From Myceligenerans salitolerans (GTDB taxonomy: Bacteria > Actinomycetota > Actinomycetes > Actinomycetales > Cellulomonadaceae), in NCBI RefSeq assembly GCF_017349295.1, contig NZ_JAFMPK010000024.1, positions 1 to 64,000 of the forward strand: 64,000 bases of DNA, given 5' to 3'. How positions within the stretch are numbered: position 1 is the stretch's first letter; each line of letters begins with the position of its first letter. The notes below the pieces were generated by a model, which did not search any database, was not told the origin of the DNA, and saw nothing but the letters and a program-made list of their open reading frames with translations. A program made the translations under genes and the position numbers. Below, piece after piece: positions 1 through 64,000 of this stretch.

Positions 1-2
1 GC

Positions 3-923
3 GCCGAGGCCCCGCGCGGCACCATCTCGACGACCTCGGGCAAACCCAACAAGATCCTGATCCACCACATGGCGTCGGCGAACGTCACCGACTACTCACA
101 GGCGGCGGGCTACCGCATCGCGCGCGACGTGCAGCAGTGGCACTTCGCCAACGGCTGGGTCGACTCGGGCCAGCACCTGTCGGTCAGCCGCGGGGGGTAC
201 GTCATGGAGGGACGGCGCGGCAGTCTCAACGGTCTGCGAGCCGGCACCCACACCGTCGTCGGCGCGCACTGCCCCGGGCAGAACAGCGACGCGATCGGCA
301 TCGAGAACCAGGGCACCTACACGAGCGTCGCCCCGCCCGCCCAGTTGTGGAACAGCCTGGTGGACCTGTGCGCCTACATCTGCCAGCAGTACGGCATCGC
401 CCCCACCCAGATCTACGGCCACCGCGACTTCCGTGCGACCGCGTGCCCGGGTGACGTGCTCTACGCGATGCTGCCCCAGCTGCGCAGCGAGGTCGCCGCC
501 GCACTGAACGGGACGTCCTGGTCAGTGATCGTCGACAACACGTCGAGCGGGTTCTCGGCGAGCGGGAACTGGCTGACGTCGTCCTACTCGTCCGAGCGCT
601 ACGGCTCCGACTACCGATACGCGAGACCGGCCGAGGTGAGCGATCTCGCGACGTACCGTGCGACGATCCCGTCGAACGGGTCCTACCGGGTCGAGGCGTG
701 GTTCCCGGCGATCGCCGGGTACAACACGTCCACGCCGTTCATCGTCCACACCGGCACGGCGCAGTCCACGGTACGGGTGGACCAGTCGGCCGGCGGCGGC
801 GCCTGGATGTCGCTCGGCACCTACTCGATGACGGCCGGCACCCGCACCGTCGTGGCCGTGAGCCGGTGGACGAGCGGATCGGCCTACGTCGTCGCCGACG
901 CGATCCGGATCACGAGGCTCTGA
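3..923 (+). CDS. N-acetylmuramoyl-L-alanine amidase with golvesin-type C-terminal domain (5' partial)
   Basis: Peptidoglycan hydrolase that would cut the amide bond between muramic acid and the stem peptide outside the cell. The frame is open to the left edge of the window, so the N-terminus, including any signal peptide, is missing. The amidase_2/PGRP fold runs over roughly the first 165 visible residues. It shows ILIHH (first zinc histidine), GHRDF (second histidine) and ACPGD (the cysteine ligand). After a short linker the last 130 residues begin with IVDNTSSGFSASGNW and contain GSDYRYARP, typical of the golvesin C-terminal/xanthan-lyase-like beta domain often attached to secreted actinobacterial hydrolases. 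A terminator-like hairpin follows the stop. Substrate and exact bond are inferred from the family. Confidence 0.88.
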   Translation, partial: AEAPRGTISTTSGKPNKILIHHMASANVTDYSQAAGYRIARDVQQWHFANGWVDSGQHLSVSRGGYVMEGRRGSLNGLRAGTHTVVGAHCPGQNSDAIGIENQGTYTSVAPPAQLWNSLVDLCAYICQQYGIAPTQIYGHRDFRATACPGDVLYAMLPQLRSEVAAALNGTSWSVIVDNTSSGFSASGNWLTSSYSSERYGSDYRYARPAEVSDLATYRATIPSNGSYRVEAWFPAIAGYNTSTPFIVHTGTAQSTVRVDQSAGGGAWMSLGTYSMTAGTRTVVAVSRWTSGSAYVVADAIRITRL

Positions 924-928
924 CGACA

Positions 929-968
929 GGGCGCCCGCGACGCGGCTTCTCAGCGCTCGTGGGCGCCC
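929..968. terminator. Bidirectional terminator-like hairpin
   Basis: A 12-bp inverted repeat (929-940 with 957-968, one G.U-type mismatch) lies just after the amidase stop and overlaps the last codons of the leftward gene. It fits a shared terminator for the two convergent genes. There is no clear T-tract. Confidence 0.5.
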
Positions 969-1177
969 AGCATCGGGAGGCCGAAGGCCAGGCCGACCAG
1001 GAGAATGCCGCCGACGAACGCGACCGCGCCGCCGAGGTCCTCGGACGGGCCGGCGGCGGTACCGACGCCGATCAGGGCGAGGCCGCCCGCGAACAGAGCG
1101 AAGCACACGATCACGCGCACCAGGAGGGCCGCCGTCGGCTCCTGCTTGTCACGGTGGGCAACCTGGAAGTTCGTCAT
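950..1177 (-). CDS. Small two-helix membrane protein, unknown function
   Basis: A 75-residue protein that I do not recognise. After a short polar N-terminus (MTNFQVAHRDKQEP) there are two hydrophobic segments, about residues 18-40 and 47-70, separated by a loop containing GPSEDLGG. A small integral membrane protein with both ends on the same side is the simplest reading. It is convergent with the amidase gene and divergent from the gcv operon. The stop lies inside the shared hairpin. Composition and third-position GC match real genes here. No function can be assigned. Confidence 0.6.
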   Translation of the reverse strand: MTNFQVAHRDKQEPTAALLVRVIVCFALFAGGLALIGVGTAAGPSEDLGGAVAFVGGILLVGLAFGLPMLGAHER

Positions 1178-1302
1178 GGTTCAAGCGTAACGGGGATCGG
1201 CGTGCGGCCGAGTCGCCGGACCCCAGTAGTCTTGACCCACAACTGAATCGACGGGCCGGGTTCTCGACGCGTTCGTGCCCCTGGTCCGTGCCGCCAGCAG
1301 CC

Positions 1303-1585
1303 GCGACGGGAGAGCCCGGAACGTGGCGTCGTCATCCGCGAGGACGACGGCGTCCCTCCGGCGCCGAAGGAGCAAACCCTCCCCGGGAATCTCTCAGGCC
1401 CCCTGTACCGTCGTGGCGAGGCAACTCTGGAAAGCGAGCCGCTTCGCGGGCCGGTCACCGCCGGGCCACGAGGCCTCCACCGACGGTGCAAGTCGGCGCG
1501 CCCCACCCGGACGGGAAGGCGGACCGGCAAAACTCTCAGGTCGATGCCTGCCCCGCACGGGGGCACGGTGTCCGATGACAGAGCG
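1303..1585 (+). promoter_or_regulatory. Tandem glycine riboswitch upstream of gcvP
   Basis: Two successive aptamers of the glycine riboswitch type can be read. The first starts near GACGGGAGAGCCC, continues through CGCCGAAGGAGCAA and CTCCCCGGGAATCTCTCAGG and ends near GAGGCAACTCTGGAAA. The second follows with GTGCAAGTCGGC, GGCGGACCGGCAAAACTCTCAGG and CGATGCC. The conserved blocks CGAAGGAGCAA and AACTCTCAGG are hallmarks of the family. Known members switch on gcv genes when glycine is abundant. The position, 50 to 330 bases upstream of the gcvP start, supports that role. It occupies most of the otherwise empty 1178-1638 gap. Confidence 0.93.
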
Positions 1586-1638
1586 GGGAGGGACCCAGTT
1601 GTCGTCCCTCACGCCCTCCGGACCGCAGGAGCCCGCCC

Positions 1639-4623
1639 GTGAACCAGCACCACCCGGCACCGGCCGTGTTCGCCGACCGGCACGTCGGCCCGCGAGGCCG
1701 CGAGACCGCCGCGATGCTCGATCAGCTCGGTTACGACACCGTGGACGCGCTTGTCGAGGCGGCCGTCCCCAAGTCGATCCGCACGCAGCGTCCGCTCGAC
1801 CTCCCCGCGGCGCGCACCGAGGCCGAGGTTCTCGCCCACCTGCGGGACGTCGCCGGCAAGAACCAGGTCAAGCGCCAGATGATCGGCCAGGGCTTCTACG
1901 ACACGCACACGCCGGCCGTGATCCGCCGCAACGCGCTCGAGTCCCCGGGCTGGTACACGGCCTACACGCCCTACCAGCCCGAGATCAGCCAGGGCCGCCT
2001 CGAGGCGCTTCTCAACTTCCAGCAGGTCGTCGAGGACCTGACCGGCCTCGAGATCGCCAACGCGTCCCTGCTCGACGAAGCCACGGCGGTGGCCGAGGCC
2101 GTGGCCCTGATGTGGCGGGCGTCGAAGGCGAAGGCCGGCTACGTCGTCCTCGACGCGGACCTGTTCGGCCAGTCCCTCGCCGTCGCCCGTGGCCGCGCGG
2201 AGGCCATCGGCCTCCCGGTCGTGGTCGCGAACCTGAGCGCGGGCCTGGCGGCAGGCCTCGCCGAACACGTGTCCGACGGCGGCACGCTGCCCGACGGCGA
2301 ACTGGTGGGCCTGGTCGTCCAGCAGGTGGGCGCGAGCGGCCGGATCCTGGACGCGCGCGGCGTGGTGGCCGAGGCCAAGGCGTCCGGCGCGCTCGTCACG
2401 GTCGCCACCGACCTCCTCGCCCTGACGCTCCTGACCAGCCCTGGTGAGCTCGGCGCGGACATCTCCGTCGGCTCCGCCCAGCGCTTCGGCGTGCCACTCT
2501 TCTACGGCGGCCCGCACGCCGCGTACATCGCGGTCCGCAAGGGTCTGGAGCGCCAGCTGCCCGGCCGCCTCGTGGGCGTCTCGGTCGACGCCGACGGCTC
2601 CCCGGGTTACCGCCTCGCCCTGGCCACCCGTGAGCAGCACATCCGCCGCGAGCGCGCGACGTCGAACATCTGCACGGCCCAGGCGCTCCTGGCCATCGTG
2701 GCCGGCATGTACGCGGTCCACCACGGTCCACAGGGTCTGAAGGCGATCGCCGAGCGCGTCCACGCCCACGCGACCACCCTCGCCGAGGCCCTCCGCGGGC
2801 ACGGCGTGGAGGTCGAGCACGACCTCTTCTTCGACACGGTCCGCGCGGTCGTCCCCGGCAAGGCTGCCCGGCTCGCCTCCGCGGCCGCCGAGGCGGGCTA
2901 CAACCTTCACGTCCCGGACACGGACCACCTCCAGATCGCCTGCGACGAGACCACGACGCCGGCGGACGTCGAAGCCGTCACCCGGAGCCTCCTCACCGCC
3001 CTGGGATCGGCCTCCGCACCGGCCCGTCCCACCACCGACGACGGCCGGACCACCTCGGACGTACGCGTCCCCGCAGAGACCGGGAGCGCGGAGCGGGCCT
3101 CCGCACTCCCCGCCGAGCTCGGCCGGACGACCCCCTACCTCCAGCACCCGGTCTTCCATACCCACCGCTCCGAAACCAGTCTCATGCGGTACCTGCGGCG
3201 CCTCTCCGACAAGGACCTCGCGCTCGACCGCACGATGATCCCCCTCGGTTCGTGCACCATGAAGCTCAACGCCGCCGTCGAGATGGAGGCGATCTCGTGG
3301 CCCGAGTTCGCGACCATCCACCCGTACGCCCCGGCCGACCAGACCGAGGGCTACGCCGAGCTCATCTCCGCCCTGGAGGCTCAGCTCGCCGACATCACGG
3401 GCTACGCCGCGGTCTCGGTCCAGCCCAATGCCGGGTCCCAGGGCGAGTTCGCCGGACTGCTCGCCATCAAGGAGTATCACCGCTCCCGAGGTGAGGAGGC
3501 CCGCGACCTGGTGTTGATCCCGGCGTCGGCGCACGGGACCAACGCGGCGTCCGCGGCACTGGCCGGCCTGCGTGTGGTCGTCGTGAAGACGGCCGACGAC
3601 GGCGAGATCCTCCTGGACGACCTGCGCGCCAAGCTGGAACAGCACGCTGCCCAGGTCGCGGCGATCATGATCACCTACCCGTCGACGCACGGCGTCTTCG
3701 AGGAGCACGTGCGCGAGGTGTGCGATCTGGTCCACGACGCGGGCGGTCAGGTCTACATCGACGGCGCGAACCTGAACGCCCTGGTGGGACTGGCGCGGCC
3801 GGGCGAGTTCGGCGGCGATGTCTCGCACCTGAACCTGCACAAGACGTTCTGCATCCCGCACGGTGGTGGCGGCCCGGGCGTCGGTCCGGTGGCCGTGGCC
3901 GAGCATCTCGTCCCCTTCCTGCCGGCGAATCCGGTGGCGGCACCGGACGCGTCGGGCGACGGTCCGGCAGGTACGCCGATCAGCGGGACGAACCACGGTT
4001 CTGCCGGGATCCTGCCGATCTCGTACGCCTATCTGGCCCTCATGGGACCGGACGGCCTGACCGAGGCGACCAAGGCGGCCGTGCTCACGGCGAACTACGT
4101 GTCGTCGCGGCTCGCCGGCCATTTCCCCACGTTGTACACCGGCCCGAACGGTCTGGTCGCACACGAGTGCATCCTCGATCTGCGAGACCTCACGGCGCGC
4201 ACCGGCGTGACCGCCGCCGACGTCGCCAAGCGGCTGCAGGACTACGGCTTCCACGCGCCGACGCTCGCGTTCCCCGTGCCGGGCACCCTCATGGTGGAGC
4301 CCACGGAGTCCGAGGATCTGGCGGAACTGGACCGGTTCGTGGACGCGATGATCGCGATCCGCCGGGAGATCGACGAGGTCGCCGCCGGCCGCTGGACCGT
4401 CGAGGAGTCACCGCTGCGCGGCGCACCGCACACGGCGGCGGTGGTCAGCGCCACCGGGTGGGACAAGCCCTACTCCCGCGAGACCGCCGCGTACCCGCTG
4501 CCGGGTCTGCGTCACGACAAGTACTGGCCGCCGGTACGACGCATCGACGACGCGCACGGTGACCGCAACCTGGTGTGCTCCTGCCCGCCGGTCGAGGATT
4601 TCGCCGCCGCTGACGAAGGGTGA
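1639..4623 (+). CDS. gcvP: Glycine dehydrogenase (decarboxylating), P-protein
   Basis: PLP enzyme that decarboxylates glycine and passes the aminomethyl group to lipoyl-GcvH, the first step of the glycine cleavage system in the cytosol. The 994-residue length fits the fused single-chain form, with the N-terminal half to about residue 460 and the C-terminal half containing the PLP site. The lysine in [16 protein letters not shown] is Lys735. The GTG start at 1639 is chosen because AGGAG lies 7-8 bases upstream and FADRHVGP follows early in the protein. It is the first gene of a gcvP-gcvT-gcvH operon behind the glycine riboswitch. The last four codons and the stop lie inside a duplicated 77-base repeat, so the C-terminus (AAADEG) may have been altered by repeat insertion. 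Confidence 0.97.
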
Positions 4624-4772
4624 GCGCAGGGTGGGTGCCGAGGAACGAGGCACACACCCGAAGCCGAACCCGAGGAAGCGGCGCATCAGACACAGGCTGA
4701 CGAAGGGTGAGCGCAGGATGCGAGCCGAGGAACGAGGCACACACCCGAAGCCGAACCCGAGGAAGCGGCGCA
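4609..4772. repeat. Tandem 77-bp intergenic repeat between gcvP and gcvT
   Basis: Two copies, 4609-4685 and 4696-4772, differ at only 3 of 77 positions and are separated by 10 bases (period 87). Each begins GCTGACGAAGGGTGAGCGCAG and contains GCCGAGGAACGAGGCACAC and CCGAAGCCGAACCCGAGG. The first copy supplies the last codons and the TGA stop of gcvP. The second ends about 20 bases before gcvT. The near identity in a non-coding gap points to a recent duplication or a mobile or dispersed intergenic repeat. Confidence 0.95.
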
Positions 4773-4791
4773 GACGAGACGAGGAACTCAC

Positions 4792-5949
4792 ATGACCGAC
4801 AAGAAGACCCCGCTCCACGACGAGCATGTCGCGCTCGGGGCCCACATGACCGAGTTCGGCGGGTGGCAGATGCCGCTGCGCTACACCTCGGACCTGGCGG
4901 AACACCGCGCGGTGCGCGAGACCGCAGGGCTGTTCGACCTGTCCCACATGGGCGACATCGGCGTGCACGGACCGGAGGCCGCCGCCTTCCTCGACCATGC
5001 TCTCGTCGGCGCCATCTCGCAGGTGAAGCTCCTGCGCGCGCGGTACTCGATGATCTGCGCCGACGACGGCGGCGTGCTGGACGACCTGATCGTGTACCGC
5101 ACGGGCGAGACCGAGTACTTCGTGGTGGCGAACGCGGCGAACACGGAGGTCGTGCTGGACGAGTTCCGGAGGCGCGCGGCCGCGTTCGACGTCGAGGTGG
5201 TGCCGGCCCCCAGCGCGCTGCTGGCGGTCCAGGGCCCTCGCGCCGAGGAGATCCTGCGCGCGACCGACGGGTTCGAGGAGGACCCCGAGGCGTCCGGCGG
5301 TGTCACGCTGGAGAACCTCAGGTACTACGCGTGTGCGCCGATGCGGTTCCGGGACGAGGCCGTCGTCGTCGGCCGCACCGGTTACACCGGCGAGGACGGC
5401 TTCGAGATCTGGGTCTCCCCGGACCGTGCGGTCGAGCTGTGGCGTGCGGTCCTGGCCGCCGGCGAGCCGTTCGGTCTCGTGCCGGCGGGGCTGTCGGCGC
5501 GTGACTCGCTGCGCCTGGAGGCCGGGATGCCTCTGTACGGACACGAGCTCGACACGACGACGACGCCCTTCGAGGCAGGCATGGGCAGGGTGGTGCGCCT
5601 CGACAAGGAGACGGCGGACGGCGAACCGCTGGCCTTCGTGGGGCGGGACGCCCTCGCGTCGCGCAAGGGCGCGCAGCCCGCACGGGTGCTCGTCGGACTG
5701 CGCGGCGAGGGTCGCCGGCCGGCTCGCGCGGGCTACGACGTCGTGCGCCGCACCGCCGACGGAGACGCGGGGGCGAAGGTGGGCTCCGTGACCTCGGGCG
5801 TCCCGTCCCCCACGCTCGGCTACCCGGTCGCGATGGCGTACGTGACTCCCGAGGTGTCGGCCGAGGGCACGGAGCTGGCGGTCGACGTGCGCGGCCGGGC
5901 GGAACCGTTCGTCGTCGTCCCGCTGCCGTTCTACCGTCGTACCAAGTGA
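4792..5949 (+). CDS. gcvT: Aminomethyltransferase, glycine cleavage T-protein
   Basis: Transfers the one-carbon unit from aminomethyl-lipoyl-GcvH to tetrahydrofolate, releasing ammonia and forming 5,10-methylene-THF. The 385 residues cover the folate-binding GCV_T domain (about 8-275) and the C-terminal barrel (about 290-380). Recognisable family segments are [14 protein letters not shown] near the N-terminus, [33 protein letters not shown] around residues 85-103, and [14 protein letters not shown]. The ATG at 4792 has GAGGA eight bases upstream, just past the second copy of the intergenic repeat. It is the middle gene of the gcv operon, and gcvH follows after 29 bases. Confidence 0.97.
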
Positions 5950-5978
5950 TCCCGAGCCACCACGAACAAGGAGCCCTC

Positions 5979-6350
5979 ATGGCCGAGTATCCCGCCACGC
6001 TGAAGTACACCAAGGAACACGAGTGGGTGGACGGCGAGTCCCCCGCGACCGTCGGCATCACGCCCTATGCCGCCGAGGCCCTTGGCGACGTCGTCTTCGT
6101 GGAGCTGCCCGAGGTCGGTGCCACGATCGAGCACGGCACGGTGGTCGGCGAGATCGAGTCCACGAAGTCCGTCTCGGAGCTGTACGCGCCGGTGAGCGGG
6201 ACGGTCACCGAGGTGAACCAGGCGGTCGTCGACGACCCGGAGCTGGTCGGCTCCGCACCGTTCGAGGGGGGTTGGCTCTTCAAGGTGGAGGTGAGCGCCA
6301 CGGGCGAGCTGCTCACCGCCGACGAGTACAGGGCACACGCAGGCGTCTGA
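5979..6350 (+). CDS. gcvH: Glycine cleavage system H-protein
   Basis: Small lipoyl carrier that shuttles the aminomethyl intermediate between GcvP, GcvT and lipoamide dehydrogenase. It has 123 residues, the usual length. The lipoylation motif [11 protein letters not shown] places the modified lysine at residue 63, and the C-terminal EGGWLFKVE is typical. I chose the ATG at 5979 over an in-frame ATG at 5946 because AAGGAG lies about seven bases upstream of it and the protein then begins [16 protein letters not shown]. It is the last gene of the operon, followed by a strong hairpin. A gene for the L-protein is not seen in this window. Confidence 0.97.
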
Positions 6351-6366
6351 CCTGGCCTCTCGCTCT

Positions 6367-6400
6367 CGGACGGCCCGTGCGGAAACGCGCGGGCCGTCCG
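6367..6400 (+). terminator. Terminator of the gcv operon
   Basis: An 11-bp perfect stem (CGGACGGCCCG with CGGGCCGTCCG) has a 12-base loop and begins 16 bases after the gcvH stop. CTTCTCGTC follows, so it is weakly T-rich. It fits an intrinsic terminator for gcvPTH. Confidence 0.75.
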
Positions 6401-6474
6401 CTTCTCGTCACGAGAAGATCACAGATCCGAAACGGCTGACGAAGTCGCGTCACGAATGCCGCCGAGCGGACTCT

Positions 6475-6484
6475 CTACCGGTAG
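6475..6484. promoter_or_regulatory. Palindrome CTACCGGTAG upstream of the LuxR-type gene
   Basis: A perfect 10-base palindrome lies 55 bases before the ATG of the small HTH protein. It could be an operator for that protein or another dimeric regulator. This is inference from position and symmetry only. Confidence 0.3.
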
Positions 6485-6538
6485 CAGCACCCCTCAAGGC
6501 CGTAGCCCAGACACGGCCGCTGCACAGAAGGAGAACGC

Positions 6539-6763
6539 ATGAGCACCGTTGTGGCCGACCGTCCCGCACTGACCCGTCGTGAGCGCGTCGTGCTCGAAGG
6601 CCTGATGAACAAGGAAGAGACCCTCGAGCAGATCGCGGAGACGCTGTTCGTCACACGCAACACCGTGAAGTCGCAGGTCCGGAGCCTTTACCGGAAGCTC
6701 GGCGTGTCCAACCGGGCAGCCGCGGTGGAACGCGCCGAACGCCTGGGCCTGAACGGCGACTGA
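6539..6763 (+). CDS. Stand-alone LuxR/GerE-type helix-turn-helix protein
   Basis: A 74-residue transcription factor that is essentially only the LuxR C-terminal DNA-binding domain. The domain begins at LTRRERVVLEGL (about residues 11-22) and continues through TLEQIAETLFVTRNTVKSQV and LYRKLGVSNRAAAVERA (about 28-66). No receiver or ligand-binding domain is present. AGAAGGAGAACGC gives a strong ribosome site before the ATG, so this is a complete small gene and not a broken larger one. It is monocistronic between two hairpins. Relatives that are HTH-only (GerE-like) usually act as dimers on their own promoters or developmental genes. The target here is unknown. Confidence 0.88.
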   Translation: MSTVVADRPALTRRERVVLEGLMNKEETLEQIAETLFVTRNTVKSQVRSLYRKLGVSNRAAAVERAERLGLNGD

Positions 6764-6793
6764 CCGGCACGCCGTCGGCCGCGCCACCGTTCG

Positions 6794-6828
6794 CGGTGGC
6801 GTCCGTGTACCCAGGGCGGACGCCACCG
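6794..6828 (+). terminator. Hairpin after the LuxR-type gene
   Basis: A 12-bp perfect stem (6794-6805 with 6817-6828) encloses an 11-base loop, 31 bases after the stop. A smaller hairpin (CCACCG-TTCG-CGGTGG) just upstream shares bases with it, so alternative folds are possible. There is no T-tract. Confidence 0.55.
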
Positions 6829-6885
6829 TGACGGTGAGGCTCGGCGAGGCTGACCGAGCGGTCCCGGCATGCCAGGATGCTCGGC

Positions 6886-7311
6886 ATGGCCGCCCCGATC
6901 CTGGTGGTCGCCGCCGCACTGGTGGACGACCTCGACCGTCCCGCACGCCTGCTCGCCGCCCGCCGAACGCGCCCCGAGGCACTGGCCGGGCGCTGGGAGT
7001 TCCCCGGCGGCAAGGTCGATCCCGGCGAGTCGCCTCCCGAGGCGCTGCACCGGGAACTGCGCGAGGAGCTCGGCGTCGCCGTGCGTCTCGGGCGTGAGGT
7101 CGTGGGGCCGGACGACGGCTGCTGGCCGCTCACCGACCGCTACCGGATGCGCCTCTGGCTGGGACGTATCACCGAAGGACGCCCCGAGCCCCTCGAGGAC
7201 CACGACGTGCTGCGGTGGCTCACGCGGGCCGAACTGGGCGACGTCGACTGGATCGAAGGCGATCTGCCGATCGTGGCGGCGCTCCGCGGGTACTTCCCGG
7301 ACAGCCCTTAG
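6886..7311 (+). CDS. NUDIX hydrolase, MutT-like
   Basis: Likely a nucleoside-diphosphate-type pyrophosphatase of the MutT group, which cleans oxidised or non-canonical dNTPs. The protein is 141 residues from the ATG at 6886 (preferred because AGG sits nine bases upstream; 6877 is an alternative). The Nudix box GKVDPGESPPEALHRELREELG covers about residues 42-63 with the REEL..G core intact, preceded by RWEFPGG, typical of 8-oxo-dGTP hydrolases. The last four bases overlap the end of the convergent ComB-like gene. Substrate is inferred and not shown. Confidence 0.9.
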   Translation: MAAPILVVAAALVDDLDRPARLLAARRTRPEALAGRWEFPGGKVDPGESPPEALHRELREELGVAVRLGREVVGPDDGCWPLTDRYRMRLWLGRITEGRPEPLEDHDVLRWLTRAELGDVDWIEGDLPIVAALRGYFPDSP

Positions 7312-8141
7312 GCCGCCGACGTCGGCATCGCCGCCGCGCCCGCCTTGGCCCTCCGGGCCGCGGCCAGCCGGTGCCCGAGCGGCACGAACGCACCGTCCAT
7401 GAGCACGGGCACGACATCGGTCGCGTCCAGCTCGGCCGCGATCAGCACGTCCTCGTCGAAACCGCTGTCCACCAGTTCCCGTCCGCTCACCGATCCGAGG
7501 AGCAGGTCGGCGGGCTCCGACGTGCCCTGCCACATCGCGACCGCCGCTCCCGTCTCCGCCGAGACACGGGTGACGTCGTCGGGCAGCATCTCGGTCAGGC
7601 GCGCGGCGATCGCACCGGCGGCGAGCTGGTCCTCCAGTGCCGGGCGCAACGCGTCGTCGTGCCACTGCTCACCGGCGGGGACGAGAACGACGTCGTGCTC
7701 GGGACTGGCGTTCAGGTGGGCGGCCGCGAGGCCGGCGACGGCACTGACGTTGCGCAGGCAGCCGACGATCATCAGGGCGCCACGGCTACCGATCGTGTGC
7801 GCGATCATGGAGCCGTTCGGTGACGGCAGGACCACCCGCTCCGCGTCGAGGCCACGCAACGACGCGGGAGACAGGCTGATGCCCTCCTCGGCCCGCGGTC
7901 CGGCGAGGACGGCACGCATGGTGCGGGCCAGACGAACGGCTCCTGCCCCGTCCCGGTAAGGAAAGGGATAGACCCCGGCGCCGGCCTCGCAGGCGACGGT
8001 CACCGAGGTCGAGAAGGACAGGACGTCGATCACCACGACGAGCGACTTGCGCGCACCGGACTCGGTCAGGGCACGCGCGCCGGCCAGGCCCCAATCCGTG
8101 CGGACCCGGGCGGGGCGCTGATCGTGTGGTGAAGCGTTCAC
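7308..8141 (-). CDS. 2-phosphosulfolactate phosphatase family protein (ComB-like)
   Basis: A 277-residue protein of the ComB family. The archaeal founder dephosphorylates 2-phosphosulfolactate in coenzyme M synthesis, but actinobacteria lack that pathway, so the bacterial substrate is open. Family features are VVVIDVLSFSTSVTVACEAGA near residues 35-55, LPSPNGSMIAHTI, IVGCLRNVSAVAGL and a conserved VLVPAGEQW segment. The ATG at 8141 is the only start that keeps the N-terminal DWGLAGA segment. It is convergent with the NUDIX gene (4-base overlap). The 149 bases between this start and the LysR stop hold no feature I can name. Confidence 0.82.
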   Translation of the reverse strand: MNASPHDQRPARVRTDWGLAGARALTESGARKSLVVVIDVLSFSTSVTVACEAGAGVYPFPYRDGAGAVRLARTMRAVLAGPRAEEGISLSPASLRGLDAERVVLPSPNGSMIAHTIGSRGALMIVGCLRNVSAVAGLAAAHLNASPEHDVVLVPAGEQWHDDALRPALEDQLAAGAIAARLTEMLPDDVTRVSAETGAAVAMWQGTSEPADLLLGSVSGRELVDSGFDEDVLIAAELDATDVVPVLMDGAFVPLGHRLAAARRAKAGAAAMPTSAA

Positions 8142-8290
8142 GGACGCATCGTAGAGCCTCCGAGAGCCGTTCAGGTACCGGCATCTGGGGAAAACCGGTC
8201 ACGATTCCACGCGGCGCCGCGCCACGGTACGCCACCGTCGTCTGCCCCGGCGCCCTGACCTGCGAATCCACCATATTCGGGCGCTTGGCG

Positions 8291-9196
8291 TCATGGGGTC
8301 ATGCCGCGGGCGGACTCGACCATCTCGTCCACCACGGCTCGCACGGCCGGGCTCGGCTCATGCCGTCCGACACGGTGCCGCACCACGAGCCGGCGGGAGC
8401 CGAGACCGGCGAGCCGGACCACGGTGACGCCGTCGGGCACGTCCTGCTCCTTGAGGGCGAGGGCCGGCAGCATCGCGATCCCCTGACCGGCTGCCACGAG
8501 GGCCAGAGCCGTGTCGAAGTCGTAGTAGGAGTGGCGGGTGGTGATCTCGGTGCCGAGCGTGCGAGCCAGCCTCCGTAGCGCACGGTCGGCGGCGATGTCC
8601 GCGAGCGGCCCCACCCAGGGCAGGCCGGGCAGGTCGTCGAGCCGCTCGGGCTCGGCCGTCCCGGGCGGGACGACGATGCACCACGGTTCCTCGAGCAGGG
8701 GGATCTCATGGACGCCACGCGGTGCGGGAGCGTCCATGTCCACGTCGCGGTCCAGGATGATGGCGTCGAGATCACCGGCACGGAGCTTCCGGACGGACTC
8801 GAACGGATCGTGCTCGTTGACGTCCACCTCGATGCCCGGGAACTTCTCCGCGAGGGTCGCCAGCATCGGAGCGACGACGGCGCGGATCGCCGTCTGGAAG
8901 GCGCCGATCATCACGCGGCCCGTGACCTCCTCCCCGAGTGCCGCGATCGCCTGGCGCGCCTCGATGAGCTCGGACTCGATCCGCTCGGCGGCCTCCGCGA
9001 GAACGCGGCCGGCCGGCGTGAGCGTGACCCCGCGCGGTCCGCGGTCCAGGACGGAGATGCCCTCCTCGGCCTCGAGCCGGGCGATCTGCTGGGACACCGC
9101 CGACGGCGTGACGTGAAGCAGATCGGCTGCGGCGAGGACACCGCCCGCACGGTGCACGGCAAGGAGAAAAGCCAGTCTTCGGGGGTCTGCAGCCAT
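8291..9196 (-). CDS. LysR-family transcriptional regulator
   Basis: A 301-residue LTTR. The N-terminal winged HTH (residues 1-60) contains RRLAFLLAVHRAGG, ADLLHVTPSAVSQQIARLE and LDRGPRGVTLTPAG. A linker helix follows, then a periplasmic-binding-like effector domain from about residue 90 to the end. LysR regulators usually control a divergent neighbour. Here the divergent gene, 216 bases away, encodes a small membrane protein, a candidate target. The effector is unknown. Confidence 0.93.
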   Translation of the reverse strand: MAADPRRLAFLLAVHRAGGVLAAADLLHVTPSAVSQQIARLEAEEGISVLDRGPRGVTLTPAGRVLAEAAERIESELIEARQAIAALGEEVTGRVMIGAFQTAIRAVVAPMLATLAEKFPGIEVDVNEHDPFESVRKLRAGDLDAIILDRDVDMDAPAPRGVHEIPLLEEPWCIVVPPGTAEPERLDDLPGLPWVGPLADIAADRALRRLARTLGTEITTRHSYYDFDTALALVAAGQGIAMLPALALKEQDVPDGVTVVRLAGLGSRRLVVRHRVGRHEPSPAVRAVVDEMVESARGMTP

Positions 9197-9412
9197 GTAG
9201 CGATGCTACACCCGGGAGTCTAGAAACGTTCGATTGTGCTGAAGCTACCGAGGGGTCCAGAATAGTCCGTGGCAGCGGGCCGCGATCTTCGCCGGCCAGC
9301 CGTTGCCGCCAGTTCTCGCGTGCCGATCAGGTGGCACCCAGAACCATCCCCTAGCGTCAGCTGTCGTCAGGGGTTCGCCCATCATTTGTCGAATCGATTC
9401 GGGAGGTGCTTT

Positions 9413-9754
9413 GTGCTCTCGCTCATGACCGCTGTCGTCACGGCCCTCGGCTGGGTTGGCGCTGTTGCTGGACTCGTTGCGTACGCGATGGTGAGCCGGG
9501 GCAAATGGCGTCCCGACTCGATCGCGTTCCAGGCGACCAACGTGTCCGCCGCGTCGATCCTCATGGCCGTCGCCGCCATGAACGGCGTGTGGCCGTCGGC
9601 GGCGTCGAACATCGCGGCCATCGCGATCGGCGCGAACGCACTGTTCGTGGTGGCCCGAGCCCGGGGCCGCAAGGCTCGGGACAACGCCTCCGACGAACCG
9701 GTGGCCACTCCCGTGGTCCATGCCCAGGCGGTGGCCCGCTCGACGTTCCGCTGA
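9413..9754 (+). CDS. Small membrane protein resembling the CBU_0592 family
   Basis: A 113-residue integral membrane protein. I chose the GTG at 9413 because GGGAGG lies about six bases upstream. An ATG at 9425 is also possible, and the longer upstream frame is not supported. Three hydrophobic helices are visible, at roughly residues 6-27, 42-58 and 62-79, with GKWRPDSIAFQATN between the first two and a charged C-terminal tail. This resembles the CBU_0592-like family of unknown function. It is divergent from the LysR gene and may be regulated by it. A strong hairpin follows the stop. Confidence 0.72.
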   Translation: MLSLMTAVVTALGWVGAVAGLVAYAMVSRGKWRPDSIAFQATNVSAASILMAVAAMNGVWPSAASNIAAIAIGANALFVVARARGRKARDNASDEPVATPVVHAQAVARSTFR

Positions 9755-9767
9755 TCCCGGCGGGACC

Positions 9768-9814
9768 GCCGGTCCCCTTCCTCGGACGTTGCGGGTTCGA
9801 GGAAGGGGACCGGC
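9768..9814. terminator. Bidirectional terminator
   Basis: A 17-bp perfect stem (9768-9784 with 9798-9814) has a 13-base loop, between the convergent membrane-protein and endonuclease/phosphatase genes. It should terminate both transcripts. Confidence 0.8.
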
Positions 9815-9827
9815 ATGCGACGCCGGG

Positions 9828-10589
9828 TCAGCCGGTGGACAACGCCACATCGATCACGAGTGCCCGGTGGTCGGACACTCCCGTGTCCGGGGCCCGGGCT
9901 TCTCCGGCCGTGCGCAACCCGCCGTCGTCGTCGACCAGGATGTGGTCGATCTGGAACCGCGGCTTCGCGACCGGGAAGGTCGGTGACACGGCCAGGGACC
10001 GCCAGCCCGTGACGGTGATCGGTGCCTCGTCACGGAGATTCAGGTCACCCATCAGGACGAGCGGCCGCGGCGCGCCACGGAGCGCATCCCGCAGCCACGG
10101 CAGCTGCGCCCAGGCGTTGCCCAGCCGGGAGCTGAGGTGCGTGGCGCACACCGTCAGCGCACCGGACGGCGTTTCCACGTCCGCCGCGACGGCGGCACGC
10201 GGTTCGTCGATGCCCAGCTGCACCGGACCGACCCAACGACTGGCCATCGGCAGCCTCCACCGTCGCCACGCCCGCACCGGAAGCCGCGAGGCCAGGGCGA
10301 TGCCGTACGCGGGAGACCGCTCCTCACCGCGCGCCCGCCACCGCAGACCGGGAACGCTCATCCAGCCGGCCACGGTGGGCACGTAGCGGTACTCGACGGC
10401 ACCCATCGCCTCCGCGCAGATCCGCGCCTGGTCCGCGAACCCGCTGCGGGGCTGGAACCGGTCCACCTCTTGCAGCGCCAGGATGTCCGGCTCCAGGCCG
10501 CGTACCGCGTCGGCCAGCAACCGGCGGTCGACCCTGTCGTCGCGACCCAGCCCGTGCCGCAGGTTGAAGGTGACGAGTCGGATCGGCAT
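9828..10589 (-). CDS. Endonuclease/exonuclease/phosphatase family protein
   Basis: A 253-residue metal-dependent phosphodiesterase of the EEP fold, starting at the ATG at 10589. Motifs in order are TFNLRHG, LALQEVDRF (metal Glu41), CATHLSSRLG, MGDLNLRDEA and VSDHRALVIDV, which together make the active site. No signal peptide is seen, so a cytosolic enzyme is likely. Substrates across this family range from DNA to phospholipids, and the sequence does not discriminate. The start codon lies one base after the stop of the aminotransferase gene, so the two are probably co-transcribed and translationally coupled. Confidence 0.9.
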   Translation of the reverse strand: MPIRLVTFNLRHGLGRDDRVDRRLLADAVRGLEPDILALQEVDRFQPRSGFADQARICAEAMGAVEYRYVPTVAGWMSVPGLRWRARGEERSPAYGIALASRLPVRAWRRWRLPMASRWVGPVQLGIDEPRAAVAADVETPSGALTVCATHLSSRLGNAWAQLPWLRDALRGAPRPLVLMGDLNLRDEAPITVTGWRSLAVSPTFPVAKPRFQIDHILVDDDGGLRTAGEARAPDTGVSDHRALVIDVALSTG

Positions 10590-10590
10590 C

Positions 10591-11769
10591 TCAGAAGGTC
10601 TTGTGCCACGCCGCGATGCGGTCCACGGCAGCGGCGACGACGTCGGGGGCCGACGCGAACGACAGCCGTACCCAGTCGCGGCCGTTGACCCCGTCGAAGT
10701 CCAGGCCCGGTGTGATCGCCACGTTCGCCTCCGCGAGCAGGCGTTCGCAGTAGGTGACCGAGTCGAGGCCGAACCGGGCGATGTTGCCGTAGAAGTAGAA
10801 CGCGCCGTCGGCCGGAGCCACCGGGTCCCATCCGAGATCCGCCCGGCGGTCCAGGAGCAGGGCACGCGAGTCGGCGTACCGGGCCACGTTCTGCGCGGCG
10901 GCCGCATATCCTTCCTCGGAGAACGCCGCGATACCGGCCTGCTGGGCCAGCGCGGGCGGCGACAACGCCACGTTCCCGGCCAGGGCACCCACCGGTGCGA
11001 CCAGTTCCCCGGGCAGCACGAGCCAGCCGAGCCGCCAGCCCGTCATCGCCCAGTACTTCGAGAACGAGTTCACGACCACGGCACCACGGTCCGCGTACCG
11101 CGCGGCCGTGGCCTGGGTGACCTCGTCGGAGTACGCGATGCCGTGGTAGATCTCGTCGCTGATCAGCCGCACCTCGTGCGCCGCGCACCATTCGGCGACG
11201 GCGTCCAGCTCGTCGGGCGTGATCATCGTCCCGGTGGGGTTGGCCGGGCTGGCGACCACGAGCCCGTCGAGCCCGCCGTCGTAGTACGCCTCCATGAGCT
11301 GGGAGACACCGGGCTGGTAGCGGGTCTCGGGACCGCAGTCGAGCTCGACCACCTCGCACCCGAGTGCGGACAGGATGTTCTTGTAGGCGGGATAGCCGGG
11401 CCGCGCGAGCGCCACGCGGTCACCGACGTCGAACGCCGCGAGGAACGCCAGCAGGAAACCACCGCTCGAGCCGGTGGTCACCGCGATGCGCGCGGGATCG
11501 ACCTCCAGGTCGTACCAACGGCCGTAGTGCCCTGCGATCTCCTCGCGGAGTGCCGGTACACCGAGCGCCTCCGTGTACCCGATGTCGCCGGTGCGAAGCA
11601 CCTCGGCGGCCCGCTCACGCACGACACCCGACGCGCCGGTGGACGGTTCCCCGGCGCAGAGGTTGAGCACGTCGGCACCCGCGGCGCGGCGCGCGTTCGC
11701 GGCGGCGAGGACCTCCATGACGGCGAACGGTGGCACGGCGGAACGGCGGGAGACCTTCATGAGACCCAT
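10591..11769 (-). CDS. PLP-dependent class I/II aminotransferase
   Basis: A 392-residue fold-type I aminotransferase. The PLP lysine is in NSFSKYWAMTGWRLGW (Lys238). Other family landmarks are NLCAGEPSTG, ASPANPTGTM, ISDEIYHGI and VRLSFA. It is close to the aspartate/valine-pyruvate-type group, but the amino donor cannot be fixed from sequence alone. ATG at 11769 is used, and MKVSRR at 11760 is equally plausible. It is upstream of and one base from the EEP gene. The 136 bases separating it from the rightward gene at 11906 would hold both promoters. Confidence 0.92.
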   Translation of the reverse strand: MGLMKVSRRSAVPPFAVMEVLAAANARRAAGADVLNLCAGEPSTGASGVVRERAAEVLRTGDIGYTEALGVPALREEIAGHYGRWYDLEVDPARIAVTTGSSGGFLLAFLAAFDVGDRVALARPGYPAYKNILSALGCEVVELDCGPETRYQPGVSQLMEAYYDGGLDGLVVASPANPTGTMITPDELDAVAEWCAAHEVRLISDEIYHGIAYSDEVTQATAARYADRGAVVVNSFSKYWAMTGWRLGWLVLPGELVAPVGALAGNVALSPPALAQQAGIAAFSEEGYAAAAQNVARYADSRALLLDRRADLGWDPVAPADGAFYFYGNIARFGLDSVTYCERLLAEANVAITPGLDFDGVNGRDWVRLSFASAPDVVAAAVDRIAAWHKTF

Positions 11770-11905
11770 GATGCCCGGTCCACGGCGACTCAGGAGGGTG
11801 CGAGTTCCCCGGCGACTTTCCTTGACCCGGAAGGCCCGTGCCCGAACACTGTCCGAGAACCAGTATCACCTGTTCTGACCTGCACGTTCACAACAGAGGA
11901 GAGCT

Positions 11906-12184
11906 GTGGCCGACGATCTCGACGACGAGCCCGACGCCGAGCGGAAGGGCGAGGTCCTGACGGTCACCAACATGATCGCGCTCGCCGGAGCCGTCCTGAT
12001 CACCGGGCTGCTCCTCGCACGGTTCGCAGGGATGGAGCCGGCGTATGTCGTCAGCCGCGTCGTCTGCGTACCGCTCCTCGTGACGGGGATCGTCGTCGCG
12101 GCACGACGACGGAACTGGTTGTCGTTGGTCCTGCCGACCGCCGGACTGGCGGTCGTCGTGTCGACGTTCTTCGTCGGAGGCTGA
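11906..12184 (+). CDS. Small three-helix membrane protein, unknown function
   Basis: A 92-residue protein that I do not recognise. A GTG start at 11906 is preceded by AGAGGAGAG, a strong ribosome site. After an acidic N-terminus (ADDLDDEPDAERKGE) it has three hydrophobic helices at about residues 21-38, 46-64 and 70-90, with an ARRRN turn between the second and third. It looks like a conserved actinobacterial small membrane protein. It is convergent with the hydrolase gene, with only 22 bases between their stops. Confidence 0.7.
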   Translation: MADDLDDEPDAERKGEVLTVTNMIALAGAVLITGLLLARFAGMEPAYVVSRVVCVPLLVTGIVVAARRRNWLSLVLPTAGLAVVVSTFFVGG

Positions 12185-12206
12185 GGACTCGGGCCCGTGG
12201 CGGTGC

Positions 12207-13268
12207 TCAGGTGTCCGGGGCTCCTCTCCGACGGGTCGAGAGACGCGCGAGAGCGGTGCGCCACCACGGGGTGTGGTCATGTGCCTCCTCGGCCGGCTCC
12301 CGCGGGATCGCGTCGCACGTCACGTAACCGCGGAACCAGCGCGCCGTCTCCCGCCACACCACCTCGCGCACCGGCGCCGACGAGAGCGTCACGTCGTGCA
12401 ATGCGCCGTCCACCCAGACGAGTGTCGTCACCGGGCCGAGGTTCGGCACCCGTCGCGCGACGCCGACGACGTCGAGCACGGTGTCCGTCCGCTGCGTCTC
12501 CTCGGTCCACCGAGTCGGCATCGAGGACCTCGCGGACAACAGGACCAGCACGGGCGCGTCGATGGCCAGGCCGTGCGCCACCCGGTCGTGGCCGCGGAGG
12601 ATCGCGGCCATCCAGGCCGGCGTGGGGCGCCGCCCGTAGTTGGAGCGCCACTCGGAGTCGTACTCCCACTCCCCGTCGTACTCGGCCGAGATCGCACGCG
12701 AGTACAGCCCTCGGTCGTAGTACACGACCGGCCCGCGCGGATTGATGGCGGCGGCCGCGCGCACTCCCGGCTCGAGGACGCGGCGACCGGCCTCACGCAT
12801 CTGCAGTTCCAGCCACGGCGCGTTCAGCACCACTCCGGCCGCTCGTCCCGGATGGCGCGACGCCCACAGGCTGAGGACCAGTCCCCCGGTGGAGTGGCCC
12901 ATGAGGACCAGGCGGCGGGAGTTGCGCGTTCCCACGCCGTGTCCGATCGCTGCGAGCGCCGCCGCGACGTCCTCGTCGTACGTCCCGAGGTCGGCGACAT
13001 AGTTGGGGGTCTGCCCGGCGCGGATGGACCGGCCGTACTTGCGCAGGTCGAGCGCGTGAAAGCGGACGCCGAGCCGTTCCCAGAAGTCGGCGAGGTGGGC
13101 CTGGAAGAAGTAGTCGTTCCAGCCGTGCACGTAGAGCAGGTCGACGCCCGCGTCCGTCTCGCCGGGCACCGTCCTGCGCGCCAGGGTGGCCACGACGTCG
13201 CCCTCCTCGTCGGGTTCGAGGTCGAGGGTGAGCTGCTCGAAGCCGTCGAGCACGTCGGGCGTCCACAT
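12207..13268 (-). CDS. Alpha/beta hydrolase, serine aminopeptidase/lysophospholipase-like
   Basis: A 353-residue cytosolic hydrolase. The oxyanion region DLLYVHGWNDYFFQ (about 44-57) is followed by FHALDLRKYGRS, and the nucleophile elbow GHSTGG places the catalytic serine at residue 126. A late ALHDVTLSSAP supplies the probable catalytic histidine, and the acid is likely one of the aspartates before it. This arrangement fits the S33/monoglyceride lipase-like group (PF12146). Substrate is unknown. It is downstream of the NAD(P)-binding gene with about 30 bases between, so the two may be co-transcribed. Confidence 0.87.
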   Translation of the reverse strand: MWTPDVLDGFEQLTLDLEPDEEGDVVATLARRTVPGETDAGVDLLYVHGWNDYFFQAHLADFWERLGVRFHALDLRKYGRSIRAGQTPNYVADLGTYDEDVAAALAAIGHGVGTRNSRRLVLMGHSTGGLVLSLWASRHPGRAAGVVLNAPWLELQMREAGRRVLEPGVRAAAAINPRGPVVYYDRGLYSRAISAEYDGEWEYDSEWRSNYGRRPTPAWMAAILRGHDRVAHGLAIDAPVLVLLSARSSMPTRWTEETQRTDTVLDVVGVARRVPNLGPVTTLVWVDGALHDVTLSSAPVREVVWRETARWFRGYVTCDAIPREPAEEAHDHTPWWRTALARLSTRRRGAPDT

Positions 13269-13297
13269 GCGGCGAATCTAACCTCTGCCCGACGCCG

Positions 13298-14179
13298 CTA
13301 CCTCGCGGGGCCCGAGCCGCGCAGGATCGCCAGTTCCCCGGGGTAGTCGTCGAGCCAGGACGCGAGGCTGCGCGCGGGGCGTCCGGCGAGCCGGGCGACG
13401 GTGTGGTCCACGTCCTCGAACACGCCGGCGTCGACGGCGGCACAGCAGGAGATCCAGTCGTCGAGGTCGTGCACCCAGGGCACGGGGGTCGCGTAGGCCT
13501 CGCGGGCCGTCATCGGTTCGTAGCGCAGGATGCGTCCGGTGGCGGCAGAGAGCGTCCGCGCGACGTCCGCTCCCGTGAGCGCCTCGGGACCGGTGATCCG
13601 GTAGGTGGCGCCGTCGTGTGCGTGGACACGTTCGTCGAGGAGGACGGCGGTCGCGGCGTCCGCGACGTCGGCGGGGGAGACCGCCGCGGCGCGACCGTCT
13701 CCGGCCGGCGCACGCAGGACGTCGTCGTGAACCGCGTGGACCAGTGTCCCGTACAGGATCGATGCCCGAAGTACCGTCCAGGCGGCCCCGGAGGCACGGA
13801 CCGCTTCCTCGACGCGCCAGTGTCGCTGGGCGTGCGCGGAGATCCCTTGTGCGCTCGCGCCGATCTGGGACAGGTGCACCACCCGGCGGAAGCCGTGGGC
13901 GGCCAGGAGGTCGAGCGGGTCCGGATCCCGGGCCGCGATGTCTGCGATGACGAGGGTGTCGGCGTCGTCCACGGCGATGTCCATGTCGTCGTCCGCCGGG
14001 TCGGGCCCGAGGACGACGACCTCCGCCTCGGGGAGCCGGGCGCCACCGGGCAGGCGGGGGGCGCGGAACTCGTCGGACACGACGAGCCGCTGCTCGATGC
14101 CCTCGGCGGCGAGCCGGAACGCCAGCTGGACGCCGATCGTTCCCGCCGCTCCCGCGAGGACCACTGCTCCGCCGCCCAT
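13298..14179 (-). CDS. NAD(P)-binding NmrA/atypical SDR-like protein
   Basis: A 293-residue Rossmann-fold protein. The ATG at 14179 gives an N-terminus GGGAVVLAGAAGTIGVQLAF with the G..G..G dinucleotide motif at residues 10-16. Further landmarks are RRVVHLSQIGAS, WTVLRASILYG and VSPADVADAATAVLL, as in NmrA-like and atypical SDR proteins that may act as redox sensors or quinone reductases. The ribosome site is weak. An in-frame TTG at 14242 after AAGGA would add 21 residues. Upstream lies a long structured leader (14180-14460) that may regulate it. Catalytic role is uncertain because the usual YxxxK pair is not evident. Confidence 0.75.
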   Translation of the reverse strand: MGGGAVVLAGAAGTIGVQLAFRLAAEGIEQRLVVSDEFRAPRLPGGARLPEAEVVVLGPDPADDDMDIAVDDADTLVIADIAARDPDPLDLLAAHGFRRVVHLSQIGASAQGISAHAQRHWRVEEAVRASGAAWTVLRASILYGTLVHAVHDDVLRAPAGDGRAAAVSPADVADAATAVLLDERVHAHDGATYRITGPEALTGADVARTLSAATGRILRYEPMTAREAYATPVPWVHDLDDWISCCAAVDAGVFEDVDHTVARLAGRPARSLASWLDDYPGELAILRGSGPAR

Positions 14180-14266
14180 GTCTTCGAGGATATGCCGGGG
14201 CTTGCCCGGCCCGCCGGGTGGCTCCGCACATTCCTTGCGCAAGCATGGAGATCTGGGACAGGGAAA

Positions 14267-14332
14267 GGCCCGCGGGTTCGGAGGCCGTGCACCTCCATAC
14301 CGCGCTGGACGAGGGCGCGATACCCGCGGGCC
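14267..14332. ncRNA. Candidate three-way-junction RNA element
   Basis: An 11-bp outer stem (14267-14277 with 14322-14332, perfect) encloses two small hairpins: GGAGG/CCTCC with a 7-base loop (14280-14296) and CGCGC/GCGCG (14301-14319). The result is a compact three-way junction of 66 bases. On the minus strand it sits in the leader of the NmrA-like gene, and on the plus strand it is upstream of a hydrolase gene. I do not recognise it as a known riboswitch. In a GC-rich genome chance folds occur, hence the modest confidence. Confidence 0.35.
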
Positions 14333-14397
14333 CCGGTGGTCGCGATGTATTCGCCACCAGTCCCGTGCGCCGTGCTAGCCCGGCGCGTCGACTTCAT

Positions 14398-14421
14398 GTC
14401 GCGCGACTCTCAGCGCGCGAC
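14398..14421. promoter_or_regulatory. Hairpin covering the stop of the leader ORF
   Basis: An 8-bp perfect stem (GTCGCGCG/CGCGCGAC) with an 8-base loop. On the minus strand the loop carries the TGA of a 12-codon ORF, an arrangement reminiscent of translation-coupled attenuation. Confidence 0.35.
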
Positions 14422-14448
14422 CACCTCACAGGTCCCGAGTGTCTTCAC
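14410..14448 (-). CDS. Possible 12-codon leader peptide
   Basis: A GTG-started ORF encoding MKTLGTCEVVAR, too short for normal gene calling. It is listed because the 12-base sequence GGGAGGTGATCC (minus strand, 14466-14455) upstream is an almost full-length complement of the 16S rRNA 3' end, far stronger than typical ribosome sites here. The GGAGG core is 12 bases from the GTG, somewhat long. A second GTG inside the Shine-Dalgarno itself would give MIRDREDTRDL in another frame. The remainder of the 14180-14617 gap has no other gene I can support. Confidence 0.3.
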   Translation of the reverse strand: MKTLGTCEVVAR

Positions 14449-14617
14449 GATCTCGGATCACCTCCCTTCTTGTGTACGCAGAAACCTACGCCGCGCGCTC
14501 GGCGACGACAAAGGTTTTTCCGTGGCGCGAACGCGGGAATACGGGGCGGGTGTCTCGGCGACGCGGAGGCCGTCGCACCGAGCGATCAGTTTCGCCGGGA
14601 TCCGTCGTCCTATCTGT

Positions 14618-15370
14618 ATGACCTCGCTGTTCACCGTGGCCTCCGCCGTCACCTCCGCGGACGGGACCGTGATCGCCGTCGACCGCACGGGACCCGATGA
14701 CGCGAGCTCGGTACTCGTCGTGGTCGACGGCGTCCTGGCGCACCGGCCGCCCTCGACGCTCGACCTGGCGCGCGGGCTCGCCACACCCGGTGAAGCCTCG
14801 GGCGGGCCGCCGATCGCCACCGTCCGGTACGACCGGCGTGGTCGTGGCGCCAGCGGTTTCACGCCGCCCTACGCGGTGGCACGGGAGCTGGAGGACCTCG
14901 CCGCCGTGCTCGACACCACGGGTCCCGCGACCCTTCTGGGCATCTCGACCGGCGCGTTCCTCGCCCTGCGTGCCGCGGCCGACCTCCGGGAGCACGTGAC
15001 CGCCGTCGTCGTCCACAAGCCCCGGTACGACGTGGCCGACGCCGGCTCGTTCGCCTGGCGTCATCTCGTCGCCGCGGTCGAGTCGTGCGTCGCCGAGGGC
15101 GATCCCGATGCCGCCGTCGAGCTGTTCCTCGACGTGGCAGGCATGCCGCCGGAGTATGTCGACGGCATACGCCACCGCCCTTCCTGGAGCGACCTGCGGG
15201 CTCATGCCGCCTCGATCGCGTATGACGGTCACCTCGTCCTCGAGGCCGCCGCCGCTGCGCGGACGGGCACGGACGCGCGCATACCGCAGTGCGTGAGCGT
15301 GGTCGCCGACGACGACCCGGGCACGCTGGTCGCCGCGGTCCGTACCGTCAGCCGGGCTTACGCGCCGTGA
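14618..15370 (+). CDS. Alpha/beta-fold hydrolase-like protein
   Basis: A 250-residue protein with an alpha/beta hydrolase pattern. VLVVVDGVLAH is in the place of the oxyanion strand, ATVRYDRRGRGASG follows, and the nucleophile elbow LLGISTGAFLAL has Ser110. No convincing catalytic histidine can be pointed to near the C-terminus (SVVADDDPGTLVAAV), so activity is uncertain. The ATG at 14618 lacks a good ribosome site, so a leaderless transcript is possible. It overlaps the end of the convergent methyltransferase gene by 23 bases. Substrate is unknown. Confidence 0.72.
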   Translation: MTSLFTVASAVTSADGTVIAVDRTGPDDASSVLVVVDGVLAHRPPSTLDLARGLATPGEASGGPPIATVRYDRRGRGASGFTPPYAVARELEDLAAVLDTTGPATLLGISTGAFLALRAAADLREHVTAVVVHKPRYDVADAGSFAWRHLVAAVESCVAEGDPDAAVELFLDVAGMPPEYVDGIRHRPSWSDLRAHAASIAYDGHLVLEAAAAARTGTDARIPQCVSVVADDDPGTLVAAVRTVSRAYAP

Positions 15371-16193
15371 CGAAGAGCCGCGGTGCCTCGTCGACGAGTT
15401 CCACGCCGGCCGCGAACCGCATGTGCAGTCCCCGCAGGCCGGCCTCGTGCGCCCTCACCGCCGCAGGAGCCAGCTGCGCCAGGTCCGGGACCTGCCACGG
15501 CACCGTCCTGAGGTACCAGAGCACGGCGGCGAGACTCCTGAACCTGCGCACGCCCGCGTGATGCTCGGCGCGCGTGATCTCCATGCCCTCTGCCTGCAGT
15601 GCGTCGGTGAGCACGTCGACCGTCATCCCGTCCGGATCCCAGCCGACGGGCACACCGAGCGCCTCGTTGATGGCGTACCCGTCGCGCGTGTCGAACTGTT
15701 CGGTGACGAACACTCCGCCGGGTTGCAGCAACCGCGCCACCTCGTGCGCGCTGATCAGGCCGCAACGGCTGATCACCGTGGCGAAGTGACCGTCGAAGAA
15801 CGGGAGAACGAGGTCTTCGGCCCACACCTCCTCGATCTTCTGCACGTTCACGCGCAGCGGCTCGAGGGTGCGGCGGGCGGCCAGGAAGGCGGGACCGGTA
15901 CTGGTCGCGGCCGATCCCTCGGGCAAGGGACCCATCGCGGCGAAGACCGTTCCGTCACCGGTGCCGATGTCCAGCACCCCGTGCGGCGAGCTGGACACCG
16001 CCTTGTGCGCCTCGGACTCGTAGTCCCACGGCTGCGCATCGACGGTGATGGCGTCGCCGACGGGCGAATGCGTGTAGTCGGTCGGCATGGTGGCGGGCGT
16101 GACCGGGGCCGCGGGAGCACTGCGGGCCCAGTCGACGTGATCCTCGAACGGCGCGTCCGGCGCCGGAGCTGGGGCGATCGAGACGTCAAGCAT
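15348..16193 (-). CDS. SAM-dependent class I methyltransferase
   Basis: A 281-residue methyltransferase from the ATG at 16193. Motif I is HGVLDIGTGDGT (residues 71-82), followed by a post-I segment ending in an acidic residue and FFDGHFATVISRCGLI, then LLQPGGVFVTEQ as the motif IV/V region. The C-terminal third contains a mixed helical lid (VLWYLRTVPWQVPDL) like that of ubiE-like small-molecule methyltransferases. A longer upstream frame is not supported. The target is unknown. It is convergent with the hydrolase-like gene. Confidence 0.85.
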   Translation of the reverse strand: MLDVSIAPAPAPDAPFEDHVDWARSAPAAPVTPATMPTDYTHSPVGDAITVDAQPWDYESEAHKAVSSSPHGVLDIGTGDGTVFAAMGPLPEGSAATSTGPAFLAARRTLEPLRVNVQKIEEVWAEDLVLPFFDGHFATVISRCGLISAHEVARLLQPGGVFVTEQFDTRDGYAINEALGVPVGWDPDGMTVDVLTDALQAEGMEITRAEHHAGVRRFRSLAAVLWYLRTVPWQVPDLAQLAPAAVRAHEAGLRGLHMRFAAGVELVDEAPRLFVTARKPG

Positions 16194-16371
16194 GGGGCTG
16201 ATTGTGGCGCAAAGTCCGTGCACAAGCACAAACCTCGCCGTGATCCCTGCTCCAGCGCCACGACCTGGGCATTTCTCCCCGTCACAACCCACCTGCGGGT
16301 TCGCCCCGCACGAGTTCACCGAACCACCCGGCCAACCACGGCAGGGGGCAAGGGGCGAAGCCTCGAGGGGG

Positions 16372-16418
16372 CCCGGGGGCGTGCCCCCGGGGGCGGGGTG
16401 TGGGGGCTCCGCCCCCAC
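16372..16418. repeat. GC-rich inverted repeats downstream of tRNA-Leu
   Basis: Two adjacent hairpins: CCCGGGGGC/GCCCCCGGG (16372-16391) and a perfect 8-bp GTGGGGGC/GCCCCCAC with a 3-base loop (16400-16418), followed by GAAAAAC. Such purine/pyrimidine-biased palindromes recur between genes in actinobacteria. They lie in the 16194-16479 gap, which otherwise holds only the tRNA terminator. Confidence 0.6.
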
Positions 16419-16419
16419 G

Positions 16420-16468
16420 AAAAACACGTGAGGCGGGGCGGTTCGGCCCTGCCGAACACACCCCGCCT
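16420..16468 (-). terminator. Terminator of tRNA-Leu
   Basis: On the minus strand a hairpin with two paired blocks (AGGCGGGG/CCCCGCCT and GTTCGGC/GCCGAAC) is followed at once by GTGTTTTTCG. This gives a textbook stem plus T-run just after the tRNA. Confidence 0.8.
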
Positions 16469-16479
16469 ACCGCATCACG

Positions 16480-16563
16480 TGCGCGAGGGGGGAGTTGAAC
16501 CCCCACGCCCTCTCGGGCACACGGACCTGAACCGTGCGCGTCTGCCTATTCCGCCACTCGCGC
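16480..16563 (-). tRNA. tRNA-Leu (anticodon CAG)
   Basis: An 84-base class II tRNA. The acceptor stem GCGCGAG pairs with CTCGCGC, and the discriminator is A. The anticodon stem CACGG/CCGTG flanks the loop TTCAGGT, giving CAG. There is a long variable arm, and the T arm is GGGGGTTCAACTCCCCC. CCA is not encoded. Confidence 0.97.
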
Positions 16564-16811
16564 GTGCTGGAAGAGATTAGCACGCAGGGCAGGGTGGATC
16601 CGAACCCAATCTGTGTCCGGCCTGGTTCCGTAGCACTCCGACCTCCGGTAGCGTGCGGGTTCGCCCGTCTTCCTCCAACTGGCAGTGCCGAGGCTCACAG
16701 CACAGGATCGAGAAGATCCGCAGGACTTCCACACAGATTGCGGTCTGTGGTGACCTGCCGGTCTATACGATCTATGTAGTCTGCCCACGCGCAGGCCGGG
16801 AAGGAGGTGGC

Positions 16812-17525
16812 ATGGGCGCCCTGGATCGCTTCGAGAAGAGCGTGGAGCGCATGATGAACAACGCGTTCGCCAAGGTAGGACGTGGTGAGGTGAAGCCCGT
16901 GGAGCTGGCGAGCCGGCTTCGGCGGGAGCTCGACGACCGCGCTGCGGTGGTCGGGCGGGACCGCACCGTCGCACCGAACGAGTTCACGATCGAGTTGTCC
17001 CCGGACGACTTCGCCCAGATCGAGGCGTGGGGTGCACAGACCCTCGCCGACGAACTGGCGTCGAACGTGACGGCCTACGCGGCGACGCAGCACTACGCCT
17101 TCGTCGGGCCCGTCTCCGTGACGTTCGACGAGGTGTTCGAACTCGTGCCCGGCCGCTTCAACGTGCGTTCCCGCAGCGTGCAGGGAAACGTCGCCCCCGC
17201 GACCTCGGGGTCCCCCAGCGCGCGGCACCCGCTGATCGACATCGACGGCCAGCGCTACCTGCTGACCGGTCCGGTCACGGTCATCGGCCGGGACGCGGAG
17301 GCGGACATCGTCGTCGACGACCCTGGCGTCTCCCGCCGGCACCTGGAGATCCGTGTCACGCCGGACGGCGTCATCGCCTCCGACATGGGGTCCACGAACG
17401 GTCTGTACGTCGAGGGGCACCAGGTGCCCGCGGCCACGCTGCTCGACGGCAACACCATGACGATCGGCCGTACCCGGATCATGTTCTGGTCGGGCAGCGC
17501 CGGCGCCGAGAACGAGGACTGGTGA
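16812..17525 (+). CDS. fhaA: FHA-domain protein with DUF3662 N-terminus (FhaA)
   Basis: A 237-residue adaptor that reads phosphothreonine signals from PknA/PknB. The N-terminal DUF3662 domain (about 1-118) starts MGALDRFEKSVERMM. A short linker leads to the FHA domain (about 145-230) with GRDAEADIVV (Gly159-Arg160), SRRHLEI (174-180) and GSTNG (193-197), the phosphopeptide-binding residues. Mycobacterial FhaA binds the phosphorylated pseudokinase domain fused to MurJ. A free-standing pseudokinase is encoded at 59.8-61.7 kb in this window. The ATG at 16812 follows AAGGAGGTGG. It is the first gene of the fhaA-to-pknB operon. Confidence 0.94.
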   Translation: MGALDRFEKSVERMMNNAFAKVGRGEVKPVELASRLRRELDDRAAVVGRDRTVAPNEFTIELSPDDFAQIEAWGAQTLADELASNVTAYAATQHYAFVGPVSVTFDEVFELVPGRFNVRSRSVQGNVAPATSGSPSARHPLIDIDGQRYLLTGPVTVIGRDAEADIVVDDPGVSRRHLEIRVTPDGVIASDMGSTNGLYVEGHQVPAATLLDGNTMTIGRTRIMFWSGSAGAENEDW

Positions 17526-17535
17526 TCGACCCCTC

Positions 17536-18042
17536 ATGAGCGAGTTGACGTTCACCCTGCTGCGGCTGGGTTATCTGGTGCTGCTGTGGGTGTTCGTGCT
17601 CTCGGCCGTCGCCGTGCTGCGGCGGGATCTCGCCGGCCCGCGGACGGGCCGCAAGCGGCGTCGCAAGCCGGAACCCGCCACCGTGGGCGGGCCGCCGTCG
17701 GGGCCGGTACCGGCTCCGGCGCCCATGGTCGGTGGTGGGCCGCGTAGCGGTGCCCCGACCCGGTTGGTCGTGGTCGCCGGCCCGCTGACGGGCACCACGA
17801 TCCCGCTCACCCAGTCGGGCATCCTCATCGGCCGCGCGCCGAGCTGCACGCTCGTGCTCGACGACGACTACTCGTCGTCCCGGCACGCTCGCATCTACCC
17901 GCAAGGGAATCAGTGGTACGTCGAGGACCTCGGTTCCACCAACGGAACGTACATGAACGATCAGCGCATCCAGGGGGTCGTGCCCCTGCCCCCGGGGGTT
18001 GGCGTCCAGATCGGCCAGTCCGTCGTCGAGCTCCAGGGATGA
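17536..18042 (+). CDS. fhaB: Membrane-anchored FHA-domain protein (FhaB/FipA-like)
   Basis: 168 residues. One membrane helix at about 7-28 is followed by a basic stretch (RTGRKRRRKPEP), a proline-rich linker and a C-terminal FHA domain (about 75-165) with GRAPSCTLVLDDDYSSSRHARI and LGSTNGTYMN. In mycobacteria the equivalent FipA is a phosphorylation-dependent division scaffold. It starts 10 bases after fhaA and ends 7 bases before the phosphatase GTG, so these genes are clearly co-transcribed. Confidence 0.93.
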   Translation: MSELTFTLLRLGYLVLLWVFVLSAVAVLRRDLAGPRTGRKRRRKPEPATVGGPPSGPVPAPAPMVGGGPRSGAPTRLVVVAGPLTGTTIPLTQSGILIGRAPSCTLVLDDDYSSSRHARIYPQGNQWYVEDLGSTNGTYMNDQRIQGVVPLPPGVGVQIGQSVVELQG

Positions 18043-18049
18043 CCACCAC

Positions 18050-19549
18050 GTGACCGTGAATCTGCGGTATGCCGCGCGTTCCGACGTCGGCCTCGTCCGC
18101 TCCAACAACCAGGACTCCGCGTACGCGGGCCCGCACCTCCTCGTGGTGGCCGACGGCATGGGCGGCCACGCCGGTGGTGACGTCGCCTCCTCCCTCACCA
18201 TCGCCGCTCTGACGCCGTTGGACCACGGTGACCACAGCACCGACCGGCTGCTGGCCGACCTGGAGCAGTCGGTCGACCGTGCGCGCCAGGACCTCATCGC
18301 CGCCACCGCCTCCGACCCGGACCTCGCCGGCATGGGGACCACCGTGACCGCATTGCTGCGCAGCGGTCACACGCTCGCCATGGCGCACCTCGGCGACTCC
18401 CGTGCCTACCTGCTGCGGGACGGGCTGCTCACACAGGTCACCGTCGACCACACGTTCGTGCAGCACCTGGTCGACACCGGCCGTATCTCGGCGGACGAGG
18501 CCGAGACCCACCCGCAGCGCAACGTCGTCATGCGGGTGCTCGGTGACTTCGACCTCGACCTGACTCCTGACATGTCCGTCCGCGAGGCGATTCCGGGCGA
18601 CCGGTGGATGCTCTGCTCGGACGGCCTGTCGGGGTTCGTCTCCGTCGAGGACCTCACCGAGACGCTCGGAGCAGTCGCCGATCCCGCCGAGGCCGCCGAG
18701 CGGCTCGTCTCGGCGGCCATGCGCGAGGGCTCCACCGACAACATCTCCGTGGTCGTCGCCGACGTCGTCGACGAGGAGTCCGCCCCCTTCCCGCCGCCGG
18801 ACCCGGAGATCGTCGGCGCCGCCGCCCTGCGCGGCGTGACCGCGGCTATCGGCCCCGGCACGATCATCCATCCCGGTGGCGCCGACGTCGCTGGCCACGG
18901 CGGGGCGCAGCCCCAGGCCGGCGGGGTCGGCACTGCCGTGCTGCCGGACGACGACCCGAACCTCGCGGACGCGCTCGAACATGCGGTGAACGGTTCCGAG
19001 GCCGGCGCCTACGAGCCCGAGGTCCTCCCGGACGAGCAGCGCGACCCGGACGACGAGGCCGAACCGGCCCCGCACAAGCGACGTCCGTGGCTCGCCATCC
19101 TCGGCTCCCTGCTGCTCATCGGCGGCCTGGGAGTGGCGGGATGGGCCGGCTACCGGTGGACGCAGACCCAGTACTACGTGGGTGAGGCCGACGGACACGT
19201 CGCGGTGTTCCGCGGCATCCCCGCCACGGCCGGACCGTTCTCCCTGTCGACGCCCGTCGAGCTCACCGACACGCAGGTCGCCGACCTGCCCGGGTACATC
19301 GCCGACAGCATCGAGGGCACCATTCGCGCATCGTCGCGCGAGGACGCGCTCGACCGTGCGCAGCGCCTGATCGATCAGGCCGAGGAGGCGCAGGAGGAGA
19401 GCGAGCCGACTCCGACCGAGGAGGAACCGACGGAGGAACCGACCGAGGGGTCGACATCCGACTCCGCGAGTTCCGAGCGCAGGAATTCGACGACCCGGGA
19501 CAGAGACACCACGGACGCCAACTCTGACGGTGGGGGGTCGAACGGATGA
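18050..19549 (+). CDS. pstP: PP2C-family Ser/Thr phosphatase
   Basis: The phosphatase that reverses PknA/PknB phosphorylation. The GTG at 18050 gives a 499-residue protein beginning VTVNLRYAARSDVGLVRSNNQDS. The catalytic PP2C domain (1-240) has the metal ligands in SNNQDSAY, VVADGMGGHAGGD, GDSRAYLLRDG, CSDGLSG and STDNISVVVAD. An acidic linker precedes a membrane helix (about 347-368, AILGSLLLIGGLGVAGWAGY), and a Ser/Thr/Glu-rich extracellular tail completes the protein. Its stop overlaps the rodA start in an ATGA. Confidence 0.95.
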   Translation: MTVNLRYAARSDVGLVRSNNQDSAYAGPHLLVVADGMGGHAGGDVASSLTIAALTPLDHGDHSTDRLLADLEQSVDRARQDLIAATASDPDLAGMGTTVTALLRSGHTLAMAHLGDSRAYLLRDGLLTQVTVDHTFVQHLVDTGRISADEAETHPQRNVVMRVLGDFDLDLTPDMSVREAIPGDRWMLCSDGLSGFVSVEDLTETLGAVADPAEAAERLVSAAMREGSTDNISVVVADVVDEESAPFPPPDPEIVGAAALRGVTAAIGPGTIIHPGGADVAGHGGAQPQAGGVGTAVLPDDDPNLADALEHAVNGSEAGAYEPEVLPDEQRDPDDEAEPAPHKRRPWLAILGSLLLIGGLGVAGWAGYRWTQTQYYVGEADGHVAVFRGIPATAGPFSLSTPVELTDTQVADLPGYIADSIEGTIRASSREDALDRAQRLIDQAEEAQEESEPTPTEEEPTEEPTEGSTSDSASSERRNSTTRDRDTTDANSDGGGSNG

Positions 19550-21099
19550 GCATGCTCTCCGAGAAGCGTCCCCACGGCATGCAGGATGCGATCCAGCCCG
19601 AGGAGAATGCCCCGAGCCGGGCGGCCGAGGCCGTGATGCTGGTGATCGCGCTCGCCCTCGGGCTCGGCGGCCTCGCCATGGTCGGCTACTCGATCGACGA
19701 CCGGCTGCCCGACGGGTTCTGGACGAACGCGCTGGTGCTCACGGCGCTCTCGCTCACCGCTCACATCGTGCTGCGCATCCGGGCGCCGTACGCGGACCAG
19801 GTGATCCTGCCCGCGGTGATGCTGCTCAACACGATGAGCCTGGCGATGATCACCCGGCTCGAGATGGACGACATGACCGGCGCCGACGCGGGCCGGCACC
19901 TGATGTGGACGTCGCTGGGCATCGTCGTGGCCTGCGTCGTGCTGCTGGTCCTGCGCGACCACCGCGTGCTGCGCAGGTACACGTACACGGTGATGGTCCT
20001 GGCGCTCGTCCTGGTCGTCCTGCCCCTCATTCCCGGTCTGGGCCGCGAGATCAACGGTGCGCGCATCTGGATCTACTTCGCCGGCTTCTCGCTGCAGCCC
20101 GCCGAGTTCGCGAAGATCCTGTTCGCGGTGTTCTTCGCGGGTTACCTCGTGGCCAACCGCGACACGCTCGCCCTGGCGGGCAAGAAGGTGCTCGGGCTGC
20201 AGCTCCCGCGTCTGCGTGATCTCGGCCCGATCCTCGTGGTGTGGGCCGTGTCGCTGATGGTGCTCGTCGGTCAGAAGGACCTCGGGACCTCGCTCCTCTT
20301 CTTCGGGCTCTTCGTCGGAATGCTGTACCTGGCCACCGAACGCGGGGGCTGGGTGGCCATCGGTCTGTCGATGTTCGTCGTCGGCGCGTTCGCGGCGTGG
20401 ACGATGTTCGGCCATGTCCAACGGCGTGTCACGATCTGGCTCGACCCGCTGGACCCCGAGCTCTACGAGGCGGTCGGTGGCTCCTTCCAGGTGGTCCAGG
20501 GAATGTTCGGGATGGCCTTCGGCGGGATGTTCGGCGCCGGGTGGGGCGAGGGCTACTCCTCGAGGATCCCGTTCGCGTTCTCCGACATGATCTACGCCGC
20601 GTTCGGCGAGGAGCTCGGGCTGACGGGTCTGCTCGCGATCCTGCTGGTCTATCTCGTCATCGTGCAGCGCGGCCTGCGTGCCGCGATCGGCGTCCGTGAC
20701 GGGTTCGGCAAGCTCCTGGCCGGTGGTCTCGCGTTCGTGATGGCGCTCCAGCTCTTCGTCGTCGTGGGGGGCATCACGCGCGTCATCCCGCTGACCGGCC
20801 TGACACTGCCCTTCATGGCCCAGGGCGGTTCGTCGCTGCTCGCGAACTGGATCGTGATCGCACTGCTGCTGCGCACGTCGGACGCCGCCCGACGACCGTC
20901 GTCGCTGCCGACGCGCGGCCAGCTCGCCGGCCCGGCACCGACCCCGGTCGGGCATCCGGGCGCCGGCGGCGCGATCGAGGTGGGCCCCGGCGCGAGCAGG
21001 CAGGACCGTGAAGCGGCACGGCAGAGCATGCCGTCGCCGAGCGACGAGATGACGCAGATGCAGGCCCCGATCCGGTACGACGGAGGTGACCAGGCGTGA
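19546..21099 (+). CDS. rodA: SEDS peptidoglycan glycosyltransferase RodA/FtsW
   Basis: A 517-residue polytopic membrane enzyme that polymerises lipid II for elongation or septation, working with the class B PBP encoded next. Hydrophobic helices run from about residue 28 to 450. SEDS signatures include PGLGREINGARIWI, LQPAEFAKI, LVVWAVSLMVLVGQKDLGTSLLFFG (within it GQKDLGTS), FAFSDMIYAAFGEELG and ITRVIPLTGLTLPFMAQGGSS. The C-terminal 70 residues are cytoplasmic and Pro/Gly-rich. Both ends overlap neighbours by four bases (ATGA, GTGA), indicating translational coupling. Confidence 0.96.
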   Translation: MSMLSEKRPHGMQDAIQPEENAPSRAAEAVMLVIALALGLGGLAMVGYSIDDRLPDGFWTNALVLTALSLTAHIVLRIRAPYADQVILPAVMLLNTMSLAMITRLEMDDMTGADAGRHLMWTSLGIVVACVVLLVLRDHRVLRRYTYTVMVLALVLVVLPLIPGLGREINGARIWIYFAGFSLQPAEFAKILFAVFFAGYLVANRDTLALAGKKVLGLQLPRLRDLGPILVVWAVSLMVLVGQKDLGTSLLFFGLFVGMLYLATERGGWVAIGLSMFVVGAFAAWTMFGHVQRRVTIWLDPLDPELYEAVGGSFQVVQGMFGMAFGGMFGAGWGEGYSSRIPFAFSDMIYAAFGEELGLTGLLAILLVYLVIVQRGLRAAIGVRDGFGKLLAGGLAFVMALQLFVVVGGITRVIPLTGLTLPFMAQGGSSLLANWIVIALLLRTSDAARRPSSLPTRGQLAGPAPTPVGHPGAGGAIEVGPGASRQDREAARQSMPSPSDEMTQMQAPIRYDGGDQA

Positions 21100-22619
21100 A
21101 CACCACCCTGCGCCGCCTGTCCACGGTGGTCATGGCCATGTTCCTCGTGCTCATGGTGTCCACCACGTGGATCCAGTACGTCCAGGCCGGTGACCTCAAC
21201 GACGACGGGCGCAACGTGCGCAAGATCTACCGGGATCTCGGCGCCGCGCGCGGCCCCATCGTCGTCGGCGAGGACAACGCGGTCGTCTCGGTGCCGGTGG
21301 ACGACAACTACGGCCGCCAGCGCGTGTACGCGGACGGCGACGAGAACATCGCGAAGATGTACGCGCCGATCACCGGCTTCTTCGCGGTGAACGGCAACAC
21401 CGCGGGCCTGGAACGCAGCGCGAACGACTACCTCTCCGGGCGTGCCGACTCGCTCTGGCTCGACCAGTTGCAGAACCTCATCACCGGTCAGGAGGCCGCG
21501 GGATCGTCGGTCGACACCACGATCGATCCCAAGGTCCAGAAGGCCGCGTGGGACGCGCTCGGTGACTACACGGGTGCCGCCGTCGCCCTCGACCCGAAGA
21601 CCGGCGCGATCCTGGCGATGGTCTCGAAGCCGTCGTACGACCCCAACTCCCTGGCGGTGCATTCCGGTGGCGAGGTGAACGAGACCTACCAGAACCTCGC
21701 GAACTCGAAGCCGCAGATCAACACCAGCGACGGCTCGGAGCAGTACAGCCCGTACTCGGTGCTGAACAACCGCACGATCGAGGCGACCTACCCGCCCGGC
21801 TCGACGTTCAAGATCTTCACGTCGGCAGCCGCGATCGAGAGCGGCGAGTTCACCCCGGACTCCGAGGTGCCGGCGCCCAACGGGTACGAGTTGACCAACA
21901 CCAGCACGCCGATCGCCAACTTCGGCGGCTACGACTGCGTGGCCGGCCAGACCGAGATCACGCTCGCCGACGCCCTTCGTACCTCCTGCAACTCCTCTTA
22001 TCTGTGGCTCGGCGGTGAGGTCGGCGCGGACGGCATGCGCGACATGTTCGAGGACTTCCGCTTCGACGAGGGCCTGGAGGTGCCGATGAGCACCGTCGCC
22101 GGGAGCTACCCCGGCCTTGGGAACGACGACCCCGACTCCATCGACCGGATCGAGCTGAGCGGTATGGGGCAGGGCGATGTCCGGCTGACACCGCTCCAGG
22201 TCGCGATGTTGAGCGCCACGGTCGCGAACGGCGGTACGGAGATGGAGCCGTATCTGATCGAGAGCATCCGCGACAGCGACCTCGAGGTCGTGGAGAAGAC
22301 GAACCCCAGCACGCTCGCCAACCCCATCTCCTCCTCGACGGCCGACGCGCTGCGGGAGATGATGATCGGCGTCGTCGAGGACGGTTCCGGCACCAATGCC
22401 CAGATCCCGAACGTGTCGGTCGCAGGCAAGACGGGCACGGCCGAGAACGGCAACAACCGCCAGCCGACGCTGTGGTTCACGGGCTTCGCACCGGCCGACG
22501 ATCCGCAGGTCGCGGTCGCCGTCGTGCTCGAGAACGCGGGTAGCTCCACCGAGGACACCGCCTCGGGCACGCTCGCCGCGCCGGTCGCGAAGGCCATCCT
22601 CGAGGCGGCGATCAACTGA
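21096..22619 (+). CDS. pbpA: Class B penicillin-binding protein, transpeptidase
   Basis: A 507-residue bitopic enzyme that crosslinks peptidoglycan. The N-terminal membrane anchor (about 8-28, STVVMAMFLVLMVSTTW) leads to a dimerisation domain and the transpeptidase domain (from about 150). The catalytic motifs are all present: STFK with nucleophile Ser236, SCN at 297-299, and KTGTAE at 445-450. The GTG start overlaps the rodA stop. Its own stop overlaps the pknA ATG by one base (TGATG). In mycobacteria the homologue is phosphorylated by PknB and acts in septation. Confidence 0.96.
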   Translation: MNTTLRRLSTVVMAMFLVLMVSTTWIQYVQAGDLNDDGRNVRKIYRDLGAARGPIVVGEDNAVVSVPVDDNYGRQRVYADGDENIAKMYAPITGFFAVNGNTAGLERSANDYLSGRADSLWLDQLQNLITGQEAAGSSVDTTIDPKVQKAAWDALGDYTGAAVALDPKTGAILAMVSKPSYDPNSLAVHSGGEVNETYQNLANSKPQINTSDGSEQYSPYSVLNNRTIEATYPPGSTFKIFTSAAAIESGEFTPDSEVPAPNGYELTNTSTPIANFGGYDCVAGQTEITLADALRTSCNSSYLWLGGEVGADGMRDMFEDFRFDEGLEVPMSTVAGSYPGLGNDDPDSIDRIELSGMGQGDVRLTPLQVAMLSATVANGGTEMEPYLIESIRDSDLEVVEKTNPSTLANPISSSTADALREMMIGVVEDGSGTNAQIPNVSVAGKTGTAENGNNRQPTLWFTGFAPADDPQVAVAVVLENAGSSTEDTASGTLAAPVAKAILEAAIN

Positions 22620-24331
22620 TGCGCCCCGTCGAAGGCGTGCTGGTCGGGGGGCGCTACCGTTTGGTGCGCCGTCTCGCCATCGGCGGCATGGGCGAGGTCT
22701 GGGTCGCCTTCGACGAGAAGCTCACCCGCGAGGTCGCCATCAAGGTGCTGCGCGAGGAGTACACCGGGAACGAGGATTTTCTCCGCCGGCTGCGGACCGA
22801 GGCGCGCAACTCCTCGACCTTGTTGCACCCGAACATCGCTCAGATGTACGACTACGGCGAGGAGGAGGGCGCCGGCTACCTGGTCATGGAGCTCGTGCTG
22901 GGGGAGCCACTCGCAGATCTCCTGGAGCGTGAGCCGGTCCTGCCGGCGCAGCGTCTGCTGCCGCTGCTGGCCCAGACGGCCCGTGGACTGCACGCCGCAC
23001 ACGCGGCCGGCGTGGTCCACCGCGACGTCAAGCCCGGCAACATCCTGCTGGAGCATTCCGGAACGGTGAAGATCACCGACTTCGGGGTCTCCGTGGCACA
23101 GAACCAGGTGCCGATGACGGCCACGGGCATGGTCATGGGCACGGCCCAGTACCTCTCGCCCGAGCAGGCCGTGGGCCAGTCCGCGACGGGCGCCTCCGAC
23201 ATCTACGCGCTCGGCGTGGTCGCGTACGAGGCGTCGGCGGGCCGGCGCCCCTTCACCGGCAAGAGTCCGGTCGACATCGCGATCGCGCACGTCAACGCGC
23301 CCGTACCGCCGCTGCCGTCGTCGGTTCATCCGGGCATGTCCCAACTGATCATGCAGATGCTCGAGAAGGATCCCGCGCATCGGTTCGCGTCCGCCGAGAC
23401 GCTCGCCCGCGAGATGGACGCCCTCGCGCAGGAGATCGCCTCGGACCCGTTCGGCACCCGGCGGGTCGCGGGCCCGCGTCCCTCCGAGCAGGCAGACGCC
23501 GGCCCCTCACGACATGTCAGCGGTAGTCGTCGCGGCTCTGCCCGCGGCGGGTCGCGGCCTGTCGTCCGGTCCCGCAGCGAGGCGCGGCGAGCCGCCCAGG
23601 CCGAGGCTCAGGCCCACGCGATGGGGCCGCAGGGAGCCCCGCAGCCAGGCGCGCCGCACGGGCAGTTCACGGCGACCGCCACACCTCAGTCCGCCCCGGC
23701 GGTCGCGCCCGACCCGCAGAACCCGTGGGCCGGAGGGCAGCATCCCTGGGGCCCGACGACGGCGTCCCGCCAGCCTCGTCCGCACCAGCACGGCGCTCCC
23801 GCGTCCGGGAGGCCCGAGCACGACGCGGGCGAGGGCTACGACACGCCCGGGCGCGACACGGGCTTCGGCACGCAGAACCGGGCCGTCGGGCGCCACGGCA
23901 CGTCGACGGACGACGTCCGTCCGTCGACCGGGTACGTTCCCACTTCGATCTCGCCGCCCGACGGTACCGCACGGTCGTACCCCTCCCGGCGGGACGTCCG
24001 CGCCGGGCAGAGCGGGCGGTCGGCCCGTAAGGGCGGCGTGACCACCGGCATCGCGCACTGGGTGGCGGAGTTCGAGGATCGCCTCGGTATCACCGTCCCG
24101 TGGCCGCTGGTGGCCCTCGGTGTCCTGCTGGGTGCCGTGGTTCTCGTCCTGGTGCTGACCACAGGAGGAGACGAGGGTGGCGAAGCTCAACCGTTGGGTG
24201 ATAGTTCCTACGGAACGACGGACGCAATGCTGAGTCCTGGCACTACGGCGACGACCGTGGACTCTGGGATGATGCTCCTTGACGAGCCGCTGACCGCACC
24301 GCGGCCGGCCGAATCTTCGAAGGACGTATAA
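22619..24331 (+). CDS. pknA: Receptor-type Ser/Thr protein kinase PknA
   Basis: A 570-residue kinase controlling growth and division. The kinase domain (about 13-275) has the glycine loop LAIGGMGEVW, the catalytic lysine in VAIKVL (Lys42), VVHRDVKPGN (Asp136) and ITDFGVS. A long low-complexity Pro/Gln/Ala linker (about 280-480) is followed by one membrane helix (about 496-520) and a short 50-residue extracellular tail with no PASTA repeats, as in PknA. It abuts pknB with no spacer. Linker Thr residues are likely regulatory phosphosites by analogy. Confidence 0.94.
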   Translation: MRPVEGVLVGGRYRLVRRLAIGGMGEVWVAFDEKLTREVAIKVLREEYTGNEDFLRRLRTEARNSSTLLHPNIAQMYDYGEEEGAGYLVMELVLGEPLADLLEREPVLPAQRLLPLLAQTARGLHAAHAAGVVHRDVKPGNILLEHSGTVKITDFGVSVAQNQVPMTATGMVMGTAQYLSPEQAVGQSATGASDIYALGVVAYEASAGRRPFTGKSPVDIAIAHVNAPVPPLPSSVHPGMSQLIMQMLEKDPAHRFASAETLAREMDALAQEIASDPFGTRRVAGPRPSEQADAGPSRHVSGSRRGSARGGSRPVVRSRSEARRAAQAEAQAHAMGPQGAPQPGAPHGQFTATATPQSAPAVAPDPQNPWAGGQHPWGPTTASRQPRPHQHGAPASGRPEHDAGEGYDTPGRDTGFGTQNRAVGRHGTSTDDVRPSTGYVPTSISPPDGTARSYPSRRDVRAGQSGRSARKGGVTTGIAHWVAEFEDRLGITVPWPLVALGVLLGAVVLVLVLTTGGDEGGEAQPLGDSSYGTTDAMLSPGTTATTVDSGMMLLDEPLTAPRPAESSKDV

Positions 24332-26398
24332 GTGGTGGACAACACGCCCCGGGTGCTCGCCGGCCGCTACGAGGTCGGTGAGCTGGTCGGCCGTGGCGGC
24401 ATGGCCGAAGTGCACGTCGGCCACGACACACGGCTCGGACGCACCGTCGCGATCAAGGTGCTGCGGTCGGACCTCGCCGACGATCCGTCCTTCCTCGCCC
24501 GCTTCCGCCGCGAGGCCCAGTCGGCGGCCGCGCTGAACCACCCCGCGATCGTCGCCGTGTACGACACGGGCGAGGACCGTGCCAAGGACGGGAACGGCAA
24601 GGAGGTGACCGTCCCGTTCATCGTCATGGAGTTCGTGGAGGGTCACACCGTCCGCGACATCCTGACGGACGGGTCGGCCGTGCCGATCGAGGAGGCCGTC
24701 GAGATCACCACGGGCGTGCTGTCCGCGCTCGAGTACTCGCACCGGGCGGGCATCGTCCACCGCGACATCAAGCCGGCGAACGTGATGATCACCCCGACAG
24801 GTGCCGTGAAGGTGATGGACTTCGGCATCGCCCGCGCCATGGCCGACTCGGCGGCGACGATGACGCAGACCAACGCCGTGATCGGTACCGCCCAGTACCT
24901 CTCGCCGGAACAGGCACGCGGCGAGACGGTGGACTCGCGCTCGGACCTGTACTCCACCGGTTGCCTCCTGTTCGAGCTGCTCACCGGCCGGCCGCCGTTC
25001 CAGGGCGACTCGCCCGTCGCCGTGGCCTATCAGCACGTGGGCCAGGAACCGCAACGACCGAGCGAGATCGCCGTCGACGTGCCCGAGGTGCTGGACCGCA
25101 TCACGCTGAAGGCGTTGACCAAGGATCGCGACCACCGGTACGGCACCGCGGCCGAGTTCCGCGCGGACCTCGAGGCGGCGCTGCGCGGCGGGCAGGTCTC
25201 CGCGCCGATGGTCGGTGCGATGGCGATGGGCGCGCAGACCACGCAGATGATGTCGCCCCCGTTCGGGACGCAGCAGATGTCGCCCGTCGGGTACGGCACG
25301 CAGCAGTGGGGCGGACCGCCCACGGCCGGACAGCCGCCGGTGCAGACACCGGGTCAGGGATACCCGACCGGGCCCATGGGGCCGGGCGGCCGCCAGGACA
25401 ACGAGACCGACAACAAGAAGACGCTCATCTGGACCCTGATCGCGATCGCGATCGCCGCGGTGGCGGCCATCCTGATCGCGATCGCGGTGAACAACAACGG
25501 CCAGCAGCCGGAGGAGCCGACGACGGCGACCGTGCCGGAGATCCAGGCCGGCATGAGCTATGACGAAGCATGCTCGGCCGTCGAGAGCGCGAGCCTTGCC
25601 TGCGGCCGGGAGATCGACGAGGAGTCCGAGCAGGAGGCCGGCACCACCACGGGCGAGACGAGCCCGGCCGCCGGGGAGACGGTTGACGAGGGCGAAACCG
25701 TCACGATCTTCGTCTCAGGTGCTCCCGGTGAGGTGAGCGTCCCGAACGTGGCGGGAAAGACACAGGACCAGGTGCGAGCTGACCTCGAGGCCGTCGGTCT
25801 CGAGCTGGGGGAGACGCCGACGGAGAACAGCACGCAGTACGAGGCCGGCCAGGCGACCCGATCAGAACCCGCCGGCGGTTCCACTGTCACGGAAGGCGAC
25901 ACGATCACCGTATGGTTCGCCTCGGGTACGGTGACCCTTCCCGACATGAAGGGCTGGAGCGAGGACCAGGTGGAGGCCAAACTCGCGGAACTCAATCTGA
26001 ACTCGGACCGCCGGACCGAACAGACGGATGCAGTCCCCGAGGGAACCATCAGCAAGACAGAGCCCGGCCCGGGTGACATCAGCGCTGATACACGTGTGAC
26101 CTACTACGTCGCTCTCCCGGTCGCCAAGACTCAGATCCCCGAGAGCATCCTCGGCATGACACTCGAGGACGCGATCGAGGCGTGTGGCGGTGTCCAGGTC
26201 AACTGCAGTGAGGACAACGTCGTCTACGAGGACAACGACCAGTACGAACCCGGCACGGTGTTCAACACCGATCCGGCACCCGGCCTGGAGGTCGACACCG
26301 GCGCCCAGGTCACCCTCTATGTCGTCAGCGAGGAAGCGTCCGGGGATCCGTCGGGCGGCGCCACCGGCGGCGGCATCCTGCCCGGCGGAGACGGCTGA
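24332..26398 (+). CDS. pknB: Receptor-type Ser/Thr protein kinase PknB with four PASTA domains
   Basis: A 688-residue kinase sensing cell-wall intermediates. The kinase domain (about 11-275) has VGRGGMAEVHVG, VAIKVL (Lys42), IVHRDIKPAN (Asp145) and VMDFGIA. A Gln/Pro/Gly juxtamembrane linker precedes a membrane helix (about 365-388). The extracellular part carries four PASTA repeats, starting near ATVPEIQAGMSYDEA, VSVPNVAGKTQDQV, TVTLPDMKGWSEDQV and TQIPESILGMTLEDA, that bind peptidoglycan fragments or lipid II in homologues. It starts GTG-GTG at 24332. It is the last gene of the operon, followed by a hairpin. Confidence 0.96.
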   Translation: MVDNTPRVLAGRYEVGELVGRGGMAEVHVGHDTRLGRTVAIKVLRSDLADDPSFLARFRREAQSAAALNHPAIVAVYDTGEDRAKDGNGKEVTVPFIVMEFVEGHTVRDILTDGSAVPIEEAVEITTGVLSALEYSHRAGIVHRDIKPANVMITPTGAVKVMDFGIARAMADSAATMTQTNAVIGTAQYLSPEQARGETVDSRSDLYSTGCLLFELLTGRPPFQGDSPVAVAYQHVGQEPQRPSEIAVDVPEVLDRITLKALTKDRDHRYGTAAEFRADLEAALRGGQVSAPMVGAMAMGAQTTQMMSPPFGTQQMSPVGYGTQQWGGPPTAGQPPVQTPGQGYPTGPMGPGGRQDNETDNKKTLIWTLIAIAIAAVAAILIAIAVNNNGQQPEEPTTATVPEIQAGMSYDEACSAVESASLACGREIDEESEQEAGTTTGETSPAAGETVDEGETVTIFVSGAPGEVSVPNVAGKTQDQVRADLEAVGLELGETPTENSTQYEAGQATRSEPAGGSTVTEGDTITVWFASGTVTLPDMKGWSEDQVEAKLAELNLNSDRRTEQTDAVPEGTISKTEPGPGDISADTRVTYYVALPVAKTQIPESILGMTLEDAIEACGGVQVNCSEDNVVYEDNDQYEPGTVFNTDPAPGLEVDTGAQVTLYVVSEEASGDPSGGATGGGILPGGDG

Positions 26399-26420
26399 CC
26401 GGCGACCAAGCACCGCGAAC

Positions 26421-26453
26421 GAAGGGCTCGTCCAGTGGCTGGTCGAGCCCTTC
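26421..26453 (+). terminator. Terminator of the fhaA-pknB operon
   Basis: A 10-bp perfect stem GAAGGGCTCG/CGAGCCCTTC with a 13-base loop, 22 bases after pknB. Confidence 0.7.
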
Positions 26454-26506
26454 GGCGTCTCCGGTCGAGCGGGCCCCCTCCATACCGCCCTGAACCATCA
26501 CCGGAT

Positions 26507-26542
26507 CAAGAGGGGCGCCCGACGGATCAGGCGCCCCTCTTG
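26507..26542 (-). terminator. Terminator of the leftward amidotransferase operon
   Basis: A 13-bp perfect stem (26507-26519 with 26530-26542) with a 10-base loop, just beyond the stop of the glutamine amidotransferase gene. Confidence 0.75.
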
Positions 26543-26561
26543 TCTGCGAGAACCGCGCACA

Positions 26562-27263
26562 CTACCCAACCACGAGCGGTGCCATGCCCCGGGAACGCTC
26601 GACCGCGCCCTCCAGGCCGCACCGTTCCAGCCAGTTGGCGAGGAGGCGGTGACCGCCCTCCGTCAGCACCGACTCCGGGTGGAACTGGACGCCGTGCAGC
26701 GGGAGGTCACGGTGCTGCAGGCCCATGACCACGCCGGATTCCGTGGCGCACGTGACCACGAGTTCGTCCGGCACGCTCTCCGGCGTCGCCGCGAGGGAGT
26801 GGTAGCGGGTCGCGGTGAACGGCGAGGGGAGCCCGGCAAGAACGGAGCCTTCCGCACCCTCCGCGCCACGTCCGCCGTCGTCGGCGTTGGTGAGGAGATC
26901 GTCGGCGACGAACACCTCGCTCGTCTTCCCGTGCATGAGCTCGGGGGCGTGTGTCACGGTCGCGCCGTAGACCTCGGCGAGGGCCTGATGGCCGAGGCAC
27001 ACGCCGAGCATCGGCGTACGGGAGCGCGCGCAGGCGCGGATCACGGACTCGGACGCGCCGGCCTCGGACGGGGTACCCGGGCCGGGGGAGACGAGGACGC
27101 CGTCGTACGGGGCTCCGGCGTCGTCCTGGAAGCGGCCGTCCACGTCGGGCTCGGGCACGGCGTCGTTGCGGACGACGACGGTCTCGGCCCCGATCTGGTT
27201 CAGGTAGCCGACGATCGTGTAGACGAAGGAGTCGTAGTTGTCGACGACGAGGATGCGCGTCAT
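26562..27263 (-). CDS. Class I glutamine amidotransferase (anthranilate/aminodeoxychorismate synthase component II)
   Basis: A 233-residue glutaminase subunit that would deliver ammonia to TrpE or PabB. It begins MTRILVVDNYDSFVYTIVGYL. The oxyanion strand is VSPGPGTP (59-66), the nucleophile Cys89 is in LGVCLGHQAL, and the catalytic His195 and Glu197 are in FHPESVL. No partner synthase gene is nearby. In actinobacteria this orphan gene next to pknB is conserved in position, so trpG versus pabA cannot be decided. It is last in a leftward group with the small membrane protein, sortase and DUF881 genes. Confidence 0.93.
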   Translation of the reverse strand: MTRILVVDNYDSFVYTIVGYLNQIGAETVVVRNDAVPEPDVDGRFQDDAGAPYDGVLVSPGPGTPSEAGASESVIRACARSRTPMLGVCLGHQALAEVYGATVTHAPELMHGKTSEVFVADDLLTNADDGGRGAEGAEGSVLAGLPSPFTATRYHSLAATPESVPDELVVTCATESGVVMGLQHRDLPLHGVQFHPESVLTEGGHRLLANWLERCGLEGAVERSRGMAPLVVG

Positions 27264-27281
27264 GCCGGACAGCCTACGGTT

Positions 27282-27440
27282 CTACTGCCCGACCGTGGTG
27301 TCGTTGAACGGCATGTAGTCGCTCAGCCACGGAAAGACGTACTCGAAGCACACCGCGAGCAGGATGATCCCGAGGCCGACGCACAGCAGCGCTCGGGCCC
27401 ACGGCGGGCCGGGGAGGAAGTTCCACAGTGCGGCGTACAT
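27282..27440 (-). CDS. Small single-helix membrane protein downstream of the sortase
   Basis: A 52-residue ORF, MYAALWNFLPGPPWARALLC and onward, ending YMPFNDTTVGQ. One strong membrane helix (about residues 15-33, ALLCVGLGIILLAVCFEYVF) and an aromatic N-terminus are visible. It begins seven bases after the sortase stop and ends 18 bases before the amidotransferase start, so it sits inside the operon. Small proteins of this shape between sortase and trpG/pabA genes are common in actinobacteria. Function is unknown. Confidence 0.7.
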   Translation of the reverse strand: MYAALWNFLPGPPWARALLCVGLGIILLAVCFEYVFPWLSDYMPFNDTTVGQ

Positions 27441-27447
27441 CAGCGCG

Positions 27448-28263
27448 TCATCCTTCTTCCAGCAGTTCCTTCGGGGTGCCTTCGCTGACGGGGGCCCAGT
27501 AGTCGAGCTCGCCGTACACGATGTACCGCTCGGCCGCGGAGAACATGGGGTGGCAGGTGGTCAGCGTGATGTATCGCTCGGTGAGCTCGGGGAGCGGCTC
27601 ACCCGGTTTGATGCCCGGCACGGGAGAGATCACCTCGATGTTCTCGGGCAGGACGATCTCCGACTCGGTGACCTTGTAGACGTACCAGGTGTCCTCGGTA
27701 CGGACCACGAGTGCGTCCTGCTCCTCGAGCTCGTGGACCTTGTTGTACGGCTTGCCGTAGGTGGTGCGGTGCGCCGCAGTGGCGAAGTTGCCGAGTTCGC
27801 CGGGCATTCCGGTGCCTTCGTAGTGCCCGATGCCGATCGTGTCCAGGACGGTCGCCTTGTCGGTACCCTCCGCGATCGGCTTGAGGTAGTCGTCGCCCCA
27901 GCGCGGCACGTAGAGCTGGGCGAACGTCTCGCCGGCGGCAGGCGCGCCGGGAACGGGCGGGGCGTCGCGGTGCTCGGAGGTGACAGCCACCTCGGACCCG
28001 TCGTCCTCCGGCTCCTCCCAGCCCATGTCGGCGACGATCTGGTCCTGTGCCCGGGCGCCTTCCACGTCGGTCCACCAGAGCTGCCACACGACGAACAGAC
28101 CGAGGAGCACGCCGACGGTGACGAGCAGCTCGCCGAAGACCCCGACGACGCCGGCGACCAGTCCACCGCCCCGACGGCCACCGTGATGGGCGTGCCTCCG
28201 GCGAGGTCCGTCGGGCCGGACGGGGGTGGGGAAGAGCGCTGCGGAGGTGGGTGTGCGGTTCAC
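27448..28263 (-). CDS. srtE: Class E sortase
   Basis: A 271-residue membrane transpeptidase that would anchor LAXTG-type proteins to the wall. A basic His/Arg N-terminus is followed by one membrane helix (about 35-62). The sortase barrel follows with the catalytic histidine in ATAAHRTTYG (His165), the nucleophile in TLTTCHP (Cys237) and the conserved arginine in AAERYIVYGEL. YVPRWGDDYLKPI and IGHYEGTGMPGE are class E features. It overlaps the DUF881 gene by four bases. A surface protein with an LAATG signal is encoded at 43.0-43.8 kb and is a plausible substrate. Confidence 0.94.
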   Translation of the reverse strand: MNRTPTSAALFPTPVRPDGPRRRHAHHGGRRGGGLVAGVVGVFGELLVTVGVLLGLFVVWQLWWTDVEGARAQDQIVADMGWEEPEDDGSEVAVTSEHRDAPPVPGAPAAGETFAQLYVPRWGDDYLKPIAEGTDKATVLDTIGIGHYEGTGMPGELGNFATAAHRTTYGKPYNKVHELEEQDALVVRTEDTWYVYKVTESEIVLPENIEVISPVPGIKPGEPLPELTERYITLTTCHPMFSAAERYIVYGELDYWAPVSEGTPKELLEEG

Positions 28264-29039
28264 GCGAAGACGTCCGTTCCTTCCGGGACGCGGGCGTAGC
28301 GGAGCTCGCCGCTCGACTGGGACGCGGGCACCTCGATCTGGTCGTGCGTCTGGACTCCCCAGCCGAGGTGCACCCAGTCGACGTAGGCCCGGTAGTTCTG
28401 CACGCCCTTATCGTCCTCCAGCGCCTGCGCGAGCGCCTCCTGATCCCCGATGGCGGTGACCTCGTAGGGTGGTGAGAACACCTTGCCGTGCAGCAGCAGG
28501 ATGTTTCCGGAGCACCGGAACGCCGACGTCGACGTCACGCGCTCGCCCTGCAGGGTCATCGCCTCGGCGCCGCCCACCCAGAGGGCGTTGATGACGTTCT
28601 GCAGATCCTGCTGGTGCACCACGAGGTCGTTGGGCTGCGGGTTACCCGGGACGGTGTCCAGTGACGAGGCCGGGGCGTCGTCCAGGGTGACGGTGAGGCC
28701 GGGGCCTCGCACCGGTGCCGATCCCGCGGCCACGCCCTCCCGTTCCGCGACCGGCGGCTCCACCTGAGGGACGTTGCCACCTGTCCTGTCGTCCGAGGTC
28801 AGCAAGTTGATCTCTCGGTTCAGCGCCGAGGCCTGCTCGGACAGCTCGCCGACACGTGCGGATTCGGCCTGCACCAGCTCGGCGATGTCCTGCGGTTGAC
28901 GCGAGCCCGACTGAAGTGCGTGGCGCCCACTGGCCACGAAGAGCAGTCCGGCGAGCGCCAGCACACCGCCCACGATCACCCAGGAACGCACGCGCGCGCC
29001 CGTGACCTCCGCACCCCCACCGAATCGGATCACGGGCAA
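28260..29039 (-). CDS. DUF881 family membrane protein
   Basis: A 259-residue protein of unknown function found beside crgA and sortase genes in actinobacteria. One N-terminal membrane helix (about 19-39, WVIVGGVLALAGLLFVAS) precedes a coiled-coil-like segment (about 50-80, LVQAESARVGELSEQASALN) and an extracytoplasmic DUF881 domain with GPGLTVTLDDAP, VVHQQDLQNVINALW and AFRCSGNILLLHG. The single-helix plus coiled-coil layout suggests a division- or wall-associated role, but this is inference. It is the first gene of the leftward group ending with the amidotransferase, and divergent from crgA. Confidence 0.9.
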   Translation of the reverse strand: MPVIRFGGGAEVTGARVRSWVIVGGVLALAGLLFVASGRHALQSGSRQPQDIAELVQAESARVGELSEQASALNREINLLTSDDRTGGNVPQVEPPVAEREGVAAGSAPVRGPGLTVTLDDAPASSLDTVPGNPQPNDLVVHQQDLQNVINALWVGGAEAMTLQGERVTSTSAFRCSGNILLLHGKVFSPPYEVTAIGDQEALAQALEDDKGVQNYRAYVDWVHLGWGVQTHDQIEVPASQSSGELRYARVPEGTDVFA

Positions 29040-29164
29040 CCTCCTGTCAGCGTCACCGTTCGCTCGACTCGACCACTACGCTAGTCCACGAGAATGCCAT
29101 CGTCCGACCCTTACGCGCCGATGCGACCAAGGGCCGGTACCCGTCCGGACAGGAGCCCCCGAGC

Positions 29165-29422
29165 GTGCCCGAGTCGAAGCCCCGAAAGAAGAAGACCACC
29201 CCGCAGGCCGTCGACGCGCCGGTCGCGAAGCCCGAGGCGAGCCCTCGCTGGCTGGCTCCGGTGATGGTGGGCCTCATGGTCCTCGGTCTCGCGTGGATCG
29301 TCACGTTCTACCTGACGAGTTCGGGGCTGGGCCTGCCCGTCCCGCAACTCGGCCAGTGGAACCTCGCGGTCGGGTTCGGCCTGATCATCGTCGGTTTCGG
29401 TCTGACGACGCGCTGGCGCTGA
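29165..29422 (+). CDS. crgA: Cell division protein CrgA
   Basis: An 85-residue divisome membrane protein that in actinobacteria contacts FtsZ, PBPs and CwsA and coordinates septal wall synthesis. A basic N-terminus (MPESKPRKKKTT) is followed by two membrane helices at about 30-49 and 63-80, with GLGLPVPQLGQWN between, typical of CrgA. The GTG at 29165 follows CAGGAGCCCCCGAGC. Immediately after the stop lies a cluster of DnaA-box-like sites. Confidence 0.95.
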   Translation: MPESKPRKKKTTPQAVDAPVAKPEASPRWLAPVMVGLMVLGLAWIVTFYLTSSGLGLPVPQLGQWNLAVGFGLIIVGFGLTTRWR

Positions 29423-29443
29423 CACCTTCGGAGCTGTCGTCGG

Positions 29444-29551
29444 TCTTCCACAGCCCTCGGCAGACTTTCCCACAGCTGTGGGTAAAGCTGTGGAAAAGTC
29501 CCGAGGTCGGCCGCTCGGACGGTGTTCCCGAGGGCAGCCGGCTGTGGACAA
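29444..29551. promoter_or_regulatory. Cluster of DnaA-box-like sequences after crgA
   Basis: Five 9-mers match or nearly match the actinobacterial DnaA box TTGTCCACA/TTATCCACA: TCTTCCACA (29444), TTTCCCACA (29466), TTACCCACA on the minus strand (29477-29485), TTTTCCACA on the minus strand (29489-29497) and a perfect TTGTCCACA on the minus strand (29543-29551). They fill the gap between crgA and the rhomboid gene, about 19 kb from oriC. Confidence 0.6.
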
Positions 29552-29568
29552 GCCGCCGTGGACGATCG

Positions 29569-30387
29569 TCAGACCTGGCCGGGTACGAGGATCGGGCGGA
29601 GGGCGATCTCGTACTTCGCGACGGCGGCCAGGACGACGACCAGGAGCACGGCGGCCGGAGCGACGACGCCGATCACCCGTTGTGACCGTCTTGGCGCGAA
29701 GGCGAACGCGGCGCCGAGTGCCAGGCCGGTGACGAGGCCACCCAGATGTGCCTGCCACGCGATATGGGGCACGACGAAGCCGAGCACACCGTTGATCACC
29801 AGCAGCACCACGATCTGGCCCGCCGACCGTCCCGTCCGGCGCAGGACCGGCAGCATGGCGCCGAACAGGCCGAACACCATGCCAGAGGCGCCGACGGTGC
29901 CCTGCGTCCACGACACCCCGAGCGGACCGGGCAGTCCCGCGAAGAGCAGGAAGCCCACGGAGCCGCCGACGGCTGCCAGCACGCACAGGGCGGCGAACCG
30001 CGCCCGGCCGAGCAGCGGCTCGAGAAACTGGCCCGTGATGTACAGCGCGTACATGTTGAACGCGATGTGCAGCAGCATTCCGGTGGAGTGCAGGAAGGCC
30101 ACGGTCAGGAAACGCCACGGCTCGACCGCACCCGCCATCGGCGAGAACAACCACCGCTCGGTCCAGACGAGGCCGGGTACGAGTTGCAGCAGGAAGCTCA
30201 CCACGCACAGTCCGATGATCGTGAACGTCACGACAGGGCGCTCCGTACGAGCATTGCCGCCGAGTGTCGTCGTGACGCGGGGTGCCTGCTTCGCGGCCTC
30301 TCTCACACAGTCCACGCACTGGATGCCGACCGCGGCCTGTCGCTGGCACTCGGGGCAGGCCGGACGTCCGCAGCGCTGGCACCGCAC
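29569..30387 (-). CDS. Rhomboid-family intramembrane serine protease with N-terminal zinc finger
   Basis: A membrane protease of the GlpG/rhomboid family. From the GTG at 30387 it has 272 residues. Several hydrophobic helices contain GTVGASGMVFGLFG, with the catalytic serine, and WQAHLGGLVTG, with the catalytic histidine. The N-terminus has a B-box-like cysteine cluster (RCQRCGRPACPECQ and IQCVDC). In actinobacterial relatives this cluster begins earlier with CPRHPDR.SYVRC, and here those codons are present in frame upstream of the GTG but without any ATG, GTG or TTG. A start at the ATC codon 30469-30471, eight bases after GGGAGG, is possible. It lies just after the cyclophilin gene. Confidence 0.9.
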   Translation of the reverse strand: MRCQRCGRPACPECQRQAAVGIQCVDCVREAAKQAPRVTTTLGGNARTERPVVTFTIIGLCVVSFLLQLVPGLVWTERWLFSPMAGAVEPWRFLTVAFLHSTGMLLHIAFNMYALYITGQFLEPLLGRARFAALCVLAAVGGSVGFLLFAGLPGPLGVSWTQGTVGASGMVFGLFGAMLPVLRRTGRSAGQIVVLLVINGVLGFVVPHIAWQAHLGGLVTGLALGAAFAFAPRRSQRVIGVVAPAAVLLVVVLAAVAKYEIALRPILVPGQV

Positions 30388-30487
30388 GTAGGAAGGCCGG
30401 TCCGGGTGTCGCGGGCAGACCGGGGGGCCGGCCGGCGCGTCGGGGGCCGGGCGTGCCTCGTCGTCGGCGATGTCTCGGCCCTCCCGG

Positions 30488-31030
30488 TCAGTCTTCGATC
30501 GTGACGGAGTTGATGGTGATGTCCTCCACGGGCCGGTCGCCCGGGCGCGTCGGGGTCTTGCCGATGGCGTCCACGACGGCGCGCGACTCGTCGTCGGCCA
30601 CCTTCCCGAAGATGGTGTGCTTGCCGTTCAGCCAGGGCGTCTCGGCCGTGCTGATGAAGAACTGGGATCCGTTGGTGCCCTCGATCTCGCCGGTCACCGG
30701 GTTTCGACGCTTGCCGGCGTTGGCCATGGCGAGCAGGTACTTCTCGTTGAACTCGAACATCTCGGGGTGGATCTCGTCGTCGAACGTGTAGCCGGGACCG
30801 CCGGTACCGGTACCCAGCGGGCAGCCGCCCTGGATCATGAAGTCGTCGATCACGCGGTGGAAGATCAGGCCGTCGTAGAAGGGGTCCTTCCGCTCCTCGC
30901 CGGTACGAGGATCCGTCCAGGGCTTCTCGCCACGAGCGAGTTCCACGAAGTTGCGGACCGTCTTCGGAGCGTGGTTGCCGAACAGCTCGAGGCGGATGTC
31001 ACCGGCGGAAGTGTGCAGGGTTGCGAACAT
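30488..31030 (-). CDS. ppiA: Peptidyl-prolyl cis-trans isomerase, cyclophilin type
   Basis: A 180-residue cytosolic cyclophilin that accelerates proline isomerisation during folding. The ATG at 31030 gives MFATLHTSAGDIRLELF. Active-site features are YDGLIFHRVIDDFMIQGG, GTGTGGPGYTFDDE, NAGKRRNPVTGEIEGTNGSQFFIS and LNGKHTIFGKV. There is no signal peptide. It lies upstream of the rhomboid gene with a 16-base gap from its stop to the candidate ATC start, so both are probably transcribed together. Confidence 0.96.
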   Translation of the reverse strand: MFATLHTSAGDIRLELFGNHAPKTVRNFVELARGEKPWTDPRTGEERKDPFYDGLIFHRVIDDFMIQGGCPLGTGTGGPGYTFDDEIHPEMFEFNEKYLLAMANAGKRRNPVTGEIEGTNGSQFFISTAETPWLNGKHTIFGKVADDESRAVVDAIGKTPTRPGDRPVEDITINSVTIED

Positions 31031-31148
31031 GTCTCCAATCTTTCCACGTCGTGCGAGTGTCCGGCCTCGCCACGCGCGGCATGCGATGGCAGAGTGGGTG
31101 CTACATACCAGATCGTTGGACGGCAGACATCCCGGGAGGTTCCTTTCC

Positions 31149-32258
31149 ATGGGACGCAAGATCACCGTTGACCACCAGGTCGACACGGAGAAGCTGAAGC
31201 AGCAGGCCGCCGCGGCCGCCGCGCTGCTGAGCGAGCGGGGTGCGAAGGCCGCCCACCAGGCCGGAACACTCGCCGGGCAGGCGAGGGAGCAGGCTGTCCA
31301 CGCCAAGGACTGGGCGCAGCCCCGTGTCGCCGAGCTGCGGCACTGGGCTCAGCCTCGCGCGGAGAAGGCGTGGCGGGACGGCCTGCAGGCCGCCGCGCCG
31401 CGGGTGCGACAGGCCGCGGACAAGGCGGCACCACTCATCGATTCGGCACACCACAAGCTCGTCGACGACCTGCTGCCGCGCGCTGTCGCGGTAGCGAACC
31501 AGGCCGCCGCCCACGCGGCCGAGATGCAACGCCAGGTCGACGCCGCGGCCGCTCCGCCTCTCAAGGGCAGGGCCGCCAAGGCGGCGAAGAAGGCGGCCGC
31601 AGCCGCGGAGAAGGCGTCGGCCAAGGCAGCGTCCGCCGCGGCGAAGCAGGCGGCCAAGGAGTCCAAGTCCGGGTCCGCCGGGAAGCGCTGGGTCTGGGCG
31701 GCGGTCGGAGTCGGTGCGGTCGCCGCCGGTTACGTCTTCTGGAAGCGTGCACAGCCGCAGAGTGACCCGTGGGCGGAACCCTGGGAGCAGACATCTGCTG
31801 CCGACTACTCGGGCGCCACTGGCGCCGCGGACGCCAAGCAGCGGGTGGGTGCCGCCGCTGAGACCGCCGTCGCCAAGGGCCGCGAGGTGGCCGGCGCCGC
31901 CGCGAGGCAGGCGTCAGCGGTGGCCGAGAAGGCCACGTCGGCCGCGCGCTCCGCAGCCGGCAAGGCCGGTTCGGCCGCACGCACAGGAGCTCACAAGGTC
32001 TCGGATGCCGCACCGTGGACGGCCGCCGCCAACGGCACGGCCGACGACAAGACGGCGTCCGGCAGCGCGTCGGAGTCGAAGGACGAGGCAAGTTCGGCTC
32101 TCGCGGCGGAACCGGAGCTCGCGACCGTCGACGCCAACCCGCAGTCCGCCGAGGCGGGGTCGGTGCCCGACAAGGACGCCGACAGCGGGTCCGCCGAGGA
32201 CACCTACGCGTTCGACGAGTTCGAGAGCCAGGAAGGTGCCGCGGGAAAGCACGCCTGA
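31149..32258 (+). CDS. Alanine-rich coiled membrane protein, unknown function (DUF5324-like)
   Basis: 369 residues, very rich in Ala and Lys. The N-terminal 180 residues are long amphipathic helices (LKQQAAAAAALLSERGAKAA; repeated AQPR and AKAASAAAKQAAKE). One membrane helix follows (about 190-208, VWAAVGVGAVAAGYVFW), then a second Ala-rich helical region and an acidic tail. A comparable gene (DUF5324) sits beside the cyclophilin gene in streptomycetes, which supports homology despite low complexity. The ATG at 31149 is preceded by GGGAGGTTCC. It is divergent from ppiA and ends at a very strong hairpin. No biochemical role is known. Confidence 0.8.
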   Translation: MGRKITVDHQVDTEKLKQQAAAAAALLSERGAKAAHQAGTLAGQAREQAVHAKDWAQPRVAELRHWAQPRAEKAWRDGLQAAAPRVRQAADKAAPLIDSAHHKLVDDLLPRAVAVANQAAAHAAEMQRQVDAAAAPPLKGRAAKAAKKAAAAAEKASAKAASAAAKQAAKESKSGSAGKRWVWAAVGVGAVAAGYVFWKRAQPQSDPWAEPWEQTSAADYSGATGAADAKQRVGAAAETAVAKGREVAGAAARQASAVAEKATSAARSAAGKAGSAARTGAHKVSDAAPWTAAANGTADDKTASGSASESKDEASSALAAEPELATVDANPQSAEAGSVPDKDADSGSAEDTYAFDEFESQEGAAGKHA

Positions 32259-32265
32259 CCGTTCG

Positions 32266-32314
32266 GACGACGGGGCCGAGCCGACACCTCGGGTGTCGGC
32301 TCGGCCCCGTCGTC
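32266..32314 (+). terminator. Strong terminator hairpin
   Basis: A 23-bp perfect stem (32266-32288 with 32292-32314) with a 3-base loop begins seven bases after the stop. Likely bidirectional, given the convergent ribokinase gene. Confidence 0.85.
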
Positions 32315-32427
32315 TCGCGGGCCGGCGGCGTCGTGCCCGACGGCACGGGACCGTGCCCTGATCCCCTCGGTCGCGCGTGGGATCGGCCCGCTGGACGGTT
32401 CGCCCGACCGGCTCCGCCGCCTCGACA

Positions 32428-33390
32428 TCACGGGTGCCGGGCCGCTCGGCCGGAGGCCGTCGCGCCGTCGGCAGCCAGAGCCTCCACCTCCTCGGCGGTC
32501 GGGATCGCGTCCTGCGCACCCGGACTCGTGACGGCCAAAGCTGCCGCCGCGTTCGCGAGGCGAGCGGCGGCGTCCAGGGAGCCACCCCGCGAGAGGGCCG
32601 CCGCGAGCACGCCGCAGTAGGCGTCACCGGCACCGGTCGTGTCCACTGCCCGAACCGGATGAGCCGGGATCGTGAGCAGACGCTTTCCCCGCTCCGCGAC
32701 GAGACTTCCCTCGTCGCCGACCGTCACGACGACGGCGGGAACCCGCCCCAGCAGCGCCGCGGCGAGTGCCGACGGGTCGGCCGGGGCTGTTGCCGGGGTC
32801 GTCGGTCCGGGCAGGCCGGCGACGAGGTCGGCCGCCTCGGTCTCGTTGACGACCAGGATGTCGATCTGTGACCACACGTCGGCCGGCAGGCGACGCGACG
32901 GTGCCGCGTTCAGCACCACCAGCGCGCCCGGACGCTTCGCCGCGGCGGCCGATCGAACGGCGTCGACCGGAATCTCGAGCTGGAGCAGGACGACGTCGGC
33001 CGCCGCGAGGCGCGCGGACCGCGCGGCATCGACCCGCACGTGTGAGTTGGCCCCGGGCGCGACGGCGATCGCGTTCCTGCCGTCGGGTGTCACGGTGATG
33101 AGCGCCGTACCGGTCGGAGCGGCGACCCGGTCCACGAGATCCGTCCGGACCGCGGCCCGCTCGAGCGAGGACAGCAGCAACTCGGCGGCCTCGTCGCGCC
33201 CCAGGGCACCGACGAACGTCGTCTCCGCACCGCCTCCCCGAGCCGCGGCCACCGCTTGGTTCGCCCCCTTGCCTCCGGGTGTCCGCCGGACGTCACCGCC
33301 GAGCACGGTCTCGCCACCACGCGGATGATGCGGGACCTCGACGACGACGTCGACGTTGGCCGAGCCCACCACGACGACGCGTCCGCCCAT
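32428..33390 (-). CDS. rbsK: Ribokinase, PfkB family
   Basis: A 320-residue sugar kinase that would phosphorylate D-ribose at O5. It begins VVVVGSANVDVVVEVP. The substrate-binding GGKGANQAVAAARGG is typical of ribokinases. The anion hole and catalytic aspartate are in VDTTGAGDAYCG, and VVVTVGDEGSL and NETEA are further PfkB features. No ribose transporter lies next to it, so substrate within the PfkB family is a strong but not certain call. It is monocistronic between hairpins. Confidence 0.9.
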   Translation of the reverse strand: MGGRVVVVGSANVDVVVEVPHHPRGGETVLGGDVRRTPGGKGANQAVAAARGGGAETTFVGALGRDEAAELLLSSLERAAVRTDLVDRVAAPTGTALITVTPDGRNAIAVAPGANSHVRVDAARSARLAAADVVLLQLEIPVDAVRSAAAAKRPGALVVLNAAPSRRLPADVWSQIDILVVNETEAADLVAGLPGPTTPATAPADPSALAAALLGRVPAVVVTVGDEGSLVAERGKRLLTIPAHPVRAVDTTGAGDAYCGVLAAALSRGGSLDAAARLANAAAALAVTSPGAQDAIPTAEEVEALAADGATASGRAARHP

Positions 33391-33530
33391 GCCGCACCTC
33401 GCATCTCACCCGTGTCCGCCGTGGTCATGCTAGCCGCCGGGTCGCGGGCCAGGTCCGCCCGGTGGCGGGATCAGGGACGACGGCGGCAAGTCACATCTAC
33501 GTGATCCGCTGACGCCGATCGGCATGAAAG

Positions 33531-33564
33531 AGGGACCTGCGGTGACGGTTCGCCGCAGGTCCCT
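33531..33564 (-). terminator. Terminator of tRNA-Ala
   Basis: A 12-bp perfect stem AGGGACCTGCGG/CCGCAGGTCCCT, followed on the minus strand by CTTTC, starts five bases past the tRNA 3' end. Confidence 0.8.
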
Positions 33565-33568
33565 TCTG

Positions 33569-33641
33569 TGGAGCCAAGGGGACTCGAACCCCTAACCCCC
33601 TGCTTGCAAAGCAGGTGCGCTACCAATTGCGCCATGGCCCC
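33569..33641 (-). tRNA. tRNA-Ala (anticodon TGC)
   Basis: A 73-base tRNA. The acceptor stem GGGGCCA pairs with TGGCTCC (one G.U), and the discriminator is A. The anticodon loop TTTGCAA gives TGC. The T arm is AGGGGTTCGAGTCCCCT. Ala and Ile tRNAs near gyrA are the standard actinobacterial arrangement. Confidence 0.97.
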
Positions 33642-33673
33642 GCACGCGACGCCGGATCGACGCCCCGCACATA

Positions 33674-33793
33674 CTACTCGACGGTGTCGGTGACCTCGGA
33701 CCAGAGATCCCGCCCCTCGGCGTCCTCGTTGAGCTTGCGCCACAGGACGTACCCGGCGCCGGCAGCCAGAATCAGGACGAGCAACTTCTTCAC
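33674..33793 (-). CDS. DLW-39 family protein
   Basis: A 39-residue peptide. The GTG at 33793 follows GGAGGAACTC, and the protein begins MKKLLVLILAAGAGYVLWRK and includes EDAEGRDLWSEVTDTVE. The DLW triplet and length define the family. One membrane helix spans residues 3-18. These peptides are conserved between gyrA and tRNA genes across actinobacteria. Function is unknown. Longer upstream starts in the same frame lack a ribosome site. Confidence 0.92.
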   Translation of the reverse strand: MKKLLVLILAAGAGYVLWRKLNEDAEGRDLWSEVTDTVE

Positions 33794-33951
33794 GAGTTCC
33801 TCCGTGGTCAGAACGACGGACCGACGTCTCCGGTCCTCGTGCGTTCCACAATCCCACATTCCGCGCCGCAACGACCAGTCGGAACGCGGTGAAGGGCTCC
33901 CTGGCGTGGCGGACCGGAATCGGGGCGCCCGGCCCGCCACGCTCACGGATC

Positions 33952-35622
33952 TCAGGACGCGCCGAACCGCCAGGACTGCGCGGCGCTACCGCCACAGGAG
34001 CGGATCTCGAGCTTCTGCCCGTCCTGCAACGCTCCGTCGATCACCGCGAGACACTTGCCTGACTGCGGGTTCACCAGGTGCTGCGCCCCGGCGTCGTAGG
34101 TCCACTCCTGCGCGCCGGTGCCGTTGCAGGTCCACAGGTGGACCGCGGTGCCGTCGCCGGTGCCGCCCCCGGCGACGTCGAGGCACTTGCCGAGTGCTGA
34201 GATCGTTCCGCCGGAGCGGGTCCAGGTCTGGGCGGCATTGCCGCTGCAGTGCACGATCTGGATCGGGTTGCCGTCCGACGCGTCCGCCCACGGCACGTCC
34301 ATGCACATGCCGTTGTCGGCGAGCACCGTGCCGGTTCCTTCCGGAAGGGCGGTGTCGGGCGGTGTGTCGTCGTCACCGCCGTCGTTCTCGTCCCCGCCGA
34401 TCGGTGTGGCGGCACCGGCGAACGGGTCCAGTTGCATGAACGCCTCGGTCGGGTTGCCGTCGTGCACCAGCGACTCCTGGTTCTCGACGTCGTCGAACGC
34501 GAAGGCGTAGGCCTTGCCGTCGGCCATCTGCTCGTGGATGTACTTCCCGTAGTAGTTCGTTCGTCCGTCCTCGTAGAACGTGTCCGACGACGGGCCGGGG
34601 TGGACGTCACCGAGAAGGAGGGTCGAGCGGTGGAACCCCGCGCACAGGGTCCGCGCGATGGCGCCGACGTCGTCGTTCGGCGCGAACAGGTCGCCCGCGC
34701 ACCCGAAGATCGACTCCGCCGACGGCTTGTTGAAGCTCGTCACGAAGGCGCCGTTGCCGTCGGTGAACCTCATGGTGTCGCCCGAGACATTCCCGTAGAA
34801 CTTGGTGTCCGGAGCAAAACCGTACGGGACGACCGTCATCGTCCTGCTGCGGTAGCGCTCCCACACGTCGTCGACGTACGAGGTGATCACATCGGGGGAG
34901 ATCTGGCCGGTACCGATCCCATGACCTGGCGACAGCACGCGAAGCACCGACCCGTCCGGGGCCGTCTGCTTCAGACCGTCCCATCCTGGGGTGGAGTCGA
35001 GTGCGGCCACCACGTTGGAGAAGCCGTCCGGCTTGAGCATTCCGGTGTGCAGGATCTCGCCGCTCGACGTCCGCAGGCCGGTCTGGTACGGCGCCGAGAA
35101 GAAGTCGACCTGGGTGCTGTTGATCCACAGCCCGGAGTCGTTCAGCGTGTACTCGGTCCAGCTGAACATGATGTCTCGGTTGGGGTCGTTCGGGTTCTGC
35201 ACCGCGGGCTGCACCAGACGCCCGTCCAGCACGATCTGGAACGTCATCTTGGTGCCGTAGCTGAAGTAGACGCGTCCGGACAGCTTCGGCATCTGGATCG
35301 TCGTGGACTGCCCTCGTGCGGGACCGGGGATCGACGCATCGGGCGCCGGCTCGGGCACGGAGCCCGCGTCCGGCCAGGGGTGGAACGTGCCGGACGCGTC
35401 GGCGTACCCCATGTCGCCGTTGCGCTCGCCGAGGACGTAGAGGAAGACCTGGTCCCCGCGATCCGAGTTGTTGGTGATGGTCAGAGGGATGGTGTCGGGC
35501 ACGGCCGCGACCGCCTCCGCCCGTGCCCCGCTCTCGGGCGCGCCCTGTGCTGCGGTTGCCCAGGGAACGAGCAGGCATGTGACTGCGGCGAGAGTTCCGA
35601 TCAGTTTCCGGGACGATGACAT
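33952..35622 (-). CDS. Secreted GH64 beta-1,3-glucanase with ricin-type lectin domain
   Basis: A 556-residue secreted enzyme. The signal peptide (about 1-28) ends near ATAAQGAPE. The catalytic GH64 region (about 42-400) contains TIPLTITNNSDRGDQVFLYV, GRVYFSYGTKMTFQIV, IMFSWTEYTLNDSGLWINST and the acidic residues expected of laminaripentaose-producing glucanases. An Asp/Gly-rich linker (about 408-430) leads to a ricin B beta-trefoil (about 432-556) with repeated CLDVAG and AQxW motifs (GNAAQTWTR, GAQEWTY, AAQSWRF), for glucan binding. It would digest fungal or yeast wall glucan. GAGGAGG precedes the ATG. It is an accessory gene between conserved tRNA loci, consistent with insertion. Confidence 0.92.
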   Translation of the reverse strand: MSSSRKLIGTLAAVTCLLVPWATAAQGAPESGARAEAVAAVPDTIPLTITNNSDRGDQVFLYVLGERNGDMGYADASGTFHPWPDAGSVPEPAPDASIPGPARGQSTTIQMPKLSGRVYFSYGTKMTFQIVLDGRLVQPAVQNPNDPNRDIMFSWTEYTLNDSGLWINSTQVDFFSAPYQTGLRTSSGEILHTGMLKPDGFSNVVAALDSTPGWDGLKQTAPDGSVLRVLSPGHGIGTGQISPDVITSYVDDVWERYRSRTMTVVPYGFAPDTKFYGNVSGDTMRFTDGNGAFVTSFNKPSAESIFGCAGDLFAPNDDVGAIARTLCAGFHRSTLLLGDVHPGPSSDTFYEDGRTNYYGKYIHEQMADGKAYAFAFDDVENQESLVHDGNPTEAFMQLDPFAGAATPIGGDENDGGDDDTPPDTALPEGTGTVLADNGMCMDVPWADASDGNPIQIVHCSGNAAQTWTRSGGTISALGKCLDVAGGGTGDGTAVHLWTCNGTGAQEWTYDAGAQHLVNPQSGKCLAVIDGALQDGQKLEIRSCGGSAAQSWRFGAS

Positions 35623-35706
35623 CTGAACCTCCTCGGTTCGTCGGCAAGTGGAGCTACGTTGCCCCGCGTGCAGAGACGCCTTTGCCCGGCACGCCGTCCC
35701 ACGATA

Positions 35707-35719
35707 AGTAAGGCTTACT
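35707..35719. promoter_or_regulatory. Palindrome AGTAAGGCTTACT upstream of the glucanase gene
   Basis: A 13-base inverted repeat in the AT-richer stretch 85-97 bases before the GH64 start is a candidate operator. It loosely resembles a DtxR/IdeR half-site pair (TAAGG.TTA) but misses parts of the 19-base consensus. The rest of the 35623-36022 gap contains only the tRNA-Ile terminator. Confidence 0.35.
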
Positions 35720-35970
35720 GCCTTGTCACCCGTCTAGAGCGAGAATAGGTCCCAGAACCTACTGGATATCCCGTACTCCTCCGGGGGTGAATCCGGTACC
35801 TGTGACCAGCCGGGATCCGAGAGGTCGACATGGCGGCTCCGTCGTTCACGCTGACCACGTCGTCGAACGCACCCCGATCCCTGGGCGACGACGGCCGACT
35901 CAGCCGCCTGGGGCACCGCGACGACGGCCCGGGACACGAGCTGTGGGAACCGGCCGTCCGAGAAGCAAGA

Positions 35971-36012
35971 ACCCCGTCCGATCCTGGCGTGAGACGCCTG
36001 GTCGAACGGGGT
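35971..36012 (-). terminator. Terminator of tRNA-Ile
   Basis: The outer stem ACCCCGT/ACGGGGT encloses an inner GGCGT/ACGCC hairpin. On the minus strand the pyrimidine-rich TCTTGCTTCTC follows. Confidence 0.65.
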
Positions 36013-36022
36013 CCTTCGAGGG

Positions 36023-36096
36023 TGGGGCTACGAGGACTTGAACCTCGGACCTCATCGTTATCAGCGATGCGCTCTAACCGCCTGAGCTATAGCCCC
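36023..36096 (-). tRNA. tRNA-Ile (anticodon GAT)
   Basis: A 74-base tRNA. The acceptor GGGGCTA pairs with TAGCCCC, and the discriminator is A. The anticodon loop CTGATAA gives GAT. The T arm is CGAGGTTCAAGTCCTCG. Confidence 0.97.
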
Positions 36097-36233
36097 AGCT
36101 CTCCCCAGGAACTCCTCCCTCACGGGCAGGCGCTCTCTGGCAGCACCCAGACATTACCCCAGCGAGCGGCTCTGCCCCAAACCGAAATCGTGGATCCGGC
36201 CAACTTCCTGGTGTGACGTTCGCCGGAGACGAC

Positions 36234-36266
36234 GGCGGCGCTCCTCGTCATGCGAGGAGCGCCGCC
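36234..36266 (-). terminator. Terminator of the gyrA-DUF3566 transcript
   Basis: A 14-bp perfect stem GGCGGCGCTCCTCG/CGAGGAGCGCCGCC with a 5-base loop, 14 bases beyond the DUF3566 gene stop. Confidence 0.75.
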
Positions 36267-36279
36267 TGGTACCGAGGAC

Positions 36280-37656
36280 TCAGTCGTCGGTGAGCGTCAT
36301 GTGCACGCCGCCCACGAGGGCCGCCGTGATGTTGTAGAGGAACGTCATGATGGTGGCCAGCGCCGTGAGCAGGACGACGTTGCAGATCGCCACGAGCGTC
36401 GCGAGCGACACCACTCGTTCGAACTCGACGTACTGCATGACGTTGAAGTTCGTCTCCTCACCGATGGCATCCGTCACGAAGGTCTGGACGTTGTCGAACA
36501 CACCCAGGCTGTCGATCACCGACCAGAACACCACGGTCGCGACGACGGTCATGATCGCGATCGCGACGGACAGCAGGAACGCCAGCTTCATGACCGACCA
36601 CGGGTCGATGCGAGAGATCGCCAGCCGCACGCGACGCGGACCGGCACTCGGCCGGGGCGCCACACCAGGTGCCGGGCCCGGCGCGGTGTCGTCCTCGGGC
36701 CGGCCGCCCGCGCCGACGGGCACCGTCTCCTCGACGGGGGCCGACGCCGAACCCCGTACCGCGCCGGCGGTGTAGTGCATCTCCGGGGGTACCGGCGGGA
36801 CAGGCTGCGGCTCGGCCTGCGCCGCGGCGGGCGCCTCCGGCCGGGCCGGGGAAACCTTCTTCGCCGCGTTCCGCGCGGCCGCCAGCGCCGCCTGCGCTGC
36901 CTTCACCGCGCCCTGCTTGACGGCCGCCGCGGTGTCGTCACCGCCGTCGTTCTGCCGCGCGGTGCCGTTCGCCGCCGTGGCCGTACTCGGCTCGCCGGTG
37001 GCTGCCTCGTGAGAACTCGGCGCGGACACTCGCTGCCATGCCTCGTTCGGCGGGTTGGCGGGACTCGGTGGGGCGGGCGGGGTCGGAGGCAGCGCCTCGC
37101 GGGACACCACCCGCGGCTTGGTCGTCTCCTCGACGTCGTCGGCTTCGTGACCCGTCGGCGCGGACGCCTTGCCGATCGCCGACCCGAGCGACGATCCCCC
37201 GTTCTCCGGCGTACCGTTGGATTCGCCACGGGAGCCCGTCGTATAGCGGGACGAGGGCGCCCCCGCGCCCGCCTCGTAGGCCGAACGCCAGAGGCCGGAG
37301 GGGATCGGCTTCGACTCCGCCGCCTCGGGCCGGGTCGGTGACGCGCTTCCCTCCGCGGGCACCTGGGCCGAGGAGTCCGGAGCCGACACAGGCTCCACCT
37401 TGTCCGCGATCCGCTCCGTCACCGTTTCTCCTGCAGGCTCCCCGACGGCGTCACCGTCGTCCGTGGCCGACGCGCCGGCCGGCGGGTCGCTCTCCGTGGT
37501 CTCGGCCGACGTATCGGTCGACTCCGTCTCAGCGGCGTCACCCGAGGACTTGGTTCCCGGCGAGACGCCCTCCTGGACCTGGCTCTCCTCGAGTTCGTCG
37601 TCGAGCTTCGTCGTCGCCGATCCGGTGCCCTGTCCGGTGTCGTTGCCGCTTGTCAT
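36280..37656 (-). CDS. DUF3566 transmembrane protein
   Basis: 458 residues. The first 335 are a disordered Ser/Thr/Glu then Pro/Ala-rich region. The C-terminal DUF3566 domain (about 340-458) starts RRVRLAISRIDPWSVMKLAF and has two membrane helices (about 357-380 and 423-448). The family is encoded directly downstream of gyrA in most actinobacteria and its role is unknown. The start overlaps the gyrA stop by one base. The N-terminal extension is long compared with typical family members of 150-300 residues. Confidence 0.93.
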   Translation of the reverse strand: MTSGNDTGQGTGSATTKLDDELEESQVQEGVSPGTKSSGDAAETESTDTSAETTESDPPAGASATDDGDAVGEPAGETVTERIADKVEPVSAPDSSAQVPAEGSASPTRPEAAESKPIPSGLWRSAYEAGAGAPSSRYTTGSRGESNGTPENGGSSLGSAIGKASAPTGHEADDVEETTKPRVVSREALPPTPPAPPSPANPPNEAWQRVSAPSSHEAATGEPSTATAANGTARQNDGGDDTAAAVKQGAVKAAQAALAAARNAAKKVSPARPEAPAAAQAEPQPVPPVPPEMHYTAGAVRGSASAPVEETVPVGAGGRPEDDTAPGPAPGVAPRPSAGPRRVRLAISRIDPWSVMKLAFLLSVAIAIMTVVATVVFWSVIDSLGVFDNVQTFVTDAIGEETNFNVMQYVEFERVVSLATLVAICNVVLLTALATIMTFLYNITAALVGGVHMTLTDD

Positions 37657-40325
37657 CAGCTGTCCTCGCGTCCGGTGCTCTCATGCTGGGGGGTGCTCGA
37701 AACGTCGTCGGGGCCGGGTACCTCACCGTCCACGGTAACGCCGTCCACACCGTTCTCGCCGTTCGACGGCCCCGCGGGACCCTCCTCCGGCTCGCCGTCC
37801 TCCTGCTCGAGGTTGCGTTCCGCGTTCCGCGCCACAGCGATGATCCGATCGCCCTTGTCCGGCTTCGCGAAGGTTACTCCCTGCGTGTTCCTCCCGGTCA
37901 GGTTCACCTCCGCGACTGCGGACCGCACGATCTTGCCACGTTCCATGATGACGAGGACCTCGTCATCCGCGTCCGTGACCAGCGCCCCCACAAGGTCTCC
38001 GCGTGCCTCGACCAAGTTCGCCACCTTGATGCCCAGACCACCGCGTCCCTGCACGCGGTACTCGTCGATCCGGGTGCGCTTGGCGAAGCCACCCTCGGTC
38101 ACCACGAACAGATCGGTCCCCGGTGTGACGACCTGTGCTGCGAGGAGTTCGTCCTCATCCCGGAACTTCATGCCGGTCACGCCGGAGGTCGCTCTGCCGA
38201 GCGGCCGGATCGTGTCGTCGGAGGCGTGGAACCGGATCGACTGCCCCTTGCGCGACACGAGGATGAGATCGTCGTCACCGTTCACGAGCCGTGCGGCGAC
38301 CAGCTCGTCAGGGCGGCCTTCCTCGTCCTCGCGCAGGTTGATCGCGATGAGTCCGCCGGAGCGGGGAGAGTTGTACTCCTGGAGGCGGGTCTTCTTCACG
38401 ACGCCCCGGCGCGTCGCCAGCACCAGGTAGTCCGCCGCATCGTAGTCCGGGATGTCGAGGACCTGCGCGATGTGTTCCCCGGGCTGGAACGCCATCAGAT
38501 TGGCGACGTGCTGCCCCTTCGAGTCCCGCCCTCCCTCGGGCAGTTCATAGCCCTTCGCGCGGTAGACGCGGCCCAGGTTGGTGAAGAAGAGCAGCCAGTG
38601 GTGCGTTGTCGTCACGAAGAAGTGGTCGACGATGTCGTCCTCGCGCAGCTGCGTCCCGCGCACGCCCTTGCCACCCCGCTTCTGCTGGCGGTAGTTGTCG
38701 CTGCGGGTGCGCTTGGCGTACCCGCCGCGCGTGATGGTGACGACCATCTCCTCCTCGGGGATCAGATCCTCGACGGACATGTCTCCGAGGTGCGGAAGAA
38801 TGGTGGTCCGGCGCTCGTCGCCGTAACGGCCGACGATCTCGTCGAGCTCCTCGCCGACGATCGATCGCTGCCGCTCGGGCCGAGCAAGGATGTCCCGGTA
38901 GTCGCTGATCACCGCTTCGAGCTTCGCGTGCTCGTCGAGGATCTTCTGCCGTTCGAGTGCCGCGAGCCGGCGGAGCTGCATCGCCAGGATCGCATTGGCC
39001 TGGACCTCGTCGACGCCGAGCAGTTCCATCAGACCGGTGCGCGCCTCGTCCACGTCGGGGGAGCGGCGGATGAGAGCGATCACCTCGTCGAGCGCGTCGA
39101 GGGCCTTGAGGTAACCCACGTAGATGTGGATCTGCTCCTCGGCCTCCTTGAGCAGGAACTCCGTGCGCCGCCGCACGACCTCGATCTGGTGCGTCACCCA
39201 GTGCCGGATGAACGCGTCCAGGCTGAGCGTCCGCGGGACGTCGTCGACCAGCGCCAACATGTTCGCGCTGAAGTTCTCCTGCAGCTGGGTGTGCTTGTAC
39301 AGGTTGTTCAGCACGACCTTGGCGACGGCGTCACGCTTGAGCACGATGACGAGGCGCTGGCCGGTTCGGCCCGAGGTCTCGTCACGGATGTCGGCGATGC
39401 CCTGGATACGCCCGTCGTTGACCATGTCCGCGATCTTCGCGGCGAGGTTGTCCGGGTTCACCATGTACGGCAGCTCGGTGATGACCAGGCAGATCCGGTT
39501 CTGGATCTCCTCGACGTTCACGACCGCGCGCATCGTGATGGACCCACGGCCCGTGCGGTACGCCTCCTCGATCCCCTTGTGCCCGAGGATCTGCGCACCG
39601 GTCGGGAAGTCGGGGCCCTTGATGCGCTGCATCAGCGCTTCCAGCAGTTCCTCTCGCGAGGCGTCGGGGTTGTCGAGATACCACTTGGCGCCGTCTGCCA
39701 CCTCGCGCAAGTTGTGCGGCGGGATGTTCGTGGCCATGCCGACGGCGATTCCGGCGGAACCGTTGACCAGCAGGTTCGGGAAGCGCGACGGAAGGACGGT
39801 CGGCTCGCGGGTCCGGCCGTCGTAGTTGTCCTGGAAATCGACGGTGTTCTTCTCGATGTCGCGCACCATCTCGAGCGCGAGGGGCGCCATCCGGCACTCG
39901 GTGTATCGAGGGGCGGCCGCTGGGTCGTTACCGGGAGAACCGAAGTTTCCCTGGCCCGCGACCAACGGATAGCGCAGCACCCAGTCCTGCACGAGGCGAA
40001 CCAGGGTGTCGTAGATCGCCGTGTCGCCGTGCGGGTGGTACTTACCCATCACGTCGCCCACCACGCGGGAACACTTGCTGAACGATCGATCCGGCCGGTA
40101 ACCACCGTCGTACATCGCGTACAGCACCCGGCGGTGCACGGGCTTGAGCCCGTCCCGCACGTCCGGCAGGGCACGCCCGACGATCACGCTCATCGCGTAG
40201 TCGAGGTAGCTGCGCTGCATCTCGAGCTGCAGGTCCACCTGTTCGACACGGCCGTGGTGCACGGCCAACGCGGCGTCACCAACGCCGTCGGGGAGGTCCT
40301 CCACGCCGGGGGTCTCGTCCGTCAC
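37656..40325 (-). CDS. gyrA: DNA gyrase subunit A
   Basis: An 889-residue subunit that cuts and rejoins DNA in the gyrase A2B2 complex. The breakage-reunion domain (about 30-520) contains [35 protein letters not shown] and the active-site tyrosine in APRYTE (Tyr141). The C-terminal beta-pinwheel contains the gyrase-box-like [17 protein letters not shown]. The residue equivalent to E. coli Ser83 is Thr102. A disordered acidic tail ends the protein. It lies 128 bases downstream of gyrB, in the same transcript by all appearances. Confidence 0.98.
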
Positions 40326-40453
40326 GTCTCTTCCTTCCCACGCCGTCCGACGGCGTGCTGTCGTCTCCCCGGTACCTCGTTGCGTGGTGCCCGGGCCGCG
40401 CGCTCACTCCCTGCGACGCCTCTGGCGACATCGTGCGGGGTTCGCGAGCTCGC

Positions 40454-43024
<2,571 letters not shown>

Positions 43025-43825
43025 GTGAAGAAGTTCCTCGCCGGCGGTGCTCTCACCGCCGTCGCCCTTGGTGGGATGGTCGCCATGGCCCCCGCCGCTT
43101 CCGCCCACATTCCCAACGCCACCGCCGACTGCACCGGCCTCTACGTCGACTTCAAGTCGTACAGGGGCGGCACCGACGTCGAGGTCGTCATCGACGGCGA
43201 GGTCGTCGAGTCGACCGTCCTGCCCGGCGACTTCTACGACTGGGTCGACTTCGTCGAGCACTACCCGTTCGAGGACGACACGGTCGCCCACACCTGGTCG
43301 GTCTCCATCGACGCGCACGACGACGACCGTTTCGACTACACCGACGAGGGCACCGTCGAGGCCTGTGCCACGCCCCCGGCCAAGCAGACCGCGCAGCCGG
43401 CCACCCCGGAGGTCGTCGCCGGGTGCGCCGTGACGATCGACGACGTCGTGCTGCCCGAGAACTCCGAGGCGGTGACGTACTCGAAGAACGACGCGGGCGT
43501 CGTGGCCGCACTCGTCTCGGACGAGTACCAGTGGATCGAGGACCTCGGGTCCTGGATGCCGCAGGCCGATGGCTCGGTGCTCTTCCCGGCCGACCTCCTG
43601 CTGGTCGAGGAGGAGTGCGAGGAGACCCCGTCCCCGAAGCCTTCGCCCACGGAGCCTGCCGAGGACGAGCCCTCCGACGAGCCGTCCGCTCCGGCGGCCG
43701 AGGAGGAGCCCCCGGTTCTCGCCGCCACCGGTGCCACCGTGGGCGGCGCGGCCGCCTTCGCCCTGCTCCTGGTGGGCGGTGGCGTCGCGCTCGTGATCGC
43801 CCGTAGGCGGATGGCCAAGAACTGA
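43025..43825 (+). CDS. Secreted surface protein with LAATG cell-wall sorting signal
   Basis: 266 residues. The GTG at 43025 starts a signal peptide MKKFLAGGALTAVALGGMVA ending at ASA-H. The mature part is acidic and contains two cysteines per half (ADCTGLYVDF ... VEACATPP; VAGCAVTI ... EEECEETP), suggesting two small disulphide-linked beta domains, followed by a Pro/Glu spacer. The C-terminus is a sorting signal: LAATG, a hydrophobic helix (about 240-260) and RRRMAKN. LAxTG is the class E sortase preference, and such a sortase is encoded at 27.4-28.3 kb. No known fold is recognised. It lies rightward inside an otherwise leftward housekeeping block, so it is probably an insertion. Confidence 0.87.
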   Translation: MKKFLAGGALTAVALGGMVAMAPAASAHIPNATADCTGLYVDFKSYRGGTDVEVVIDGEVVESTVLPGDFYDWVDFVEHYPFEDDTVAHTWSVSIDAHDDDRFDYTDEGTVEACATPPAKQTAQPATPEVVAGCAVTIDDVVLPENSEAVTYSKNDAGVVAALVSDEYQWIEDLGSWMPQADGSVLFPADLLLVEEECEETPSPKPSPTEPAEDEPSDEPSAPAAEEEPPVLAATGATVGGAAAFALLLVGGGVALVIARRRMAKN

Positions 43826-43850
43826 CCGCAGGCCGCTCGCGGCCGCTGTC

Positions 43851-43893
43851 CGACAGGAGGGTCTCACCCGTTGAGGGTGGGACCCTCTTGTCG
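43851..43893. terminator. Bidirectional terminator
   Basis: A 19-bp stem with two G.T mismatches (43851-43869 with 43875-43893) and a GTTGA loop, between the convergent surface-protein and DUF721 genes. Confidence 0.75.
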
Positions 43894-43960
43894 TCCCGCA
43901 AGGAGGCCCGGGCCGGCCGCGTGCGGACGTGCGTCGCGACCCGGCGGGACCGCACCACGG

Positions 43961-44590
43961 TCAGCCGAAGGTGTCCCGTGGTCCGGGCCCGCGCACCGAG
44001 CGCGGACCTCGCCGGAATCCGGGGCCGGCGGGGCCCAGTACCGAGACCTCCTCGACCACGCCCTCACCGATCTCCTCCGCCATCCGCCGGAGCAGATCGG
44101 GCACCAGCATCCGCAGCTGTGTCGCCCACGCGGTCGAATCGGCTCGCACCACCAGTACCCGGTCCTCAAAGGTGATCGGCGTGCAGTGTTCGGCGACGTC
44201 ATCCCCGACGACGTCACGCCAGCGGCCGACGACGCCGCCGACCGAGACGTCCTGCGTCCAGCCCTTCTCGCGCAGCAGCCTGCCGACCACCGACCCGAGA
44301 AGCTGCGGGTCTCGAGCGTTCGGGCCCTGCGCTTCCTTCCGCGGCTCGGCAAGGGGGGATCTGCGCGCAGGAGAGCCCGGCCGGAGTCCCTTCGCCCGGG
44401 CTGCTGCCTTGGCCCGGTTGAGAGCCGCACGCGCGACCTCCTCCGGTGGCGTGATCGGTGCCTCTCGAAGGCCTTCACGGTCGCCTGTCGCGCCAGCGTT
44501 ATCCACAGCGCTCTGTGGATAACTTTGGGCGCTGTCGCGGGCTGCGTCAGCGCCTCCTGTTGGCCCGTGGGTCACGTCCTGGTCACTCAC
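43961..44590 (-). CDS. DUF721 / DciA-like protein
   Basis: 209 residues. The DUF721 core (about 95-185) has [48 protein letters not shown] and [15 protein letters not shown]. The N-terminus is disordered and basic. DUF721 proteins in the recF-gyrB gap are DciA family members, which load or assist the replicative helicase in bacteria lacking DnaC. The GTG start at 44590 overlaps the recF stop by eight bases, indicating coupling. Confidence 0.92.
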
Positions 44591-45914
44591 GAGTGACCTT
44601 TCCTGGTTCCACGTGAAACCTCGCGCCGCTCAAACTCGTGGGCACGTCCTCGGGCACCGCGGCGGTCACCAGAACCTGCCGCGCCGGCAGGACGAGTTCC
44701 GCCAGCCGTTCCCTCCGACGTGTGTCGAGCTCGGCGAAGACATCGTCGAGAATGAGGACGGGATCGGCGTCCGTTCCATGGTCGGGATCCCAGAACGCGG
44801 GCGCCGACGGCGGTGGCGTTTCCAGCTCCGCGGCGCCTCCTAGCAGCCAGAACGACGCCAATCTCAGGGCCAGCGCGAATGACCACGACTCTCCGTGGCT
44901 GGCGTACCCCTTCACCGGCAGGCCACCGAGAGCGAGCAACAGATCGTCACGATGAGGACCCACGAGACTCACGCCCCGGTCGAGTTCCTGCTGCCGCGCA
45001 CCGGCCAGGGCGGCGGTCATGCGCTCACGGATGTGCGCGGTCGACACCGAGTCCTCGCCTGCGGGACCGGACGCTCCCTGTGGGCTCCCCGATACCGCCA
45101 GACCCTCGGCCGTTAACCCGCCGGACGGCATCTGTGTCCGCGCCGGATCGGCCGGCTCGCGCCCCTCCGGCCCGCCCCTCACCGGAAAGTTATCCACAGG
45201 CGCTGTGGACGACGATCGGTACTCGATCCGCGCCTCTCCCTTGCCCTCGCTGACAGCTTCGTAGGCCGCGGCGACCACGGGGCGGAGCGCCTCCACGAGC
45301 TGCAGCCGGAGGGACACGATCTCGGAGCCGAGTTCCACCAGACGGCCGTCCCACACCTCGAGGGTCGCCAGCGCCGCCGGATCGGTACCGCCCGATCGGC
45401 GCACCGCCCGGGCCGACTTGAGCAGTGCCGACCGCTGCTTGAGCACTCGCTCGTAGTCCGCGAACACCCCGGCGAACCGCGGAACCATCAGCACGACGAG
45501 TTGGTCGAGGAATCGCCGGCGGCCATCAGGGTCGCCCTTGACCAGGGCGAGGTCCTCGGGCGCGAAGAGGACGGTCCGCAGGATGCCGAGCACGTCCCTC
45601 GCACGTCCCGGCTGACCACGGTTGATCCGTGCGCGATTGGCCTTGCCCTGCGTGATCTCCAGCTCGATGGTGCTCGCCCGGTCACCCCGCACGATGCGGG
45701 TGCGAACCACGGCCCGGGACGCTCCCGCGCGAACCAGCGGCGTGTCGGTGGCGACGCGGTGCGAGCCCAGGGTCGCGACGTAGCCGACGGCCTCGACGAG
45801 GTTGGTCTTGCCCTGACCGTTGGCCCCGACGAACGCGTTGACCCCGGGCTCGAGCTCCACGTCGACGCTCGCGTAGGAGCGGAAGTCGAGGAGACTCAGG
45901 TGGGAGACGTACAG
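44583..45914 (-). CDS. recF: DNA replication/repair protein RecF
   Basis: A 443-residue ABC-type ATPase that loads RecA at gaps through RecOR. I place the start at a CTG codon (45914-45912): it follows GGCGGAG by six bases, gives the canonical N-terminus (M)[20 protein letters not shown], and puts the Walker A lysine (GANGQGKTN) at residue 36, as in E. coli RecF. No ATG, GTG or TTG exists in frame before the internal GTG at 45860, which would remove the first beta strand. Later motifs are [11 protein letters not shown] (signature region) and [11 protein letters not shown] (Walker B). It starts five bases after the gnd stop. Confidence 0.95.
44606..44619. other. parS-like site within the recF 3' end
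   Basis: GTTCCACGTGAAAC, one mismatch from the ParB consensus GTTTCACGTGAAAC, lies in the last codons of recF, about 4 kb from oriC. Confidence 0.75.
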
Positions 45915-45918
45915 CGGT

Positions 45919-46812
45919 CTACTCCGCCTTCTTCACCGTGTGCCCGCCGAACTGCTGCCGCAGCGCCGCTACCGCGCGCATCGCCGGGGACGACTCCTGG
46001 CGCGAGGCGAACCGCGCGAACAAGGCGGCGGAGATCACCGGCAGAGGAACGGCGTTGTCCACACCCTCGTCGATGGTCCAGCGCCCTTCTCCGGAGTCGT
46101 CGACCCAGTCGTCGAGGTGGGAGAGGCCCGGATCCTCCTCAAGGGCCTTGACCATCAGGTCGAGCAGCCACGACCGCACGACGGTGCCCCGCTGCCATGC
46201 CTTCATCGTCCCGTGCACGTCGGTGACGACGTCCTTCTTCGCGGCGAGAAGCTCGTAGCCCTCCGCGTACGCCTGCATGAGGCCGTACTCGATCCCGTTG
46301 TGCACCATCTTCGCGAAGTGCCCGGCACCGACCGTACCCGCGTGCACGAAGCCCTCCTCCCGAGGGCCTTCGGGACGCAGCGCGTCGAACACCGGCATGA
46401 GCGTCTGCACATGCGCGGTCTCGCCGCCGCACATGAGGCCGTACCCGTTCTCGAGTCCCCAGATCCCGCCGGAGACGCCGCAGTCCACGTAGCCGATGCC
46501 ACGTTCGGCCAGCTCTGCGGCGCGTTCCTGATCCTCGACGTAGTGCGAGTTGCCGCCTTCGACGACGACGTCACCCTCCGCGAGCAGAGCGCCCAACTGG
46601 TCGATCACGCTCCGGGTCGGGGGTCCGGCCGGAACCATGACCCACACGACCCGAGGGGTCGGCAGTCCCGCGACGAGGTCGGCGAGCGAGGCGACATCCG
46701 ACACCTCGGGCCGCGGGTCGAACCCGGTGACCTCGATACCGGAGCGGCGGAGGCGCTCCCGCATGTTGTTGCCCATCTTGCCGAGACCGACCAGGCCGAT
46801 GTGGCTGACCAT
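45919..46812 (-). CDS. gnd: 6-phosphogluconate dehydrogenase (decarboxylating), short YqeC-type
   Basis: A 297-residue oxidoreductase of the pentose phosphate pathway, converting 6-phosphogluconate to ribulose 5-phosphate. The ATG at 46812 follows GGAGGAATAC and gives [17 protein letters not shown] with the Rossmann G-x-G-x-x-G. Other motifs are [33 protein letters not shown], and [18 protein letters not shown] (catalytic Lys and His-Asn). The position between dnaN and recF is conserved in many actinobacteria. The NAD versus NADP preference is not evident. Confidence 0.95.
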
Positions 46813-46901
46813 GTATTCCTCCAGAAAGTTCTCCACAGGCACCGCTCACACGAGGTTCCGCGTGCGGTCACGCACCCAACCCGGACACCCCAAGGACCGG
46901 T

Positions 46902-48035
46902 TCAGCCCGTGAAGCGGATCGGGACCAGCAGGTAACGGTAGGTCGAGTCGTCCTCGCCGTCGAGCGAGTCCTGCCCGGTGAACTCGACCGGCTTGTTCGG
47001 GTGGGTGAACGAGAGGCGGACGAAGTCCGTGCCGAGGGCACCAAGTCCGTCCAGCAGGTACTGAGGGTTGAACGCCACCGCGATGTCTTCGCCCGAGAGC
47101 ACCGCCTCGAGTGCCTCGGACGCCTGCGCATCGTCTCCCTGGCCCGCATCGAGGACGACCTGGCCCTCGCTGAACGACAGGCGGATCGGTGTGTTCCGCT
47201 CCGCCACCAGGCTGACGCGCTTTGCGGCGTCGATGAGCGGTGCGGTGGCGACGACCGCATGGATCGGGGAGCTGTCCGGGAAGAGCCGCCGGACGGGCGG
47301 ATAGTCGCCGTCGACCAGTTGCGAGGTGGTGTGGCGGCCACCGGCTTCGAAGCCGACCAGATCGACACCGTTCCCGGTGGACAGGCCGACGTTGACCGCG
47401 CCACCGCTCGTTCCGAGGGAACGGGCGACGTCGTTCAGCGTCCGAGCACGGATCAGCGCGACAGCGGAGAAGCCCGGAGTAGCGGGCGTCCAGGTGAGTT
47501 CCCGGAGGGCCAGCCGGTATCGGTCCGTGGCCAGGAGCGTGATCTTCTCGCCTTCGATCTCGACCCGGACACCGGTGAGGAGGGGGAGCGTGTCGTCCCG
47601 GCTCGCCGCGACCGTCACCTGTGCGACGGCTGCCGTCAACGCCTCCCCGGCAACGGTGCCGCTGAGGTCCGGCATGGCCGGCAGCGCCGGATACTCCTCG
47701 ACGGGCATCGTCAACAGCGTGAAACGGCTCGCACCGCAGGTGAGGACGACCTTGCTTCCTTCGAGCGTGACATCGACGGGCTTGCTCGGCAGCGCGCGGG
47801 AGATCTCGGCCAGCAGCCGACCGGACACAAGCACCGTGCCGGGCTCGGCGACTTCTGCAGGAAGCTCGGAGCGGGCGGAGGTCTCGTAGTCGAAGCTGGC
47901 GAGATTGAGCACGCCGGCCGGATCCGCCTCCATGCGAACGCCCGCGAGGACTGGTGCGGGAGGCCGCGTGGGAAGTGTGCGTGCTGTCCAGGTGACGGCG
48001 TCCGCCAGCACGTCACGCTCGACCCTGAACTTCAT
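46902..48035 (-). CDS. dnaN: DNA polymerase III sliding clamp (beta subunit)
   Basis: A 377-residue clamp that encircles DNA as a dimer and tethers polymerase. The ATG at 48035 gives MKFRVERDVLADAVTWTART, the usual actinobacterial start, and the upstream extension is not conserved. Three repeated domains of about 120 residues are visible, with LLTGVRVE and SFSEGQVVL segments and the C-terminal tail YLLVPIRFTG that forms part of the partner-binding pocket. The dnaA-oriC region lies directly upstream, and gnd is 89 bases downstream. Confidence 0.97.
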   Translation of the reverse strand: MKFRVERDVLADAVTWTARTLPTRPPAPVLAGVRMEADPAGVLNLASFDYETSARSELPAEVAEPGTVLVSGRLLAEISRALPSKPVDVTLEGSKVVLTCGASRFTLLTMPVEEYPALPAMPDLSGTVAGEALTAAVAQVTVAASRDDTLPLLTGVRVEIEGEKITLLATDRYRLALRELTWTPATPGFSAVALIRARTLNDVARSLGTSGGAVNVGLSTGNGVDLVGFEAGGRHTTSQLVDGDYPPVRRLFPDSSPIHAVVATAPLIDAAKRVSLVAERNTPIRLSFSEGQVVLDAGQGDDAQASEALEAVLSGEDIAVAFNPQYLLDGLGALGTDFVRLSFTHPNKPVEFTGQDSLDGEDDSTYRYLLVPIRFTG

Positions 48036-48229
48036 CCCGTTCCATCTCCCTCGCAGAACCGTGGTCCGTACGTGCCAGAGCCTACGCGAGGTCACTGACG
48101 TTGACGACGGGGAGAGTCGACGTCCCGGGGTCCTTGCCGGTCGACGGTCTTAGCACTAATGTTCGAACCGTCGCTTCGGGCCGAACAGCCTGATGAAGGC
48201 GTGCTCATTCCCCTCCTGAGAAATCAGTA

Positions 48230-48640
48230 GTCGTCGTAGTAGGGGTTGTGGATACTGGGGATAACCGCCGTTTCCGCACTTCAGGGCTAGTTTCCGGGTG
48301 TGGACAGCCTGTGGGTGCAGCTGTGGGAAAACTAGGGGCACATGTGGACCGCGGATTTTTGCCCACAGGCCGTCCCCAGTTCAGGGTCTGTTGCCCACAG
48401 GTTTTGCGCGGTTGTCCACATGTCTTCCACAGCTCCATCCACAGCCGGGTTCCGGCGCCTAGTGCCGCGAACCGTGGTTATCCACAGAACTTGTCCACAC
48501 CCCTGGGGACAAAGGCGAAGTGGGGCAGAATCCTGCGGCTCCAGATGTGCACAAACCTGTGGAGACCGCGTCGCTGACCGGGGCCAAAGTTATCCACACC
48601 TGAATCCACAGCCCTGTGGAGATGTGGACCGCGCCATTTG
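48230..48640. other. Replication origin oriC (DnaA-box array between dnaA and dnaN)
   Basis: The 714-base dnaA-dnaN gap carries a dense DnaA-box array. Perfect boxes are TTGTCCACA at 48412-48420 and 48491-48499, and TTATCCACA at 48478-48486 and 48590-48598. Many one- or two-mismatch boxes occur in both orientations, for example the minus-strand sites 48247-48255, 48299-48307 and 48322-48330, and TTGCCCACA at 48391. The somewhat AT-richer stretch near 48150-48250 is a candidate unwinding element. No gene is present here. Confidence 0.95.
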
Positions 48641-48749
48641 ACTGCTGTATCGACGCAGGCCACGGGCCGTACACAGGGCTGTGCACGGCCGTACGAGGTG
48701 GGGCGACGCGGAAGGCCACGACAAGTGCCCGGGGACAGCAGATCGACTG

Positions 48750-50186
48750 TCAGGAGACGCGATGCTGCTGTTTGATCCGTGCGGTGAGTTCGGTGACCTG
48801 GTTGTAGGTGGATCGACGCTCGGCCATCTGCCCGGCGATCTTCTTGTTCGCATGCATGACGGTCGTGTGGTCCCGGCCACCGAACTGCTGGCCGATCTTC
48901 GGCAGAGAGAGCTCCGTGAGCTCGCGGCAGAGATACATGGCGATCTGACGTGCTGTGACAAGTACGCGGGAACGCGAGGTCCCGCACAGGTCCTCGATGG
49001 GTAGCCCGAAGTACGCCGCGGTCTGTGCGATCACCACGGCCGGCGTGATCTCCGCGGTGTCGTCGTCGTCCGTGATGAGGTCCTTCAGGACGATCTCGGC
49101 GAGTGTCAGGTCGACCGACTGCCGGTTGAGGTTGGCGAACGCGGTGACACGGATCAGGGCCCCCTCGAGTTCGCGGATGTTCGTAGAGATTCGCGAGCCG
49201 ATGTAGGAGAGCACCTCGTCGGGGACGTCGAGGTGCTCGGATGCCGCCTTCTTGCGGAGGATCGCGATCCGGGTCTCGAGGTCGGGCGGCTGCACATCGG
49301 TGATCAAGCCCCACTCGAAGCGCGAGCGGAGTCGATCCTCGAAGCCGCTGAGCTGCTTGGGGGGGACGTCCGACGTGATGACGACCTGCTTGTTCGCGTT
49401 GTGCAGGGCGTTGAACGTGTGGAAGAACTCCTCCATCGTCTGTTCCTTGCCCTGCAGGAACTGGATGTCGTCGATCAGGAGCACGTCGACGTCGCGGTAC
49501 CGGCGCTGGAACGAACCAGCCTTGCCCTCGCCGATGCTGTTGATGAAGTCGTTGGTGAACTCCTCAGAGTTCACGTACCGCACGCGGATGTGCGGGTAGA
49601 GGTTGTGGACGTAGTGCCCGATGGCATGAAGCAGGTGGGTCTTGCCCAGTCCGGAGTCCCCGTAGATGAAGAGGGGGTTGTAGGCCTTCGCCGGCGCCTC
49701 CGCGACCGCGACCGCGGCGGCGTGCGCGAAGCGGTTGGACGATCCGATGACGAAGGTCTCGAAGATGTACTTCGGGTTGAGGCGGGTCTGTTCCCCGGTG
49801 GGCTTCGGCGCGGGCTGCGGAGCGACGGGCATCTGAGCCTCGGCAGGCTCGGGTGCGTCATCGGTGAGGCTGGTCGGGGCATGGGAGATCTGCGAGGGGC
49901 CGGCGAGCGACGAACTGCTCAGCTCCGGATCCACGGTGATGCCGAAGCGCACGTCCCGTCCCAGCACCTCGGAGACGGCAGAGGACAGCTCGTCACGGAC
50001 TGCGGTCTCCAGGTAGGTGCGGGTCTGTTCGTGAGGAACAGCGACGAACACCATGTCGTGGACCACCGCCATCGGCTTCGCGAGCCGGATGAACGCGAGC
50101 TGCCGCGGGCTCATGTCCGGACGGGCCTCGAGCGTGGTCAGCACTTTTGCCCAGACATCGGCGAGGTTGTCGTCCGGGTCGGCCAC
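48750..50186 (-). CDS. dnaA: Chromosomal replication initiator DnaA
   Basis: A 478-residue AAA+ initiator that binds DnaA boxes and opens oriC. The GTG at 50186 follows TTAGGAAAGACC and gives [16 protein letters not shown]. Domain I is about 1-95 and the short Pro-rich domain II about 96-145. Domain III has Walker [10 protein letters not shown] (Lys182) and Walker [11 protein letters not shown]. Domain IV ends with the DNA-binding signature [15 protein letters not shown]. The next gene on the left is dnaN, across oriC. Confidence 0.98.
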
Positions 50187-50311
50187 GGTCTTTCCTAACG
50201 GGTCGGGTCGCGCGAGGGGTGCGGGACTATCGCTGAACCTGGGCTGGGGAGCCCGTCCGCTCGATCTCATCTCGTAGCGTGGGGGACTCCTGGAGTCTGC
50301 CATGATGAGGC

Positions 50312-50354
50312 ACCGTCCACACGGTTGTCCACAGGTTGTGGATACTGTGGACGG
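50312..50354. promoter_or_regulatory. DnaA boxes upstream of dnaA
   Basis: A perfect TTGTCCACA (50325-50333), a minus-strand GTATCCACA (50337-50345) and an overlapping TGTGGACGG (50346-50354) lie 126-170 bases before the dnaA start. They suggest autoregulation and a secondary origin patch. The rest of the 50187-50663 gap has no gene, only the divergent dnaA and rpmH promoter regions. Confidence 0.75.
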
Positions 50355-50663
50355 CCGTTATGAGGGAGGCCCGACGAACCCTCCCGCGCCCTGTGACGTC
50401 CCGTGTGGCCAGGACGACACCGTGCAACGCCCGCCGCGTTTGACCGGAGGGCGCAGGGAAGCGTAACGTCAGACAGCCGTTCCAGGTACTTTCGCGCGCC
50501 CGCTGCCGGTGATCCGCCGGGCTGCGCGGCCGGGCCCGGGTCGGCAGCCCGGACGATCTCGCGATCGGTCGGACGAACGAACCCTGCATCGGCACTCGCC
50601 CCTGCATCGACTTGTTTCGTCGAGGACAGGTTGTGCCCTTCCCGACGTCTTCAGGAGTACCTC

Positions 50664-50801
50664 GTGAGCAAGCGGACCTTCCAGCCGAACAACCGCCGTC
50701 GTGCCAAGACGCACGGTTTCCGTCTGCGCATGCGGACCCGCGCGGGCCGCGCGATCCTCGCCAACCGGCGCGCCAAGGGCCGCGCCAAGCTCTCCGCCTG
50801 A
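50664..50801 (+). CDS. rpmH: 50S ribosomal protein L34
   Basis: A 45-residue ribosomal protein: [20 protein letters not shown] followed by [23 protein letters not shown], the universal L34 sequence. The GTG at 50664 follows AGGAG by about seven bases. It is the first gene of the rightward rpmH-rnpA-yidD-yidC-jag block. Confidence 0.98.
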
Positions 50802-50803
50802 TC

Positions 50804-51271
50804 GTGCTGCCAGCGGCGCACCGACTGCGCCGTTCCGTCGACTTCGAACGGACGGTGCGCCGCGGCACGCGTGCGGGACGACCGACCTTGGTGGTTCACC
50901 TCCTCGCCGACTCCGGTGGAAGCGGTGAGAACCCGCCGCAGGTCGGTCTTGTGGTTTCCAAGGCGGTCGGCAACGCCGTTCACCGCAATCGGGTCAAGCG
51001 GCGGATCCGTGCGTCGGCTGCGGGGCGCGTCGGCGAACTGCCACGCGGAACCCGCCTGGTGGTGCGGGCGCTGCCGCCGTCGGCCACCGCCTCGTACGCC
51101 GACCTCGATGCCGACCTCGGCGCGTGCCTCAGCCGCGCGGTGCGGAAGGTCGCACGGGGAACCGATGGTGCCGGAAAGCCGTTGCTTCGGATGACGGCCG
51201 GATCGGTCGGCCGGACGCGTGGTCCGGCGACGGAGCCGACGAATTCCACGAACGGCGGAACGAGAGCATGA
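50804..51271 (+). CDS. rnpA: Ribonuclease P protein component
   Basis: A 155-residue basic protein that assists the RNase P ribozyme in 5' maturation of tRNA. The GTG at 50804, two bases after the rpmH stop, gives [21 protein letters not shown]. The signature [18 protein letters not shown] contains the conserved RNR. The C-terminal 35 residues are an unconserved Gly/Thr/Arg tail. Its stop overlaps the yidD ATG (ATGA). Confidence 0.97.
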
Positions 51272-51618
51272 CCTCCTGGACCGATGGCTTCAGGCTCGCG
51301 GCACTCCGCCCCGAGTCGTCAGGCGGTCGTCTCGGGGACATTCCGGTCATCGTACTGGTCGGGATGATCCGTGTGTATCAGGCCTTCATCTCCCCGATGA
51401 GTGGCCCGACCTGCAAGTACTACCCTTCATGCTCGCGGTACGCGGTGATCGCGCTGCGCCGTCACGGCGCTCTCCGCGGGCTCGGTCTCGCGCTCTGGCG
51501 TTTGCTCCGCTGCAATCCGTGGAGTCTGGGCGGCGTCGACGATGTCCCCCCTGCGCGCGACCGCCGTCGCCGGACACCGGATGACGACGTCGCACACGCC
51601 GCGCAGCACAGGCACTGA
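51268..51618 (+). CDS. yidD: Membrane protein insertion efficiency factor YidD
   Basis: A 116-residue small protein helping YidC-dependent insertion. The signature [26 protein letters not shown] (core [12 protein letters not shown]) occupies about 38-63 with an amphipathic helix before it. The C-terminus [13 protein letters not shown] is typical. The ATG at 51268 overlaps the rnpA stop. A gap of 118 bases to yidC holds no obvious feature. Confidence 0.96.
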
Positions 51619-51736
51619 GCCGTGCCGGTGCCGTCGCGACCATGCACGTCGAGTGTTGACGGTCGTGGTGCGTGCTCGCCGGGAAGCGGCCCCGGCATCC
51701 CGACTTCCGCAACAAAATCAGGAGTGACTGAGACCG

Positions 51737-52909
51737 ATGGGTGACTTTTTCCTCTGGGTCTGGCTGAAGCAAGGCGTGTCCTGGATCATGGTCGGCTCGC
51801 ACGAGCTGTTCACGTTCCTCGGACTGCCCGACGGCCCAGGCATCGCGTGGGTACTGGCGATCGTGATGCTGGTGATCGTGATGCGTATCCTGCTGATCCC
51901 GCTGTTCTTCAGGCAGATCAAGGCGTCGCGTGGGATGCAGCTGATGCAGCCGGAGCTGCAGGCCGTGCAGAAGAAGTACAAGGGCAAGACCGATCCCGCG
52001 TCACGTGAGGCCATGACCCGCGAGACGATGGAGCTGTACCGGAAGCACGGGACCAACCCGTTCGCATCCTGTATGCCGCTGCTGCTGCAGTCCCCGATCT
52101 TCTTCGCGCTGTTCAGCGTGCTCAACGGGCTGGAGTCGATCGCCGCCGGTGAGGCCGACCCGCTCACCCCGATCACCCAGGAAGTCGCGTCCGACATCGA
52201 ACAGTCGACGCTGTTCGGTGCCCACCTGTCCGACATCTTCATGCAGGACTCGTCGGTCACCGCGAAGATCGTCATCGCCGCGCTGATCATCGCGATGTCG
52301 GCCACCACGTTCTTCACGCAGCGTCAGCTCACCATGAAGAACATGCCGCCAGCGGCCCTTGAGGGCCCGATGGCACAGACCCAGAAGATCATGCTGTACA
52401 TGCTGCCGGTGATCTTCATGATCTCGGGCGTGAACTTCCCGGTCGGTGTCCTGATCTACTGGACGGTCACGAACCTGTGGTCGATGGGCCAGCAGTACTA
52501 CACGATCAAGCGCATGCCGGCTCCCGGATCCCGTGCCGAGAAGGAGATGCAGGAGCGAAAGGCGCGCAAGGCCAAGGAGAGGGCGCTCAAGCGCGGCGAA
52601 CCGGTTCCCGAAGAGGTCGTCGAGGTGCTCGAGCCGAAGCCGCGTGGTCAGCGGGTCCAGCCCAAGCGCAAGGACCGCCGCAAGGGCGCGCCACGTCAGC
52701 CGGTCGCGACCGCACAGGCGGCGCCGTCGGACAAGACGCCGGACCACGAGGGGCCCTCGGATGCGGCCGTGACCTCCTCGGACTCCGCTGCGGCGCCGGG
52801 CACGACGACAGCCGGAGAGTCCCGGAACGGGACGCCGGCCGGGAGCAAGGGCAAGGCGAAGACGAGGCCGGCCGGCGGTTCACCGGCCGGCAAGCGGAAG
52901 AAGAAGTAG
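51737..52909 (+). CDS. yidC: Membrane protein insertase YidC
   Basis: A 390-residue insertase of the Oxa1 family that folds membrane proteins with or without SecYEG. Helices lie at about 10-30, 37-58, 105-130, 170-195 and 215-250. Characteristic segments are IPLFFRQIKASRGMQLMQPE (with the conserved Arg groove residue), FASCMPLLLQSPIFFALFSVL, and FPVGVLIYWTVTNLWSMGQQY. The C-terminal 110 residues are a very basic Lys/Arg-rich tail that can contact ribosomes. The ATG at 51737 follows AGGAGTGACTGAGACCG. Confidence 0.97.
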   Translation: MGDFFLWVWLKQGVSWIMVGSHELFTFLGLPDGPGIAWVLAIVMLVIVMRILLIPLFFRQIKASRGMQLMQPELQAVQKKYKGKTDPASREAMTRETMELYRKHGTNPFASCMPLLLQSPIFFALFSVLNGLESIAAGEADPLTPITQEVASDIEQSTLFGAHLSDIFMQDSSVTAKIVIAALIIAMSATTFFTQRQLTMKNMPPAALEGPMAQTQKIMLYMLPVIFMISGVNFPVGVLIYWTVTNLWSMGQQYYTIKRMPAPGSRAEKEMQERKARKAKERALKRGEPVPEEVVEVLEPKPRGQRVQPKRKDRRKGAPRQPVATAQAAPSDKTPDHEGPSDAAVTSSDSAAAPGTTTAGESRNGTPAGSKGKAKTRPAGGSPAGKRKKK

Positions 52910-52919
52910 GAGGAGCGCG

Positions 52920-53516
52920 ATGAGCGAGTCCACAGCCGGCACGCCGGAGACCGACGACCGCACCGCCCGCCTCGAGGAAGAAGGCGAGATCGCGGCCGAC
53001 TACCTGGAGGAACTGCTCGACATCGCCGATCTCGACGGCGACATCGATCTGGACATTCGGTTCGGTCGCGCAGCCGTGGAGGTGCTTTCCGAAGACGGCG
53101 GGGACGAACTGGATCGTCTGGTCGGACGTGATGGCGAGGTGCTCGACGCGCTGCAGGAGCTGACTCGGCTCGCGGTTCAGGTCAAGACGGGAGAGCGCTC
53201 GCGGCTCATGCTCGACGTGGCCGGGTACCGCGCGGCGCGGCGCGCGGAACTGACGAAGCTCGGTGAGTCGGCCGTTGCCGAGGTGCGGGAGACCGGGCGC
53301 AGGGTGGCGCTCGAGCCGCTGAACGCGTTCGAGCGGAAGGTGGTGCACGACGTCGTCGCAGCCGCCGGCCTCGTGAGCGATTCGGAGGGGGAGGAGCCGC
53401 GTCGGTACGTCGTGATCCACCCGGCGACGGAGGATGTGCACGGAACGGAAGGCCAACACGTTCCGGACCAGGACGCCACGGGCGGGCGCGTCAGGACGCC
53501 GGAGGCGGCAGAATAG
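52920..53516 (+). CDS. jag: Jag/SpoIIIJ-associated RNA-binding protein (KH-R3H)
   Basis: A 198-residue RNA-binding protein. After an acidic N-terminus the KH-like domain (about 35-115) has VEVLSEDGGDELDRLVGRDG, and the R3H domain (about 120-170) has RSRLMLDVAGYRAARRAELTKL and ERKVVHDVVA...RYVVIHP. It starts 11 bases after yidC with GGAGGAGCGCG as ribosome site. A very strong hairpin follows. Confidence 0.95.
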   Translation: MSESTAGTPETDDRTARLEEEGEIAADYLEELLDIADLDGDIDLDIRFGRAAVEVLSEDGGDELDRLVGRDGEVLDALQELTRLAVQVKTGERSRLMLDVAGYRAARRAELTKLGESAVAEVRETGRRVALEPLNAFERKVVHDVVAAAGLVSDSEGEEPRRYVVIHPATEDVHGTEGQHVPDQDATGGRVRTPEAAE

Positions 53517-53543
53517 CCCAGCGCCGGCGGGTGAGCGACCGGG

Positions 53544-53601
53544 CGACGAGATGGCTGAGGGCCGGTGCGGTGTTCCGCACCGGCCCTCAGCCATCTCGTC
53601 G
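53544..53601 (+). terminator. 27-bp perfect hairpin after jag
   Basis: 53544-53570 pairs without mismatch with 53575-53601 around a TGTT loop. It ends the rpmH-jag block and separates it from rsmG. Confidence 0.85.
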
Positions 53602-53652
53602 AACGCGGCAGTCTTGAGGGTGGCAGAGAGCGGGCGTACGGGAGGATGAGTC

Positions 53653-54327
53653 ATGGAGACTGAGGGCGTGGAGAACAGGCACGAACAGATACTGGATGCG
53701 GACACGCTGGGCAGAAGTGAGGCAGTGCGGGAGTACTTCGGCACGCGGTACGAGAAGGTGAGTGCGTACGCCCGGATGTTGATGGAGCAAGGGGAACTGC
53801 GCGGACTGATCGGGCCACGCGAGGTCCCGCGCTTGTGGGAGCGTCACATCTTGAACTCGGCCGCGGTGGTTCCGTACCTCACGAATGCTCGTTCGGTCGC
53901 GGACGTCGGTTCGGGTGCCGGTCTGCCAGGCGTGATCGTCGCGGTCATGCGTCCGGATGCCGAGGTGTTCCTCGTGGAGCCGATGGAGCGACGCACTGCG
54001 TGGCTCCATGAGGTCGTGCAGGAGCTCGATCTATCCAATGCGGTGGTGAAGCGTGGGCGTGCCGAGGACTATGACGGGGCGTTCGAGGTCGATGCGGTGA
54101 CGTCGCGGGCGGTGGGGGCGCTGTCCAAGCTGGTTCGGGTCTCGATGCCGTTGGTGAGCGTAGGTGGCGAGCTCGTGGTGCTCAAGGGTCGCAATGTGCG
54201 GGAAGAGTTCGACGCGGCGCGCAAGGTGCTGCGGAAGTTCGGCGCGGGGGAGCCGGAGGTCCTGCCAGGTGAGACCGTGGAAGGCGTCGAGGCGACGACA
54301 GTGGTGCGGGCCGTGCGACGCCGGTAG
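53653..54327 (+). CDS. rsmG: 16S rRNA (guanine527-N7)-methyltransferase
   Basis: A 224-residue SAM enzyme modifying G527 of 16S rRNA. Loss of it gives low-level streptomycin resistance in several bacteria. Motif I is VADVGSGAGLPGVIVAV (about 84-100), preceded by RLWERHILNSA, with VVKRGRAED and AVTSRAVGALSKLV following. The ATG at 53653 lies 51 bases after the strong hairpin. An upstream GAGGATGAGTC supplies the ribosome site. Two parS sites follow before parA. Confidence 0.96.
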   Translation: METEGVENRHEQILDADTLGRSEAVREYFGTRYEKVSAYARMLMEQGELRGLIGPREVPRLWERHILNSAAVVPYLTNARSVADVGSGAGLPGVIVAVMRPDAEVFLVEPMERRTAWLHEVVQELDLSNAVVKRGRAEDYDGAFEVDAVTSRAVGALSKLVRVSMPLVSVGGELVVLKGRNVREEFDAARKVLRKFGAGEPEVLPGETVEGVEATTVVRAVRRR

Positions 54328-54333
54328 CGAACG

Positions 54334-54347
54334 GTTTCACGTGAAAC
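54334..54347. other. parS site
   Basis: A perfect GTTTCACGTGAAAC palindrome, the ParB-binding site, in the gap between rsmG and parA. Confidence 0.95.
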
Positions 54348-54372
54348 AAGGATCGAGGGACGCCGGTCGACT

Positions 54373-54386
54373 GTTCCACGTGAAAC
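54373..54386. other. parS-like site
   Basis: GTTCCACGTGAAAC, one mismatch from parS, lies 26 bases after the previous site. Confidence 0.85.
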
Positions 54387-54455
54387 GGGAGGCGCGTTAT
54401 CGGCCTTCCTCGGTGTCGGCGTTTCGGCGATGCCGACTGCGTCGCGCTGCTTAGC

Positions 54456-56726
54456 GTGAGCAGTGTGCTCTCGCTCTGGGGATGGCTGAAGAGACGGTTC
54501 GGTCGTGAACGGACTGAGCGCGCCTCCGAACAGGCAGGGGCGGAAGGGATCCGGGCCGACCGGCCGACGGCGGTCCGGGCACAGGAGCCGGGTAAGCCGG
54601 CCAATGGGGGCGGAGCCTCTGAGGTGCGCCAAGCAGCTCAGACCAAAACAGGGGGGAGTGACGACGCGGCGATGTCGGACCGAGTGACGTCAACGGAGAA
54701 CACTGAAGCACCCGAAGGTGCCGAACACATAGCGGGCACTCGGGACGTCGAGAGGTGGGTGGTGGCAGAGGCGCCGGCAGCCGAGTTCGCTCCGCAGGCG
54801 GCGTCATTTGTCGACTTCGAGGCCCCCCGGGGGACTGTCGGAGAGTTGACGACGGACCCATCGTCAGCTGGCGATCATCTATCCGGTGACGGTGACGGTG
54901 ACGGTGACGGTGACGGTGACGGTGACGGTGACGGTGACGGTGACGGTGACGGTGACGGTGACGGTGACGGTGACGCGGCCGGTGTTTCACGTGAAACGCT
55001 CGAGTCCCCGGCACGGATCGGCCATGTCCCTGGCCCGCCTCGGAGCCCTGAGCGGCGATCGCACACCATCGGCCGTGGCGGATCACCGGGGTACACCAGT
55101 GATTCCGAGGGTGGCGCGGTCGAGACCATCTCGGATGGCGTGACCAGCGGCGCTCGGTCCGCCGCCGAGCCCCCGCTCTCCGTCGTCGAGGACGGAGACG
55201 AGGACGAGCGCGAGCGGAGAGCAGGCGCCTCCAGCGGTGGCCCGCGAAGGTCATCCACACAGGCTCCTGCGGCACGGCGCGTCCTGGCCGTGCTGTCGGT
55301 GGGAGCCCGATCCACGACCCTGGAGTCGGCGAGCGACCAGGAGAGCCCCCTACCAACACCGCCGCAGGCTGCGAGTTCTGAGGCCGTGCCAGACACGACG
55401 GAGCGCTTGCTCGAGGCGGGACCTGGGGGCGCCACGAATGATCCGGCCGCCACGGTGGCCGAATCCAACCGGGCGAACATGGCTGCCGCACTTCAAGCGG
55501 CTGCCGGTGTGACCACAGTGCGGATCGGTCACGGTGGACCGGCGACTACCGTCAGCCTTGGGACCGGCGACACGTCGGCCGATGTTGTGGAAAGTTCAGC
55601 CGAGTCCGTCCACGACACCACATCTACGGATTACAGTGTCAGCGTGACCGATCCGATCTTTGTGCAAGGGCTCCAGGCCCCAGGCGTTTCACGTGAAACG
55701 CCCGGCGCGGGGTTGCCCTCGAATCCAGAGTCCATGGACGGCGGGTACGACGGCGACGATGAGCGCCGCGAGGCTTTGATCGCGTCGGTTCCCGCCGTCG
55801 ACGAGTCCACTCCACTGGCGGCGCAGCTCGCCATGGATGCGCGTCGTCGCATCGAGCTGCAGGGACGTACGTTCCCTCGTCCGTCCCGGACGCGTGTCAT
55901 CACGGTGGCGAACCAGAAGGGAGGCGTCGGCAAGACGACCACCACGGTCAACTTGGCGGCCGGCCTTGCCCTGTCTGGACTGAACGTCCTTGTGATCGAC
56001 AACGATCCGCAGGGCAACGCGTCAACCGCTCTCGGTATCGAGCACCGCGCGGGTACCCCGTCGGTCTACGAGATCCTGGTCGAGGACGAACTGCTCGCGA
56101 ACACTGTCCAGCAGTGCCCGGATATCGACAACCTCTGGGGGGTTCCCGCGACCATCGACCTGTCCGGTTCCGAGATCGAACTCGTCTCCCTCGTTTCACG
56201 TGAAACCAGGCTGAGGAAGGCGATCGACCGGTTCCTCGCCGATCGGGAAGCGGCCGGCGAGCCGCAGATGGACTACGTGCTCGTCGACTGTCCGCCGAGC
56301 CTCGGACTCCTGACTGTCAACGCGTTCGTCGGAGGCCGGGAGGTGTTCATTCCGATCCAGTGCGAGTACTACGCACTTGAAGGTCTGAGCCAGCTGCTGA
56401 AGACGATCGACCTGATCCGGTCGCACCTCAACCCCGAGCTCCGAGTCTCCTCCATCTTGCTGACCATGTATGACGGTCGGACGAACCTGGCGCAACAGGT
56501 TGCCGGCGAGGTGAGGGCGCACTTCCCCTCGGAGACCTTCCGAACGACGATTCCGCGGTCGGTGCGAATTTCTGAAGCCCCGAGCTACGGGCAGACCGTC
56601 ATGACCTACGACGCGACGTCGACCGGCGCCCTCGCGTACCTTGAAGCGGCACGCGAACTGGCCGAGCGTGGCCAGGGTGCGTCCAGTCCGCGACGACCGG
56701 CCCCGATGCAGGAGACACGGTCCTGA
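54456..56726 (+). CDS. parA: Chromosome partitioning ATPase ParA with very long disordered N-terminal extension
   Basis: A deviant-Walker ATPase that segregates ParB-parS complexes. The conserved ParA domain begins at TRVITVANQKGGVGKTTTTVNLA (Walker A lysine about residue 493) and has VLVIDNDPQGNAS, YVLVDCPPSLG and the C-terminal FRTTIPRSVRISEAPS. The open frame runs back to a GTG at 54456, adding about 480 acidic, low-complexity residues. These include WGWLKRRFGRERTER, fifteen Gly-Asp pairs, and three VSRET segments encoded by parS sites. Third-position GC is lower in this part. GTG 54456 has no clear ribosome site. ATG 55734 would give a normal 330-residue ParA, so the true start is unsettled. 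Confidence 0.85.
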   Translation: MSSVLSLWGWLKRRFGRERTERASEQAGAEGIRADRPTAVRAQEPGKPANGGGASEVRQAAQTKTGGSDDAAMSDRVTSTENTEAPEGAEHIAGTRDVERWVVAEAPAAEFAPQAASFVDFEAPRGTVGELTTDPSSAGDHLSGDGDGDGDGDGDGDGDGDGDGDGDGDGDGDAAGVSRETLESPARIGHVPGPPRSPERRSHTIGRGGSPGYTSDSEGGAVETISDGVTSGARSAAEPPLSVVEDGDEDERERRAGASSGGPRRSSTQAPAARRVLAVLSVGARSTTLESASDQESPLPTPPQAASSEAVPDTTERLLEAGPGGATNDPAATVAESNRANMAAALQAAAGVTTVRIGHGGPATTVSLGTGDTSADVVESSAESVHDTTSTDYSVSVTDPIFVQGLQAPGVSRETPGAGLPSNPESMDGGYDGDDERREALIASVPAVDESTPLAAQLAMDARRRIELQGRTFPRPSRTRVITVANQKGGVGKTTTTVNLAAGLALSGLNVLVIDNDPQGNASTALGIEHRAGTPSVYEILVEDELLANTVQQCPDIDNLWGVPATIDLSGSEIELVSLVSRETRLRKAIDRFLADREAAGEPQMDYVLVDCPPSLGLLTVNAFVGGREVFIPIQCEYYALEGLSQLLKTIDLIRSHLNPELRVSSILLTMYDGRTNLAQQVAGEVRAHFPSETFRTTIPRSVRISEAPSYGQTVMTYDATSTGALAYLEAARELAERGQGASSPRRPAPMQETRS
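54885..54974. repeat. Hexanucleotide tandem repeat (GGTGAC) x15
   Basis: Fifteen exact copies of GGTGAC (90 bases) encode a Gly-Asp run in the ParA N-terminal frame. The perfect array suggests slippage and length variation between strains. Confidence 0.98.
54984..54997. other. parS site inside parA
   Basis: A perfect GTTTCACGTGAAAC ten bases after the hexamer array, read in frame as VSRET. Confidence 0.95.
55686..55699. other. parS site inside parA
   Basis: A perfect GTTTCACGTGAAAC in the N-terminal extension of parA, again read as VSRET. Confidence 0.95.
56193..56206. other. parS site inside parA
   Basis: A perfect GTTTCACGTGAAAC within the conserved ATPase part of parA, encoding VSRET in the segment SLVSRETRLRK. 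Confidence 0.95.
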
Positions 56727-56795
56727 ACGAGCTGGCGGGCGAGCGGTGAGCGTTGGCGAGGACCGCCGGGCGGCGGCAACGAACGAGGAGATGCG

Positions 56796-58058
56796 ATGAG
56801 TGCGAAAAGGCGAGGGCTCGGCCGAGGTCTTGGTGCCCTGATTCCCACGGGTCCCGAGGAGGAGGACGCGCAGGGAGCTGCCGCCGCCGTTGCGACGATG
56901 CCGGTGGATGAGAACGCTTCGAACGACGGGGTGCCGCAGAGCGACGAGGCTGTTCTGGTCACCGAGTCGACGGAAGACTTGGGTTCCGCTCAGACTGCAC
57001 GGTCCGATTCCGGGTCGACGGCGCCGGCAGCGACGAGCCCAGCAGGTGAGGGCCGCTCCCGGGGAAACGGCCGTCACAGCTCGGGGAACTGGGACTCGGC
57101 GATCGCAAGCGGACGCCTTTCGGTGTCGGGCGAGGGAGCAGCGGCTCTCGACACCGCGTTCTTCGGCAACGGCGAGGCAGATGTTTCACGTGGAACCGAC
57201 ACGGATCTCGTTCCGGTGCCCGGCGCACGCTTCGCCGAACTCGATCCGGCCGCGATCCGGCCGAACGCACGCCAGCCCCGCACCGTCTTCGATGACGGCG
57301 AGCTCGACGAACTCGTGGACTCGATCAAGGAGATCGGCGTTCTCCAGCCGATCGTCGTACGACCGGACAAGCACGAGCCGGGTCAGTACGAACTCATCAT
57401 GGGGGAGCGTCGCTGGCGCGCCTCGCAAGCTGCCGGCCTTGATGCGATCCCTGCGATCGTCCGTGACACGGACGACGGAGACATGCTGCGGGACGCATTG
57501 CTCGAGAACCTGCACCGGGCTGCGCTGAATCCGCTTGAGGAGGCGGCGGCCTACCGACAGCTCCTGGACGACTTCGGTTGCACCCATGAGGAGCTCGCCA
57601 CGCGGATCGCCCGGAGCCGGCCGCAGATCTCCAACACCCTCCGCCTTCTCCGCCTTCCGCCGCTGGTGCAGCGACGAGTCGCGGCCGGGGTCCTCAGTGC
57701 AGGGCACGCACGAGCTCTGCTCGGGCTCACCGATGGTGCGGAGATCGAGAGACTGGCTCAGCGCATCGTCTCCGAAGGATTGTCGGTCCGTGCGACCGAG
57801 GAGCTCGTCATGATGTCCGACGGCGTGGACAAGGCGGCCAAGACACGGAAGGCGCCCCGTGCCGGAGCTCGGACGGAAGCGATGGACGAACTTGCGACCC
57901 GCCTCTCCGACCGCTTCGAGACACGCGTGAAGGTGGCCCTAGGAAAGAACAAGGGGCGGATGACGATCGAGTTCTCGGACGTGGGTGACTTGAACCGCAT
58001 CCTCGGAGTGCTGTCTCCCGGTGACCCGGGGCTCCTGAGGAGCACCGACACCGAGTAG
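56796..58058 (+). CDS. parB: Chromosome partitioning protein ParB
   Basis: A 420-residue CTPase clamp that loads at parS and spreads on DNA. It begins MSAKRRGLGRGLGALIP, the ParA-contacting N-terminus. A disordered Ala/Ser-rich stretch (about 20-135) precedes the ParB/Srx domain with ADLDELV-type region IRPNARQPRTVF, LQPIVVRP and GERRWRAS (CTP-binding). The HTH follows (YRQLLDDFGCTHEELATRIARSRPQISNTLRLL), and a C-terminal dimerisation domain ends with LNRILGVL. It starts 69 bases after parA and has GAGGAG seven bases before the ATG. Confidence 0.97.
   Translation: MSAKRRGLGRGLGALIPTGPEEEDAQGAAAAVATMPVDENASNDGVPQSDEAVLVTESTEDLGSAQTARSDSGSTAPAATSPAGEGRSRGNGRHSSGNWDSAIASGRLSVSGEGAAALDTAFFGNGEADVSRGTDTDLVPVPGARFAELDPAAIRPNARQPRTVFDDGELDELVDSIKEIGVLQPIVVRPDKHEPGQYELIMGERRWRASQAAGLDAIPAIVRDTDDGDMLRDALLENLHRAALNPLEEAAAYRQLLDDFGCTHEELATRIARSRPQISNTLRLLRLPPLVQRRVAAGVLSAGHARALLGLTDGAEIERLAQRIVSEGLSVRATEELVMMSDGVDKAAKTRKAPRAGARTEAMDELATRLSDRFETRVKVALGKNKGRMTIEFSDVGDLNRILGVLSPGDPGLLRSTDTE
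57183..57196. other. parS-like site inside parB
   Basis: GTTTCACGTGGAAC, one mismatch from parS, is read in frame as VSRGT just before the ParB core domain. Confidence 0.75.
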
Positions 58059-58132
58059 GTAGCTCCGAGGCGCGCACCGGAGCCGGTCTCGGGAGGTCGT
58101 CGTATCCACCGACTGGACTCTCCGGCAGCCAA

Positions 58133-58174
58133 AAGGCCCGGTTTCCGACCCCATCGGATCGGAAACCGGGCCTT
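58133..58174. terminator. Bidirectional terminator between parB and trxA
   Basis: A 16-bp perfect stem AAGGCCCGGTTTCCGA/TCGGAAACCGGGCCTT with a 10-base loop, flanked by A and T residues on both sides, between convergent genes. Confidence 0.88.
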
Positions 58175-58199
58175 CGCCGTTGCGCCGGCTGACTTCCCG

Positions 58200-58538
58200 T
58201 CAGGCGGAGCCGCTGGACGCGAGGACGCTCTCGATCTCCTCGGTCAGCGCGCGCTTGGGGCGAGCCCCCACGATCGACTTCACCACCTTGCCGCCCTGGT
58301 ACACGTTCAGCGTCGGGATGGAGACGACGTTGTAGGCCATCGCCGTGGCCTGGTTCTCGTCGGTGTCGAGCTTCGCGATCTTGATCTTCCCGTCGTACTC
58401 CTCGGAAAGCTCCTCCAGGATCGGCGCGACCATACGACACGGTCCGCACCACGTGGCCCAGAAGTCCACGAGGACAGGGACGTCGGACTCGAGGACCTCG
58501 TTCTTGAAGGTGTCGTCGGTGACCTTGACGGTGCTCAT
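58200..58538 (-). CDS. trxA: Thioredoxin
   Basis: A 112-residue cytosolic disulphide reductase. The active site is [11 protein letters not shown] with Cys31 and Cys34. The cis-proline loop is [10 protein letters not shown]. The ATG at 58538 has GAGGAGAAGACC as ribosome site. It lies 43 bases downstream of trxB and probably shares its transcript, so a thiol-stress promoter upstream of trxB would control both. Confidence 0.97.
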
Positions 58539-58581
58539 GGTCTTCTCCTCAGGTGGTCGGGTCTTGCGGTTCGGAAGTGGT

Positions 58582-59544
58582 TCAGGGGACTGGAACGGCG
58601 ACGTCGTTCAGCGTGTCGAGGTACGCCTGCGCGTCCAGTGCGGCCGCACAGCCGGAGCCGGCCGCCGTGATCGCCTGCCGATAGGTGTGGTCGACGGCGT
58701 CGCCGCTCGCGAACACGCCGGAGACGTTCGTAAGGGTGGAACGCCCCTCCACGACGACGTAGCCGTTCTCGTCGAGCTCGATCTGCCCCTTGACCAGGTC
58801 GGTCCGCGGCTCGTGGCCGATTGCGACGAACAGGCCGGTGGCGTCCAGTTCGCGCAGCTCCCCGCTGACGGTGTCACGGAGGGTGATCGACTCGACCTTG
58901 TCCTCACCGGTGATTCCGACGACTTCGCTGTTCCATGCGAACTCGATCTTCGGATCGTTGAGGGCACGATCGGCCATGATCTTCGAGGCGCGCAGTTCGT
59001 CTCGCCGGTGCACCACGGTGACCTTCGACGCGAAGCGGGTGAGGAAGGTGGCTTCTTCCATCGCCGAGTCCCCTCCGCCGACGACGACGATGTGCTGGTC
59101 GCGGAAGAAGAAGCCGTCGCAGGTGGCGCACCAGGAAACACCCCGCCCAGACAGCCGCTTCTCGTCGGGGAGGCCGAGCTCACGGTATGCCGAGCCGGTC
59201 GCCAGGATCACCGCGCGTGCCCGGTACACGTCACCGAGGCCCGTGGTCAGCACCTTGACCTCGCCCGACAGTTCGGCCTGTTCGACGTCGTCCCAGATCA
59301 CCTGAGCGCCGAAGCGCTCGGCCTGCGCACGCATCTTGTCCATGAGGTCCGGGCCCATGACCGCTTCGGGGAAGCCGGGGAAGTTCTCGACCTCGGTGGT
59401 GTTCATGAGTGCGCCGCCGGCCGTCACGGAGCCGGCGAGCACGACGGGCGTGAGGCCCGCGCGCGCGGCATAGACGGCGGCGGTGTACCCGGCAGGGCCG
59501 GACCCGATGATCACCACGTCGTGGATGGTCTGCTCTTCGGTCAA
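58582..59544 (-). CDS. trxB: Thioredoxin-disulfide reductase
   Basis: A 320-residue NADPH-dependent flavoenzyme that keeps TrxA reduced. The start is a TTG at 59544, chosen because GAGGAGAAGACG stands before it and the protein then begins [28 protein letters not shown] at the FAD site. The redox centre WCATCDG has Cys139 and Cys142, the NADP site is [13 protein letters not shown], and the C-terminal FAD motif is [11 protein letters not shown] longer upstream frame lacks conserved sequence. A sigma-R/SigH-like promoter precedes it. Confidence 0.96.
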
Positions 59545-59572
59545 CGTCTTCTCCTCGAGTCTCGCCCGGATC

Positions 59573-59598
59573 AACACAGATGGGGCTTCCAGTGTTCC
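59573..59598 (-). promoter_or_regulatory. Candidate sigma-R/SigH-type promoter of trxBA
   Basis: On the minus strand GGAAC (59598-59594) and GTT (59575-59573) are separated by 18 bases, 29 bases or more before the trxB start. This matches the GGAA(T/C)-N18-GTT pattern of thiol-stress sigma factors, which control trxBA in streptomycetes and mycobacteria. Confidence 0.5.
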
Positions 59599-59741
59599 AG
59601 CCGGCGGCGGGTTGCGGGCTTCTGGGCGCGTGAAGCGCGGCACACCCACTATATCGAAATCTGTCAATACAGACAGCCCTGCGGCGATGAGGCCGGAGTG
59701 CCGGCGAACTGCCCGGGCCCCTTCGGCGACTGCGCGCACGA

Positions 59742-59774
59742 CGAAGGGCCGCCCTGAACAAGGACGGCCCTTCG
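59742..59774 (-). terminator. Terminator of the pseudokinase/murJ transcript
   Basis: A 10-bp perfect stem CGAAGGGCCG/CGGCCCTTCG with a 13-base loop, just past the pseudokinase gene stop. Confidence 0.65.
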
Positions 59775-59791
59775 CGGCGGAATGTGACAGG

Positions 59792-61681
59792 TCAGCTCAG
59801 CGTGACCTCGTTCAACTCGACCCGGTACTTGAGGTCAGGAAGGTCGGGCAGAGGCGTCGACTCGGGAAGCGACGTGAACCAGACGACGAACGAGTCGCCC
59901 ACGACCGGCTCGTCAAGAGTGAAGGTCGTGTTCGACGAGACCGGGCCCTCGGCCACGACCTGGCCGCCCGCCGGATCATCTGCCGTGGTCGCGCGAATCT
60001 GGACGTTCCCACCTTCGCTGTTCGTGGACAGCTCGATGGTCGAGACCTCCGCGGCCTCCTGAAGAGTGAGGGCGATGCCACTCCCGCTCTTGAATCCGCC
60101 GAAGTCCGGGGACGCAAAGGTACGGGTGTACCAGAACGTCGTGGGGTCGCCGTCGGACACCAGCGCTGCCGTCTCCGGGTAATCGGCATCCTCTCCGGTC
60201 ACCGGCGCACCGCCCGTGGCGACCAGCGTGGAACCGGTGATGACCGGACGCGCTTCCGTCTCGGGTGCCTCGGACTCCTCGCCCTCACCCGCCGTCTCGC
60301 CTCCACTCTGGCCTTGGTCCTCTTCGCCCGTACCCTCAGCGGTCTCGGTCCCGTCCGCGCCGACCACCGGCGTGGTGTCGGACGGCGCGAGGAACGACAT
60401 GACGGCCCAGACCAGCCCTGCGATCACCGCGACACCGACCACCCCGAGCACGATCGGCGTCGGGTTCACGCCGCCGCGCTTCGGTGCAGGCTGTGTCTGG
60501 AAGCCCTGGTTCTGGTCGTAGTACTGCCTTTCGTACCCGGGCGGCGGAGCCGAGTACGCCTGCTGGTGGGCGTCATCGGCTTGCGGCGCGAACTGCTGGT
60601 CGTAACCCTGCTGCGGTGCGAACTGCTGGGGGGCGTACTGCGGAGGCTGCTGGTACCCCGTCTGCGGAACTGTCTGTTGCCGAGGCTGGAAACCCGGGGG
60701 AGGCGGGGGCACCGGAGCGTGTGACGGCGGATATCCCTGGGGAACTCCCTCGGGCGGGACGGATGACATTGCTGAGGCCTCCTCGGCTCGGGCGATCCGG
60801 CCGGTCACGACCGGCCTCCGGACCGGCGGCGCCGGAGGCGCCTGCCGCTCGGTTGATTCAGGTACTTGCTGGACGAACGCGGGCAGCGACGCCAGCACCG
60901 ACACGTCCCCCCACGGGGTGAGTGCCGTGACGACGTCGTCCGGTGTCCCGGGGGCCTCCGCGTCCGCGGAGGGACCGAACGCTCTACGGAGCAGGGCGTC
61001 GATCGTCGGGTCGACATGGGGAACGAGCGTTGACAGCGGTACCACGGCGCCGTCGTCGTCCCGTCGTGCGGGGAGCGGGATCACGGTGTCCTTCGTGATC
61101 CAGTCCGCTTCGAGTTCGATACCGGGCCAGCGTGCCGTCATCGCATAGTAGAGCAGCGCGAGAGCGCCCCGCGCGTCCCCGGTTGCCGGCGCCCGGTTGA
61201 GGGTTTCTCCACTGGCCAGACCACCATCCAGGCCCAGGCCCGTCACCACGACCCGATCCCGCTCGATGCGGATCGCCTCAGGCCGCAGCACGGTGTGGTG
61301 GACGCCCCGCGCGCCGGCGAAGGCGAGCGCGGACGCTACCTCTCCGGCGATCGCGCGAGCGTGCTGCTCGTCGACCAGTCCACGGGAGACGATCGTCGTG
61401 AGCGTCTCTCCTCGATAGGGCTCTGTCACCACGTACGAGCCGGCCTCGCCCGTCCCGGCGTCCAGCACGCGGCTGATGCGCGACTCCGTCACGAGAGCGG
61501 CACGGCGAGCCGCGTCGAGGGCATCGGCCGCCCAAGGCCCGCTCAGGAGGTGCAGCCGCACCTCGCGACCCAGAACCTGGTCGTACGCCTCCCAGGCGAC
61601 GGCGGCCGCGAGGTCGGTCCGGAGCTCCGAGCCCAGGCGGTAGCGGTCGACGAGAACGTCGCCGGGTCCGGGCGTGCCCAC
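59792..61681 (-). CDS. Membrane pseudokinase of the MviN-associated type with extracellular discoidin-like domain
   Basis: 629 residues from the GTG at 61681 (GGGAGG upstream). The N-terminal kinase fold (about 8-260) starts [15 protein letters not shown] but lacks catalysis: the VAIK lysine position reads VRLHLL, the HRD loop reads HTVLRPEAI, and DFG is replaced by TGLGLDG. A Pro/Gln/Tyr-rich linker (about 310-420) precedes a membrane helix (about 432-453), an acidic spacer, and a C-terminal galactose-binding/discoidin-like beta domain (about 490-629). In mycobacteria this pseudokinase is fused to MurJ and recruits FhaA when phosphorylated by PknB. Here it is a separate gene 151 bases after murJ. 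Confidence 0.86.
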
Positions 61682-61832
61682 TCGTGCCTCCCTCGCTGCT
61701 CGGACGGCCGTCGTCGACCGCAGGATCGTTGCCCGCCATGCTACGCGGCCATGCCCATAATCCGTCGATCCGGCAAGATTCGTCCACAGCCTGTGCACGA
61801 TGACGTAGGGCCCGCCACCGGGCGGCGGACGG

Positions 61833-63512
61833 TCAGCGACCGAGCCGGCGGCGAAGGGGCACGAGGAGGGTGTCCAGCTCCCGCACCCGGAAGAGCCTCA
61901 GGAGCGCGACATAGACCACCACCATGGCGAGGCCGCAGACCGCACTGATCCACAAGCCGCTGAGGAACGTGCCTCCGACGCCGCTCTCGAAGCGGATGGC
62001 CTCGAAACCGCCGATCCACTGGTACACGGACCAGCCCGCGCCGGCGGCGAGAAGGCCGGACACGAGCGCCGAGGAGTGCAGCAGCAGGACGCGGCGGCCG
62101 TCCATACGGCCCTCCAGCATCTTGCGCAGGCCGCGCGTACGGAGGATGCAGGTCACCCAGTTGGCCAGGGCGAACGAAGCGCCGGCGGCGGTCACCCAGT
62201 TCTCGCGCGGCAGCCAGACCTGAGCCGCGACCAGGCCGAGCACCAGCGCGACGGTGGCGGGGACGGTGATCCAGAAGACGCCCCGGCCGTCCTCGTAGGC
62301 GAAATAGACCCACTTCATGAGGACCATCGCGCCCAGCGGGATCAGTCCGAGCGACAGTGCCACGAGGACGGGCGCGATCGCTCCCGTGCCCTCCGATCCG
62401 GCGGTGGGCACGATCAGCGCTGTCAGGGGCGCGGCGAGCACGCTGAACACCGCGGTGGCGAAGACCGTGAAGACCCCGACCGTGCGCAGCCCGAGGGAGA
62501 GGTCCGAGCGCACCTTGTCCGTCTCGCCGTTGGCGGCTGCCCTGCTCAGCCCGGTGAACAAGGCCGTCGCGATGGACACGGTCACGAGCGAGTGAGGAAG
62601 CAGATAGATCATCAGCGCCTGGGTGTAGGCGGCGTTACCGGCGGTCGCGGTCGCGAGCTCGCCCGCCACCGCGTTCTGGGCACCACTCTGGGACGCGACG
62701 CGCGTCAGGTACAGGACCCCCAGCTGCTCGAGCACCACGGCAGCGAAGGTCCAGCCCACGACCGATCCGGCGGACCGCAGCCCGATCCCGCGGAACCCGA
62801 GACGGAACCGCCAGACGAACCCCGAGCGCATCAGCGGTACGAGCAGCACCAGCGCCTGCGACGCGATACCGAGGGTGGCCGTTCCCGCGAGCAGCATGGT
62901 GCGGGGTGTGTCCCACGAGTCCAGCTCGTTGATGCCGCCGTCCGGCGCGCTGCCGTAGATGATCCAGAACAGCCCGAAGCCGATGACCGAGATGATGTTG
63001 TTCGCGACGGGCGCCCACATGTACGGGCCGAACTGCTCACGCGCGTTCAGCACCTGCCCGAGCAGGGTGTACAGCCCGTAGAAGAACAGCTGAGGGATGC
63101 ACCAGAACGCGAAGATCGTGCCCAGCGCGAGCTGCTCCTCGGTCCAGCCGTCCGTGTAGAGCCACACGATGATCGACGATGCCCCGGTGAGCACCGCCGT
63201 CAGCGCGAGGATGCCCACTCCTGAGAGGGTGAGCAGCTTGTCGAGGCGCTCCTGGGCGTTCCGGGCCTGGAACGCCCGGACGATCTGGGGCACCAGGATG
63301 GCGTTCAGCATGCCGCCCGCGAGGATCGCGAACAGGACGTTGGGCAGCTTGTTCGCGACGTCGAAGGCATCGGCGACCAGGCCGGTGCTGCCGATGATCG
63401 CGACCATCAACATGTTGCGGACGAGCCCGCCCAGGCGGGACACCGCTGTTCCGGCAGCCATGACCAGCGAGCTACGTCCCAGCCCGCGACTGCCGGTGGC
63501 CTGTGAGGTCAT
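61833..63512 (-). CDS. murJ: Lipid II flippase MurJ (MviN)
   Basis: A 559-residue polytopic protein of the MOP superfamily that flips lipid II to the outer leaflet. Conserved parts are AAGTAVSRLGGLVRNMLMVA near the N-terminus, VADAFDVANKLPNVLFAILAGGMLNAILVPQIVRAF, and RVLNAREQFG-type VLNAREQFGPYMWAPVANN. About 14 helices are predicted, ending near residue 545 with no kinase domain, unlike the fused mycobacterial form. The ATG at 63512 follows AGAGACCCCAG. It lies 39 bases downstream of the partial DUF6049-like gene and probably in the same transcript. Confidence 0.95.
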   Translation of the reverse strand: MTSQATGSRGLGRSSLVMAAGTAVSRLGGLVRNMLMVAIIGSTGLVADAFDVANKLPNVLFAILAGGMLNAILVPQIVRAFQARNAQERLDKLLTLSGVGILALTAVLTGASSIIVWLYTDGWTEEQLALGTIFAFWCIPQLFFYGLYTLLGQVLNAREQFGPYMWAPVANNIISVIGFGLFWIIYGSAPDGGINELDSWDTPRTMLLAGTATLGIASQALVLLVPLMRSGFVWRFRLGFRGIGLRSAGSVVGWTFAAVVLEQLGVLYLTRVASQSGAQNAVAGELATATAGNAAYTQALMIYLLPHSLVTVSIATALFTGLSRAAANGETDKVRSDLSLGLRTVGVFTVFATAVFSVLAAPLTALIVPTAGSEGTGAIAPVLVALSLGLIPLGAMVLMKWVYFAYEDGRGVFWITVPATVALVLGLVAAQVWLPRENWVTAAGASFALANWVTCILRTRGLRKMLEGRMDGRRVLLLHSSALVSGLLAAGAGWSVYQWIGGFEAIRFESGVGGTFLSGLWISAVCGLAMVVVYVALLRLFRVRELDTLLVPLRRRLGR

Positions 63513-63551
63513 CTGGGGTCTCTCCCGTCCGTCCGGGGTTGTCCCCGGGGT

Positions 63552-64000
63552 CTATTCCGTCCGCTGCGCAGCGTTCGCCGTCGTCGGCGCGGCCGGCTCC
63601 GTGGATCTGGCCGCGGCTTCGAACTCACCGGTCGCCGCCTCGACGTCCTCGACCGTGGCCCGGTTCGGGGAACGCCCGCGCCGTACGGTACGCCAGATTC
63701 CTGCCAGGAACAGCAGCCCGACCAGCCCGGCGGCGACCCAGGTGCCGACTTCCTCCCATCCCGCGCGAACCCGTACCTCGAAGGAGGTGTCCGAGCCGAG
63801 CTGCACACCCGACGGCGCGAGGAGTTCGGCCGTCACCGTGACGTCGCCGGACCCGATCGCCTCGACAGGAATCGGCAGGTCCATCTCCTTGCCCGAGGGA
63901 ACCGTCCCGCTCACGGGATGCGCCACCGTGAGACGAGGATTGTCGGGTCGGAGAACGACCGTCACGGTCACCGCGGTGTCGAGCCCGTTGCGCACCCGGA
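63552..64000 (-). CDS. C-terminus of a DUF6049-like secreted/membrane protein (5' partial)
   Basis: The last 149 residues of a protein whose start lies beyond the right edge. The frame is open to the end (RVRNGLDTAVTVTVVLRPDN). A beta-rich extracytoplasmic segment with VPSGKEMDLPIPVEAIGSGDVTVTAELLAPSG leads to one membrane helix (about 90-110 of the visible part, TWVAAGLVGLLFLAGIW), RTVRRGRSPNR and an Ala/Glu-rich cytoplasmic tail. This matches the C-terminal layout of DUF6049 proteins encoded upstream of murJ in actinobacteria. The function is unknown, probably envelope-related. Confidence 0.8.
   Translation of the reverse strand, partial: RVRNGLDTAVTVTVVLRPDNPRLTVAHPVSGTVPSGKEMDLPIPVEAIGSGDVTVTAELLAPSGVQLGSDTSFEVRVRAGWEEVGTWVAAGLVGLLFLAGIWRTVRRGRSPNRATVEDVEAATGEFEAAARSTEPAAPTTANAAQRTE

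Follow-up and report, generated by a model that had tools for sequence, protein, structure and literature searches.

The ParA protein encoded in the window (the whole 64,000-nucleotide stretch of Myceligenerans salitolerans DNA that was analysed) appears to carry a long translated arm in front of its ATPase, beginning at GTG 54465 and made up of a conserved tip and an acidic tether, a reading that as a whole we consider right with a probability of about 0.55. ParA is usually viewed as a compact ATPase of 260-330 residues. The product predicted here is most likely 753 residues long, with the tip followed by an acidic linker of ~420 residues and a normal ParA ATPase, and its parts are as follows:

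54465 to 56726, plus strand: parA, 753 codons plus stop; likeliest start GTG 54465, a start codon common to clade A (see below)
54465 to 54506, plus strand: tip MLSLWGWLKRRFGR, a short aromatic/basic motif conserved within groups
54507 to 55778, plus strand: acidic low-complexity linker (net charge negative), predicted disordered (pLDDT <50)
55779 to 56726, plus strand: ParA ATPase with Walker A motif KGGVGKTT (Pfam AAA_31, 2.9e-52)

With E 1e-60 or better as the threshold, ParA turned up in 219 of the 221 genomes of the family, which is taken as Cellulomonadaceae in the wide sense because named near relatives include an uncultured Cellulomonadaceae bacterium and Actinotalea solisilvae. Of the 221, 100 (the window and 99 others, picked not at random, covering long and short frames and most genera) were compared. 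A long arm with an aromatic/basic tip occurs in 53 of these 100, in two separate groups of the ParA-core tree (100 rows): clade A, composed of g1 (this genus), g3 and g19 (19 rows, support 100/99), and g4+g5 (34 tipped rows and one untipped, support 93/93, not starred). Within the genus, the open frame measures 780, 721, 752 and 686 codons in the four genomes. The long open frame pointed out in the earlier note on this DNA is real, and the arm is not the oddity of one genome, as the design is common to many relatives.

Judged by its ATPase and its surroundings, the protein is a chromosomal, oriC-side ParA, and the arm is what is new. The ATPase part has the deviant Walker A motif and the AAA_31 fold of chromosomal ParA/Soj proteins of ParABS systems, and it matches ParA and Soj structures, the nearest solved chains being 8ray_B (9.9e-73) and 1wcv (5.3e-61). 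It matches the solved ParA/Soj chains (8ray_B, 1wcv, 6iub) over its length, but these chains have 255-276 residues and no such arm. The MinD model minD_bact reached 39.8 bits against a cut-off of 212.9, and the MipZ model matched in part, over residues 480-523 only, with 27.7 bits (cut-off 20.7), AAA_31 being far stronger at 177.6 bits. For the whole protein, 25 of 26 NCBIfam families were listed, every one in the ATPase part. The surroundings also agree with a chromosomal ParA/Soj, with parB adjoining, dnaA (identified by its translation) in the window and parS sites close by. The window is an actinobacterial oriC region containing dnaA, rnpA, yidC, jag, rsmG, parA, parB, trxA and trxB; family-model searches covered rsmG, parA and parB, and the other neighbours are named from their translations. 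The two genes that flank parA are:

53653 to 54327, plus strand: rsmG, neighbour upstream of parA (TIGR00138, 5.4e-39)
56796 to 58058, plus strand: parB (Pfam ParB_N 1.3e-34, HTH_ParB 1.1e-33), with a one-mismatch parS at 57183-57196

Between rsmG and parA, two g19 loci (L039 and L050) have an antisense frame on the minus strand whose product, by eye, begins like a signal peptide and resembles a secreted enzyme.

The ParA frame is open from GTG 54456 to 56726 (756 codons, or 780 from stop to stop), and the Walker A motif KGGVGKT lies ~485 codons from GTG 54456 with no stops in between, in agreement with the ~480 open codons that had been described upstream of it. The earlier note had the protein start at GTG 54456 and remarked that this codon has no clear ribosome site. 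The remark stands, and no ribosome site was seen ahead of GTG 54465 either. The start itself was dropped, because the equivalent codon reads GTT in g19 and g3 and because the congener G001 has its upstream GTG in another frame; GTG 54465 is thus the start common to clade A. Just ahead of it there is a candidate promoter element:

54452 to 54457, plus strand: TAGCGT, a putative -10 box (TANNNT), 7 nt ahead of GTG 54465; TANNNT is found here in 19/19 clade A relatives

The distance from the end of TAGCGT to the GTG that opens the tip is 6 or 7 nt in all 19 clade A loci. In Mycobacterium tuberculosis, the available portion of PMC3898074 gives TANNNT centred 7-12 bp before the start site as the main promoter element, found at 73% of primary start sites, and counts as leaderless 26% of the genes having a primary start site. 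The parA mRNA is probably leaderless from GTG 54465, as this putative signal suggests, and a leaderless mRNA would account for the absent ribosome site. The start signal of g4 and g5 is of another kind, with a GGAG/GAGG-type site at most 16 nt upstream in 28 of 34 loci. Among the 53 long-armed tipped loci, 51 start with GTG and 2 with ATG. In the g4/g5 loci (L056-L074, L196-L215), the start of parA overlaps the stop codon of rsmG by 11 nt in 31 of the 34 tipped loci, which suggests translational coupling of RsmG and ParA.

Comparison of the arm with its relatives indicates that it is almost certainly coding. A dinucleotide model predicts 8.2 in-frame stops in the 438 codons from GTG 54465 to the ParA domain, and not one of 2000 simulations was stop-free. 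In the 53 long tipped arms, which span 207-590 residues up to the ATPase part, the ParA frame is always stop-free, while the other five frames average 3.4-10.1 stops and are open only in 2 arms (frame 4) and 4 arms (frame 5). Likewise, the ParA frame is net acidic in 53/53, compared with 0/53 for frames 1, 2, 3 and 5 and 29/53 for frame 4. Among the 78 pairs within g19, the 20 closest keep 0.74-1.0 of their aligned arm bases in phase, and in all 20 the highest mismatch falls at codon position 3. As a control, the rsmG-parA stretch in g19 (11 pairs listed) was 0.11-0.87 in phase and drifted more than the arm, although this control is imperfect, being seemingly part-coding on the other strand, with three-base periodicity in some pairs. 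The check for stops and frameshifts in relatives, set beforehand, found all 53 long tipped arms open and close pairs mostly in phase, and of the two alternatives in the earlier note the comparison backs the first, in which the long, negative, disordered arm is translated as part of ParA. The dN/dS check also proposed there had a mixed outcome: a rough estimate over 12 pairs gave 0.35-0.54 for the linker versus 0.01-0.12 for the ATPase; dS approached or exceeded 1 in most linker pairs, and gaps in the same 12 pairs were mixed (79/148 multiples of three, 69/148 not). Since linker dS is high and the alignment was protein-guided, we prefer the phase and position-3 evidence over dN/dS. Taken at the level of design, the comparison supports an arm conserved in plan, with the tip conserved in residues within each group and the linker mainly in its acidity and low complexity.

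The acidic, low-complexity character of the upstream stretch, claimed from the single sequence, holds, as the arm has 77 D+E versus 37 K+R and few aromatics. The net charge of the linker is -43 to -31 across the four genomes of the genus and negative in 53/53 long tipped arms, with -0.196 to -0.037 charges per residue. GC at codon position 3 is indeed lower in the arm (0.69) than in the ATPase part (0.80), and the difference has the same direction in 53/53 long-armed loci. AlphaFold2 modelled the ATPase confidently and gave pLDDT <50 at residues 24-190, 192-328 and 338-428, with low-confidence helices at residues 2-26 and 327-346; the run used 20 sequences, and because the alignment has no depth in the arm, the low pLDDT fits disorder without being proof of it. 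The linker is probably disordered on this model. The second low-confidence helix, PAATVAESNRANMAAALQAA at 55443-55502 (model residues 327-346), has a similar sequence in congeners; about as far from the ATPase, g19 shows a helix-like stretch of different sequence, DAIKRASEALDAAVNAAPAVIG. Two further features lie inside the linker:

54884 to 54975, plus strand: perfect array of 15.3 CGGTGA hexamers, coding for (Gly-Asp)n
55620 to 55715, plus strand: conserved block DYSVxVTDPIxVQxLxAPGVSRET, which ends in a parS site ahead of the ATPase (alignment of 19 clade A arms)

The array could change length between strains without a frameshift, and no (Gly-Asp)n array was seen in the translations of three congeners. 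A Pfam search with the arm alone, up to E 1, gave TrAA12 as the one match (residues 142-175), which is a match to the Gly-Asp repeat with 27.1 bits against a cut-off of 30.9, and we treated it as chance.

The tip reads WGWLK in 4/4 genomes of the genus, [CFW]FF[RK]RKS[KR]R in 13/13 g19 and 2/2 g3 loci, and FGR[RK][KR] in 28/34 g4 and 6/6 g5 loci (34/40 together). Smaller sets have WPW (8 loci, with arms of 40-153 residues), GWF (2 loci) or FWRRR (one g6 genome), and a tip is absent from 36 of the 100 loci; these include 6 from g4, whose 28 other loci are tipped. At each of the first ten tip positions in g19 and g3, the commonest codon is found in 13-15 of 15 rows, synonymous sites included, so part of the conservation may be at the DNA or RNA level; in g4 and g5 the first four parA codons overlap the end of rsmG. 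For these reasons the clearest protein-level signal comes from the few synonymous changes in g19 and g3, from codons 5-8 in g4/g5 and from the changes within g1. The tip looked by eye like an amphipathic membrane helix; its hydrophobic moment was not above that of shuffled sequences, with shuffle fractions of 0.06-0.46 in this genus and 0.21-0.99 elsewhere. A MinD-type membrane helix, which in MinD itself is C-terminal, is therefore not supported for the N-terminal tip, the part examined here. A degenerate DNA pattern for WGWLKRR, searched in the genome with zero mismatches, had no match beyond the parA site.

We propose that the aromatic/basic tip would dock at the cell edge or pole, either on the anionic membrane or on a scaffold such as DivIVA, while the acidic flexible linker would give reach and stay clear of the nucleoid, and ParA would remain tethered as its dimer goes through its cycle on DNA and ParB. 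We hold this tether role as possible, at slightly less than even odds. It is favoured by a plan that is conserved while the linker sequence varies, by its occurrence in two separate groups and by the precedent of M. smegmatis ParA, likewise chromosomal and actinobacterial, whose N-terminal region binds the polar scaffold DivIVA (Wag31) and loses this binding when residue 3 is changed, as described in the available portion of PMC9298525. The same portion reports that the first 20 residues of M. smegmatis ParA grafted on another ParA were insufficient for DivIVA binding, which counts against the tether reading, as do the many relatives without an arm (36/100 without a tip). It also gives the actinobacterial ParA extension as 20-25 residues, whereas the one described here has ~440, includes an acidic linker and differs in its tip. 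This genome has two DivIVA-family matches over the cut-off. Such a long charged tether, tipped by a conserved motif and present in many members of the family, would provide a deletable handle on the question of how ParA is attached to pole or membrane in actinobacteria.

Mycobacterial FtsK, likewise a conserved segregation motor, has a long disordered N-terminal arm (nFtsK) that is specific to its lineage, and this arm binds anionic lipids, according to the part of PMC13277299 at hand. In that same part of PMC13277299, the nFtsK arm is positively charged and itself lipid-binding, whereas the linker described here is acidic and only its tip is basic. nFtsK is the nearest documented parallel in plan to the long-armed ParA. 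The A domain of FtsY is another acidic, length-variable N-terminal region, placed before a P-loop NTPase of the same broad class, and it helps membrane targeting; its likeness to the ParA arm is in architecture only, compared by description, and a literature search on the FtsY acidic domain found nothing. Among the papers listed by searches of the openly licensed literature, none, judged by title and abstract opening, deals with a long ParA arm or a Gly-Trp-Pro ParA motif, and those listed for parS sites located in parA were not helpful. The available portions of PMC10714820 and of the review PMC9178275 have nothing on such an arm, and the phrase "N-terminal extension" occurs 0 times in that of PMC9178275.

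The parS sites and repeats that had been noticed in the stretch are real, and most of the centromere lies within the coding sequence of a gene, its arm included. A genome parS scan placed these sites in and just before parA (strand not assigned):

54334 to 54347: exact parS, between rsmG and parA
54373 to 54386: parS with one mismatch
54984 to 54997: exact parS in the arm, read V-S-R-E-T
55686 to 55699: exact parS in the arm, read V-S-R-E-T
56193 to 56206: exact parS in the ATPase part, read V-S-R-E-T

The whole genome has four exact parS, three inside parA and one just before it; counting sites with at most one mismatch gives ten, of which the oriC contig carries eight. All 53 long arms contain parS with at most one mismatch, and 48 contain an exact one. 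The 93 in-arm sites (at most one mismatch) are all read V-S-R-E-T, although many are shared by descent, so that they do not represent 93 independent events. Of the three phases of parS, one holds a stop and so could not occur in an open frame; F-H-V-K, which would also be open, is used by none of the 93. In the gap before the gene (45 tipped loci), the phases are mixed (23, 20 and 17).

Because every one of the 53 arms has parS, the arm is also part of the centromere, and a role at the DNA level is a serious rival to the tether. On this account the arm would be a coding-compatible host of the centromere, its frame kept open around parS near oriC and parA, with the peptide as a by-product. The location of three of the four exact parS of the genome within parA agrees with such a role, as does the fast divergence of the linker peptide. 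Nevertheless, parS is only 14 bp long and has no need of a frame of 200-590 codons, several untipped ParA genes and the rsmG-parA gap carry parS as well, and the tip, the acidity of the ParA frame and the third-position bias are signals at the protein level. We consider this explanation quite unlikely.

A functional peptide could also act without any docking, with the linker working on ParA itself by mimicking or repelling DNA, weakening non-specific binding and tuning release from the nucleoid, and with the tip as an accessory or folded back on the linker. ParA dimers bind DNA non-specifically, as stated in the available portion of PMC9298525, and a net negative charge in 53/53 arms with a basic tip at the far end would suit this role, but the residues of the tip are more conserved than charge alone would require and the net charge per residue ranges widely (-0.196 to -0.037); we find it unlikely. 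Finally, the arm might not be translated at all, with a normal ParA made from ATG 55734, the fallback of the earlier note, or from another internal codon, and with non-coding DNA upstream. The absent ribosome site ahead of both GTG codons points that way, and so do internal codons conserved in the genus, namely GTG codons 110, 91, 85 and 4 codons before Walker A (4/4 genomes) and an ATG 28 codons before it (3/4), from which a shorter second ParA product may be made. However, ATG 55734 is ACG in 3/3 congeners, the tip codon has two kinds of start signal in two groups, and a non-coding stretch runs counter to the open frame, the acidity, the phase and position-3 signals in relatives and the frame of the parS sites, making this a very improbable explanation. 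The reading that we prefer is still the translated arm from GTG 54465, with its tip, acidic tether and ATPase.

Untipped lineages are found in both halves of the ParA-core tree (midpoint root, for drawing only). Two gains of the tipped long arm would be the simpler history; one old gain followed by many losses would be less simple. The earlier note missed the conservation of the tip, the signal of leaderless type ahead of 54465, the in-frame reading of parS as VSRET and the spread among relatives. We suggest, very tentatively and as a rather doubtful generalization, that "tethered ParA" could be a separate class of segregation ATPase that arose more than once in actinobacteria, in which a docking motif on an acidic disordered tether of 200-590 residues would hold ParA at the cell edge or pole, the DNA of the tether would be part of the centromere (parS as VSRET), and a further version with two Gly-Trp-Pro motifs would exist in other families.

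Outside the family but within the order, 12 of 20 loci (L176, L177, L179, L180, L181, L182, L184, L185, L187, L188, L190 and L193; the 20 were mostly picked for long frames, and some are close to each other) have two [LIVP]GWP motifs exactly 14 residues apart. The pair lies early in the ParA open frame, with a long low-complexity arm after it, and looks like a putative second docking motif. Looser pairs are seen in L192 and in three of the 31 named loci looked through (L096-L126, out of 80), namely L114 (Kineococcus vitellinus), L116 (Microtetraspora glauca) and L119, from one further actinobacterium.
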